The notes beneath the pieces are model-generated. The model searched no databases and was not told the origin of the DNA. It was given only the letters and a program-made list of their open reading frames with translations. A stretch of DNA of 64,000 nt from Pachyseris speciosa (lineage: Eukaryota; Cnidaria; Anthozoa; Scleractinia; Pachyseridae). The stretch is taken from positions 1,505,001 through 1,569,000 of the forward strand of contig JAEMWC010000075.1 in NCBI GenBank assembly GCA_016490735.1, given 5' to 3'. Numbering within the stretch: the stretch's first letter is position 1; every line of letters starts with the position of its first letter. The translations under genes and the position numbers were made by a program. This document shows, one piece after another, positions 1 to 64,000 of this stretch.

Positions 1-43
1 GGGAACTGTTCACGTTTTCGGCGGAGCGACCGGAAACGTGACC
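1..43. other. Unrecognised left flank with imperfect inverted repeat
   Basis: This flank replaces the U2 3' half that borders every other U2-type insertion except E7. It contains an imperfect inverted repeat, CACGTTTTCGG at 11-21 against CCGGAAACGTG at 30-40. It does not match the U2 copies elsewhere in the window. It could be a diverged target gene or a rearrangement junction. The window edge prevents a decision. Confidence 0.4.
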
Positions 44-56
44 GATAAGAACAGAT
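44..56 (-). pseudogene. U2: 13-nt U2 snRNA fragment at the 3' junction of E1
   Basis: The string gataagaacagat is the reverse complement of U2 nucleotides 38-50. It is the same 13 nt that borders every U2-type insertion here. The rest of the U2 3' half is missing to its left. Confidence 0.6.
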
Positions 57-1350
57 TTTTTTTGTGTGTGAAAAAATGACCTTTATTCACAATCCATTAT
101 TTACAACTAAAAATCTAAATACAACAATAAACCAAAGAGAAAAACACTAAATAAATCCAAAAAGCAAAACTACAAAAAAGCCACAAAGAAAAAGGAGGAA
201 AAAAGAATAAAGACAAAGTTCATTTCTTAGGAGAAGAAAGTCCTTTTGAATAGTCCAGTCTATCCTTAATCAAGCTATGCAACTCTTTGAAAAAAGCAGG
301 AGTAGGAAACTCATGATACACTCTGCAAAAGATTTTCCGTGATAACATGCCAGCAGTCTTTATACAATTCTTGTAAGCGGGGTTTCTGATCTACCAAAGA
401 TTTAAAAACCGAAAGACACGTTAGAGAATCATCATCATCATCAGTGAAATCATCATCAGCAGCAACAGAAGACGAGCGACGAGGGGAAGGAGGGGGCTCA
501 CCCTAAGCAACCATCTCCTCATCCCCCCCAATGCTTCACAGACTCGGCAGACTCAGCAGGAGAACCAGAAGAATCATCAGCAACAGCAGCATCGAGAGGA
601 ACTTGACCAACAGAAGAATCATCAGGAACAGCAGCATCAGCAGCACCAGCAGAGTGTGCAGAGGGAGGAGCACCCCATGCACGTCTGCACTCCCTGGCTA
701 TGTGACCGGGCTGTTTACAGCGACGACACAGACCAGAAAGAGGGCAGTCCCTGCTACGATGACCAACGGCACGACACACAGAGCAATGCATGGGCTGACG
801 CGGATACCAGACACGACAAGGAAAACCATCAATACGGACAAAATATGGAATATCTTTGGACACAGACATCTTCAGGACACGGCTACCATCATACAAGGAC
901 GGAAAGGCATCATATGTACGGGGAAGAATCGAAATAACCTCCCCAAACGACGTGAAGAACGCAGATACTGTTTCATCGGAGACTTCAGCAGGCAGATCAC
1001 GGAGATGAACAGTCACAACTTTCAAGTCAGCATGGACAACTTTAAGAGGCATATCACCATAGGCAAGCCCACGGGTGAGCACCTCTTCACAATCTGCAGA
1101 CTCCTTAAACGTAATTCGTACAGCTCCATGTGGAAGAAACTGTACGACCACCAGCTTTTCAACATCGAGCACTTCCAACAATTGTGGGAGGACTTCAGAC
1201 GAACCCGTAGAACGGTAAATCTCAGGCGGAGAATACGCCACTAGCCTATTCGGACACTCCATTTTGTGGCGAGAGCTACACCGTTCCCCCCGGCGGGTAC
1301 TTAGGACAAGCCTCAAAAATAAACAAAAAGCCAATCAGACAAATGAACTA
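57..1350 (-). mobile_element. E1: gag-only non-LTR element in a U2 remnant
   Basis: The sense-strand 3' end is an A-rich tail (reverse of tttttttttgtgtgtg) with an AATAAA-type signal (tttattcac) about 20 nt inside, abutting U2 nucleotide 38. The 5' end keeps the motif ggcgggtacttaggac at 1292-1307, shared with E2, E6, E7 and E9. The 5' flank is agatactac at 1351-1359, which equals U2 nucleotides 33-41. This suggests a 4-nt target duplication (ATCT in sense). U2 then breaks off and joins spacer DNA found about 310 bp upstream of U2 in other units, so the U2 5' end and promoter are deleted. No reverse transcriptase is present. Confidence 0.8.
519..1262 (-). pseudogene. Gag-like ORF of E1, truncated by frameshift
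   Basis: The start chosen is the ATG of MECPN at 1262, which aligns with MQCPN in E9 and LQCPN in E10 and E12. An open extension up to 1334 lacks an ATG. Residues about 1-150 form a two-part RRM-like region (for example VVVQFLPHGAVRITF). Two CCHC knuckles follow, CSVCRAVGHRSRDC and CRRCKQPGHIAREC, then an Ala/Asp/Ser-rich acidic tail. An indel in a C run near 522-528 shifts the frame just after VKHWG. The acidic and helical C-terminal portion seen in E9 continues out of frame down to about 220. The knuckles suggest RNA binding; function in trans is inferred. Confidence 0.75.
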
Positions 1351-1521
1351 AGATACTACGTTGCTGTCTACAGCTCAGTTTCCATTTCGAGGGAAGTTTG
1401 GCGTGCGTAACATGCGTGAAATTATGAATTGCGTTGATTAGGAATACTACCCAAGCCAGTGTCAAGAAATGCCTCGTTTACACGTTCACTATAAAACAGT
1501 AAATTTGCACTGCCTTCTCTC

Positions 1522-1641
1522 GTCTACGACCATACCACAGGGAAAACACCGGTTCTCGTCTGATCACCGAAGTTAAGCCCTGTCGGGCGGGGTTACTACT
1601 TGGATGGGTGACCGCCTGGGAATACCCCGTGTTGTAGGCTT
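1522..1641 (+). rRNA. 5S rRNA: 5S ribosomal RNA, copy 1
   Basis: The 120-nt sequence starts GTCTACGACCATACC and ends GTTGTAGGCTT, as animal 5S rRNA does. The internal promoter is visible: A box AGTTAAGCCCTG at nt 50-61 and C box GGATGGGTGACC from nt 81. This copy has ggttactac where the others have ggttagtac, in the region between the boxes. TATAAA lies about 30 bp upstream. A TTTT terminator lies just downstream. Confidence 0.95.
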
Positions 1642-2451
1642 TACTTTTGCATTTTGGCCACTTAAACTGAGCAATTTTCTTTTTCCCAACGGACATTGTT
1701 GCATTTCTAACAATTATCGGACGGCAAAATGGTCTTACAAACTAGAGAAAGGCCGATAAATTCAATTTCAAATCTTGAAAACAGCGAACCCGCGCTGCAA
1801 GTTCGTGAGCGCGCAAGAATGTTTAAGTTTCCCTTGTGACATCAAATTAACGCTTGTGACATCAAATTACCCAAATAACAATCGCCCAAGGGACATTTGC
1901 CGGCTATTTGACAACATTCCCACGCCTTCACGCCTTGAAACTACGTGCAAAGCAAGCAAAATCAACAATCGGCGAACGAGTACAATCAAACAACAACATT
2001 CGCAACGATCTTTGCGACCATGGATCGCCGAATTTAACGGCTTCAAACAGCGCGAGCAGACCAAACAAGTTTTCAACGGCACTTCAAATGCTATCAGAAC
2101 GGCAACAAAAGAGAAAATTCTACTCACTGTTGGCAGACAGAAATGTCTTCGGCTGGTTCTTCGACCGAGGCGAGGTTTGGTTGCTTGCTTCTCTTTTTTT
2201 CTCCGTATTTCCCCTTTCGCGCTGCAAGTGAACGCAGATCCAGAACAATGCGTAAATCATTGCCATCTCTGTGTATAATATAAAGAAATCACAAACACAA
2301 GCAAACCTACCTTTTCCTCGGCCTCCCTCGGCGAACGATGTGCATTTCAGATCTCCTGTCTCGCTCGCTCCGTCCGTTATCGATCTGCAACAAACAAATT
2401 CAAAACTTCCCCGCTCAGTTTATCAGTAACCAATTGCAACAACCGTCTAGG
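1642..2451. other. 5S-to-U1 spacer of the array, unit 1
   Basis: About 800 bp conserved in every unit. It contains two copies of cttgtgacatcaaatta about 20 bp apart near 1832-1870 and T-rich stretches near 2190-2205. Conserved short reading frames occur on both strands, but they follow from array homogeneity and I see no codon-level evidence for a protein. No further snRNA, tRNA or spliced-leader gene was recognised. The part next to U1 should hold the U1 3'-end signal. Confidence 0.6.
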
Positions 2452-2453
2452 CC

Positions 2454-2488
<35 letters not shown>

Positions 2489-2494
2489 ATTATA

Positions 2495-2537
<43 letters not shown>

Positions 2538-2538
2538 A

Positions 2539-2585
<47 letters not shown>

Positions 2586-2615
2586 ATCACAGTACCTCCC
2601 GCGTCAGGTAAGTAT
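2452..2615 (-). ncRNA. U1: U1 snRNA, uninterrupted copy
   Basis: On the minus strand the gene starts ATACTTACCTG, the 5'-splice-site-recognition sequence. It contains the stem-loop II loop ATTGCACTTC (U1A protein site), the segment CCCCAAATGTGGG, and the Sm region ATAATTTCTGG. It ends near CGCGCTAGTCCCGG and is about 164 nt long, as in other animals. The 3' terminus is estimated. This is one of only two uninterrupted U1 copies here. It is one G shorter than copy 2 in the final CCCCGG run. Confidence 0.93.
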
Positions 2616-2653
2616 GAAATATTCTGCGGCCCTCGGCAACGGAAAAACTGTCT

Positions 2654-2665
2654 TACCCTCATATG
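2654..2665 (-). promoter_or_regulatory. Candidate U1 proximal sequence element
   Basis: In the sense of U1 this reads CATATGAGGGTA, about 40-50 bp before the U1 start. The U2 promoter has CATATCTCGAGGGTA at a similar distance. The shared CATAT and GAGGGTA blocks at the expected PSE position suggest an SNAPc-type site. This rests on position and U1/U2 similarity only. The whole U1-U2 intergenic region (2616-2829) also holds the U2 3' flank and a long T run. Confidence 0.4.
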
Positions 2666-2829
2666 CCTTGTGGTAACCAGGCCCAGGTCCGGCCAGGGAG
2701 CTGCTCTTTGTATCGTCACCGGATGTTCTAACGTGCCGTGTCTGCAATGGGGAGATAAGACGCAGTCCAGGTTCAGTTATCAGAGGCGGCTTTTTTTTTT
2801 TTGGAGTTAAATATTTCTTCCCCAGGGGG

Positions 2830-2980
2830 AAGTGGGCCGCACTCGGAGGTAGTGCTATACCGAGGCAACCCGTGGCTGGGACGAGGCAAGCCTCTTTTCC
2901 ACAGCCCAGTTCCAAAAATCAGTTTAATATATGAGCTGCTCAATGAACAGCGTATCAGATATTAAGCTGATAAGAACAGA
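2830..2980 (-). pseudogene. U2: U2 snRNA 3' portion, interrupted by E2
   Basis: In sense the sequence runs from CTGTTCTTATCAG through TTTAATATCTGATACG-like bases, the Sm site GATTTTTGGAACTGGG, and the stem-loop IV region CTCGG-TATAGCACTACCT-CCGAG. U2 nucleotides from about 39 onward are kept. The 3' end near 2830 is estimated from the usual length of about 190 nt. Nucleotides 1-25 lie 5.6 kb away, beyond E2. Confidence 0.9.
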
Positions 2981-3357
2981 CTTTTTTTTTGTGAAACAAT
3001 CAACACTTTATTCACAAAACGAGATCAAGGATCTCCAATAGGAAAGTTACAAGGTCTAAAAGGAAAGAAGACAACTAACTACCAAAACAACTACATGATC
3101 CAACCTAAACACAAGACTACAGTATATACAACAGGCGGAAGGGGCCCCGGGAGAAAACAAGCCACAGCCAGTCCGCAACTGCCCTAAAAGACACATATAT
3201 ACACTATATACAAGATAAAAGCGCAGATAAATAGCTATACAAAGAATCTCTCGAAGTAAATCCGGAGTAGGCGTTCCACACCAAAACAAAGTTCCTGAGA
3301 ATAGTCCTTGAAACGCTAGGCTAACAAAAGCCATAAGCAGGATCCTTGATGACACGG

Positions 3358-3376
3358 ACCACGAACAGCGCACGGT
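3358..3376 (-). other. Conserved 3' UTR hairpin of U2 elements (E2)
   Basis: In sense the stem is ACCGTG/CGTGGT around the loop CGCTGTT. The loop is identical in E3, E5, E7, E11 and E13, while stem bases change with retained pairing (outer pair A-T here, T-A in E5, E7 and E13). It lies about 380 bp from the element 3' end. A role as a reverse-transcriptase recognition hairpin is inferred. Confidence 0.6.
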
Positions 3377-3392
3377 AAGTACAAAGATGAGA

Positions 3393-6300
3393 CTAAAAAT
3401 ATAACTTAATATGCAGACGTAGAAATCCATCCTCTACGGTACAAAAGTGAGGGATAACCCACGAATCAAGAAAGAGAGAGTCAGACAGTCGGAAAAAATC
3501 GAGGGAAATCCTACGCTTAATATCCGAAAGGACATACCTAATAATAGCGTGGTGATCCTCAGAGCCATTATAAAAGGTAGCCTTGTTGCGAAAGGCCCAT
3601 ACACCGTAGAGGATTGACTTCACGACAAAACGCGCAATGCGAGCCCTCTTCGCAGAAACAGAGGGCCAGCGATAAAAGAAAACAAAAATAAAATTGGGTA
3701 CAAATTGAGTACCCAGCACCGAGGTTAAAATCGGAGAAAAAAAGGTCCAGACGCGTTTAACCCTAACGCAATTTAAAAACAGTGATCAATGGTCTCTCGC
3801 CGAGGGCAAGAGGCACAAACCGCAGAATTAATGTACCCCCAACTATGCAAAGAGTCACGGACCTTCACAGCACGGAGCGTAATGAGCCAGGATAAATCAT
3901 TCTTAAAGTTCTCCGTAAACGAATCACGGACGAGAGACCAATGATCACTGAGTGAAAACCCCGGCCCGGAGACATGGGTCCAAGAACGGGGAAGAATTGG
4001 CGGGGATGAAGAAATAGAAAGTAATTTCTTGTAGATAGCTTTAGAGGAAAGATCACAGTCACGAACAAGAGACAAAGTGTCAAGACAAGAATTATAGAAG
4101 GAAGTCGGGAGGGCAGCAGTTGGGGAAAGATTGTCACGAAGGTGAGACCATTGGGAACGGAGAAAAGATAAACGCCTACCAATGAAATACTTAGATAAGA
4201 AGAAACTAGAATCAACCAGTACATCGAGGATAGAAACTACCCCCGCCAATTGAAGAGCCTTACATTTCAAACCTAAGTTAACCAAACCAACACCACCAGC
4301 CTTAAGGCTGAGGTACAAAGTATTGCGCGCAATAGTTTCAATCTTACTACCCCAAAGGAAGGGCCAGATAAGGCTCTTAACCCGCGCAAGGACCCAATCT
4401 GGCAGAGTAAGAACTCTGGCTAGGTAAACAAATTTACTCAACCCAAGAGTATTTACAACAAGGGCCTTACCAGGGAAGGACAGGGATCTAGCCTTCCAGA
4501 GGTTAAGGGACTTCTCAAGTTTATTCAATTTCGGTTGCCAGTTGTCCTGTTCATTAGGCACAACACCAAAAACTACCCCAAGGATCTTCATCTTTTTGAC
4601 CCAGGTAAGCCCAAGCGGCTCATCCGAGCGAGACCTCCAAGCACCAAGCCACATGGCTTCAGTTTTCGACCGATTTAGTTTAGCACCCGAACCACGCTCA
4701 TAAACATCAATGCAATCAAAAAGACAAAATAAAGACGGAAGATCCTTGAGAATAGTAGTGGTGTCATCGGCATAAAAACGAACCTTTGCACGACGGCCAC
4801 CCGCACCAGGTAAGAGAAATCCCTTAACCCCTGAATTCTGACGAATCAAAGACCCTAAAACTTCAACACAAATGACATAGAGAAGGGGAGATAGTGGGTC
4901 CCCCTGCCGAACACCCCGGTTAAGGGGGATCCTATCCGTGAGCCAATCATTTACATGTAAAATAATCTGCATAAAGGCACCATTATAAAACGTAGAAATC
5001 CAGCGGGAAAAATCCGGACCAAAACCAAAAATAAAAAGCAAATCGAGCAAGAAAGAGCAGTTAACCCGATCAAAGGCCTTTTCTTGATCTAAACTGACTA
5101 AAATAGCAGCCTCATCCGTTTGCTCAATGTAATCAAAGACGTCACGTAACAAAGTTACATTAGAAAAAATAGAGCACCCTGGAACAGAACAAGTCTGATC
5201 AGGGTGAATGACAAGATCAAGAACCTTAGAAAGACGAGTAGTAATAGCCTTAGAGATAATTTTATAGTCTACATTGAGCAAAGAGATGGGGCGCGAATTC
5301 TTCAAATCACGGACATCCCCACGCTTCTTAAAAATCAAACGAGTGACACTACCTTTCATAGAATCAGAAAGTTCTTCATCCATAAAACATTGATTAGCTA
5401 CACGGAGCAGGAGAGGACCCAAAAGCTCCCAAAAGCGCAAATAAAATTCAACAGAAAGGCCGTCCGACCCAGGTGCCCTTCCCTGTTAAGGCCCTTAAGG
5501 GATTCGGTCAACTCAGGAAGAACCATAAGCCCCTCACATGAATCACTTTGCAAATTGTCAAGCATGGGCTCAATAGAATCAAAGCAACGCTGCTTACAAA
5601 CCGGATCAATAGGTTCCTCAGAAAATAAATTAGAATAAAAAGAAACATGAGCATGAGCAATCTCATCGCGCGAAAAAACCTCATTACCATCAGCATCAAA
5701 AACTGAAGACACAATTCCGCTCAATGCGTTCACGCTCAAGCTTAAAGAAAAAGCGAGTAGGACGCTCACCTTCCTCAAGCCCCTGAACTCGAGAACGGAC
5801 CTTGGAACCCTCCAAGGCACGTAAAGTAAGAGTCTTAAGGGCAGTTTCAAGGTTGGAAATTTCATTAGCGACAGAGGAGTCACCAGCAACGAGGCGCTGC
5901 TTAAGATCAATTAAACGATTCGTAAGAAAAACCCGCTCACGCGAGAGGCTACGGTTCTTCCGAGTGGCAAACGAAATAGAGTCCGCCTTTAGAGAGGATT
6001 TAAAAAAGTCCCACCAACATTTGACCGACGGAAAGTGATTAATAACTTTAGAGAGATCACGGATCCGGTCCACAATGAAAGCACAGAAATCTAAATCATT
6101 TAAAAGAGACGAATTAAATTTCCAAAGACCAGGGCCGCGGGCAAAATCCGGACTAAGTTCTAAAGAAAGGCTAACATAATCATGATCAGAAAAACAACAT
6201 GGAGTAATTTCGCAAGAACGAACACAAGAAAAAAGACTATTGGAAACCAAAAATTTATCTAAGCGAGAGCCAATAGAAAAATTAGAATTAAACCACGAAC

Positions 6301-6906
6301 ACGCACGCAAACGCGGATGCAGCCTGCGCCACGCATCCGTAAGAGAAAGAGAAGTACGAAAATCAGTTAAATAAGCAGCCGGAGAAACATTACCCCCAAA
6401 CTTATCAAGTTCAGATTCATAACAGTTAAAGTCACCAGCAAAAATAAAAGCATCAGCAGGGAAAATAAATTCATGCAAATTTTCAAAAAACACTTTCCGA
6501 TCGGTCAAGTTGGTGGGAGCATAAACATTAATTATATTGATCTTAAGATTATTGATCTCTCGGTCAAGTTGGTGGGAGCATAAACATTAATTATATTGAT
6601 CTTAAGATTATTGATCTCTAAGAGAAGGCTTATAACCCTACCATCATGATCTCTACGCCAAGAAAGCACCTTGCCATCAAAAGACTCAGAAAGCAAAACA
6701 AGAACACCACCCTGCCTACCAACAGCAGGAGACCAGTAACATGGCCCACGCCAATCGGCAGCAAGTGAATTGAAAACATTAATGTCAGAAATCAAGGACT
6801 TCTGGATGCAGATAATGCCAAAGGCAACGCGCACAAAATCAAGAATCGCACTACGTGTGGCTGAATCAAAGCCACGTGTATTAAAAGACAACAACTTATA
6901 ATTCAT
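3393..6906 (-). pseudogene. ORF2 of E2: APE endonuclease-reverse transcriptase, frameshifted
   Basis: The reading frame starts at ATG 6906 (MNYKLLSFNTRGF). It passes GDFNCYE and SRLDKF of the APE endonuclease and SDHDYVSL. The RT blocks are RPISLLNVDYK, QEKAFDRV, GVRQGDPLSPLLY and YADD (about 4767). The C-terminal zinc motif CASCPRRETIDH is near 3780-3830. At least four frame changes break it: about 6530 (caused by the 59-bp duplication), 5700-5900, 5400-5440 and near 3720-3770. The order APE-RT-CCHC fits the L1/Tx1 group. ORF2 starts at ATGA overlapping the ORF1 stop, which suggests coupled translation in the intact ancestor. Confidence 0.9.
6502..6619. repeat. 59-bp tandem duplication inside E2 ORF2
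   Basis: The sequence starting cggtcaagttggtgggagc at 6502 repeats from 6561 with a period of 59 bp. Because 59 is not a multiple of 3, it shifts the endonuclease frame. The copies are essentially identical, so the event is recent or an assembly artefact. Confidence 0.9.
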
Positions 6907-8463
6907 GATGGAGGGTTATTAGTCCTACGCTTAAAACGACTTACAGGTAACGGAGCAGTACGCTTACGCATAGGACAAGATGAAATAGAATCAAGTCTAG
7001 CAGGCTTATGGCCAGCCTTCTTCTGATTACTGTTCTTAAACTCGGCAGCTATATCAATTACATTATGAAAGGGAAACAGACTCACTCATGCCTTCGTCAT
7101 CCTCTGAGGTAAATTCTTGAATAGATTGGGAACTAAAAAGTGACTGGGAAGGCTCAAAGACATCAGCCGGCGTAGCTGGAGAGACGTCAGGATCAGGATC
7201 AGGATCAACCCCCATAACCTCAACTTCGGCCACTTCAGCCGCAGCAACAAGAACTGCATCAGACGACGATGACATGCCAAAAGAAGAAGGCTCCGTAGGA
7301 GGAGGATCCACGGTCGGAGAAGCAACATCGAGGGAAGGACAAGTCGGAGAAACATGAGAAACATCCGACTGAGATGCACCAGAAGACTGGGTAGAAAACT
7401 GGGTAGAGGACTGGGTAGAAGGCTGGGTAGAAGGCTGAGTAGAAGACTGAGTAGAATCACAAGACGACGAACCGGAAGATGAAGACGAAGACGAAGAGCC
7501 AGAAGACAAACCAAAAGACACCGATGATGACGGGCGAGAGGGAGAGTACACTAACACCGATGTAGGGGTGGGTCCAGCAGGAGGAGGCACAGAAGAAGCA
7601 TCAGCACCAGTGGCACGGTCATCTCCAGGAGGATCATCACGATGGGTAGCCGGTCTACGACGCCAGGAGAAACGGCAGTCAATAGCCATATGCCCCTCAT
7701 CACGGAAGATACAACAACGGCGAGGAGCATCACATTCCATGGATTGGTGGCCCAAGCCATCACAGTTAAAACATACAGTATTTGGGCACGACTTCGTCTC
7801 ATGACCAGTCCGGTTACATTTCCGACACGTAGGTGTTTGAGAATCATGTTTAATCCGAAGAAGGAAACGACCAAAACGAAGAAAAGATGGAAAAGGCCAA
7901 GTCCGCTCCATAGTGACAATCTGGATGCCACTCTGGATGCCAGGCTGAGTTTGCAGCTTGGGACGGCGAACGTTAGTTACTGTACCAAACTTGTCCAAGC
8001 GATAACGAAGTGCAACATCTGGCAGTTCAAAAGGGCAGTCATAAACAATAACAAAATTTTTGGAACGAGAAGAAGAAGAACCAGCTGAATGATGCTTACG
8101 AGGAATAAGGGAAGACCTGCGGAGGAAAGTGTCACGATGATCCTCAGTGGTGAAAGTGATACACTTCCAACCAGAAGGCCCGGACTGAAGGCAGCGAACA
8201 GCAGAGACGGGAATGTCAAGATTCTTCAGGTCAGTGAAGACATCTTCCAGGGACGTAACATCGGTAGGGAGACGAAAAGAAGCTGAACAGGGTCTGTCCG
8301 GCATGACGTTATCAGGGTAGAAATTAGCCTTTTCGAAATCAGACCTCGAAGGACGAGGAACAGGATAGGAAACCACAGAAACACTTGCAGATCCAGCAGC
8401 GACAGCATAACTGCGCATGGCAGGAACTTCCGCCCGCGAACGGGGATCATCATCGGTAATCAT
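6903..8463 (-). pseudogene. ORF1 of E2: gag-like CCHC protein, frameshifted near its end
   Basis: ATG at 8463 (MITDDDPRSR). An RRM-like central region (NFVIVYDCPFELPD) is followed by the knuckles CRKCNRTGHETKSC and CFNCDGLGHQSMEC. A third, CCIFRDEGHMAIDC, has lost its second cysteine compared with CCICKSGQHLARAC in E11. A Ser-rich linker contains repeated STQ triplets (about 7377-7460). The long frame stops at 7063. The family-typical basic tail (HKPARLDS to RRTNNPPS) continues in another frame to 6903, so one frameshift near 7075 is inferred. Confidence 0.8.
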
Positions 8464-8569
8464 ATTAGAAGCAATGGTAAAGACAGGGGGGAGGCGTTCC
8501 CGTTCCCCCCCGGCGGGTACTTAGGACTTGCCTATAAACCTTTACCACAAAGAAGCGACACGGCCCTGG

Positions 8570-8594
8570 CTTAGCCAAAAGGCCGAGAAGCGAT
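8570..8594 (-). pseudogene. U2: U2 snRNA 5' end (nt 1-25), interrupted by E2
   Basis: In sense this reads ATCGCTTCTCGGCCTTTTGG and CTAAG, the first 25 nt of U2. The transcription start is at 8594. The promoter beyond it is intact, so a host snRNA promoter sits directly in front of the element 5' end. Confidence 0.92.
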
Positions 8595-8636
8595 GCCCAA
8601 AATTGTTCGCCATAGCTAGGGTGGTTCTTAGCTGCT

Positions 8637-8650
8637 ACCCTCGAGATATG
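8637..8650 (-). promoter_or_regulatory. Candidate U2 proximal sequence element
   Basis: In the sense of U2 this reads CATATCTCGAGGGTA, 43-56 bp upstream of U2 nucleotide 1. It shares the CATAT and GAGGGTA blocks with the U1 promoter at 2654-2665. The assignment is inferred from position. Confidence 0.4.
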
Positions 8651-9033
8651 GTGGCGCGAATACTGTCGCTTCCCGAGGTATCCTTCTCACAGCTTGTCCC
8701 CCCACCCACTCCCCCTAAGGGTACTGACAGATCTAGAGCACCAGAGGTATTTAGGTATCGGAAAATACTGCTAACAAGGTTCAAAAATGGACCGTTCACG
8801 AAAAATAAATTGCAATTTAACATGAAAGTTAGCTCCTTGACACACAAAAAGTGTGCGAAAATCGATAACTTTGAAACGAGGCAAGTCTTAACGATCGCCA
8901 TTCGTTGCTGTCTACAGCTGAGTTTGCATTTCGAGGGAAGTTTGCCGCGCGTAACATGCGTGAAATTATGACTTGCGTTGATTAGGAATACTACCCAAGC
9001 CAGTGTCAAGAAATGCCTCGTTTACACGTTCAC

Positions 9034-9040
9034 TATAAAA
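9034..9040 (+). promoter_or_regulatory. TATA-like box of 5S copy 2
   Basis: TATAAAA lies 26-32 bp upstream of the 5S start, as in many invertebrate 5S genes. The same box precedes copies 1, 3, 4, 5 and 6. Copy 7 has cagtataaaag. Confidence 0.6.
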
Positions 9041-9065
9041 CAGTCACTTTGCACTGCCTTCTCTC

Positions 9066-9185
9066 GTCTACGACCATACCACAGGGAAAACACCGGTTCT
9101 CGTCCGATCACCAAAGTTAAGCCCTGTCGGGCGGGCTTAGTACTTGGATGGGTGACCGCCTGGGAATACCCCGTGTTGTAGGCTT
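9066..9185 (+). rRNA. 5S rRNA: 5S ribosomal RNA, copy 2
   Basis: 120 nt from GTCTACGACC to GTAGGCTT, followed by a TTTT terminator. It differs from the array consensus by ccaaagttaag and gcgggcttag at two positions in and near the internal control region. Confidence 0.95.
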
Positions 9186-9978
9186 TCCTTTTGCGTTTTG
9201 GCCACTTAAACTGAGCAATTTTCTTTATCCCAACGGACATTGTTGCATTTCTAACAATTATCGGACGGCAAAATGGTCTTACAAACCAGAGAAAGGCCGA
9301 TAAATTCAATTTCAAATCTTGAAAACAGCGAACCCACGCTGGAAGTTCGTGAGCGGGCGAGAATGTTTAAGTTTCCCTTGTGACATCAAATTAACGCTTG
9401 TGACATCAAATTACCCCAATAACAATCGCCCAAGGGACATTTGCCGGCTATTTGACAACATTCCCACGCCTTCACGGCTTGAAACTACGTGCAAAGCAAG
9501 CAAAATCACCAATCGGCGAACGAGTACAATCAAACAACAACGTTCGCAACGATCTTTGCGACCATGGATCGCCGAATTTAACGGCTTCAAACAGCGCGAG
9601 CAGACCAAACAAGTTTTCAACGGCACTTCAAATGCTATCAGAACGGCAACAAAATAGAAAATTCTACTCACTGTTGGCAGACAGAAATGTCTTCGGCTGG
9701 TTCTTCGAGCGAGGCGAGGTTTGGTTTCTTTGCTTGTCTTTTTTTTCCGTATTTCCCCTTTCGCGCTGCAAGTGAACGCAGATCCAGAATAACGCGTAAA
9801 TCATTGCCATCTCTGTGTATAATATAAAGAAATCACAAACACAAGCAAACCTACCTTTTCCTCGGCCTCGGCGAACGATGTGCATTTCAGCTCGCTCCGT
9901 CCGTTATCGATCTGCAACAAACCAATTAAAAACTTCCCCGCTCAGTTAATCAGTAACCAATTGCAACAACCGTCTAGG
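9186..9978. other. 5S-to-U1 spacer, unit 2
   Basis: This is the same spacer as in unit 1, with a shorter segment before U1 (ctcctgtctcgctcg is missing near 9890). The two cttgtgacatcaaatta copies are present. No gene was recognised. Confidence 0.6.
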
Positions 9979-9979
9979 C

Positions 9980-10016
<37 letters not shown>

Positions 10017-10023
10017 ATTATAT

Positions 10024-10065
<42 letters not shown>

Positions 10066-10066
10066 A

Positions 10067-10113
<47 letters not shown>

Positions 10114-10143
10114 ATCACAGTACCTTCCACGTCAGGTAAGTAT
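9979..10143 (-). ncRNA. U1: U1 snRNA, second uninterrupted copy
   Basis: Sense 5' end ATACTTACCTGACGTGG, loop ATTGCACTTC, and the Sm region around ATAATTTCTGG are all present. It carries ACGTGGAAGG where the other copies have ACGCGGGAGG, a change in stem I. This may lower its function and also alters the sequence duplicated at U1 insertion sites. Length is about 165 nt. Confidence 0.92.
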
Positions 10144-10357
10144 GAAATATTCTGCGGCCCTCGGCAACGGAAAAACTGTCTTACCCTCATATGCCTTGTG
10201 GTAACCAGGCCCAGGTCCAGCCAGGGAGCTGCTCTTTGTATCGTCACCGGATGTTCTAACGTGCCGTGTCTGCAATGGAGAGATAAGACGCAGTCCAGGT
10301 TCAGTTTTCAGAGGCGGCTTTTTTTTTTTGGAGTTAAATATTTCTTCCCCAGGGGGA

Positions 10358-10508
10358 AGTGGGCCGCACTCGGAGGTAGTGCTATACCGAGGCAACCCGT
10401 GGCTGGGACGAGGCAAGCCTCTTTTCCACAGCCCAGTTCCAAAAATCAGTTTAATATATGAGCTGCTCAATGAACAGCGTATCAGATATCAAGCTGATAA
10501 GAACAGAT
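10358..10508 (-). pseudogene. U2: U2 snRNA 3' portion, interrupted by E3
   Basis: It holds U2 nucleotides from 38 to the 3' end, with the Sm site GATTTTTGG and the stem-loop IV region. The tail of E3 abuts it at 10509. Confidence 0.9.
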
Positions 10509-10779
10509 TTTTTTTTTTTCATAAAAAGTTTATTTACATAAATCACAAGATTACAACGCTGGGGACAGGCACTAATACAAAATCGATACAGATACAAGGC
10601 TAATACAAAATCAGACACAGTTAACTAAATCAAAAGCTAAGCTACGACTATCCAGAATTCATTATAACACTCCGAGAACGTCCGGAGTAGGCAGCCAAGG
10701 AAAAGCAGTTTCCCTTAAAGAAGTCCTTGAGGCGGGCGAAACAAAGTCCTCACGTAAGGGCCCCTGATTCCGTACGAAG

Positions 10780-10796
10780 CCGCTAACAGCGCACAG
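10780..10796 (-). other. 3' UTR hairpin of E3
   Basis: In sense CTGTG-CGCTGTT-AGCGG. The loop is conserved. The stem is weaker than in E2, E5, E7 and E13, with about four pairs. Confidence 0.45.
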
Positions 10797-10821
10797 ACAA
10801 ATTACCGGAATAAGATAACAA

Positions 10822-13800
10822 CTAGATAGACAGCTTGAGGAGTCCATTTTCTATGGCACAGAAATCGGGTAAGACCCAATCGTCTCTAAAGCGAGCCTCA
10901 GTGAGGCGGAAGAAATCAAGGCGAATTCTGCGTCTTATGTCGCCGAGAACATAATTGGTAATCGCGCGGTGGTCCTCACAGCCATTGTAGAAAGTGGCCT
11001 TATTCCTAAAAATCCAGATGCCATAGAGAATGGACTTCACAACAAAACGTGTAAGCCGAGCCCGTTTACAATCACATGCGGGTTAGCGGAAAAAGAAAAC
11101 AAACAGCACATTTGCAACAAAGTTAGTCCCTAGAATCAGACTCAAAACAGGAACAAAGTGGCGCCACACACGTTTAACACGAGGGCAATTAATGAAAACG
11201 TGATCAATGGTCTCCCGCCTGGGACAGGAGGCACAAAACTTCTGAATTGATATAACCCCAGTTTTTGAGGGTATCACGAGTATTAACCCCTCGGAGAGTA
11301 ATGAGCCAAGGAAGGTCATTCTTGAAATTCTCAGTAAAGTTGTCCCGAACGAGAGACCAATGATCTTTTAAAGAAAAACCAGGGCCGAGTAAAGCAGTCC
11401 ACTCACGAGGGAGAATGGGCGGGGAAGATCCACGCGACAAGAGAGCCGCATAGATCTTCCTCGAAGACAAATCAGGAAGGTCGAGTTTATTCAAAGTATT
11501 CAGACAAGACTCATAGAAAGGCGTGGGCAAGGCCGCGCTAGGCGCTGAGACATCGCGCAACCTTGCCCACTGTGAACGTGAACTGGAGAAACGTCTACCA
11601 ATGAAATATTTACACAAAAAGAAACTACTGTCGCTAGGGTCGTCAATAATAGCAACAGCAGAAGCAAGTCTGAGAGCCTCACACTTAAGCCGAAGGTTAC
11701 ACAGGCTTAAACCCCCGGCATTAAGCGGCAGGCTGACAGACTTACGGCTAACAGTTTCAATACGCGAGCCCCAAATAAAAGGCCAGACTAGTTGGTTAAT
11801 CCGCGCGAGTACCCACGGTGGCATAATCAAAACGCGAGATAGATATAAGAACTTACTAAAGCCCAAAATATTTACAATTAGACACTTACCAACAAAAGAC
11901 AAAGAGCGTAGTTTCCAGAGGTTAAGAGACTTCTCAAGCTTGTTCAACTTAGGTTGCCAATTGTCAACCTCAGTTGGAACAGTGCTGAAGGTAACACCAA
12001 GAATTTTCATCTTTTTAACCCACGTGAGGCCGAGGGGCTCGTCAGCGCGATTTCTCCAAGCCCCCAGCCACATCGCTTCCGTTTTTGAGCGGTTCAGCTT
12101 GGCTCCCGAACCCCTCTCGTAGACCGAGATGAGGTCAAAGAGTTTCGCAAGAGATCGATCATCTTTCAAAATTGCCGTGGTATCATCGGCATAAACACGT
12201 ACCTTTGCTTGTTTTCCCCTGGCACCGGGCAAGAGAAAACCCCTAACCTCTGGGCAATTTCTGATCTGACAAGCTAAAGCCTCAACACATAGGATGTACA
12301 GAAGGGAGATAAAGGATCCCCCTGGCGTACCCCCCTGTGAAGAGGAATTTTCTCAGTTAACCAACCGTTAAGAATTATGCGCATGTAAGCGCCATTATAA
12401 AAATAGAAATCCATTTACGGAAATTGGGGCCGAAACCCAAATGCTCTAAGAGATCCATTAAAAAGGAACAATCCACGCGATCAAAAGCTTTTTCCTGATC
12501 AAGGCTGATCAAAATTGCTGTCTCATCGGTTCTTTCGATGTAGTCAAGAATATCTCTGGTCAGAACTACATTTGATGAGATGGAACGGCCCGGCACGGAA
12601 CACGTTTGATCAGGATCAACAATAGAGCCAATTACACGCGAAAGGCGGGAAGTGATAGTCTTGGAAATAATTTTATAATCAGCATTTAGGAGGCTAATCG
12701 GACGCCAATTCTTGAGATTTTCAAAGTCACCACGTTTCTTATAAACGAGGCGCGTGGCACTGCCTTGCATTGATTCACATAAACAGCCGTCTTCAAAACA
12801 TTCATTTGCGACTAGGAGCAACAAAGGTCCTAATGACTCCCAAAAATGACAGAAAAATTCCGCCGAAAAGCCATCCGGTCCGGGGGCTTTTCCACGGCTA
12901 AGGCCATTAGCTTATTCCGCGAGCTCGTCGAGACACAAAGGGCCCTCGCAAAGCTCGCACTCATCAAAAGAAAGGGAATTAGAAAAATTATTCAACAAGG
13001 ATCGCTTGCAATTTGGATCAATAATTTCGGGCGAAAACAGATTTGCATAAAAACGCACGTGCGCTCGTTCAACCTCATCCCGCATGGAAACTTTAACCCC
13101 GTTCTCATTAAGGATTGAAGAGAATATTTTTCTCAGATCGCTCACGTTCAAGACGGAAAAAATACCTAGTTGGCTTTTCGCCCTCTTCGAGCCATTGCAC
13201 GCGACTACGGATTTTTGCCCCTTCCAATTCCTGGAAAGCGAGTGCTTTTAAATGGCTTTCTAGGGCAGCGATTTCATCAACAAGAGAAATATTGCCTCCC
13301 AACAAAAGCTGTTTACAGGTTATTAGCCGATTAGTTAACATAACCCGTTCGCGGCAGAGAAGCTTACGCTTTTCTTTCGTGAACGTGATAGTCTCTGCAC
13401 GGAGAGAGCGTTTTAGGAAATCCCACCAATCTTTCACAGAGTCAAATGAATTCTGACAAGATGAGAGATCAGCAATGCGTTCTGAAATAAACGCGCAATA
13501 CTCAGAATCGGACAAGAGAGAAACGTTAAATTTCCAAAGTCCGGGCCCACGTGTGTATGAGTCATCAAGCGAGAAATGCAAGTCAACAAAGTCATGGTCA
13601 GAAAAAACACACGGAAAAATAGACGATGAAGTAATCGTAGAAACTAAGTGTTGTGAAACGAAAAATTTGTCCAACCGACTACCGATAGTATGGGAAGAAT
13701 TAAACCATGAAACCTCGTGAGATCTGGGGTGTAATTTCCGCCAGATGTCAACATAATTAAAAGAAGATTTAAAATCAGTTAGGTACTTCGCGGGGGTTGT

Positions 13801-14253
13801 GTTCCCTCCGAATTTATCGAGGTCCTTTTCATAGCAGTTAAAATCCCCACCGATTACGCGGGAGTCGGCTGGCAGGAAAAATTCGTGCAAGTTTTCAAAG
13901 AAAACTTTCCGCTCCGTCACATTGGTGGGTGCGTAAATATTAACAAAATTGATTTTACTAGCGCCGATCTGTACAAGCAAAGTGAGAACCCTCCCGGCTG
14001 AGTCCTTACGCCAGTTTAACACTTGACCATTGAAATTTTCAGAAAACAAAACGGAAACACCGCCTTGTCGACCGATGGCCGGGGACCAGTAGCTCGGTCC
14101 CCACCAACTAGAAGACAGGCGGGCAAATTCGACAGTATCAGAGATCAAAGTTTCCTGGATAAACACGAGATCAAAGGTTTTCGCGCGATCATAGATCAAG
14201 TGCTCTTTCCGGCGATCAAAATCCCTAGAATTAATTGTTAGGAGCTTGAAAGC
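10822..14253 (-). pseudogene. ORF2 of E3: APE endonuclease-reverse transcriptase, frameshifted
   Basis: Endonuclease blocks (QETLISD, GDFNCYEKDLDKF, SRLDKF, SDHDFV) lie in one long frame, 13108-14199. RT blocks RPISLLNADYK and QEKAFDRV lie at 12375-12824, and YADD with the thumb at 11204-12232. The zinc motif CASCPRRETIDH lies at 11083-11319 and the C-terminal end at 10822-11040. Frame changes fall near 13130, 12900, 12320, 11240 and 11080. The frame opens directly after the ORF1 TGA at 14254-14256, with no ATG before the first endonuclease strand (FKLLTINSR), as in E11. Confidence 0.88.
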
Positions 14254-16184
14254 TCAGCAGGGGGGGTCCTTGCGCTTGCGTGTATTTTCGTCCAAGTCCA
14301 TACCGTCTATTAAATCCTCTTCATCACCATCCCCAGGCAGGGGGTAAGTAGAAGGATCGTTAGGATCCGGATCTTGAGCTGCAGATTTCTGCGCCAGCGG
14401 CGCAAATACGCGCGATGGCTGCGTAGGTTTTCTCACCGGCAGAACAGATTTTGCCAGCGGGGCGGGCTTTCTCCTGCCCCCTGGCGTCCGGGCAGGCTGA
14501 GGTTTTTCCTTGACTTTCACCGCGATCTTCTTCAGTACTTCCTCCGTAATCTGGCCAGACTTTGGTGTAGGCACTGGCACAGGTGTAGGCACACCATCAA
14601 CAACCTCTGCCCACGAAAGAGCAGGTGTCGATGCAGATTCCACTGAACTAACAGGAACAGACTCGGGAACAGATGCAGATCCAGGGGCTGTAACCGACGC
14701 AGGGGTTACAACCGAAGATTCAGGCGTAGGTACAGGAAACGACTGACACGCAGGGGGCTGGTCGGGTTGTGACTGGAGAAGACCCTGCGAATCGAGGAGC
14801 AGAGCTGAGCCAGAGGAAGCCGATGTCTCGTCGCTCGGCTCCCCCAGCCCACCAGCCATAGAGGGCCCCGACTCAACAACCACAGGGTCAAAACTCGACG
14901 ACATCTCAGTAGGTTCGGCAGGTTGTTCTGGAGGTGTAGGGGTCCCTGTGTCACCGCCCGCGGCGACATCAGGGGGGTCCCCAGCGAAACCAGACTCATC
15001 AGACTGCGAAGACAAAGCCCCGCGGGCCTCCGGGAACTGGTCATCAACGTCAGCCGCAGCATTCTCTTCTCGGATCCACGACAGGTTTCCCTCAGTTTGG
15101 TCGCCCTCTGTTTCCTCAGTTTGGTAGCCCTGTGTTTCCATCGCGTGTTTCCATCGCGTGTGCTCGGCGGGGGCGCTCGTGCTACCTCGCGTTTTCATGA
15201 GTGCTCACAAGAGCGGGCTAAGTGTTGCCCGCTCTTTCAGATGCAGCAGTACATCGGTTTGACGCAAGATTTAGCAGGGTGGCCGAGGCCATCGCAGTTG
15301 AAGCAAACAATGTTCTGACAGTCAGCCGCTTTATGGCCGGATCGATTGCATTTTCGGCACGTTGGAATTTGGCCGTCATGCTGTAGTCTAATCAAAAACA
15401 TGCCAAAACGTAAAAAGCTCGGAATTGCGTGATGAACCCGCACTCTGTAGTGGCGAAGGCCGTTATTCACCGCCCCAATCTTTTCGGAACCGAAAGTACC
15501 GCGCCTAAACCATGCAACCTCACAGTAGGGCGATAGCCGGTGTATGATGGCTGAATCTGGCAATTCATAAGGGGCGTCATAAATCGTCAAGAATACCAAA
15601 CTTCGCTCCGCCGTGTTGGGAACAAAGTGCTTTCCCGGGCGTCTAGGGATTGCGAAAGTTTTCTTTTTCAAAAACGCATTACGCAGTTGTTCATTTTTAA
15701 AGGTAATGAAAACTTCACCAGAAGGTTTGCGCTGTAAACAACGCACGTGTCCAGGTTAAAAACCATCCTTTCCTAGAGCTTCGAAAATCTCCGCCGCAGG
15801 CATGAAACCATCAGTGTTAAAATAGGCCGAACATGGCCTATCAGGGACAACATTATTCGGATCAAAATGTTCTTTCTCGAAATCCGTCAGCCTGGCATTA
15901 TAACTAGATTCTCTCGATGCTTTAGCATAATTAGCATTCACAGGCACATCGTCCACGTGCAATGAGTCAAAATATTCCCGCTCCAGGCGTCCCACCTCCT
16001 CAACAAAAACCGAATTACAGTCGGAAAACTCATCGTCAGACACTTCGTCATAAAGTTCAATAGTATGTTCGCTCGCAACACTCACATTTTCATTTGACAG
16101 ACAAATTTGACAGAGCTTCGCCCTACAACGTTCCACTATTCTTAGCCAAAAGGCCAAGAAGCGATGCCCAAAATTGTTCGCCAT
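14254..16184 (-). pseudogene. ORF1 of E3: gag-like CCHC protein, frameshifted
   Basis: Three frames cover it. The acidic N-terminal part (YDEVSDDEFS) is at 15756-16184. The central part at 15237-15746 has CRKCNRSGHKAADC and CFNCDGLGHPAKSC. A Pro/Ser/Thr-rich C-terminal part at 14254-15198 ends KRKDPPC. The open frame at the 5' side runs through the U2 5' fragment, because the 200-bp deletion removed the normal start seen in E11. The product is inferred to be an RNA-binding gag homologue. Confidence 0.8.
16140..16165 (-). pseudogene. U2: U2 snRNA 5' end (nt 1-26), interrupted by E3
   Basis: In sense ATCGCTTCTTGGCCTTTTGG and CTAAGA. It has TTGG where most copies have TCGG at nucleotides 9-12, a change shared with the copy at 29808-29840. 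The promoter beyond is intact. Confidence 0.9.
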
Positions 16185-16636
16185 AGCTAGGGTGGTTCTT
16201 AGCTGCTACCCTCGAGATATGGTGGCGCGAATACTGTCGCTTCCCGAGGTATCCTTCTCACAGCTTGTCCCCCCACCCACTCCCCCTAAGGGTACTGACA
16301 GATCTAGAGCACCAGAGGTATTTAGGTATCGGAAAATACTGCTAACAAGGTTCAAAAATGGACCGTTCACGAAACATAAATTGCAAGTTAACATGAAAGT
16401 TAGCCCCTTGACAAGCAAAAAGTGTGGGAAAATCGATAACATTGAAACGAGGCAAGTCTTGACGATCGCCATACGTTGCTGTCTACAGCTGAGTTTGCAT
16501 TTCGAGGGAAGTTTGGCGCGCGTAACATGCGTGAAATTATGACTTGCGTTGATTAGGAATACTACCCAAGCCAGTGTCAAGAAATGCCTCGTTTACAAGT
16601 TCACTATAAAACAGTAAATTTGCACTGCCTTCTCTC
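16166..16636. other. U2 promoter and U2-to-5S spacer, unit 3
   Basis: Same content as 8595-9065, with scattered substitutions. No gene was recognised. Confidence 0.6.
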
Positions 16637-16756
16637 GTCTACGACCATACCACAGGGAAAACACCGGTTCTCGTCCGATCACCGAAGTTAAGCCCTGTCG
16701 GGCGGGGTTAGTACTTGGATGGGTGACTGCCTGGGAATACCCCGTGTTGTAGGCTT
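16637..16756 (+). rRNA. 5S rRNA: 5S ribosomal RNA, copy 3
   Basis: 120 nt. The A box is at nt 50-61 and GGATGGG at nt 81-87. It has tgactgcc where the other copies have tgaccgcc. TATA-like box upstream, TTTT terminator downstream. Confidence 0.95.
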
Positions 16757-17560
16757 TCCTTTTGCGTTTTGGCCACTTAAACTGAGCAATTTTCTTTTCC
16801 CCAACGGACATTGTTGCATTTCTGACAATTATCGGACGGCAAAATGGTCTTACAAACCAGAGAAAGGCCGATAAATTCAATTTCAACTCTTGAAAACAGT
16901 GAAGCCGCGCTGGAAGTTCGTCAGCGCGCGAGAATGTTTAAGTTTCCCTTGTGACATCAAATTAACGCTTGTGACATCAAATTATCCGAATAACAATCGC
17001 CCAAGGGACATTTGCCGGCTATTTGACAAGATTCCCACGCCTTCACGGCTTGAAACTACGTACAAAGCAAGCAAAATGAACAATCGGCGAACGAGTACAA
17101 TCAAACAACAACGTTCGCAACGATCTTTGCGACCATGGATCGCCGAATTTAACGGCTTCAAACAGCGCGAGCAGACCAAACAAGTTTTCAACGGCACTTC
17201 AAATGCTATCAACGGCAACAAAACAGAAAATTCTACTCACTGTTGGCAGACAGAAATGTCTTCGGCTGGTTCTTCGACCGAGGCGAGGTTTGGTTGCTTG
17301 CTTCTCTTTTTTTCTCCGTATTTCCACTTTGGCGCTGCAAGTGAACGCAGATCCAGAACAACGCGTAAATCATTGCCATCTCTGTGTATAATATAAAGAA
17401 ATCACAAACACAAGCAAACCTACCTTTTCCTCAGCCTCGGCGAACGATGTGCATTTCAGATCTCCTGTCTCGCTCGCTCCGTCCGTTATCGATCTGCAAC
17501 AAACCAATTCAAAACTTCCCCGCTCAGTTTATCAGTAACCAATTGCAACAACCGTCTAGG
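16757..17560. other. 5S-to-U1 spacer, unit 3
   Basis: Conserved spacer with the paired cttgtgacatcaaatta repeat. No gene was recognised. Confidence 0.6.
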
Positions 17561-17561
17561 C

Positions 17562-17598
<37 letters not shown>

Positions 17599-17604
17599 AT
17601 TATA

Positions 17605-17647
<43 letters not shown>

Positions 17648-17648
17648 A

Positions 17649-17695
<47 letters not shown>

Positions 17696-17723
17696 ATCAC
17701 AGTACCTCCCGCGTCAGGTAAGT
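17561..17723 (-). pseudogene. U1: U1 snRNA interrupted by E4 (nt 3 to 3' end)
   Basis: Everything from ACTTACCTGACGCGGG to the 3' end is present. E4 is inserted with the 17-bp duplication tcccgcgtcaggtaagt at 17707-17723 and 24590-24606. U1 nucleotides 1-18 are found again at 24591-24608 next to the promoter. Confidence 0.92.
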
Positions 17724-17744
17724 TTTTTTATGTTTAAGGCGAAT

Positions 17745-17778
17745 GATGGCCCCCGGTAGGGTGAGTGCAATGGCCACC
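17745..17778 (-). other. U1A-site hairpin in the E4 3' UTR
   Basis: In sense the stem GGTGGCC/GGCCATC (one G-T pair) closes a 20-nt loop that begins ATTGCACTCA directly after the closing C-G pair. AUUGCAC next to a C-G pair is the known recognition feature of U1A/SNF proteins on U1 stem-loop II. The loop is longer than the 10 nt of U1. It lies 22-55 bp from the element 3' end. Confidence 0.55.
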
Positions 17779-17854
17779 AGACAACAGTCTCATCCCGAAC
17801 AAAAACGAACGGGTTCGCCAGAAACGAGGGGTACACCAGTACGTCAAACATCAC

Positions 17855-17871
17855 CGAGGAATTGAACCTCG
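17855..17871 (-). other. tRNA T-arm-like hairpin in the E4 3' UTR
   Basis: In sense CGAGG-TTCAATT-CCTCG: a 5-bp stem and a 7-nt loop of the TTCRANN form, the geometry of a tRNA T arm and of a pol III B box. E8, E10 and E12 have different stems with preserved pairing. No acceptor, D or anticodon arm surrounds it. Confidence 0.6.
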
Positions 17872-17949
17872 CCCTCTACGGACACAGTACAAACATACAA
17901 GACAAAGACAGGACAAAATAACAAGTTAAAAAACGCAGGAGGCCGCAGC

Positions 17950-18230
17950 CATCAGAAATTTACACACTCACTCATACCGAGCCCTAGTACATCCAATTAA
18001 GGCGACCGAAGGGACACGGCAAAAACACACACACTCAAGCTGAGCCCTAGTACATCCAATTAAGGCGACCGAAGGGACACAGCAATGCACACTCATTCAA
18101 GCCGAGCCCTAGTACATCCAATTAAGGCGACCAAAGGGACACGGCAGGGAACACACTCATTCAAGCCGAGCCCTAGTACATCCAATTAAGGCGACCAAAG
18201 GGACACGGCGGGAAACACACACTCAGGCAA
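17950..18230. repeat. Tandem repeats in the E4 3' UTR
   Basis: gagccctagtacatccaatt followed by aaggcgaccgaagggacac recurs four times with a period of about 60 bp, separated by short variable cacacactcaagc-like segments. E8 (near 37500-37620) has single or double versions (ccccagtgcaaccaatgaaggagacc, ccccagtacagccagttaaggagacc). The copies in E4 are therefore an expansion of a shared 3' UTR block. Confidence 0.75.
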
Positions 18231-18264
18231 GGGGAAAAGAAAGCAAGAACCAGAAGAAAAAGAA

Positions 18265-21200
18265 CTAAATACCAGAGAAGGAAAACCGACCGTCTGCTAC
18301 GGAACCAATGACACCACTGGCACCCCACTGACGATGGAACAAACGACGACGCCGAGAAGAACGGAAACGCCTGAAGTATAACGGCAGATGGAATTTCACC
18401 CGAGCCTTAACTTGCTCAATAACCTCAAGCGCACCAGGACGGACGTCGCGGAAACGGTAGTCATTACGGGCATGCCAAATGAAGAACTTACAAACATTGA
18501 GGATATAGACAAAGACACGCGGAGTGTTACGAAGCTCATTCTGACTAAAACCAAACAAGACATGACGACAAACCAGGGACGGAACAGCAGGAGAAAAAAG
18601 AAACATAAGAGACTGGAGCCAGGAAGAACACTATGAGCCAGAGGACAAGAAAAGAACAAATGAGAAGGACACTCAAGATAATGGCCACAAAAACACTCCG
18701 GGTCAACATCATAACCAAAACCAAGCAGACGGTCGGCAGTGTAGTTAACACCATGAGCAATCTTCCAGGAGAGATCAATAACAGGACGGTCCAGGGCAAA
18801 GAAGAAGAGTTCCGCCCATGTAGAGGGCCAATAAAGGTCACCATACATGGGACGGAACTTCTCGACACAATGCGGTGAAGAACGGCTCTCAGACAGGAGA
18901 AACAGATAACAGGAATTCGCAGACATGCTGGAAGCGACACCAAAGTGATGAGGTGACAAAGAAGCCATGACGAGAGAAGAGCGACGCTCACAATAAGAGC
19001 CCTCAATCTCACGCCAGGTAGACAAGACAACAGAGTAAAATGGGGGCAGAGCCTTGGCATAAAAATCAGAAGGGGAGGACAGAACCTCAAGAGCAGAAAC
19101 ATCAAAGGAATACCAACACCAATATGAAAAGAAAGAAACCCAGCTAGACGGTGAGGATGCAAAACGTCTGATCCACTGAACCAGCAGGGAACAGACCTTA
19201 AGGCGAACATCCACCACCGAAAAGCCTCCAGCAGTTATAGGTTGAACAACAACGGAACGAGAGACCAAATCACGCTTACCCTTCCAAAAGAAATCAAAAA
19301 CAGTTTTATTCAACTCAGAAAGAACCCAGGGAGGCATGTGAATCAGGGAGGCCACATACCAAACCCGGGACAAGGCAAGAACGTTAATAACCAAGGCTCT
19401 ACCACCAAAAGAAAGGGAGCGCCGCTTCCAAGAAGAGAGCACATTCTCCACCGCAGTGATCCTGGGCCGCCAGTTATCTTCTTCAAGGTTCCCGGGGCCA
19501 AGAAAAACACCAAGCACCTTAATCCTGACCGAAGTCCATTCCAAAGCCACAGGGGGTCAACCCTTCCATTCCAAGCCCCAAGCCAAAGGCCCTTGGACTT
19601 GGACATGTTCAGCTTGGCCCCGCAACCTTTCTCAAACAAAGAATAAGTCCTAAAAACTGCCAAAATGGCATCGTCAGATGTAACAATGAGTGAGGTATCA
19701 TCTGCGTACTGAGAAATAGGGGACAAGGGCAAAGGAGCCCCAGGGAGAGAAAGACCAGTGATGCGTGGGTTGGCGCGAATGTTAACAGCTAGGACTTCAG
19801 ATACCAAAACATACAGCAAAGGAGACAAAGGACAACCTTGACGAACACGACGAGAGAGCGAAAAATATGAAGACAAGTAGCCATTAACATTCACCGCACT
19901 CTGGACACCAGTATAGAAAAAGTCCACCCAACGACTGAAAGAGGGGCCGAAGCCCATTCGACGAAGGGTGGCTCGCATAAACCCCCATTCCACGCGATCA
20001 AAGGCCTTTTCCTGGTCCAAGGAGAGAACAGCAACAGGGACGCCGGACAAGGTGGCATAGTCCACTACGTCCCTGAGGAAAGCGACATTCTCCCCTATAA
20101 ACCTCCCGGGAACCCCACATGTCTGATCCTTGGCCACAACAAGATGGATCACCTTAAGTAAACGTCCAGCAAGAACACGAGAAGCCAATTTATAATCAAC
20201 ATTCAGAAGGGAGATGGGGCGCCAGTTACGTGCGTCCAACTGATCTCCCTTCTTGAAGATAAGTGAAATAATACCTCTGCGTTGAGAGAGCGACAAGGAA
20301 CCAGTTTGATAACAGTAATTCAAGACAGAAATAAGATCAGAGCCGAGCACCCCCCAAAACTTAACATAAAATTCAATAGGGACGCCATCGGACCCAGGGG
20401 CTTTGCGCTTGGCCATACCAACAAGGGCCCGATAACACTCCCCAACAGTCAACACACCATCACACAGCTCAGCCTGATCAGAAGAAAGGGAAGACGAAAT
20501 ATTGCTGAGCAGGGAGTCCTGCACAGTAACATCAGTAGGAGACGAAGAAAAGAGAGACAAATAAAAAGAGGAAAAAGACGAGCAGAGATCAGACGGACTA
20601 GAAATAATAGAACCGTCAGACTCTCTCAACGCAGAGACCCAGCGGTCAGCCGAACGTTTCTTTTCAAGGCGAAAAAAGTACGCCGAGGAGACCTCACCCT
20701 CCTCAACCCAGCGAATCCGAGATCGAACCTGAGCGCCCCTAGCAATCTCAGTGTCAATGCGTGATATTTGGGCAAGCACCGAATGATAGGCGCCCAAACA
20801 AGAGAGCAAACCATCATCAACACGGCCCTTAAGGTGCTGAGCGAGCCGAGAAAGCAAGTCACAAGACTGCGAGCTCAGTCCCCGAGAACGCTCAACACAA
20901 TACGAAATAGTCAGACCCTTGATTTTGGCCTTATCCGCCTCCCACCATTCTGTTAATGTAGAAAAACGGAGCAAAGCTCGCTTCCAGTCCACCCAAAAGC
21001 TAGCAATTAGTTTGTAATACGCATCTTCCTCGAGGATGGAGGTATTGAGCTTCCATAAACCTGGTCCAGGGGGGATGACATCCGGAACAAAAACAGAAAA
21101 CACCAAGGCACAATGATCAGAAAAAGGGCACGGGACAATTTCACAGGAGGAGACAGAAGCAACCCAAATGTAGGGACAACCAACAAGATCGATACGGGAT

Positions 21201-21829
21201 GAGAGAAGACCATCCCGCCTGGACCAGGTAAAACCAGAAGAGGACGGGTGAAGATATCTCCAGATGTCAACACAGCAGGACTCATCAAATAGGCGGGTAA
21301 GGGCAATGGTGCTTTCCCGAGAGACATCACTGGGATCGGAGCCACAACGATCAACACCACGGTCAAACACAGTGTTAAAATCCCCAACAAGGACCGTGGG
21401 GATAGCCGGGTCAATGTTGGTGGAGACACTATCAAGGAAATGATCACGATCAGGGTTGCGGTTCGGAGCATACAGACAGGCAACACGAAAACGAACATCA
21501 CGCAATAGAAATTCACACTGAAGGAAACGACCATCATCGTCCGCCCATGAGGTAACAAACGACAAAGACGGACGAAACAACACAATACACCCACGAGACT
21601 TGTTACTACCAGGAGACACAGCGAACGAAAGACCTGAAGAACGAAACCAAGAGTCACACTCACTGCGCGAGGCACAGTGAGTCTCCTGAAGACAAATGAC
21701 ATCAATAGAGGAAGGAAAGGACCGCAACCACTGAAAGAGACCAGCTCGCTTCGAGGGGTCCCGCAACCCATTAACGTTAAGGGACACTATGGACAAAGCC
21801 ATGAGAGTTAAAGGAAAAGGAAAAACCAT
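18265..21829 (-). pseudogene. ORF2 of E4: APE endonuclease-reverse transcriptase, two frameshifts
   Basis: The ATG at 21829 overlaps the ORF1 stop as TGATG. Endonuclease blocks: SLNVNGLRD, QETH, GDFNTVFDRG, SRIDLVG, SDHCALV. RT blocks: RPISLLNVDYK, QEKAFDRVEW, VRQGCPLSPLLY, and YADD near 19700. The frame changes near 19545 (after the YADD and thumb start) and near 18620. The C-terminal motif CFCGHYLECPSHLFFSC resembles the CXC-H-C zinc motif of E8. The family differs clearly from the U2 elements in the RT core (QGCP against QGDP) and in the C terminus. Confidence 0.88.
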
Positions 21830-23557
21830 CACGAACAATGAGCACGTGAGACAACAGGCGGCATCCTGTGGCGGCCGGGGCTAGGAGATGCCTCCCGACG
21901 ACCAGCGCGCCGAGCAGTGTCACCGGCCGGAGCCCTCTCCTCATCAGACCAAGACTGAGACCTAGCGTTGGAGACATTAACTTTGACGGGAATACGTGTA
22001 CGCTGCGGCCGTGGGGGAAGAGGAGCCGCAAACGAGTCATCCGACGTGAAGGAAGAGATGTGCTCGCTGGATGAAACATGAGGATCAACAGAAGGATCCG
22101 AACTAACCGGTTGAGAGGAGGCAGAGGGGCCACCATCATCTTGGGAACGAGCCACCTTAGAAACACCCACCTCAGCAGCCGGAACCGCAGCAGTGTTAGC
22201 AGAGCGCTTCTTAGGTTTCTTTTTCTTATTACCATTACTAACAGATGGCGTACCAGTACTATTTTGCTTAACATTACTATTTGTTCCCTTAGCAGTATTA
22301 TTTGTCTTAGCAGTAGTTTTTCCCGTAGCATTATTGCTAGGGGCACTTTGCTTATCAGTAATACCTTCATTACAACTAACATTTTCCTTAGCAGTAGTTT
22401 TTCCTTTATTATCAGTAGTACTTTGCTTATCAGTAATATTTTCCTTAACAGTATCTTTTTCTTTTACTTTCCTTTCAGAACTAACACTAGACTTAACATT
22501 TTCCTTATCAGTAGCGCCTGGAGGATCCTCCTTAACAGTAGCCTTTTCCTTTACACTAACATCTACAGTAACCGTACCATTCCCAGAAGTACTCTGCTTG
22601 TCAGTAGCATCTGGGGTAACAGAAACACCAGAATGAATACCATCACTACTGACAGCATCATCCTGCGTAGCAGAGGAGCAAGAATCAGTCCCCCCTGGGT
22701 TTCAGGCTCACCAGCGGCAACATCCCCTGAAAAAAGCTCCGGGGACGACCCGACAGAAGCCAAAGAGGCCCCCTCCAAAACAGACGGACTCAACTCATCC
22801 AGCTGATTGTCCCGCTGATCCATATCTTCACTGTCTATACATTCCTCATACTCCGAGCCATCCTCCTCCTCCATCTCAGAAGCATTTGAAACATTATCAC
22901 CATCATCCCCAGAAACAGATCCCTCAGCAGGTCCCTCGGGCGAATCAGCTGGGTAATCAGGCAGGTCAGCACGCGACCTCGGGCAATTCCTGGCAAAATG
23001 CCCAGGCTGGAAGCAGCGCCTACATTTTCCCCTAAGGGGACAGTCCGCAGCCCTGTGATTATCTGAGCAAATATCGCACTCAAGGGGCTGGCCCTATACC
23101 AAATACGGCAGTGGACACCGTCAATTTTAAGGTTGCGCGGAATCTCGCGCTTGCGGATCATCCGCACAAGACGCGTGCCGGTGTAAACACCAGCAAGGTG
23201 AGTCCATGTTTGGTGCCTCACCTCCTTAACCTCACCAAAACCTCCCAAAACCCTACTAATACACTCATTTCCCCCCTGATGGGGAAACAAATACACCAAC
23301 ACAAGCTCGGTCGGGTTGGTTTGGAAAACCTCACACTGCACCGCACCGATGTTGACTGAGCCCGCCTCCTCAAACAGCTTTTTCCTATCAGCAAAGCGCT
23401 CACTGAACGTGACTTGAATGTAGCCCCCAGGGCAAAACTGGATGGCATCAAGCATCCCACTGAACTCACGGGCAATAGCCTGAGCCACATCGGCACTAGA
23501 CGTACCCGCAGGAAAGCCGGATCGGACAATTAAAGTTCGCGTATTGCGAGGAGCCAT
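21829..23557 (-). pseudogene. ORF1 of E4: RRM-like, CCHC and low-complexity gag homologue, frameshifted
   Basis: ATG at 23557 (MAPRNTRTLIVRSGF). The N-terminal segment (RTLIVRSGF, GGYIQVTFSE) is RRM-like. The knuckles [13 protein letters not shown] (one residue short) and [14 protein letters not shown] lie in a different frame after a break near 23095. Around 22190-22640 the sense frame is a repetitive Lys/Thr/Asn/Ser-rich linker built from acTGnTAAGGAAAA-like units. The last part, 21829-22170, ends SRAHCS at the TGA that overlaps ORF2. Confidence 0.75.
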
Positions 23558-23707
23558 GACAATTAATTAATAAATATTTAATAAATATTATATAAATAGA
23601 TACGCCAAAAAACAAACAAGGGAAGCAATAAACAAGCCCAAAAGCGATATACACAAGCCAAAAGCGATATATACAAAAGCAATATATACAGGCAAAAAAT
23701 GAAAGAA

Positions 23708-23752
23708 CGAAGTTAAGCCCTGATGAACAGGGACAAAACAAGGATGGGCAGC
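23708..23752 (+). promoter_or_regulatory. 5S-like internal control region, E4 copy a (antisense to the element)
   Basis: GAAGTTAAGCCCTG is followed after exactly 19 nt by GGATGGG, as in the 5S genes of the array (nt 50-61 and 81-87). The 19-nt interval is diverged except for a GGG. It lies on the + strand, opposite to ORF1 and ORF2. Confidence 0.7.
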
Positions 23753-23782
23753 ACAAGCCAAAGGCGATATATACAAAGGCAA

Positions 23783-24259
23783 TATATATATATATATACT
23801 TACTTATCCTCTCCCCGTCGGGGCTTTTCAGGGATAGTTTACAATGCTTCACTAGGGTGAGATCGGATGTCAGCCTGTAAAGGCGCCTCTGGCTGCCGCT
23901 ATCAGTCCATATTTGATCTCACCCACCCACCCAACCCACACATGAATGTCAAAGACAGACGAAAGGTAGAGATAGACCACTACACCGGGAACTACGTCCC
24001 CTACTCTTATCGAACAGTGTGTGGGTTCTTTAACGTCCCACAGATTATAATGTGCAAGTGTTGTGAGACGGGACCTACGGTTTATCGTCCTTATCCGAGA
24101 AGACTAGAAAGTCTAACCATTTGCAGATGCTATTACAAAGGCAGCACTTTTCTCCTCAATTATTTAAAGACCCTAAGTGTTGGTCCGGCCGGGGTTTGAA
24201 CCCACGACCTCCCGCACGCTAGTCCGGTGCTCTACCACTGAGCTAACCGGTCGGCGGTT
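23783..24259 (-). mobile_element. tRNA-derived SINE inserted in the E4 5' UTR
   Basis: The tRNA-like head lies at 24186-24256. The A box TTAGCTCAGTGGTAGAGC is at 24229-24246 and the B box GGGTTCAAACC at 24193-24203. Acceptor pairing is poor, so it is not a working tRNA. A body of about 380 nt follows (GGGACGTTAAAGAACCCACA, GTAGTTCCCGGTGTAGTGG). The 3' end runs into a TA-rich tract inside the second 5' UTR monomer. The head has no terminator directly behind it, as expected of a SINE. The body is reminiscent of anthozoan SINEs from memory only. Confidence 0.75.
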
Positions 24260-24287
24260 ATATATACAGGCAAAAGTGAAAGAACGA

Positions 24288-24330
24288 AGTTAAGCCCTGA
24301 TGAACAGGGACAAAACAAGGATGGGCGACC
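24288..24330 (+). promoter_or_regulatory. 5S-like internal control region, E4 copy b (antisense)
   Basis: AGTTAAGCCCTG at 24288-24299, exactly 19 nt, then GGATGGGCGACC at 24319-24330. This C box is one base from the 5S GGATGGGTGACC. A further gttggatgggcaacc follows near 24355. Confidence 0.75.
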
Positions 24331-24589
24331 CACCCGAACGAACCAAAACGATGCGTTGGATGGGCAACCAGAAAAAGACGGACTTACCCCAGGTTAGGGC
24401 AGAACGCCCAGCATAAGTCCCTGGGAGGGTCGTCCGGATAAAATAAAACAACAAGAAGAAACTCACAGAAAATCCTTGCTTGCTTCACAGATCCACAAAA
24501 GGCGTCAAAACCACACAAGAGAGTCAGTGACGAGAAGCTGTATCCACAGGAGGCACGAACGTCCCGCACACTTACCATTAACAGGAAAA

Positions 24590-24608
24590 TCCCGCGTCAG
24601 GTAAGTAT
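24590..24608 (-). pseudogene. U1: U1 snRNA 5' end (nt 1-18) with duplicated target
   Basis: In sense ATACTTACCTGACGCGGG, joined to its promoter region on the right and to the E4 5' end on the left. It is the second copy of the 17-bp target duplication. Confidence 0.92.
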
Positions 24609-24822
24609 GAAATATTCTGCGGCCCTCGGCAACGGAAAAACTGCCTTACCCTCATATGCCTTGTGGTAACCAGGCCCAGATCCGGCCAGGGAGCTGCTCT
24701 TTGTATCGTCACCGGATGTTCTAACCTGCCGTGTCTGCAATGGAGAGATAAGACGCAGTCCAGGTTCAGTTTTCAGAGGCGGTTTTTTTTTTTTTGAGTT
24801 AAATATTTCTTCCCCAGGGGGA

Positions 24823-24973
24823 AGTGGGCCGCACTCGGAGGTAGTGCTATACCGAGGCAACCCGTGGCTGGGACGAGGCAAGCCTCTTTTCCACAGCCCA
24901 GTTCCAAAAATCAGTTTAATATATGAGCTGCTCAATGAACAACGTATCAGATATTAAGCTGATAAGAACAGAT
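24823..24973 (-). pseudogene. U2: U2 snRNA 3' portion, interrupted by E5
   Basis: U2 from nucleotide 38 to the 3' end, with one change (aacaacgtatc where others have aacagcgtatc). The Sm site is present. Confidence 0.9.
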
Positions 24974-25185
24974 TTTTTGTGTGTGTGTGAAAAGCATCCT
25001 TTATTTACAATTAAAATCACTAAGGTTACAAAATCACGGTATCACAGATACACTACAGAAGAACTACTAATCCGGAGTAAGCAGTGTCCATACTTAGAGG
25101 AAAACAGATTCCCTTAAAGGACTCCTTGAGGTGAGAGGTCCAAACAAAGTCCGCTCGTAAGAGTCCCTGATCCAACTCAATATGT

Positions 25186-25204
25186 TCCGCAAACAGCGCA
25201 CGGA
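25186..25204 (-). other. 3' UTR hairpin of E5
   Basis: In sense TCCGTG-CGCTGTT-TGCGGA. All six stem positions pair, counting two G-T pairs, with the conserved loop. Confidence 0.6.
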
Positions 25205-26194
25205 CAATAGTAGTTATTAATTAGGACTCAACAAAATCTTTACATGACCGTTCTCTATTGTACAAAACCCGGCAAAACCCACACATTGGAAAAATTGATC
25301 TCAGAGAGGCGGGAGTGATCTAAAAAAATCCGGCGGCGTATATCACAACAGATGTAACGAATCAAAGCTCGCTGATCCTCCCGCCCATTGTGGAATGTCG
25401 CCTTATTTCGAAAGGCCCACGTACCATAGAGAATGGTCTTAATCAGAAAAATCAACATATTCATCCGCCTCCTTTCTAGGGGGGACCACAAAAGAAAAAA
25501 GACAAACAAAACATTAACAACAAAACTGCAACCTATACGAGCGAGAGGAGAGGCGTGAAAAAGCGCCACACTTCTCTCACGCGAGGGCAGTGAAAAAAAC
25601 AGTGATCGATGGTCTCCCGTCTGGGACAAGAGGCACAGATATCAGAAGAAATGTAACCCCAACGTTTCAAGGAATCACGGACCTTAACTCCTCTCAAAGT
25701 GATTAACCACAAGAGGTCATTCTTGTAATTCTCTGAAAATCCGTCCCGGACGAGAGACCAGTGGTGATCAAGAGAAAAGGAACGTGGAACAAAGGAAGAC
25801 CAATGATGAGAAAGAATAGGAGAAGAGGATCTATGAGACAGTAAGGTCCCATAAATCTTCTTGGAATTTAGATCTGGAATATCACGAACCTTCGCTAAAG
25901 TCTGCAAACACAGATCGTAGAAGGAGGTGGGCAATTTGCGCTTGGAGCTGATATATCGCGCAAATCGGCCCACTCCGCCCGCGTGGATGCCAGGCGACGC
26001 CCGACAAAATACTTACATAAGAAAAAGCTACTATCATCGAGGGAACTAACAATGAAGACCATACACGCTAAACGAAGCGCTTCGCACTTCAATTTCAAGT
26101 TACAAATTCCAAGCCCTCCTTTGTTCGGAGGCAGAAAGCAAGTACTTCTACTAACGGGCTCAATTCGCGTGTTCCAGAGAAAGTTCCAAATGAT
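25205..26194 (-). pseudogene. ORF2 3' fragment of a fourth U2-element family in E5
   Basis: It covers the RT thumb (RIEPVSRSTCFLPPNKGGLG), the connection region and the zinc motif CASCPRRETIDHCFFHC near 25590-25640. A frame change lies near 25560-25630. The protein is clearly different from the same region of E2, E3 and E13, so it marks a separate family. The endonuclease and RT core are missing. Confidence 0.8.
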
Positions 26195-27437
26195 GGGCGA
26201 GGGACCATTGCCGAACTGAAGACCAAAAGGAACCAGCTCGGGGACAGGTGCCAGTGACTGAATGTCAGCCAGACGGACCCTGTGGCCAAGCCTGATGCCA
26301 CGGATCTCCTCCCAAACAAGAGTGTAACGCCAGATCTCATCATGTGTACGGATCATCTTAGCAGATTGGCCGTCCGCAGAGCAGTCCACATCTGCCACAG
26401 AGTAGTCCGTGGTGGGGTCCGCAGAAGGGGCGGGCCACCACTGGTCCACCGGGGTGGGCCCCGGCATGGACACTTCAACCACCTCAACAACCTTCAGCTT
26501 TTCAGCTGGGGCAGACTGCTCGGACGGGGAGTCCTCACCCGAAGGGGGACGGGTCCTCCTCTTCCGATTACGTCGGCGCCGCTGGGGGAGGACATCAGCA
26601 GCAGCGGCCGCAGCAGCCGCGACATCCTCATCACCCTCGGCCGCCGAAACGAACCGTCGGACTCATTCCCAGATGGACACTCCATCTCCGACTCAGCCTC
26701 AGAAGCAGCGTCAGCAGCGGCGTCAGCAGCAGCATCAGCAGCAGCGTCAGCAGGAGCCGGAGCAGGCGTGGCAGCACGACGACGACAAGGAACTGGAGCA
26801 CCGGAAGCGGCAGCCGGAGGACGGTTGGGCGCACCCCAGGCATTGCGGCACTCCGGGCGACGTGGCCAGGACGACGGCAGCGGCGGCAGAGCCCATCCAA
26901 AGGACAGGACTTGCTCCGGTGACCGGTCTTGTGGCAGATGGCGCAGAAGGCAGGCTGACGTCGGTACCAGACACGACACTCGAAGCCGGCGACCCGCACC
27001 AAACCAGGGACGTCCTTCGTCAGGGAGATCTTGACGACGCGATTGCCATCAAACACCCCCGGAAAGGCCTCGTACTGGGAACGCGTGACGGAGTGGACCT
27101 CACCATACGCCGAGAAGAAACTGACGACGGTGGAGTCCGGAACCTCGCTGGGGCAGTCGCGGAGGTACACAAGCCGGGACTTGGTCTTAACGGCAACCAC
27201 GCGCAGCGGGACGTTCTGAAAACGAATGCCACTGTGAACAGCGGCATCACAATCGACAGTGTTCTTGTACGTGATGCGGACCGCACCATTGCGCAAAAAC
27301 TGAACTGTCGACACAGCATCCTTGTTGACGGACTTCAGAAGCTCAGGGAGGACCTCCGAGGCGCCAACACTGGTGTAGACCGAGGCCGGAAAGAAGGCAA
27401 CCAGGCTGTGGGGACACTGGAGCGCATCAGTCGGCAT
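26195..27437 (-). pseudogene. Gag-like ORF of E5, frameshifted and fused to RT
   Basis: The ATG at 27437 aligns with E10 and E12. The RRM-like region and knuckles CAICHKTGHRSKSC and CRRCRRPGHVARS are followed by a frame break near 26830, where E12 reads ECRNAWG. The C-terminal domain (MIRTHDEIWRYTLVWEEI) reopens and continues in frame through the recombination point into RT sequence (GNGPSP then IIWNFLWNTRIEP). Confidence 0.8.
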
Positions 27438-27465
27438 CACGGCAGAAATTGAAGCAGAACCCAAA

Positions 27466-27508
27466 AGTTAAGCCCTGCTCGACGCGGTAAAGAACCGGAT
27501 GGGCAACC
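27466..27508 (+). promoter_or_regulatory. 5S-like internal control region, E5 (antisense)
   Basis: AGTTAAGCCCTG at 27466-27477, exactly 19 nt, then GGATGGGCAACC. It lies 28 bp upstream of the gag ATG on the opposite strand. Confidence 0.7.
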
Positions 27509-27650
27509 AAGATGGCCGACCAAAATGGCAACCCGAGAGCAGCGAAAAATTCGCCAAAAAACTCCTCAAACAAAAGTCCGAGAAGCGACGCTCACCCAAT
27601 TTGGAAAACCGTTAACCGCTAACCAAAAGGATAGGGCCTCCGGCCATACT

Positions 27651-27667
27651 CCGCGTCAGGTAAGTAT
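27651..27667 (-). pseudogene. U1: U1 snRNA 5' end (nt 1-17) left by the U1 side of E5
   Basis: In sense ATACTTACCTGACGCGG next to an intact promoter region. The U1 body of this unit is absent. Confidence 0.9.
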
Positions 27668-27869
27668 GAAATATTCTGCGGCCCTCGGTAACGAAAAACT
27701 GCCTTACCGTCATATGCCTTGTGGTAACCAGGCCCAGGTCCGGCCAGGGAGCTGCTCTTTGTATCGTCACCGGATGTTCTAACGTGCCGTGTCTGCAATG
27801 GAGAGATAAGACGCAGTCCAGGTTCAGTTTTTTTTTTTTTTGAGTTAATATATTTCTTCCCCAGGGGGA

Positions 27870-28020
27870 AGTGGGCCGCACTCGGAGGTAGTGCTATACC
27901 GAGGCAACCCGTGGCTGGGACGAGGCAAGCCTCTTTTCCACAGCCCAGTTCCAAAAATCAGTTTAATATATGAGCTGCTCAATGAACAGCGTATCAGATA
28001 TTAAGCTGATAAGAACAGAT
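27870..28020 (-). pseudogene. U2: U2 snRNA 3' portion, interrupted by E6
   Basis: U2 nucleotides 38 to the 3' end, with Sm site and stem-loop IV region. Confidence 0.9.
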
Positions 28021-29807
28021 TTTTTTGTGTGAAAAAATAAGACCTTTATTGATAATCACAAACCAGTATTTACAAATACAAATACAATTTAAAATAAAAA
28101 TCAAAACACCAAAAATAAATCCGAAAAAACAAAACTACAAGAAAACCACAAAGAAAAAGGTCAAAAAACGGTAAAGACAAAAGATCATTTCTTAGGAGAA
28201 GAACGTCTCACTGAACAGTCTAGTCTCTCCTCAATCAACCTATGCAACCTCTTGAAAAAAGGACGAGTAGGAAACTCATGAGGTATACTCTGTAAAAGAT
28301 CCTCGGTAATAATATGCCAGCAGTCCTTATACACACCCTGTAAGCGAGGATCGTTATCTACAAACAACTTAAAAATCGAAAGGCACGTTGAAGAATCATC
28401 ATCAGTAAGATCATCATCATCATCAGCAGGAAAATCATCACCATCAGCAGCGACATCAGCAGGATCATCATCACAATCAGCAGCGACAACAGAAGACGAG
28501 CGAAGAGGGGAAGGAGGGGGCTCACCCTGAGCAACAACCCCCTCATCCCCCCAACGCTTCACAGACTCGGCAGAAGAATCATCAGGAGCAACATTAGCAT
28601 CCATCTCGCCATCAATTACCTCATCAATTAGATCAACCAAACGATGTATATAATCCACCGAACCAACAGGAAGCTCTGGAGGCATGCGCCTCAAAAGATC
28701 TTCTGAGAGAACATGTCCACGACGCTTAATCTCTTCGGCAAGGCAGGAATCCCTGGCAGCACAAGCTTTTAATTGCATCATCAAGGGCTCTGCAGGCTTC
28801 GACCTAGATGCAGCAACAGAACACGGGGCCTGAGCAGACTCCGGCACACGAGGAGCCGGAGTCTGGGCAGGCTCAGAAGCACAGGAAGCAGAACACTGAG
28901 GAGGAGAAACAGACATGGTACAGGCTAGAAGCCTGGGTAGGCTCCGACGATAACATCTCACACTCGGCTGGCAAAGATTCATCATCAGAAGGAGTAACAT
29001 CATCAGCATCAGCAACAGGAGTATCACCAGGAACAGGAGCATACGGAGTAAACATCAGCATCAGCAACACGAGTATCAGCATCAGCAACAGGAGTATCAT
29101 CAGGGACAGGAGCAGACAAACGAGTAGCTCCCCAAGCTTGCACACACTCTCTCGCCTTATGCCCAGGCTGACGAACAGCGACGACACAGGCCAGAGAGCG
29201 GGCAGTTACGATTACGGTGGCCAATATTGCGACAAATGGAACACGGGTGGCTGGCGCACATACCACACACGGCACTCAAATCCGGAGACAGAAACAGCAG
29301 GGGGAACATCTTTGTCCAGAGACATCTTAATTATACGATTCCGTCGGATAAGTCTGGAAACACCGCATGCCTTGACTTTTGGACAGAATGGACCTGCCCA
29401 AACGAGGAGAAAAAACTGCTGGACCAACTTCATCCGGGACTTCAACAGGACAGTCACGCAAGTACACAAGACGGGACTGGGCATCAGCACTAAGAATACG
29501 CAAGGGAACATCACCAAACGTGACCCCACGAAGGATCAATTCCTCGCAATCGCGCTGCTGCTTAAACGTGAGACGGACTGCACCATTCCTCAGAAATTGC
29601 ACACAAACGAGCTTATCAGCAGGGATGACTTCCAACAATTGTGGTAGCACACACAGAAGATCCCACAGAACTGTATATCTCCTTCGGAAAGAGGAGAATA
29701 ACGCTATTCGGGCACTGCATGTTTGGGGGGGCACCACGCCGTTCCCCCGGCGGGTACTTAGGACAGGCGCCCAAAAATAACAAAGAAAAAGCCAATTAGA
29801 CGTCGGC
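28021..29807 (-). mobile_element. E6: gag-only non-LTR element in U2
   Basis: 1.79 kb. The 5' flank keeps U2 nucleotides 1-33 (ending CAAGTG) and the 3' flank starts at nucleotide 38, so only U2 nucleotides 34-37 are missing. The 5' motif ggcgggtacttaggac is at 29749-29764. The 3' end has an A-rich tail and AATAAA-type signal. It has no RT and no CGCTGTT hairpin. Confidence 0.88.
28185..29720 (-). pseudogene. Gag-like ORF of E6, several frameshifts
   Basis: The ATG at 29720 corresponds to MQCPN of E9. The RRM-like and knuckle regions are split over frames between about 29000 and 29720, and one knuckle is damaged. From 29042 to 28185 one long frame encodes the C-terminal half. It contains two related helical modules: GHVLSEDLLRRMPPELP with IHRLVDLIDEVID, and WHIITEDLLQSIPHEFP with LHRLIEERLD. 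They are joined by an Asp-rich linker. Confidence 0.75.
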
Positions 29808-29840
29808 CACTTGATCTTAGCCAAAAGGCCAAGAAGCGAT
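29808..29840 (-). pseudogene. U2: U2 snRNA 5' end (nt 1-33), interrupted by E6
   Basis: This is the longest U2 5' remnant in the window. It ends CAAGTG, just before the rest of the branch-site-recognition sequence GUAGUA (nt 33-38). Confidence 0.92.
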
Positions 29841-30308
29841 GCCCAAAATTGTTGGCCATAGCTAGGGTGGTTCTTAGCTGCTACCCTCGAGATATGGTGG
29901 CGCGAATACTGTCGCTTCCCGAGGTATCCTTCTCACAGCTTGTGCCCCCACCCACTCCCCCTAAGGGTACTGACAGATCTAGAGCACCAGAGGTATTTAG
30001 GTATCGGAAAATACTGCTAACAAAGTTCAAAAATGACCGGTCACGAAAAAGAAATTGCAAGTTAACATGAAAGTTAGCCCCTTGACACAGAAAAAGTGTG
30101 GGAATCGATAACAATGAAACGAGGCAAGTCTTGACGATCGCCATACGTTGCTGTCTACAGCTGAGTTTGCATTTGAGGAAAGTTTGGCGCGCGTAAACAT
30201 GCGTTGAAATTATGACTTGCGTTGATTAGGAATACTACCAACCAGTGTCAAGAAATGCCTCGTTTACACGTTCACTATAAAAACAGTAAATTTGCACCGC
30301 CTTCTCTC
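29841..30308. other. U2 promoter and U2-to-5S spacer, with many small indels
   Basis: Same spacer as elsewhere but with several single-base insertions and deletions (gtgggaatcg, gcgcgtaaacatgcgttg, actaccaacc). The next unit at 35686-36156 does not have them. Confidence 0.6.
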
Positions 30309-30369
30309 GTCTACTACGATACCACAGGGAAAAACCCGGTTCTCGTCCGATCACCGAAATTAAGCCCTG

Positions 30370-30404
<35 letters not shown>

Positions 30405-30428
30405 GGGAATACCCCGTGTTGTAGGCTT
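30309..30428 (+). rRNA. 5S rRNA: 5S ribosomal RNA, copy 4 (variant)
   Basis: The internal control region is intact, but the 5' part has changes (ctactacgat, gggaaaaaccc, ccgaaattaag). It may be a pseudogene or reflect base-calling errors in this stretch. Confidence 0.85.
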
Positions 30429-30487
30429 TCCTTTTGCGCTTTTGGCCACTTAAACTGAGCAATTTTCAACGCAACAAATCAAAACAA

Positions 30488-30500
30488 GATAAGAACAGAT
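30488..30500 (-). pseudogene. U2: 13-nt U2 fragment at the E7 3' junction
   Basis: gataagaacagat follows only about 60 bp after the 5S gene. The 5S-to-U1 spacer, U1, and the remaining U2 3' half of this unit are deleted. Confidence 0.8.
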
Positions 30501-30737
30501 TTTAGTATGTGAAAATGTTTATTGAAAACATTAATGGCTAGTTACAAAATCAAGAGTACTATATACAAGATAAAAAAGCGCTATTACATTTGGCTACCTA
30601 GATATACAATGAAAATAACACCAGAGTAGGCGGAAAACAAAGCGAAAATACAAAAAACACAGTTCCCAAGTAAGAGCCCCTGATGGGAGAGCAAACAGGA
30701 TCAGCAAACAAGAGTCCATGATCATAAAAACACAATG

Positions 30738-30756
30738 TCCACGAACAGCGCACGGA
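30738..30756 (-). other. 3' UTR hairpin of E7
   Basis: In sense TCCGTG-CGCTGTT-CGTGGA. Six paired positions including two G-T pairs, with the conserved loop. Confidence 0.6.
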
Positions 30757-30829
30757 CGAAACTAACATATGAATACCTAGACAGGGAAATGAAACTTGAC
30801 AAGCCGATTCTCCCACGGTGCAAAACGCA

Positions 30830-33800
30830 GGGAGGACCCACGAGGCATAAAAATCTGAATCAGAAAGGCGGCCAAAGTCTAAAAGGATACGACGCTTGAA
30901 TATCAGAGGAAATATACCTAATTAAAACACAATGGTTCTCCCTGCCATTATAAAGGTAGCCTTATTCCGAAAAACCCAAACACCGTAAAGAATCGACTTG
31001 ACAAAATAGCGCGCAACTTTGGCCCTCTTATCGTCGCAGCAGGGCCACAGAAAAAAGAAAATAAAAATCAAATTACATGTAAACGCGCAGCCAAGGATGG
31101 TGGAAAGGGTAGGCCTAAAATGGGTCCACACCCTAGCAACACGAGGGCAATGCAGAAAACAATGGTCAATGGTCTCCTGTCTGGGACAAGAGGCATAGAC
31201 CGAAGAGATCAATATATCCCCAAATTCCGAAGAGAATTTCTCACTTTGACTCCCCTCAGAGTGATTAACCAGAAAGGTCATTCTTAAATTCTCACAGAAA
31301 TTGTCCCGGACAAGAGACCAATGACGCTTCATAGAAAAATCGGAAGGAAGAAAAAGGGACCACTGAAAAGGGAGAAGAGGGGGGAAGAAATGTCAGACAG
31401 GAGACGTAAATAAATCTTCTTAGAAGAAAAGTCAGACAAGCCGGAAACACGAGACAAAATATCAAGAAACAGAAACATAAAAAGGAGTGGAGAAGCTGCG
31501 CTAGGAGCAGACCTGTCACGCAGCCCCACCCACTCAGCCCGCGTGGATGCAAGGCGATAGCCAATAAAAATACTTACATAAAAAGAAACTAGAATCATAT
31601 CGGGAGAATTTACAACAGAAACGGCAGAGACAACTGAAGAGCTTGACACTTTAACTTCAGGGAGAAGCTGCGCTAGGAGCAGACCTGTCACGCAGCCCCA
31701 CCCACTCAGCCCGCGTGGATGCAAGGCGATAGCCAATAAAATACTTACATAAAAAGAAACTAGAATCATCGGAGAAAATTTACACAGAAACAGCAGAGAC
31801 AACTGAAGAGCTTGACACTTTAACTTCAAATTACAATACCCAAACCACCCCACACAAGGAGATAAGGAGAGGGTGTTTCGGCTGACGGTCTCAATGCGAG
31901 ACCCCCAGACGAAACCCCACACAAGACGGTGACAACTGAAGGGCCTGACACTTTAACTTCAAATTACAAATACCCAAACCACCCACACAAGGAGATAAGG
32001 AGAGGGTGTTCGCGACGGCTCAATGCGAGACCCCCGACGAAAACCCCACACAAGACGATTAACACGCGCGAGCACCCACGCGGCATAACCAAAAAACGAC
32101 TAATAAAAAGAAGTTAGAAAGACCGAGGACATTGACAATCAAGCTTTACCAACAAAAGACAAAGAACGAGTTTTCCAGAGATTAAGGGACTTCTCTAATT
32201 TATCTAGACGGGGTTGCCAATTATCAATATCCACAGAAACTGTGCAAGACAACGCCGAATCTTCATCTTTCTTGACCCACGTAAGGCCAAAGGGCTCATC
32301 AGGGCGATTGCGCCAAGACCCAAGCCACATGGCTTCGGTCTTGGACTTATTCAACCTCGCCCCGGAGCCCCGTTCATAAACAGAAATTAAATCAAAAAGC
32401 CTACGTAAAGAAAAAAGATCTTTTAGAATGACAGTAGTATCATCAGCGTAAAGACGACCCTAGCCTGCCTCCACGGGCACCAGGCAAAAGAAATCCCCTA
32501 ATCTCTGGACTATTGCGAATTTGACAAGCTAAGGCTTCAACACATAGGACGTAAAGCAGAGGAGAAAGAGGATCACCCTGCCTCACGCCCCGACGAAGAA
32601 GAATTTTTAGAAGTGAGAGAGCCATTAAGAATGATCTGCATAAACGCGCCCTCGTACAGGGTGAAGACCCATTTACGAAAATTTGGCCAAAACCAAGGTG
32701 ACAAAGAAGATCCGACAAAAACACACGATCAACTCGATCAAAAGCCTTTTCTTGATCAAGGCTTATAAGAACTGCCGCCTCATCAGTCCGTTCAATATAA
32801 TTAAAAACATCGCGCAATAAAACAAGATTAGAAGAAATCGAACGACCGGGAACAGAACAAGTCTGATCAGGGTCAATAACTATCAAGAACACGCGACAAA
32901 CGAGTAGTTAAGACCTTAGAAATAATTTTATAATCGACATTAAGCAGACTGATAGGGCGCCAGTTTAAAGATTCTTCCTGTCACCCGTTTCTTAAAAATT
33001 AGTCGGTGGCACTACCCTTCATTGAAGAAGATAAAAAACCGTCACGAAAACATTCCTTGGCTACACGCAATAATAAGGGACCTAGAAGGTGCCAAAACTT
33101 AGAATAAAATTCAACAGAAAAGCCATCTGGCCCAGGCGATTTACCAAGGCTAAGACCATTTAAAGAATTAGAAAGTTCGGAAGAGAAATTTCACTATCAC
33201 AAAGATCACGATCAGCCTCAGAGAGAGAACGAGAAAACCCACGCAATAATTCTTGTTTACATTCAAGATCGATAGGCAGGCGAAAACAAATTAGTGTAAA
33301 AATGCACGTGCGCCTGTTCAATTGCCGCACGAGTGAACACTTCAAACATCATCAGAATTCAAAAAGATCTAACAACATTGCGCTCAATGCGCTCACGTTC
33401 AAGTTTAAAGAAATAGCGCGTGGGCTTCTCACCTTCTTCGAGCCATTTAGCTCTAGAACGATTTTAGCACCCTCTAAGTCCCGTAAGGTAAGTGTTTTTA
33501 ATTGCGATTCCATGGTCAGAAAAACAACAGGGCAAAATATCAGACGACTGAATAAAAAAGAAAAATTACGAGAAACATAAAACTTATCAAGGCGGCTACC
33601 AATAGTAAAATCAGAATTAAACCATGAGACCCTCTCGCGACCGCGGGTTGAAACTTACGGAAAGCATCGACAAAATTAAAAGTAGAACGAAAATCAGAAA
33701 GATACGAGGCAGGAGAAAAATTCCCGCCAAACTTATCTAGATCTCGATCATAACAATTAAATCGCCCGCAAGAATAATACCATCAGCAGGAATAAAAAAT

Positions 33801-34176
33801 TCATGTAAAGATTCAAAGAAGACTTTTCGATCCGTCAAGGAAGTAGGAGCATAAATAGCAATTAAATTAATTTTAAAATCGTAATATTCAATAAGAAGAC
33901 TAATAATCCTTCCATCAGTATCTTTACGCCAAGAAATAACTTTACCATCAAAACATCAGAAATAAGAATTAAAGAGCCAGCCCCCCTACCAACCGACGGG
34001 GACCAAAAACAAGAACCCCGCCAGCGAGAGGCAAGCGAAACATATTTATCGGTATCAACAATCATTGTTTCTTGAACACAGCAAATATCAACAGCAGACG
34101 AAGAAAGATACTCGAAAATCAGATTTTCTTTGCGGGCATCAAGGCCACGCGAATTTAAAGATAATAAATTAAACAT
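30830..34176 (-). pseudogene. ORF2 remnant of E7, heavily frameshifted
   Basis: ATG at 34176 (MFNLLSLNSRGLDARKEN). Recognisable parts are the endonuclease start with QETMIVD, RT QEKAFDRVD and RQGDPLSPLLY (32443-32892), the thumb (32139-32354), and CASCPRQETIDHCFLHC (near 31150-31200). YADD falls at a frame change near 32440. Comparison with E13 gives many single-base indels. Confidence 0.8.
31491..32060. repeat. Two tandem duplications within E7 ORF2
   Basis: agaagctgcgctaggagcag starts at 31491 and again at 31663 (period about 172). caactgaagagcttgacact starts near 31799 and, as caactgaagggcctgacact, near 31932 (period about 133). E13 has only one copy of each. Confidence 0.85.
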
Positions 34177-34189
34177 TGAAAGGATTATT

Positions 34190-35450
34190 TAGTCTTCTTA
34201 CGTGTAGTAACACTAGGAAGTCAACTTACGACCAGGAGGAACAACGGAGACGTCAAGTTTGGGAATCAGGACGGCGAGCAGAAACTTTAGATTTAGCTTT
34301 TTGGAATGGAGGATCCTTGTTGATAACACGTTTATGAGCAGTGGCAATAGTAGACGAAGCATATCGAGGTAGGTGAGGAGCAGGAGTCGGAGATGAAGAA
34401 ACATCTTGAATAGAAGAATCAGGCGGCACGGCAGGCGGAGTAGCAGCAAGATCAGCAAGAAGGATCTGAAGCAAGGGAAGCAGCAGCAGCAAGGGCAGAA
34501 TCGTCAACAGAAGAAGGCTGAACAGCAAGTCATCGGAAGAAGGTGGACAACAGGAGTACAGGACGTGCCAGAGCAGGAACAACGAGCAGCTTTAGGTCAC
34601 GAGAGGATGATGATGTTGCAAATACTACAGATGAAGAAGGATCATAACGAGGCACAGAACGGAATGGAGGACTGGAGGAGTGGCCAGGACCATCACAGTT
34701 ATAACAGACACGATCATGAGGGCAGGATTTAGCTTCGTGGCCCTCCTGATGACACTTTCGGCATGTTCGGGTCTGAAAAGGACACTTCACGTTAAGAAGA
34801 TATTTACCAAAACGGAGATACGATGGGATGTTATGACGGATAGAAGTAACGGTAAAGTAACGGATTCCACTTTCAACGTTCTTGTGAGTCTGCATTTTGC
34901 CACGGCGGGAAGCAATTACGGTACAGAAAGCCTCAAGACGGCACTGGATAGCTTCATTACAGAGTTCATACGGCGCATTGTAAACCGCAAGAAAAGCACG
35001 ATCAGGAGTAGACTTGTGATGAGGAATAAAGCCAGAGGTACGTAAGAATTTGTCGCGATGTATCGTGGAGTTGAAGCTGAGGTAACAATGGCCGCCAGGG
35101 TTACGTTGAAAGCATAAAATAGAAGAGGCAGGAATACCACACTTTCGGATGTCTTCAAAAACTTGGTCAGCAGAGACATTTTTTTCCCGAGGAAGGTAGA
35201 AGTAGGCCGATCTTGGGCGCTCTGGTAAAATATTCTCAGGATGAAAATTACCTTGAAGAAACGAGGAGGCACCAGTAAAGCGGCGAACAGATTCATCAAC
35301 TTCACGGTCATCAGGGTGGACGGGGAAGCCAGCAGGATTGGACACGGAGGACATTGCATCGTCATCTTGGGGAATAATCGTGGCAGCAGCAGTGGCATAA
35401 GATACGTGGTTCCCCTGTGAATTCACAGGGGACTCAGGCAGATCAGGCAT
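34190..35450 (-). pseudogene. ORF1 of E7: gag-like CCHC protein, frameshifted
   Basis: ATG at 35450 (MPDLPESPVNSQG). The RRM-like region (AFLAVYNAPYELCNEAIQ) is followed by CRKCHQEGHEAKSC and the start of a second knuckle (CYNCDGPGHSS). The frame changes near 34600. A later frame at 34253-34582 holds an Ala/Pro-rich segment and the basic tail (PPFQKAKSKVSARRP) that matches E13. Confidence 0.78.
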
Positions 35451-35662
35451 ATCTCTCGCATCTCGTAATCAGAATCATTAGAAACAGATCGGATATCAGC
35501 ATCCGATACATCACCATCATTGTGGGACCCAGCCCAATCAGTACTTGCCATAACAGATGACAAATGTGGGGGGAAGGCGTTGCCGTTCCCCCCGGCGGGT
35601 ACTTAGGACTAGCCTCTTTTAGTTTTAAATGACAAAAGTCAAATCACACGACCCTTTGAACG

Positions 35663-35685
35663 TAGCCAAAAGGCCGAGAAGCGAT
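35663..35685 (-). pseudogene. U2: U2 snRNA 5' end (nt 1-23), interrupted by E7
   Basis: In sense ATCGCTTCTCGGCCTTTTGG and CTA. The promoter side is intact. Confidence 0.9.
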
Positions 35686-36156
35686 GCCCAAAATTGTTGG
35701 CCATAGCTAGGGTGGTTCTTAGCTGCTACCCTCGAGATATGGTGGCGCGAATACTGTCGCTTCCCGAGGTATCCTTCTCACAGCTTGTGCCCCCACCCAC
35801 TCCCCCTAAGGGTACTGACAGATCTAGAGCACCAGAGGTATTTAGGTATCGGAAAATACTGCTAACAAAGTTCAAAAATGGACCGGTCACGAAAAAGAAA
35901 TTGCAAGTTAACATGAAAGTTAGCCCCTTGACACAGAAAAAGTGTGGGAAAATCGATAACAATGAAACGAGGCAAGTCTTGACGATCGCCATACGTTGCT
36001 GTCTACAGCTGAGTTTGCATTTGGAGGAAAGTTTGGCGCGCGTAACATGCGTGAAATTATGACTTGCGTTGATTAGGAATACTACCCAAGCCAGTGTCAA
36101 GAAATGCCTCGTTTACACCTTCACTATAAAACAGTAAATTTGCACCGCCTTCTCTC
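35686..36156. other. U2 promoter and U2-to-5S spacer, unit with E7
   Basis: Same content as 8595-9065. No gene was recognised. Confidence 0.6.
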
Positions 36157-36275
36157 GTCTACTACCATACCACAGGGAAAACACCGGTTCTCGTCCGATC
36201 ACCGAAGTTAAGCCCTGTCGGGCGGGTTAGTACTTGGATGGGTGACCGCCTGGGAATACCCCGTGTTGTAGGCTC
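36157..36275 (+). rRNA. 5S rRNA: 5S ribosomal RNA, copy 5
   Basis: 119 nt. One G is missing in the gggcgggttag stretch, so the A-box to C-box spacing is 18 nt rather than 19. The end reads ggctctcctttt. Otherwise as the consensus. Confidence 0.93.
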
Positions 36276-37086
36276 TCCTTTTGCGTTTTGGCCACTTAAA
36301 CTGAGCAATTTTCTTTTTCCCAACGGACATTGTTGCATTTCTAACAATTATCGGACGACAAAATGGTCTTACAAACCAGAGAAAGGTCGATAAATTCAAT
36401 TTCAAATCTTGAAAACAGCGAACCTGCGCTGGAAGTTCGTGAGCGCGCGAGAATGTTTAAGTTTCCCTTTGTGACATCAAATTAACGCTTGTGACATCAA
36501 ATTACCCGAATAACAATCGCGCAAGGGAAATTTGCCGGCTATTTGACAACATTCCCACGCCTTCACGGCTTGAAACTACGTGCAAAGCAAGCAAAATCAA
36601 CAATCAGCGAACGAGTACAATCAAACAACAACGTTCGCAACGATCTTTGCGACCATGGATCGCCGAATTTAAGGGCTTCAAACAGCGCGAGCAGACCAAA
36701 CAAGTTTTCAACGGCACTTCAAATGCTATCAGAACGGCAACAAAATAGAAAATTCTACTCACTGTTGGCAGACAGAAATGTCTTCGGCTGGTTCTTCGAG
36801 CGAGGCGAGGTTTGGTTTCTTTGCTTGTCTTTTTTTTCCGTATTTCCCCTTTCGCGCTGCAAGTGAAGGCAGATCCAGAACAACGCGTAAATCATTGCCA
36901 TCTCTGTGTATAATATAAAGAAATCACAAACACAAGCACACCTACCTTTTCCTCGGCCTCCCTCGGCGAACGATGTGCATTTCAGATCTCCTGTCTCGCT
37001 CGCTCCGTCCGTTATCGATCTGCAACAAACAAATTCAAAACTTCCCCGCTCAGTTTATCAGTAACCAATTGCAACAACCGTCTAGG
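36276..37086. other. 5S-to-U1 spacer, unit with E8
   Basis: Conserved spacer with the paired cttgtgacatcaaatta repeat. No gene was recognised. Confidence 0.6.
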
Positions 37087-37087
37087 C

Positions 37088-37124
<37 letters not shown>

Positions 37125-37130
37125 ATTATA

Positions 37131-37173
<43 letters not shown>

Positions 37174-37174
37174 A

Positions 37175-37221
<47 letters not shown>

Positions 37222-37249
37222 ATCACAGTACCTCCCGCGTCAGGTAAGT
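37087..37249 (-). pseudogene. U1: U1 snRNA interrupted by E8 (nt 3 to 3' end)
   Basis: Complete from nucleotide 3 to the 3' end. The 17-bp duplication tcccgcgtcaggtaagt is at 37233-37249 and 43278-43294. Confidence 0.92.
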
Positions 37250-40200
37250 TTTTTTATAACTAGGCGGGCCAAGGGCTTAGTGCAATGCCCTTGCGTCCAT
37301 AAAAACAAGATAAACCGCCTAGAGCGAGGGGCACCCTCTAAACGAGGCCGGCCCACCAACTTCGCCAGGGAGTCGAACCCCGCCTCGCAAAAACAAAAAA
37401 TAAAACAAGAAAACCAAAAAGAAGAGGCAAAAATGACAAAAAGGATAAAAACAACTAAGATAAAAACCCCGTTAACCGAACCAGCGGAAAAGCAATCACA
37501 CCAAACCCCAGTGCAACCAATGAAGGAGACCAAAAGGCAGGCGAAACAAACACAGCGGGACACACAAACGAAAAGACAAAACGGGCCAAAACCCCAGTAC
37601 AGCCAGTTAAGGAGACCAGGGCCAGGCAAGACGTACACAGAGAACAGGTTAAAAAGAAACTTTAAAAACCTCCCATGAAACGACCCCAAAGAACCATTGG
37701 CACCCCACTGGCGAAGAAAATAACGCCTCCTACGAACAGAACGAAAACGCTTAAAAAACAGCGGAAGATAAAAAGAGACACGCGATTTAATACAGGCAAT
37801 CAGCTGCGCAGCGCTGGGAGGAGACGAACGAAAACGAAAATCATTCCGCTGAGACCAGATAAAGAATTTGCAGACATTTAAAAAGTAACAAAAGACCCGA
37901 GGAACACAGCGCAAGTCATCATCAGAAAAGCCAAAAAGGAGGTGTTTAACAGTAAGCGGGGGAGCCAGGGGGGAAACCCTAAAAAGGAGGGATTGAATCC
38001 AGTCAATACCACTCGAGGCTAACGGACAAGAAAAGAAAAGGTGCTCAAGGGATTCCAGATGATATCCACAAAAGCACGTGGCAGGAACATTCAAACCAAA
38101 AGATCTCAGGCGCTCGGCCGTGTAAAGAACCCCATGAGCGATTTTCCAGTTAAGGTCAACAACTTGCCTATCCAAAGGCATAGAAAACAGGGATTTCCAA
38201 ACAAGAGGCCAATCAAGATCACCAAAGGAGGAGCGAAATTTAGTAACACAGTGAGGCTGGCAAGGGTGGATAGACAACAAAAGATCATAACAGGACTTAC
38301 AAGAAATTCGAGCAGCAGGGGCAGCAGTAGACAGAGAACCAACAACAAGCTCATCAGAAGAGACAGAACCCTGAAGGGCAGACCAGGCATCAAGCAAAGA
38401 AGCATAAAATGGGGGAAGGGCAGACGAATGAAAACCGGAAGGATCAGAAAACATAGCAAGAGGGCCAATTCCAAAACGATCAAAGCACCAGTACGTAAGC
38501 AAGGAAACCCAACCATTGGGAGAAACTAAAAAACGACGGATCCACTGGGCAAGAAGCGCATGAACCTTAAAAGAGATAGAGACCACCCCAAAGCCACCCT
38601 CCTCCTGACTATGGACCAAAACATCCCTAGCGACCAAGTCACGCTTACCGCCCCAGAAAAAATTAAAAACAATGGTGTTAAGCTCTCGCAATACCCAGGG
38701 AGGCATAGAAACCAAGGAAGCCACATACCAAACCCTGGATAAGGCGAGAGCATTAGAAACAAGGGCCCTCCCCTTAAAGGATAAGGCCCGAGAACGCCAA
38801 GAGTCGAGACATTTTTGAACTGCATTGATGCGCGGCCGCCAGTTATCCTCCGCCAAGTCCCCATTCCCAATAAAAACCCCCAGAATCTTGACCTTTACGG
38901 ATGACCACACAATTGCCACAGGGGCGTCTAAACGGCCACGCCAACTTCCCAACCAAAGGCCCTCACACTTACTGAGGTTAAGTTTAGAACCAGAGCCACG
39001 TTCAAAAAGAGCATAAGTTTCGAAGGTAGCCCTGATAGCATCATCCGAAGAGACAATAACAGAGGTATCATCAGCGTACAAAGAAAGAACAGGTAAAGGA
39101 GACAAAGACCGAGGGATAAGGAGACCGTTGATGGCAGGATGGGCCCTAATATTAACCGCGAGTACCTCCATAGTGATGACATAGAGAAGAGGGGACAAGG
39201 GACAACCCTGCCGGACACCACGAGAAGGCGCGAAAGAGGGAGAAACGTAACCGTTAATGTAGATTGAACTGCGAACATCAGAGTACAAGAGAGAAACCCA
39301 ACGGATAAAAGAGGGGCCGAAGCCCATGCGGGAAAGCGTAGAGATCAGGAAAGACCAATCCACTCTGTCAAAGGCCTTTTCCTGATCAAGGGAAAGAATG
39401 GCCACAGGGATGTCAAGTTCGTTAGCGTAATGAGCAATGTCCCTTAGTAAAGCCACATTTTCTCCAATGAATCTTCCAGGCACTCCACATGTCTGATCAG
39501 GAGCAACCACATGATGTAAAACCTTAAGGAGACGACCAGCAAGAGAACGCGCGCAGAGTTTGTAATCAACGTTCAACAAGCTGATGGGTCTCCAATTCTT
39601 ACGCTCAAGTCTGTCGCCTTTCTTAAAGAGAAGAGTGACCAAAGCCCCACGTTGGGAAAAGGGCAAGGAGCCCAAATCATAGGACACATTCAAAACGTCA
39701 ACAAGATCCGACCCAATAGTATCCCAGAAGGTCAAATAAAACTCGGCGGGGAGGCCATCAAGCCCAGGACTCCTACCCCTAGCCATCCCCTCTAAGGCAG
39801 AGCGCACTTCGGAAACAGTGAGACAACCCTCACAAAACGGAATCTGATCAGGGGGAAGGAAAGACGAAAGCTTATCCAAGAGGGACTCCTGGGTAGGCAG
39901 ATCAACGGGAGATGAAGAGAAAAGAGAAAGATAGAAAGACACCCAGGAAGAGAGAATACCATTAAGATCAGAAGCGATAGAACCGTCATCACGTCTGATT
40001 GCAGAGATCCAATTTTCCGACCCCCGCTTTTTCTCGAGATGGAAGAAATACCGAGAGGAGGATTCGCCTTCCTCGGCCCAGCGAACACGGGCTCTGACAC
40101 GGGCCCCCTCAGCAGCCTTGCGGTCAATGGCAGCGATCTGAGACAAAACCTTTTGGTACACGGAAAGCAAGGAGACGCGGCCAGCATCGATATGACCCTT

Positions 40201-41157
40201 AAGATGGCGAGCCAGATTATCAAGCAAGGAGCGAGAGCAATTCGACTCCCTCACCTTAACCGAGGCAAAAGATATAGCAAGTCCTTTAATGCGGTCTTTG
40301 CCAACATCCCACCACTCCTGAAGCGAACGAAAGCGCGATTTATACGACCTCCAACTTTGCCAAAAATCAACGATCGTGGTACGGAAAAAAACATCTTTTA
40401 ATAATGAAACATTAAGACACCAACGGCCAGGGCCCCTAGGAATAGGTTCAGGAATGGAGACAGACAAAACAAGAGCAGCATGATCAGAAAAAGGACACGG
40501 GATCATCTCACAGGAGACGACCCCATGAATCCAAGCATACGGACAACCAATTAAATCAATTCTGGAGGCGCGAGAACCATCCGACCTAGTCCAAGAAAAG
40601 GCAGAAGAAGAGGGATGCAGATACCTCCAAATATCGATAACCCCCGCATCACGAAATAAAGCAGACAGAACAACAGAACTCTCCCGGGACGTATCAAAAA
40701 TGTCACAACCTCGACGGTCCAAAGAACGATCCAGGACAGTATTAAAGTCTCCACAGAGAAGCGTAGGGACAGATGGGTCTAACTGAGAGGAAACAAAGGA
40801 AAAAAAGTCATCACGCTGAGGATTCCTATTCGGAGCATACACAGACACAACACGGAAAGAAATATCATGACGACTAAACTCAGCCATGACAAAACGACCT
40901 TGTGAATCCGACCAAGAATTCATCAAGGAAAAAACAGAACGATAGAGAATGACCGTACCACAAGAGCGCAAAGTCCCAGGCGACACAACAGACAAAAAAC
41001 CATGCGACGAGAACCAAGAATTACACTCCGCAGAAGATAAAACATGAGTCTCCTGTAGGCATACGAAATCAGGTTGGAGATGACTGAGCCACTGAAGCAC
41101 AGCCATCCGCCTGTTCGAGTCCCGCAGGCCATTAACATTTAAAGTGACACAAGCCAT
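37240..41157 (-). CDS. ORF2 of E8: APE endonuclease-reverse transcriptase, uninterrupted
   Basis: 1305 codons from ATG 41157 (MACVTLNVNGLRD). APE endonuclease (about residues 1-240): NVNGLRD, QETH, GDFNTVLDRS, SRIDLIG, SDHAALV. RT core (about 480-760): RPISLLNVDYK, QEKAFDRVDW, RQGCPLSPLLY and YADD near residue 695. The C-terminal zinc motif CFCGYHLESLEHLFFSC is near 1065. The expected end is just after RRRYFLRQWGANG, as in E4. Here the frame continues about 130 codons through the 3' UTR and the A tail, and stops at TGA within U1, so the native stop was probably lost. The enzyme should nick target DNA and reverse-transcribe element RNA there. This is one of two apparently complete ORF2 frames in the window. 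Confidence 0.92.
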   Translation of the reverse strand: MACVTLNVNGLRDSNRRMAVLQWLSHLQPDFVCLQETHVLSSAECNSWFSSHGFLSVVSPGTLRSCGTVILYRSVFSLMNSWSDSQGRFVMAEFSRHDISFRVVSVYAPNRNPQRDDFFSFVSSQLDPSVPTLLCGDFNTVLDRSLDRRGCDIFDTSRESSVVLSALFRDAGVIDIWRYLHPSSSAFSWTRSDGSRASRIDLIGCPYAWIHGVVSCEMIPCPFSDHAALVLSVSIPEPIPRGPGRWCLNVSLLKDVFFRTTIVDFWQSWRSYKSRFRSLQEWWDVGKDRIKGLAISFASVKVRESNCSRSLLDNLARHLKGHIDAGRVSLLSVYQKVLSQIAAIDRKAAEGARVRARVRWAEEGESSSRYFFHLEKKRGSENWISAIRRDDGSIASDLNGILSSWVSFYLSLFSSSPVDLPTQESLLDKLSSFLPPDQIPFCEGCLTVSEVRSALEGMARGRSPGLDGLPAEFYLTFWDTIGSDLVDVLNVSYDLGSLPFSQRGALVTLLFKKGDRLERKNWRPISLLNVDYKLCARSLAGRLLKVLHHVVAPDQTCGVPGRFIGENVALLRDIAHYANELDIPVAILSLDQEKAFDRVDWSFLISTLSRMGFGPSFIRWVSLLYSDVRSSIYINGYVSPSFAPSRGVRQGCPLSPLLYVITMEVLAVNIRAHPAINGLLIPRSLSPLPVLSLYADDTSVIVSSDDAIRATFETYALFERGSGSKLNLSKCEGLWLGSWRGRLDAPVAIVWSSVKVKILGVFIGNGDLAEDNWRPRINAVQKCLDSWRSRALSFKGRALVSNALALSRVWYVASLVSMPPWVLRELNTIVFNFFWGGKRDLVARDVLVHSQEEGGFGVVSISFKVHALLAQWIRRFLVSPNGWVSLLTYWCFDRFGIGPLAMFSDPSGFHSSALPPFYASLLDAWSALQGSVSSDELVVGSLSTAAPAARISCKSCYDLLLSIHPCQPHCVTKFRSSFGDLDWPLVWKSLFSMPLDRQVVDLNWKIAHGVLYTAERLRSFGLNVPATCFCGYHLESLEHLFFSCPLASSGIDWIQSLLFRVSPLAPPLTVKHLLFGFSDDDLRCVPRVFCYFLNVCKFFIWSQRNDFRFRSSPPSAAQLIACIKSRVSFYLPLFFKRFRSVRRRRYFLRQWGANGSLGSFHGRFLKFLFNLFSVYVLPGPGLLNWLYWGFGPFCLFVCVSRCVCFACLLVSFIGCTGVWCDCFSAGSVNGVFILVVFILFVIFASSFWFSCFIFCFCEAGFDSLAKLVGRPRLEGAPRSRRFILFLWTQGHCTKPLARLVIKKLT
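37271..37292 (-). other. U1 stem-loop II mimic in the E8 3' UTR
   Basis: In sense the perfect 6-bp stem AAGGGC/GCCCTT closes a 10-nt loop ATTGCACTAA. U1 stem-loop II has a 10-nt loop (ATTGCACTCC in human, ATTGCACTTC in this array), also closed by C-G. Loop length, the first eight loop bases and the closing pair are all the same. It lies 22-43 bp from the element 3' end. Confidence 0.7.
37366..37382 (-). other. tRNA T-arm-like hairpin in the E8 3' UTR
   Basis: In sense CGGGG-TTCGACT-CCCTG. Five pairs (one G-T) and a 7-nt TTCRANN loop. The flank GCGAAGTTGG is shared with E10 and E12. Confidence 0.6.
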
Positions 41158-49967: not shown

Positions 49968-52900
49968 CTAGATAGACAGCTTGAGGAGTCCATTCTCTAT
50001 GGCACAGAAATCAGGTAAAACCCAATCGTCTCTAAAGCGAGCCTCAGTGAGGCGGAAAAAATCAAGGCGAATTCTTCGTCTTATGTCGCCGAGAACATAA
50101 TTGGTGATCGCGCGGTGGTCCTCGCGGCCATTGTAAAAAGTGGCCTTATTCCTAAAAATCCAGATGCCATAGAGAATGGACTTCACAACAAAACGTGTAA
50201 GCCGAGCCCGCTTACAATCACATGCGGGCCAGCGGAAAAAGAAAACAAACAGCACATTTACAACAAAGTTAGTCCCTAGAATCAGACTTAAAACAGGAAC
50301 AAAGTGGCGCCACACACGTTTAACGTGAGGGCAATTAATGAAAACGTGATCAATGGTCTCCCGCCTGGGACAGGAGGCACAAACTTCTGAATTGATATAG
50401 CCCCAGTTTTTGAGGGCATCTCGAGTTTTAACCCCTCGGAGAGTAATGAGCCAAGGAAGGTCATTCTTGAAATTCTCAGTAAAGTTGTCCCGAACGAGAG
50501 GCCAATGATCTTTCAAAGAAAAACCAGGGCCGAGTAAGGCAGTCCACTCGCGTGGGAGAATGGGCGGGGAAGACCTAAGCGACAAGAGAGCCGCATAGAT
50601 CTTCCTCGAAGACAAATCAGGAAGGTCAAGTTTATTCAAAGTATTCAGGCACGACTCATAGAAAGGCGTGGGCAAGGCCGCGCTAGGCGCCGAGACATCG
50701 CGCAACCCAGCCCACTGTGAGCGTAAACTGGATAAACGTCTACCAATGAAATATTTACACAGAAAGAAACTACTGTCGCTAGGGTCGTCAATAATAGCGA
50801 CAGCAGAAGCAAGTCTGAGAGCCTCACACTTTAGCTGAAGGTTACACAAGCTTAAACCCCCGGCATTAAGCGGAAGGCTGACAGACCTACGGCTAACCGT
50901 TTCAATTCGCGAGCCCCAAATAAAAGGCCAGACTAGTTGGTTAATCCGCGCGAGTACCCACGATGGCATAATCAAAACGCGAGACAGATATAAGAACTTA
51001 CTAAAACCCAAAATATTTACAATTAGACACTTACCAACAAAAGACAAAGAACGTAGCTTCCAGAGGTTAAGAGACTTCTCAAGCTTGTTCAACTTAGGTT
51101 GCCAATTGTCAACCTCAGTTGCAACAGTGCCGAAAGTAACACCAAGAATTTTCATCTTTTTAACCCACGTGAGGCCGAGGGGCTCGTCAGCGCGACTTCT
51201 CCAAGCCCCCAGCCACATCGCTTCCGTTTTTGAGCGGTTCAGCTTGGCCCCCGAACCCCTCTCGTAGACCGAAATGAGGTCAAAGAGTTTCACAAGAGAT
51301 CGAAAATCTTTTAAAATTGCCGTGGTGTCATCGGCATAAACACGTACTTTTGCTTGTTTCCCCCTGGCACCGGGCAAGAGAAAACCCCTAACCTCTGGGC
51401 AATTTCTGATCTGACAAGCTAAAGCCTCTACACATAGGATGTACAAAAGAGGAGATAAAGGATCTCCCTGACGTACCCCCCTGTGAAGAGGAATTTTCTC
51501 AGTTAACCAGCCGTTAAGGATTATGCGCATATGAGCGCCATTATAAAAAACAGAAATCCATTTACGGAAATTGGGGCCGAAACCCAAACGCTCTAAGAGA
51601 TCCATTAAAAAGGAACGATCCACGCGATCAAAAGCTTTTTCCTGATCAAGGCTGATCAAAATTGCTGTCTCATCGGTTCTTTCGATGTAGTCAAGAATAT
51701 CTCTGGTCAGAACTACATTTGATGAGATGGAACGGCCCGGCACGGAACACGTTTGATCAGGATCAACAATAGAGCCAATTACACGCGAAAGGCGAGAAGT
51801 GATAGTCTTCGAAATAATCTTATAATCAGCATTTAGGAGGCTAATCGGGCGCCAATTCTTAAGATTTTCAAAGTCACCACGTTTCTTATAAACGAGGCGC
51901 GTGGCACTGCCTTGCATTGATTCGCATAAACAGCCATCTTCAAAACATTCATTAGCAACTTGGAGCAACAAAGGCCCCAGAGAGTCCCAAAAATGGGAAA
52001 AAAATTCTACTGGAAAGCCGTCTGGTCCGGGGGCTTTCCCACAGCTAAGACCGCTAGCAGATTCAGCGAGCTCAGCGAGAGACAACGGTCCATCGCAAAG
52101 CTCGCGGTCGTCATCAGTAAGAAAGTTTGAAAAGCCATTTAGCAGAGATTGTTGACAATTTGCATCAATGACATCGGCCGAAAAAAGATTTGCATAAAAA
52201 AGCACGTGCGCTCGTTCAATCTCATCACGCGTGGACACTTTAACCCCAGCCTCATTAAGGATCGATGAGACAACATTTTTCTCGAATCGTTCACGTTCGA
52301 GACGGAAAAAATATCTCGTTGGCTTTTCGCCCTCTTCTAGCCATTGTGCACGGCTACGGATTTTTGCCCCTTCCAATTCCTGGAAAGCGATCGCTTTTAA
52401 CTGGCTTTCTAAACGAGCAATTTCGTCGGCGAGAGAAATATTGCCTTGTATCAAGCGTTGTTTACAATTAATTAAGCGATTAGTTAAGATAATACGCTCG
52501 CGGCAGAGAGACTTACGTTTATTTTTAGCAAAGGCAATGGTCTCGGCTCGAAGAGAGCGCTTTAAAAAATCCCACCAATCTTTAAGAGACCGAAAAGAAT
52601 TCCGGCAGGTTGAAAGGTCAACAATTCGTTCCGAAATAAAATCACAGTAATCGGTATCAGACAAAAGAGAAGTATTAAACTTCCAAAGTCCGGGCCCACG
52701 TGCATAGGAGTCATCGAGCGAGAAAACTAAATCAACAAAATCATGATCAGAGAACACACACGGAGAAATAGATGATGAAATAACGGAAGAAACTAAGTGT
52801 TGCGAAACAAAGAATTTATCCAAACGACTACCGATGGTATGGGAGGAATTAAACCACGATACCTCACGAGATCTAGGGTGTAATTTTCGCCAAACATCAG

Positions 52901-53402
52901 TAAAATTAAAGGCTGAACGAAAGTCAGACAAAAACTTGGCAGGATTGAAGTTGCCGCCAAACTTATCTAGATCTTTTTCATAACAATTAAAGTCACCACC
53001 GATGACACGCGAATCAGCTGGCAAGAAAAACTCATGCAGATTTTCAAAGAATACTTTTCGGTCCGTCAGATTGGTGGGTGCATAAATATTAACGAGATTA
53101 ACTTTAATACTACCTATTTGTACAAGTAAAGTAAGGACCCTCCCTGCTGAGTCTTTGCGCCAGTTTAAAACACGACCACTAAAATTTTCGGAGATCAAAA
53201 CAGCAACACCGCCTTGTCTACCGATGGCCGGGGACCAGAAACTTTGTCCCGGCCAAAGGGCAGACAAGCGAGCGGTTTCAGCGGTGTCAGAAACAACAGT
53301 TTCTTGAACAAAAACAAGATCAAAAAATTTCGCGCGATCAAAGATCAGTTGTTCTTTTCTGCGATCAAAGCCCCGGGAATTGATCGTAAGGAGCTTGAAA
53401 AC
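49968..53402 (-). CDS. ORF2 of E11: APE endonuclease-reverse transcriptase, uninterrupted
   Basis: About 1144 codons open from directly after the ORF1 stop TGA (53403-53405). The endonuclease begins FKLLTINSRGFDRRKEQ with no ATG before it. The next blocks are QETVVSD, GDFNCYEKDLDKF, SRLDKF and SDHDFVDL. RT blocks are RPISLLNADYK, QEKAFDRVD, RQGDPLSPLLY, and YADD near residue 687. The zinc motif CASCPRRETIDHVFINC is near residue 1010. The end, CAIENGLLKLSI, matches E3. The missing ATG implies readthrough of TGA, re-initiation at a non-AUG codon, or loss of the start. E3 has the same arrangement, so it is a family trait and not a chance defect. Confidence 0.9.
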   Translation of the reverse strand, partial: VFKLLTINSRGFDRRKEQLIFDRAKFFDLVFVQETVVSDTAETARLSALWPGQSFWSPAIGRQGGVAVLISENFSGRVLNWRKDSAGRVLTLLVQIGSIKVNLVNIYAPTNLTDRKVFFENLHEFFLPADSRVIGGDFNCYEKDLDKFGGNFNPAKFLSDFRSAFNFTDVWRKLHPRSREVSWFNSSHTIGSRLDKFFVSQHLVSSVISSSISPCVFSDHDFVDLVFSLDDSYARGPGLWKFNTSLLSDTDYCDFISERIVDLSTCRNSFRSLKDWWDFLKRSLRAETIAFAKNKRKSLCRERIILTNRLINCKQRLIQGNISLADEIARLESQLKAIAFQELEGAKIRSRAQWLEEGEKPTRYFFRLERERFEKNVVSSILNEAGVKVSTRDEIERAHVLFYANLFSADVIDANCQQSLLNGFSNFLTDDDRELCDGPLSLAELAESASGLSCGKAPGPDGFPVEFFSHFWDSLGPLLLQVANECFEDGCLCESMQGSATRLVYKKRGDFENLKNWRPISLLNADYKIISKTITSRLSRVIGSIVDPDQTCSVPGRSISSNVVLTRDILDYIERTDETAILISLDQEKAFDRVDRSFLMDLLERLGFGPNFRKWISVFYNGAHMRIILNGWLTEKIPLHRGVRQGDPLSPLLYILCVEALACQIRNCPEVRGFLLPGARGKQAKVRVYADDTTAILKDFRSLVKLFDLISVYERGSGAKLNRSKTEAMWLGAWRSRADEPLGLTWVKKMKILGVTFGTVATEVDNWQPKLNKLEKSLNLWKLRSLSFVGKCLIVNILGFSKFLYLSRVLIMPSWVLARINQLVWPFIWGSRIETVSRRSVSLPLNAGGLSLCNLQLKCEALRLASAVAIIDDPSDSSFFLCKYFIGRRLSSLRSQWAGLRDVSAPSAALPTPFYESCLNTLNKLDLPDLSSRKIYAALLSLRSSPPILPREWTALLGPGFSLKDHWPLVRDNFTENFKNDLPWLITLRGVKTRDALKNWGYINSEVCASCPRRETIDHVFINCPHVKRVWRHFVPVLSLILGTNFVVNVLFVFFFRWPACDCKRARLTRFVVKSILYGIWIFRNKATFYNGREDHRAITNYVLGDIRRRIRLDFFRLTEARFRDDWVLPDFCAIENGLLKLSI

Positions 53403-55320
53403 TCAGCAGGGGGGGTCTTTCCGCTTACGGGATTCCTTGTCCACGTCCATATCATTTTTGTCATCATCGTTATCGCTATCTGGCAGAGGGGGTTCCTCCG
53501 TGGCCGGCTTCACTGGTTGGGGCGCCAAAACTCGTGACGGTTGAGTGGGCTTGCGCACAGGAACCGTAGCTGGAACCAGCGGCGCAGGTTTTCGCCGGGC
53601 TATAGGTGGTCTTGCAGGCACAGGTGGTTTTGGCTTTAAAGGGGGACTCTCCTTGGTAGGGGGATTCCCGGCAATGACACACGATCAACCACGTCCGCCC
53701 ACGAAGTAGGAGCAGGTGTAGACGTGGGAGCTGACACAGAAACGGACGCTGGATCAGAAGCAGACGTCGGGACATCAGACATAGACTCAGGAACAACAAC
53801 AGACTCAGGAACAAACGAGACATTTTCTGATAACCCAGGGGAAGGCTTAGGAACGCTTGAGGCATTCTCCGATGACGCAGAGGAAGATTCGCAGCCAGAT
53901 TCAGGATTGGGTACAGTTTTCTCTGGTACAGGCTGAACAGGTTGAGATCGCAAAAGGCCCTGCGAATTGAGGAGAGGAGCTGAGCCGGGGGTAGTCGATG
54001 TCTCGTCGCTCGACTCCCCCAACTCACCAGCCGGAACGGACTCCACAACAACATCCTCAGAGGCTGAGAGATTCTCATCAGACAAATCAGGCGGCGATTC
54101 AGAGGCCTCTGTGTCGCCGCCAGCGGCTTCATCAGAGGCCTCTCCGGTAGGCTCACTGACATCCATACGCGATTCTGGGAACTGATCCGATGTACTCTGA
54201 TCGCGAACCCACGACAAATTCTCCTCCGGCTGGGCGGCCTGTGCGTTTGTGGCAGTTTCGGGCGTCTCATCGTGGGGGGATTGCGTGGCGCGTCGCGCGC
54301 GGCATCACGTTTCCACGTATGACTACATGCACGCGCCAAGTGTTGGCCGCTTTTACAAATACAGCAGTACATTGGCTTGATGCAATCTCGGGCCGTATGG
54401 CCAAGGCCGTCACAGTTAAAGCAAACGATATTCCTGCAATCAGCGGCTTTGTGGCCAGACCTATTACATTTCCTGCAGGTCGGGGTCTGGCCATCATGCG
54501 ATAAGCGTATCAAAAACTTTCCAAAGCGCAGAAAACTGGGAATCGCATTTTTTACCTGAACGCGATAATGTCTCAGGCCATTGAAAACATTGCCAAGTTT
54601 GTCCCGAAAAGTGCCGCGACGATGCCACGCGACCTCGCAGTACGGCGAAAGGCGATGGATAATTGCCGTATCGGGCAACTCGTACGGGGCATCGTAAACG
54701 GTGAGGAAAACTAAACTCTGCTCAGCAGTGTCAGGCACAAAAACTCTTCCAGGGCGTTTCGGCGCGGTGAAGGAACTTTTTGAAAGAAAAGTATCCCTAA
54801 TTAGCTGGTTCCGGAAGGTTATGAAAACCTCCCCAGAGGGTTTGCGCTGTAAACAACGCACGTGCTCAGGCCGAAAGCCCTCTTTCTCCAGCGCTTCAAA
54901 AATATCTGCCGCAGGCATGAACGCATCTGTTCGAAAGAAAGCAGAACAAGGCCTGTCTGGGACCACATTGTCCACGTGAAAATGCTCTCTCTCAAAGTCA
55001 CTGAGTCGAGTGTCCCTGCTCCGCGGTCGTTTGTTAGGTGTTTTTGTGGCCTCCGCATAATCTGCGTTAATTGGCAGTTGCTCCACGTGCAGGGAATCGA
55101 AATAGTCGCGCTCCAGGCGTGCAACTTCTTCGAGAAATACTGAATTTGCATCGGAAAACTCATCGTCTGATACTTCTTCATATATATCCGCTGTATGATT
55201 GCTGGTCTCACTAACACGGTCATCTTCACTAGACACATCTTGGATAATTACATCCTCATCAGGCACACGGGGTAGAGCAGATGCCAAAACATCGCGTTCG
55301 GTGATCTTTCGTACCGGCAT
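53403..55320 (-). pseudogene. ORF1 of E11: gag-like CCHC protein, two frameshifts
   Basis: ATG at 55320 (MPVRKITERD). An acidic N-terminus (YEEVSDDEFSDANS) is followed by an RRM-like region (VFLTVYDAPYELPD) and three knuckles: CRKCNRSGHKAADC, CFNCDGLGHTARDC, CCICKSGQHLARAC. The true frame then moves near 54220-54290 to 53636-54217 (Ser/Glu/Pro-rich) and again near 53630 to 53403-53621 (basic, PARPPIARRKPAPL, ending KRKDPPC). The order is set by comparison with E3. Confidence 0.82.
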
Positions 55321-55469
55321 CGCAGCAAAATCAGCAGAGCGTGCCGAAGCCGATACGGTTAAAATGGAAGTAAAGAAAAAACCTCAGGCCAAAAGGCCAG
55401 GGCTTCCGCCAGGAAAACAGCAAATCTGAAGAAAATCCGGCAGAGCTTCGCCTTACAACGTTAAACTTT

Positions 55470-55495
55470 TCTTAGCCAAAAGGCCGAGAAGCGAT
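55470..55495 (-). pseudogene. U2: U2 snRNA 5' end (nt 1-26), interrupted by E11
   Basis: In sense ATCGCTTCTCGGCCTTTTGG and CTAAGA. The promoter side is intact. Confidence 0.92.
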
Positions 55496-55966
55496 GCCCA
55501 AAATTGTTGGCCATAGCTAGGGTGGTTCTTAGCTGCTACCCTCGAGATATGGTGGCGCGAATACTGTCGCTTCCCGAGGTATCCTTCTCACAGCTTGTCC
55601 CCCCACCCACTCCCCCTAAGGGTACTGACAGATCTAGAGCACCAGAGGTATTTAGGTATCGGAAAATACTGCTAGCAAGGTTCAAAAATGGACCGTTGAC
55701 AAAAAGAAATTGCAAGTTAACATGAAAGTTAGCCCCTTGACACACAAAAAGTGTGGGAAAATCGATAACATTGAAACGAGGCAAGTCTTAACGATCTCCA
55801 TACGTTGCTGTCTATAGCTGAGTTTGCATTTGGAGGGAAGTTTTGGCGCGCGTAACATGCGTGAAATTATGAGTTACGTTGATGAGGAATACTACCCAAG
55901 CCAGTGTCAAGAAATGCCTCGTTTACACGTTCAGTATAAAAGAGTAAATTTGCACTGCCTTCTCTC
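55496..55966. other. U2 promoter and U2-to-5S spacer, unit with E11
   Basis: Same content as 8595-9065, with local substitutions near 55800-55890. No gene was recognised. Confidence 0.6.
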
Positions 55967-56027
55967 GTCTACGACCATACCACAGGGAAAACACCGGTTC
56001 TCGTCCGATCACCGAAGTTAAGCCCTG

Positions 56028-56062
<35 letters not shown>

Positions 56063-56086
56063 GGGAATACCCCGTGTTGTAGGCTT
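55967..56086 (+). rRNA. 5S rRNA: 5S ribosomal RNA, copy 7
   Basis: 120 nt, array consensus, intact A and C boxes, TTTT terminator. Confidence 0.95.
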
Positions 56087-56879
56087 TCCTTTTGCGTTTT
56101 GGCCACTTAAACTGAGCAATTTTCTTTTTCCCAACGGACATTGTTGCATTTCTAACAATTATCGGACGGCAAAATGGTCTTACAAACCAGAGAAAGGCCG
56201 ATAAATTCAATTTCAAATCTTGAAAACAGCGAACCCACGCTGGAAGTTCGTGAGCGCGCGAGAATGTTTAAGTTTCCCTTGTGACATCAAATTAACGCTT
56301 GTGACATCAAATTACCCGAATAACAATCGCCCAAGGGACATTTGCCGGCTATTTGACAACATTGCCACGCCTTCACGGCTTGAAACTACGTGCAAAGCAA
56401 GCAAATTCAACAATCGGCGAACGAGTACAATCAAACAACAACGTTCGCAACGATCTTTGCGACCATGGATCGCCGAACTTAACGGCTTCAAACAGCGCGA
56501 GCAGACCAAACAAGTTTTCAACGGCACTTCAAATGCTATCAGAACGGCAACAAAATAGAAAATTCTACTCACTATTGGCAGACAGAAATGTGTTCGGCTG
56601 GTTCTTCGACCGAGGTGAGGTTTGGTTGCTTGCTTCTCTTTTTTTTTCCGTATTTCCCCTTTCGCGCTGCAAGTGAACGCAGATCCAGAACAACGCGTAA
56701 ATCATTGCCATCTCTGTGTATAATAGAAAGAAATCACAAACACAAGCAAACCTACCTTTTCCTCGGCCTCGGCGAACGATGTGCATTTCAGCTCGCTCCG
56801 TCCGTTATCGATCTGCAACAAACCAATTCAAAACTTCCCCGCTCAGTTAATCAGTAACTAATTGCAACAACCGTCTAGG
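56087..56879. other. 5S-to-U1 spacer, unit with E12
   Basis: Conserved spacer, with the same short deletion before U1 as unit 2 (atttcagctcgctccg). No gene was recognised. Confidence 0.6.
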
Positions 56880-56880
56880 C

Positions 56881-56917
<37 letters not shown>

Positions 56918-56923
56918 ATTATA

Positions 56924-56966
<43 letters not shown>

Positions 56967-56967
56967 A

Positions 56968-57014
<47 letters not shown>

Positions 57015-57042
57015 ATCACAGTACCTCCCGCGTCAGGTAAGT
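56880..57042 (-). pseudogene. U1: U1 snRNA interrupted by E12 (nt 3 to 3' end)
   Basis: Complete from nucleotide 3. The 15-bp duplication ccgcgtcaggtaagt is at 57028-57042 and 59126-59140. Confidence 0.92.
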
Positions 57043-57062
57043 TTTTTTGTGTTTAAGGCGAA

Positions 57063-57100
57063 CAGGCAGCCCCCCGGTAGGGTGAGTGCAATGGCTCCTG
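57063..57100 (-). other. U1A-site hairpin in the E12 3' UTR
   Basis: Same sequence and pairing as the E10 hairpin at 47208-47245. The second ATTGCACTCC is at 57127-57145. Confidence 0.5.
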
Positions 57101-57193
57101 GACATAACAGTCAAATCCCACTCAAAGGCGGAGGAGTGCAATGCCAAAGAGAGGGTTCACCAAAAACGGAGGGGCACCGGCCGCCAACTTCGC

Positions 57194-57210
57194 CAGGGTG
57201 TCGAACCCTG
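57194..57210 (-). other. tRNA T-arm-like hairpin in the E12 3' UTR
   Basis: In sense CAGGG-TTCGACA-CCCTG, as in E10. Confidence 0.6.
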
Positions 57211-57363
57211 CCTCCACAAAAATTAAGACAACCTCCACACAACGGATACAGGGGAACCCGCACAGTAGACCAATTAAGGACACCGAGTGCAAGGAATCCC
57301 ACACAACGGAAACAAACACAAACACAAGAGCAGGCCACACGGGGTGAGGGACTCTCCGGCCAC

Positions 57364-58911
57364 TCACCCCGAGGAGCCAAACTCTACAGGAGGGAGGTCA
57401 GGTAACCGCGGGGCTATACCCTTCAACGGCAGGTAGGACGTCGGCCGCGACTCCGGGTGATTAGTGTAGAACAGATACCTACCGTACTGAGCGGACAGGT
57501 CCTGCTCCAACACCGCCCTAGTCAGCGAGCCAAGATCGATGTACGCATCCACCTCAGGGCTGCTCACCTCTGGATCCATGAGTAGCCGACGGTAACTCGA
57601 AGGCTCGAACACAGAAGGAGCAGCACACTCGCCACTGGAAAGACCATGGTCAAACACCCTGACGGGCGAGGGACCATTGCCGAACTGAAGACCAAAAGGA
57701 ACCAGCTCGGGGACAGGTGCCAGCGACTGAGTGTCAGCCAGACGGACCCTGTGGCCAAGCCTGATGCCACGGATCTCCTCCCACACAAGAGTGTCACGCC
57801 AGATCTCATCATGTGTACGGATCATCTTAGCAGATTGGCCGTCCGCAGAGCAGTCCACATCTGCCACAGAGTAGTCCGTGGTGGGGTCCGCAGAAGGGGC
57901 GGGCCACCACTGATCCACCGGGGCGGACCCCGGCATGGACACCACCTCGACAACCTTCAGCTTTTCAGCTGGGGCAGACTGCTCGGACGGGGAGTCCTCA
58001 CCCGAAGGGGGACGGGTCCTCCTCTTCCGATTACGTCGGCGCCGCTGGGGGAGGACATCAGCAGCAGCGGCGGCAGCAGCCGCAGCAGCCGCGACATCCT
58101 CGTCACCCTCGGCCGCCGAAACGAAACCGTCAGACTCATTCCCAGATGGACACTCCATCTCCGACTCAGCCTCAGAAGCAGCTTCAGCAGCGGCGTCAGC
58201 AGCAGCATCAGCGGCAGCGTCAGCAGGAGCCGGAGCAGGAGTCTCAGCACGACGACGAGGTGGAACTGGAGCACCGGAAGCGGCAGCCGGAGAACGGTTG
58301 GGCGCACCCCAGGCATTGCGGCACTCCCGGGCGACGTGGCCAGGACGACGGCAGCGGCGGCAGAGTCCATCCAGAGGACAGGACTTGCTCCGGTGACCGG
58401 TCTTACGGCAGATGGCGCAGAAGGCAGGCTGACGTCGGTACCAGACACGACACTCGAAGCCGGCGACCCGCACCAAACCAGGGACGTCCTTCGTCAGGGA
58501 GATCTTGACGACGCGATTGCCATCAAACACCCCCGGAAAGGCCTCGTACTGGGAACGCGTGACGGAGTGGACCTCACCATACGCCGAGAAGAAACTGACG
58601 ACGGTGGAGTCCGGAACCTCGCTGGGGCAGTCGCGGAGGTACACAAGCCGGGACTTGGTCTCAACGGCAACCACGCGCAGCGGGACGTTCTGAAAACGAA
58701 GGCCACTGTGAACAGCGGCATCACAATCGACAGTGTTTTTGTACGTGATGCGGACCGCACCATTGCGCAAAAACTGAACTGTCGACACAGCATCCTTGTT
58801 GACGGACTTCAGAAGCTCAGGGAGGACCTCCGAGGCGCCAACACTGGTGTAGACCGAGGCCGGAAAGAAGGCAACCAGGCTGTTGGGACACTGGAGCGCA
58901 TCAGTCGGCAT
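57364..58911 (-). CDS. Gag-like protein of E12, intact (515 aa)
   Basis: ATG at 58911 (MPTDALQCPNSLV); the open frame upstream has no ATG. Residues about 1-150 are two RRM-like segments (VSTVQFLRNGAVRITY; SRLVYLRDCPSEVPD with VVSFFSAYGEVHSV). Two CCHC knuckles follow, CAICRKTGHRSKSC and CRRCRRPGHVAREC. Then come repeated AADAAADA units, an acidic stretch, an Ala run and the basic cluster RRRRNRKRRTR, a possible nuclear signal. A separate C-terminal domain of about 170 residues (from MIRTHDEIWRDTLVWEE) ends VEFGSSG; I do not recognise it. Retention of a full frame in an element without RT suggests the protein is selected, perhaps to bind its own RNA. Confidence 0.9.
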   Translation of the reverse strand: MPTDALQCPNSLVAFFPASVYTSVGASEVLPELLKSVNKDAVSTVQFLRNGAVRITYKNTVDCDAAVHSGLRFQNVPLRVVAVETKSRLVYLRDCPSEVPDSTVVSFFSAYGEVHSVTRSQYEAFPGVFDGNRVVKISLTKDVPGLVRVAGFECRVWYRRQPAFCAICRKTGHRSKSCPLDGLCRRCRRPGHVARECRNAWGAPNRSPAAASGAPVPPRRRAETPAPAPADAAADAAADAAAEAASEAESEMECPSGNESDGFVSAAEGDEDVAAAAAAAAAAADVLPQRRRRNRKRRTRPPSGEDSPSEQSAPAEKLKVVEVVSMPGSAPVDQWWPAPSADPTTDYSVADVDCSADGQSAKMIRTHDEIWRDTLVWEEIRGIRLGHRVRLADTQSLAPVPELVPFGLQFGNGPSPVRVFDHGLSSGECAAPSVFEPSSYRRLLMDPEVSSPEVDAYIDLGSLTRAVLEQDLSAQYGRYLFYTNHPESRPTSYLPLKGIAPRLPDLPPVEFGSSG

Positions 58912-58939
58912 CACGGCAGAAATCGAAGCAGAACCCAAA

Positions 58940-58982
58940 AGTTAAGCCCTGCTCGACGCGGTGAAGAACCGGATGGGCAACC
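58940..58982 (+). promoter_or_regulatory. 5S-like internal control region, E12 (antisense)
   Basis: AGTTAAGCCCTG at 58940-58951, exactly 19 nt, then GGATGGGCAACC, 28 bp upstream of the gag ATG on the opposite strand. Confidence 0.7.
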
Positions 58983-59125
58983 AAGATGGCGGACCAAAAT
59001 GGCAACCCGAGAGCAGCGAAAAAATTCGCCAAAAAACTCCTCAAACAAAAGTCCGAGAAGCGACGCTCACCCAATTCGGAAAACCGTCAACCCCAAACCA
59101 AAAGGATAGGGCCTCCGGCCATACT

Positions 59126-59142
59126 CCGCGTCAGGTAAGTAT
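59126..59142 (-). pseudogene. U1: U1 snRNA 5' end (nt 1-17) with duplicated target, right of E12
   Basis: In sense ATACTTACCTGACGCGG, attached to the promoter region. Confidence 0.92.
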
Positions 59143-59341
59143 GAAATATTCTGCGGCTCTCGGCAACGGAAAAACTGCCTTACCCTCATATGCCTTGTGG
59201 TAACCAGGCCCAGGTCCGGCCAGGGAGCTGCTCTTTGTATCGTCACCGGATGTTCTAACGTGCCGTGTCTGCAATGGAGAGATAAGACGCAGTCCAGGTT
59301 CAGTTTTTTTTTTTGAGTTAAATATTTCTTCCCCAGGGGGA

Positions 59342-59492
59342 AGTGGGCCGCACTCGGAGGTAGTGCTATACCGAGGCAACCCGTGGCTGGGACGAGGCAA
59401 GCCTCTTTTCCACAGCCCAGTTCCAAAAATCAGTTTAATATATGAGCTGCTCAATGAACAGCGTATCAGATATTAAGCTGATAAGAACAGAT
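59342..59492 (-). pseudogene. U2: U2 snRNA 3' portion, interrupted by E13
   Basis: U2 nucleotides 38 to the 3' end, with Sm site and stem-loop IV region. Confidence 0.9.
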
Positions 59493-59725
59493 TTAGTATG
59501 TGAAAATGTTTATTCAAACATTAATGGCTATTTACAAAATCAAGAGTACTATATACAAGATAAAAAAGCGCTATTACATTTCACTACCTAGACATACAAT
59601 GATAATAACACCGGAGTAGGCGGAAAAACAAAGCATAAATACAAAACACAGTCCCAAGTAAGAGCCCCTGATGAGGGAGCAAACAGGATCAGCAAACGAG
59701 AGTCCATGATTATAATTACGCAAAG

Positions 59726-59744
59726 TCCACGAACAGCGCACGGA
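59726..59744 (-). other. 3' UTR hairpin of E13
   Basis: In sense TCCGTG-CGCTGTT-CGTGGA, identical to E7. Confidence 0.6.
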
Positions 59745-59764
59745 CGAAACTAACACACGAATAC

Positions 59765-62700
59765 CTAGATAGGAAAATGAAATTTGGGAAATCCATTCTC
59801 CACGGTGCAAAACCTAGGAACTACCCACAAAACAGAAAAATCAGGCTCAGAAAGGCGCGAAAAATCAAGAAGGATGCGACGTTTAACATCACCCGAAATG
59901 TACTTAATTAAAGCTCTATGGTCCTCATTACCATTCTGAAAAGTAGCCTTGTTTCGAAATTTCCAAACACCGTAAAGAATGGACTTCAGAAGATAGCGCG
60001 CAACTCTAGCCCTGTTATCATCTCTACAGGGCCAGAGAAAAAAGAAGATAAAAAGCGAATTGCAAACAAACGCGCAGCCAAGGATGTCAGATAAAAGAGG
60101 CTTGAAATGGGTCCACACCCTGGAGACACGAGGGCAATACAAAAAACAATGATCAATGGTCTCTTGTCTGGGACAAGAGGCACAAGCAGGAGAATTAATG
60201 TAACCCCAATTCCTTAAAGAATCTCGCACCTTGACTCCCCTCAAAGTGATCAACCAAGAAAGGTCATTCTTGAAATTCTCGCAGAAATTGTCCCGGACAA
60301 GAGACCAGTGATGCTTCAAAGAAAAATTAACCGGAACACAGCGAGACCATTGAACAGGAGGGTAGGGGGAGAAGAGACACTACTCAAAAGAAAAGCATAG
60401 ATTTTTCGAGAAGAAAGATCAGACAAATGAGACACAGAAGACAAAATACGCAAAACAGAGGCATAAAACGGAGTGGGAGAAGCCGCACTAGGCGAAGAAG
60501 CATCGCGCAGCTTCGCCCACTCAGCCCGCGTGGATGCAAGGCGGCAACCAATAAAATATTTACATAAAAAGAAACTGGGATCCTCACAGCAATTAACGGT
60601 AGAAACGACTAAAGACAACTGGAGGGCTTGACATTTCAACTTTATGTTGCAAATGCCAAGGCCACCAAACTCAGGAGACAAAAAAAGAGTGTTGCGACTA
60701 ACCGTTTCCATTCGAGAACCCCAAACAAAACCCCAAATAAGTCGATTAAGACGCGCAAGCACCCACGCGGGCAGGATCAAAAAACGACTAACAAAAAGGA
60801 GTTTACTGAGACCGAGAACATTAACAATTAAAGCTTTACCGACAAAAGACAAAGAGCGAGATCTCCAGAGATTAAGGGATTTCTCCAGTTTATCTAGCCG
60901 AGGCTGCCAATTATCGATTTCAACCGGAACAGTACCAAAAAAGACACCTAAAATTTTCATTTTACGGACCCACGTAAGGCCAAAAGGCTCATCAGGGCGA
61001 TTCCGCCAAGACCCCAGCCACATAGCCTCAGTCCTGGATTTATTCAGTCTCGCCCCGGAGCCTCGCTCATAAACAGAAATTTTTTCAAAAAGTTTACGAA
61101 GAGAAAACAGATCTTTTAAAATGACCGTCGTGTCATCAGCATAAAGGCGGACTTTGGCCTGTTTGCCGCGCGCGCCTGGTAAGAGAAATCCCTTAATCTC
61201 TGGGCAGTTTCTAACCTGACAAGCAAGAGCTTCAACACATAGGACGTAAAGCAGGGGGGAGAGTGGATCCCCCTGCCTCACGCCCCGACCCAAAGGAATT
61301 TTCCTAGTAAGCCAACCATTTAAAATAATTTGCATGAAAGCGCCCTCGTACAGGGTGGAGACCCATCGTCTAAAATTAGGGCCGAAGCCGAGGTGACAGA
61401 GAAGATCAGACAAAAAGGAACGATCAACCCGATCAAAAGCTTTTTCTTGGTCAAGACTAATAAGGATTGCCGCCTCATCAGTCCGCTCAATATAATTAAA
61501 AACATCACGCAATAAAACAACGTTTGACGAGATCGAGCGACCCGGAATAGAACAAGTCTGATCCGGATCTATAACAGTATCAAGAACACGCGATAACCGA
61601 GTAGTTAAGACTTTAGAAATAATTTTGTAATCAACATTAAGCAGACTGATGGGGCGCCAATTTTTCAGATTTTTCCTGTCACCTCGCTTCTTAAACACAA
61701 GACGTGTAGCACTACCCTTCATGGAAGAAGATAAAAAACCATCACGAAAACATTCCTTGGCCACGCGCAATAATAAGGGACCCAGAAGGTGCCAAACTTT
61801 AGAATAAAATTCGACAGAAAAGCCATCTGGCCCAGGCGATTTACCAAGGCTAAGGCTACTCAAAGAATTAGCAAGTTCAACAAGAGAAATTTCACTGTCG
61901 CAAAAATCACGATCAGCGTCGGAGAGAGAGCGAGAAAACCCGCGCAATAATTCTTGTTTACATTAAAGATCAATAGACTCAGGTGAAAACAAATTAGTGT
62001 AAAAACGCACGTGCGCTTGTTCAATTGCCGCACGAGTGAACACTTCAACATCATCTGAATTCAAAATAGATGTAACAACATTGCGTTCCACTCGTTCACG
62101 TTCAAGCTTAAAGAAATAGCGCGTGGGTTTCTCGCCCTCTTCAAGCCATTTAGCTCTAGAACGAATTTTGGCACCTTCTAAGTCCCGCAAGGTAAGTGTT
62201 TTTAATTGTGATTCTAAGGTGACAATGTCAGCAGAAACTGAATTGTCACCCCGAACTAAGCGCTGCTTACAGGCAATCAAGCGATTAGTCAACACAACAC
62301 GGTCTCGACACAGGGATTTACGTTTTTCTTTAGAATAGGAGACAACTTCAGCCTGTAAACAGCGCTTAAAGAAGTCCCACCAATCTTTGACAGACGGAAA
62401 GAAGTCAATACAGCCGGAGAGGTCCAAAATACGATCAGAAATTAAAGAACAAAAAATAGAATCATCAAGCAAAGAATTATTGAATTTCCATAAACCGGGG
62501 CCACGTGCAAAATCAGTATTCAAAGCAAGCTTAAGATTAACATAATCGTGGTCAGAAAAACAACAGGGCAAAATATCAGAAGACTGAATAAAAGAAGCAA
62601 AATTACGAGAAACATAAAACTTATCAAGACGGCTACCAATAGTAAAAGTAGAATTAAACCACGAGACCTCTCGCGACCGCGGGTGAAGTTTACGAAAAGC

Positions 62701-63213
62701 ATCAACAAAATTAAAAATAGAACGAAAATCAGAAAGATACGCGGCAGGGGAAAAATTCCCGCCAAACTTATCAAGGTCACGATCATAACAATTAAAATCG
62801 CCCGCAAGGATGACACCATCAGCGGGTAGGAAAAATTCGTGCAATGATTCAAAGAAAACTTTCCGATCTGTCAAAGAGGTGGGAGCATAAATAGCAACTA
62901 AGTTAATCTTGAAGTTATAATATTCGATAAGAAGGCTAATAATCCTTCCATCCGAATCCTTTCGCCATGAAACAACTTTACCATCAAAAGAATCAGAAAT
63001 CAAAACTATGGAGCCAGCCCCCCTACCAACTGACGGAGACCAGTAACAAGAACCCCGCCAGCGAGAGGCAAGCGAAACATATTTATCGGAGTCAACAATC
63101 ATCGTTTCCTGAATACAACAAATATCAAAACCAGAGGAAGAAACATGATCAAAAATTAAATTCTCCTTACGGGCATTTAAGCCCCGGGTATTTAAAGATA
63201 ATAAATTAAACAT
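59765..63213 (-). pseudogene. ORF2 of E13: APE endonuclease-reverse transcriptase, one nonsense codon and one frameshift
   Basis: ATG at 63213 (MFNLLSLNTRGLNARKEN), 8 nt after the ORF1 stop TAA. The endonuclease blocks QETMIVD, GDFNCYDRDLDKF, SRLDKF and SDHDYVNL are intact. At 61963-61965 a TAA replaces the GAA found in E7 (LDLECKQE), and the same frame continues through RT (RPISLLNVDYK, QEKAFDRVD, RQGDPLSPLLY, YADD near 61140). Near 60320 the frame shifts. The last 185 codons include CASCPRQETIDHCFLYC. Confidence 0.9.
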
Positions 63214-63221
63214 TGGAAGGA

Positions 63222-64000
63222 TTATTTAGCCTTCTTACGAGTAGAAATAATATTAGGCGTAGTCGACTTACGGCCAGGAGGAGCAAGAGAGGCATCAAGT
63301 TTAGCAGGACGGCGAGCAGGAACCTTGGACTTAGCTTTTTGGAATGGAAGGTCTTTGTTGGTAACACGTTTATAAGCATGGGCGAGAGTGGACAGAGCAT
63401 AGCGAGGTAGACGAGGAGCAGGAGTTGGAGAAATAGCAGCGTCGGAAGAAACATCTTGGTCCATAGGAGAATCAGGTGGATCGGCAGGAGGAGTGGCAGC
63501 AAGATCAGCAAGAAGTTGATTTGAAGCAAGGGAAGCAGCGGCAGCAAGGGCAGAATCATCAATAGAGGAAGGTTGAACAGCAACATCAGAAGAAGGCTGG
63601 ACAACAGGAGCAGAAGCAGGAACATCAGCAGCAGGAAGCAGAGTAGGAGATTGAGACTCAAAAAGATCAGGCGAAGACGAGAAGGAAGATGAAGATGACG
63701 ACGAGGATGATGAAGTATCCTGCGAAGCCTGAAGACCAGTAGATGGAGACGTGGCAGAAGGACCAGTACCAGAAGAAGAGCCAGTACTAGCAGAAGTAGA
63801 AGGTCCAGATGAAGAAAGATCCGGAGAAGAAGACGAAGGCGGAGGCGAAGGCAGAGACGATGACGGAGGTGGAGGCGGAGGCGGAGGCGGAGGCGGAGAC
63901 GAAGACGAAGGCGGAGGCGGAGGCGGAGACGCAGACGAAGGCGGAGGCGGAGCAGAAGAAGGCGGCGGCGGCGGCGGAGAGCCATCAGGAGAGTCAGGAT
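63222..64000 (-). pseudogene. ORF1 of E13: C-terminal part of the gag-like protein, cut by the window end
   Basis: The frame that ends at TAA 63222 encodes a basic tail (NKDLPFQKAKSKVPARRPAK, ending STRKKAK) that matches E2 and E7. Upstream in the same sense lies an Ala/Ser/Pro-rich linker and a long Pro/Ser-rich stretch encoded by ggaggc hexanucleotide repeats (about 63855-63980 on the + strand). The knuckle region is outside the window, so integrity is unknown. Confidence 0.65.

Follow-up and report, generated by a model that had tools for sequence, protein, structure and literature searches.

In the excerpted text of PMC4640811, the snRNA-gene-targeting elements reported as of 2015 are only Keno and Utopia, which target U2, together with Dada-U1 and Dada-U6. 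Keno (Tx1 clade, apurinic-type endonuclease) and Utopia (restriction-like endonuclease) are non-LTR retrotransposons fixed to one site in U2 snRNA genes. The elements described here are likewise non-LTR retrotransposons fixed to one snRNA-gene site, and two of them (E4 and E8) have the endonuclease type of Keno, but E4, E8, E10 and E12 hit the 5' end of U1 instead of U2. The U2-inserted elements of the same array, which end at U2 TCTGTTCTTATC, are a further likeness to Keno and Utopia. Dada-U1 elements are described as inserted in U1 genes, with GTGCAAT/ATTGCAC near their ends matching U1 (PMC3706591), a motif also found near the ends studied here; they differ in being DDE DNA transposons with another target site in U1 and with the motif as inverted repeats at a fixed distance, and the excerpted text of that report proposes no hairpin.

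Two RNA systems bear on such a motif. The protein SNF is described as binding stem-loop II (SLII) of U1 and SLIV of U2, contacting the loop-closing C-G pair of U1 SLII and a loop C, and metazoans except jawed vertebrates are said to use it for both RNAs (PMC5992148). U1A also binds SLII-like sites in 3' UTRs and represses polyadenylation, as described for human pre-mRNAs (PMC9977717); in the polyadenylation inhibition element (PIE) such sites are duplicated, as are those of E10 and E12, but they regulate host mRNAs, whereas the U1-inserted elements are without AATAAA. In the stringent LINEs ZfL2-1, ZfL2-2 and UnaL2 the 3' terminus is also structured, with a decisive loop and a stem that is exchangeable while it remains paired (PMC4176376), but there the loops are read by the cognate ORF2 protein (ORF2p) and differ between families. 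If element RNA bore a host snRNP-protein site imitating the RNA of the target gene, this would link target choice to RNA recognition and bear on how site-specific LINEs locate their targets and process RNAs that have no poly(A) signal, and a LINE lineage in U1 genes would extend the short list of snRNA-gene elements. Among the matches listed in a search of the open-access literature (subscription papers and Repbase reports being outside its scope), there was neither a non-LTR retrotransposon targeting U1 genes nor a LINE tail with a U1A site.

U1- and U2-inserted elements in the array

The window (the whole 64-kb stretch of DNA analysed) holds an array of 5S, U1 and U2 genes in which both the U1 and the U2 genes are interrupted by retrotransposons with apurinic-type endonuclease (EN), reverse transcriptase (RT) and zf-RVT domains. 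Judged from these predicted domains, the array is loaded with L1/Tx1-type retrotransposons. The genes and the U1-inserted (U1-type) elements are:

Gene array, 64-kb window: seven 5S genes (+), six U1 genes (-) and seven U2 genes (-), by Rfam gathering scores
37252..43279, minus strand: E8, U1-inserted Tx1/L1-like element with a 5' region containing internal repeats, ORF1 pieces and ORF2 (EN, RT, zf-RVT); target duplication ACTTACCTGACGCGG
17726..24591, minus strand: E4, U1-inserted element of the same clade as E8, ORF2 split into two frames
47190..49275, minus strand: E10, 2.1-kb U1-inserted element with ORF1 only, last 75 nt common with E4
57045..59125, minus strand: E12, second copy of the E10 family, 97% identical to E10
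37088..37251, minus strand: U1 snRNA gene 3' of E8, native SLII ATTGCAC at 37181-37187

The U1-type insertion point lies between AT and ACTTACC of U1, the A at the cut being ambiguous owing to the A tail of the element. The same U1 position was found at all U1-type 3' junctions (4/4) and 5' junctions (5/5), with ACTTACCTGACGCGG duplicated at both ends; two U1 genes in the window are without insertion. The elements lie in sense orientation approximately 17 nt inside the U1 gene, with the U1 upstream flank and 5' end intact ahead of them. With copies at one site and a target duplication, they are site-specific snRNA-gene retrotransposons within the 64-kb window. The seven U2-type 3' junctions that were read all place the 3' end of the element at the U2 sequence given above.

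E8 carries PF03372, PF00078 and PF13966, all above cut-off, and E4 carries EN and RT above cut-off and a zf-RVT match of 25.4 bits, below the 27.5 cut-off. On domain content both are Tx1/L1-like APE-type non-LTR retrotransposons, and the Tx1 clade name is assigned provisionally from the domains and the type of target. The 831-aa EN-RT frame of E4 is 55% identical to E8, compared to 35% for one U2-type ORF2. E10, E12 and a fragment, E6, constitute one non-autonomous family of 2.1-kb elements with ORF1 and no ORF2. The 3' end of this family matches E4 over the last 75 nt only (80%, blastn), and a block further upstream gives an 80-82% match to E8. LINE/SINE pairs are described as having the tail in common (PMC4176376), and the common tail of E4 and the E10 family suggests in the same way that the tail matters, a point that supports recognition by the element's own ORF2p (see below).

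A 5S-like block occurs in the 5' UTR of the U1-type elements:

43092..43130, plus strand (antisense to the element): E8 5' UTR block with the 5S A box AAGTTAAGCCCTG and the C-box core GATGGG at 5S spacing

Corresponding blocks start at 23710, 24287, 27465, 49090 and 58939. All six (two in E4 and one each in E6, E8, E10 and E12) read AAGTTAAGCCCTG, 19 nt and then (A/G)GATGGG on the strand opposite to the element, and they align to the A box and C box of host 5S without gaps. The pattern is found 11 times in the window, always on the plus strand, namely in five of the seven 5S genes and in the six element blocks; the two remaining 5S genes depart from it by a one-base A-box difference or a one-base deletion, and the U2-type elements of the window have none. 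In four of the six blocks the pattern lies 184-186 bp from the element 5' end, and in the two E4 blocks at 303 and 880. By its sequence the block resembles a binding site for TFIIIA or a Pol III promoter in antisense orientation.

A U1-like motif at the 3' ends of U1-inserted elements

The sequence CATTGCACT occurs 12 times on both strands of the 64 kb, six times in native U1 SLII and six times in U1-type element 3' ends, and nowhere else. It lies on the sense strand of all four U1-inserted 3' ends (E4, E8, E10 and E12), and each of the six element copies is on the RNA-sense strand only, with C directly before it. The 5' base of ATTGCAC is located, on the minus strand, at 17771 in E4, 37286 in E8, 47237 and 47287 in E10, and 57092 and 57142 in E12, and AUUGCAC, the loop heptamer of a U1A/SNF site, is present at all six sites. 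The coordinates of the initial annotation were accurate to within 1-2 bases, and the second copies that it noted in E10 and E12 were borne out, at 47262-47300 and 57117-57155. It had placed the motifs within ~60 bp of the element 3' end and the second copies within ~105 bp, in agreement with measured distances to the 3' junction of 34 nt (E8), 45 nt (E4), and 47 and 97 nt (E10/E12), compared to 62 nt in native U1. The heptamer had also gone unseen in U2-type 3' UTRs, and ATTGCAC is indeed absent from the last 200 nt of all seven U2-type 3' ends. The bare heptamer occurs at six further places (plus strand 13194, 29596, 45369 and 48563; minus strand 15963 and 62845), none of them in a 3' end, and the two on the minus strand have G next.

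Dinucleotide shuffling of the last 120 nt (20,000 shuffles) yielded CATTGCACT 8 times for E4, 0 times for E8, 25 times for E10 and 34 times for E12, the four 3' ends amounting to three distinct rows (E10 and E12 are 97% identical, and E4 is 80% identical to both over the last 75 nt). The shuffle counts and the fold z-scores below are kept apart, without a joint p-value, since the rows are related to one another and folding used stretches trimmed to predicted domains. No blastn match at E 1e-3 was found between the E4 and E8 3'-terminal domains, and both retain CATTGCACT. All of this evidence comes from three lineages in one array.

An equivalent imitation of U2 SLIV by the U2-type elements was considered and rejected, as ATAGCAC occurs seven times, in native U2 only. 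Imitation of the protein site of the target is thus not a general rule here.

Predicted structure of the 3' ends

The predicted hairpins and domains, all on the minus strand, are:

37270..37293, minus strand: E8 U1-SLII-like hairpin, 7-bp stem CAAGGGC/GCCCTTG, loop ATTGCACTAA, C-G closing pair
37260..37322, minus strand: E8 3'-terminal structured domain, closed by CTAGGCGG/CCGCCTAG
17744..17779, minus strand: E4 SLII-like hairpin B, stem UGGUGGCC/GGCCAUCA, 10-nt bulge AUUGCACUCA, inner CCC/GGG
17732..17825, minus strand: E4 3'-terminal multi-branched domain (17730-17825: z -3.11, 0/200 shuffles as stable)
47208..47245, minus strand: E10 SLII-like hairpin B, CCATTGCACTCACCCTACCGGGGG as in E4 plus one G, stem changed with compensation
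47262..47300, minus strand: E10 second SLII-like hairpin A, C-AUUGCACUCCUCC-G
57063..57100, minus strand: E12 SLII-like hairpin B, identical to E10
57117..57155, minus strand: E12 second SLII-like hairpin A, identical to E10

In the RNA of E8, CAAGGGC-AUUGCACUAA-GCCCUUG lies within an outer stem CUAGGCGG/CCGCCUAG. As modelled, the hairpin is a near-perfect U1 SLII, with the 10-nt loop and C-G closure of the initial annotation and a stem of 7 bp where 6 bp had been given; the closure has a probability of at least 0.99 in five context lengths. The predicted domain is only modestly more stable than shuffles (37256-37330: MFE -25.4, z -1.94, 8/200 shuffles as stable), and a 60-nt piece lacking the 5' half of the outer stem is less so (z -0.43, 61/200). 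When a simple SLII is required to have C-G closure, a 10-nt loop and a stem of at least 4, E8 is the only hit in the window, since neither host SLII nor the remaining element sites take that strict form. The hairpin lies within an open frame (37240-41157) that continues into U1, and a coding role was rejected: the last residue (1172) of a relative, P0002 (70% identical), aligns at E8 residue 1169, which places the end of ORF2 proper at ~37640-37650, ~350 nt ahead of the hairpin, and the hairpin in the 3' UTR.

The remaining sites are less regular. In hairpin B of E4, E10 and E12, AUUGCACUCA is a 10-nt one-sided bulge between the C-G-closed stem and the CCC/GGG stem and not the loop of a plain 10-nt-loop hairpin, and the second E10/E12 site has its 13-nt loop on a stem of 3+3+3 bp that is interrupted by U-rich internal loops. 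The MFE fold of E4 stacks the bulged stem on CCC/GGG inside a four-way domain closed by GUUU..GGCGAA/UUCGCC..AAAC, with a C-G closing probability of 0.96-0.99 in five contexts. For the last 130 nt of E10/E12 the MFE structure (-39.0) pairs the motifs differently; with hairpin B enforced the energy is -38.9, 0.1 kcal/mol apart and too close for energy alone to choose between the two, and that fold exposes both motifs in the architecture of E4. Unconstrained, the closing C of hairpin B pairs with its drawn partner at 0.60 (60 nt), 0.06-0.07 (80 nt) and at most 0.05 (110-200 nt), and the closing C of the second site with its drawn G at 0.49 (150 nt) and, at 200 nt, 0.24 in E10 and 0.34 in E12; contexts of 150-200 nt favour other pairings over the SLII-like sites. 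The E10/E12 fold has a z of -2.02 (5/200 shuffles as stable). These predictions make the E10/E12 sites weaker than those of E8 and E4, with C-G closure clear in E8 and E4 and uncertain in E10/E12. Control folds of four of the seven U2-type 3' ends gave z from 0.06 to 1.24, a comparison that favours the U1-type, as their stretches were trimmed to predicted domains and the controls were untrimmed.

The block CCATTGCACTCACCCTACCGGGGG is the same in E4 and E10, apart from one extra G in E10, while the stem arms differ. If one E10 base is bulged, 8/8 pairs stand; both bases differ in four of them and a single base in one. When equally many changes plus one insertion were simulated without constraint, 8/8 pairs were reached in 0.40% of 200,000 trials, for what is a single comparison with a stem chosen on the same two sequences. 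The initial annotation had described the motif in E4, E10 and E12 as starting at a C-G closing pair on differing, still-pairing stems, which holds for E4 (at least 0.96) and for the E4/E10 compensation, the E10/E12 closure being uncertain and low in most contexts. Its broader claim that U1-inserted 3' UTRs mimic SLII is upheld for the sequence (AUUGCACU after C), the strand, the C-G closure of E8 and E4 and the loop length of E8; the loop length of the others, with a 10-nt one-sided bulge or a 13-nt loop, is less clearly SLII-like.

A T-arm-like conserved block in the 3' UTR was also tried as a known RNA family and rejected, with sub-threshold mascRNA-like matches in E8 and E10 and two unrelated sub-threshold matches in E4.

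3'-end signals and candidate binding proteins

The last 400 nt of all four U1-type ends contain no AATAAA, ATTAAA or AGTAAA. TATAAA (E8) and CATAAA (E4) lie 7 nt from the end, too near for ordinary signals, and the resemblance is weak. All four ends read AAAAAAACTTACC, with seven A before CTTACC, the last A possibly from the target, while in the U2-type AATAAA is present within 60 nt (7/7) and tail length varies. We infer a different mode of 3'-end formation for the U1-type elements, perhaps with cotranscription from the U1 promoter and read-through into U1.

It had further been proposed that an RRM-like ORF1 protein of the element could itself act as the U1A-like protein, which its sequence does not bear out. 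Among ORF1 alignment members zf-CCHC was found in 30/30 and RRM_1 in 5/30 at E up to 1 (best 0.012); among the solved structures listed, the RRM-type matches were NONO, hnRNP R/Q, PTB and PPIE (E 0.2-5), and U1A was missing up to E 10. ORF1 as a recognisable U1A relative was rejected on this weak RRM signal and the missing U1A match.

Discussion

At slightly better than even odds (about 0.52), we read the 3' ends of the U1-inserted Tx1-type elements as carrying a selected RNA structure that imitates U1 SLII and is most likely bound by host SNF/U1A. We favour this because CATTGCACT is confined to native U1 and U1-type 3' ends (6 + 6 of 12 in 64 kb), because every copy (6/6) is RNA-sense with C before it, in 4/4 U1-type ends against 0/7 U2-type ends, and because C-G closure is predicted at 0.96 or above in E4 and E8 over five context lengths; both SNF-contacted features (the closing C-G and the loop C) are present. 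It is further supported by the retention of the loop block with compensated stem arms in E4 versus E10/E12, by a 9-mer kept in E4 and E8 despite 55% ORF2 identity and the lack of a 3'-domain blastn match, and by U1-type ends with a fixed seven-A end and no AATAAA as against the AATAAA and variable tails of the U2-type. Counted against it are that E4 and E10/E12 are not plain SLII, that the E10/E12 sites are disfavoured in most contexts, that the three lineages come from one array, that the E8 domain is of modest stability, that E8 and E4 have a weak resemblance to a signal in TATAAA/CATAAA, that the repression of polyadenylation by U1A is described for human pre-mRNAs, and that the U2-type elements do not imitate U2 SLIV.

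Under the SNF reading, the element would be transcribed from the U1 promoter and, being without AATAAA, would not be polyadenylated in the usual way. SNF binding to the SLII-like hairpin would give the RNA a U1-like 3' ribonucleoprotein, which could protect or define the non-polyadenylated 3' end and hold the RNA close to U1 genes or to sites of snRNP assembly; there ORF2p would nick U1 and copy the RNA. The hairpin would sit in a multi-branched 3' domain that, by analogy with other stringent LINEs, ORF2p may read to start target-primed reverse transcription. The U1-inserted elements may thereby borrow a host splicing protein to copy or home themselves.

Instead, ORF2p of the element itself might read these structures as an ordinary stem-loop of a stringent-LINE tail, with the likeness to U1 SLII incidental or a relic, which we consider unlikely while giving it appreciable weight. 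The cognate ORF2p of two zebrafish stringent LINEs is described as reading the loop of the 3' stem-loop (PMC4176376), all three lineages have the domain at the very 3' end, and the 3' sequence common to E4 and the ORF1-only E10 family is limited by blastn to the last 75 nt, as in the shared tails of LINE/SINE partners. The two zebrafish loops are, however, reported not to be interchangeable (PMC4176376), yet AUUGCACU is kept across 55% ORF2 identity; it is also the loop of the target gene's own RNA, and nothing similar is found in the seven U2-type ends. Recognition might also act on DNA, an element protein binding ATTGCAC in both the U1 target and the element end as suggested for Dada-U1, an independent U1-targeting element whose identical heptamer has to be weighed (PMC3706591). 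The spacing to the junction varies here (34/45/47/97 nt versus 62 in U1) and is not the same distance as in the target, the copies are on the RNA-sense strand only, and the E4/E10 stem is compensated though DNA recognition requires no stem, which together make this improbable.

Chance and common descent, with an accidental heptamer in one ancestor inherited without function, would be in keeping with there being three lineages only, with E10 and E12 as recent copies and E4 related to them at the 3' end, and with long-context folds that disfavour the E10/E12 sites. We give this equally little credence, since the rest of the E4/E8 3' domain has diverged past blastn detection while the 9-mer stayed, E10 and E12 have two copies, and shuffles yield the 9-mer in 0 to 34 of 20,000. 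Finally, an element replicating beside U1 could presumably template-switch and so capture a U1 gene fragment at its 3' end; however, no likeness to host SLII is evident in the stem and flanks (CCCUUUC-loop-GAUUGGG in the host; CAAGGGC-loop-GCCCUUG in E8), and the loop of the host ends in UUC, not UAA, UCA or UCC, leaving capture very improbable.

A wider version of the SNF reading, which we hold to be rather doubtful, is an element RNA disguised as a U1 RNP, in which the 3' SLII brings in SNF, takes the place of polyadenylation and directs the RNA back to U1 genes, and an antisense 5S-type promoter in the 5' UTR recruits TFIIIA beside the U1 promoter. If true, the element would exploit the snRNP and 5S machinery of the host both to locate the target array and to hold on to it.

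Relatives in other sequences

A scan of genome contigs for further U1-inserted elements gave six loci. One, on a bivalve-symbiont MAG contig (L001), is a related element adjoining U2, with AATAAA, and the other five match only the first ~190-234 residues at 21-25% identity. Among viral contigs, the protein scan found no U1-inserted element, and the DNA pattern gave four stretches that were set aside as chance, none having an Rfam U1 at gathering score. Protein searches, each among 8000 scored candidates, returned 1900 ORF2 relatives (the best 120 of 1900 being listed) and 102 ORF1 relatives. The host is probably a cnidarian, as the three of the 102 ORF1 relatives with an organism in the source name all come from the stony coral Desmophyllum pertusum.

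5S-like blocks in the 5′ UTRs

The internal control region of 5S was found antisense in the 5′ UTRs of the U1-inserted Tx1/L1-type retrotransposons of the window (E4, E6, E8, E10 and E12), in six blocks that each contain an A box and a C-box core:

23710–23748 and 24287–24325, + (antisense to element), 5S-like blocks, two copies, E4
27465–27503, + (antisense to element), 5S-like block, E6
43092–43130, + (antisense to element), 5S-like block, E8
49090–49128, + (antisense to element), 5S-like block, E10
58939–58977, + (antisense to element), 5S-like block, E12

The A box, AAGTTAAGCCCTG, matches 5S at 13 of 13 positions, and the C-box core (GATGGG) lies at the exact 5S spacing from it. For four of the six blocks, the distance to the 5′ end of the element is 184–186 bp; these same four have their first TTTT 363–366 bp past the A-box start. 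The block is possibly a TFIIIA site or an antisense Pol III promoter. The E4 5′ UTR (23700–24600), with its two 5S-like blocks, also holds further internal repeats.

3′ ends and the ORF1-only family

The native host U1 stem-loop II appears to have U-U mismatches in its stem (CCCUUUC/GAUUGGG; e.g., 37175–37200, minus), as does the second stem-loop II-like site of E10 and E12. A 31-nt 3′ UTR block, GAGGCRGGGTTCGACWCCCTGGCGAAGTTGG, resembles a tRNA T-arm and is kept between E8 and E10/E12, the E4 version having diverged:

37356–37386, minus, 31-nt block, E8
47329–47359, minus, 31-nt block, E10
57184–57214, minus, 31-nt block, E12

AATAAA and variable-length tails occur in the U2-inserted elements (seven U2 3′ junctions, e.g., 49653 and 59491); the U1-inserted elements of the same array lack both.

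E10, E12 and E6 form a 2.1-kb ORF1-only, U1-inserted family (half-LINE) with a tail common to E4:

26191–27666, E6 (fragment)
47190–49275, E10
57045–59125, E12

ORF1 of E10 is split over two frames, compared to 510 and 533 aa in its relatives.

Outside the window, a related element adjoins an animal-type U2 gene (L001 3497–3678, from the contig scan for further U1-inserted elements) on a contig in a bivalve-symbiont MAG, probably eukaryotic contamination.
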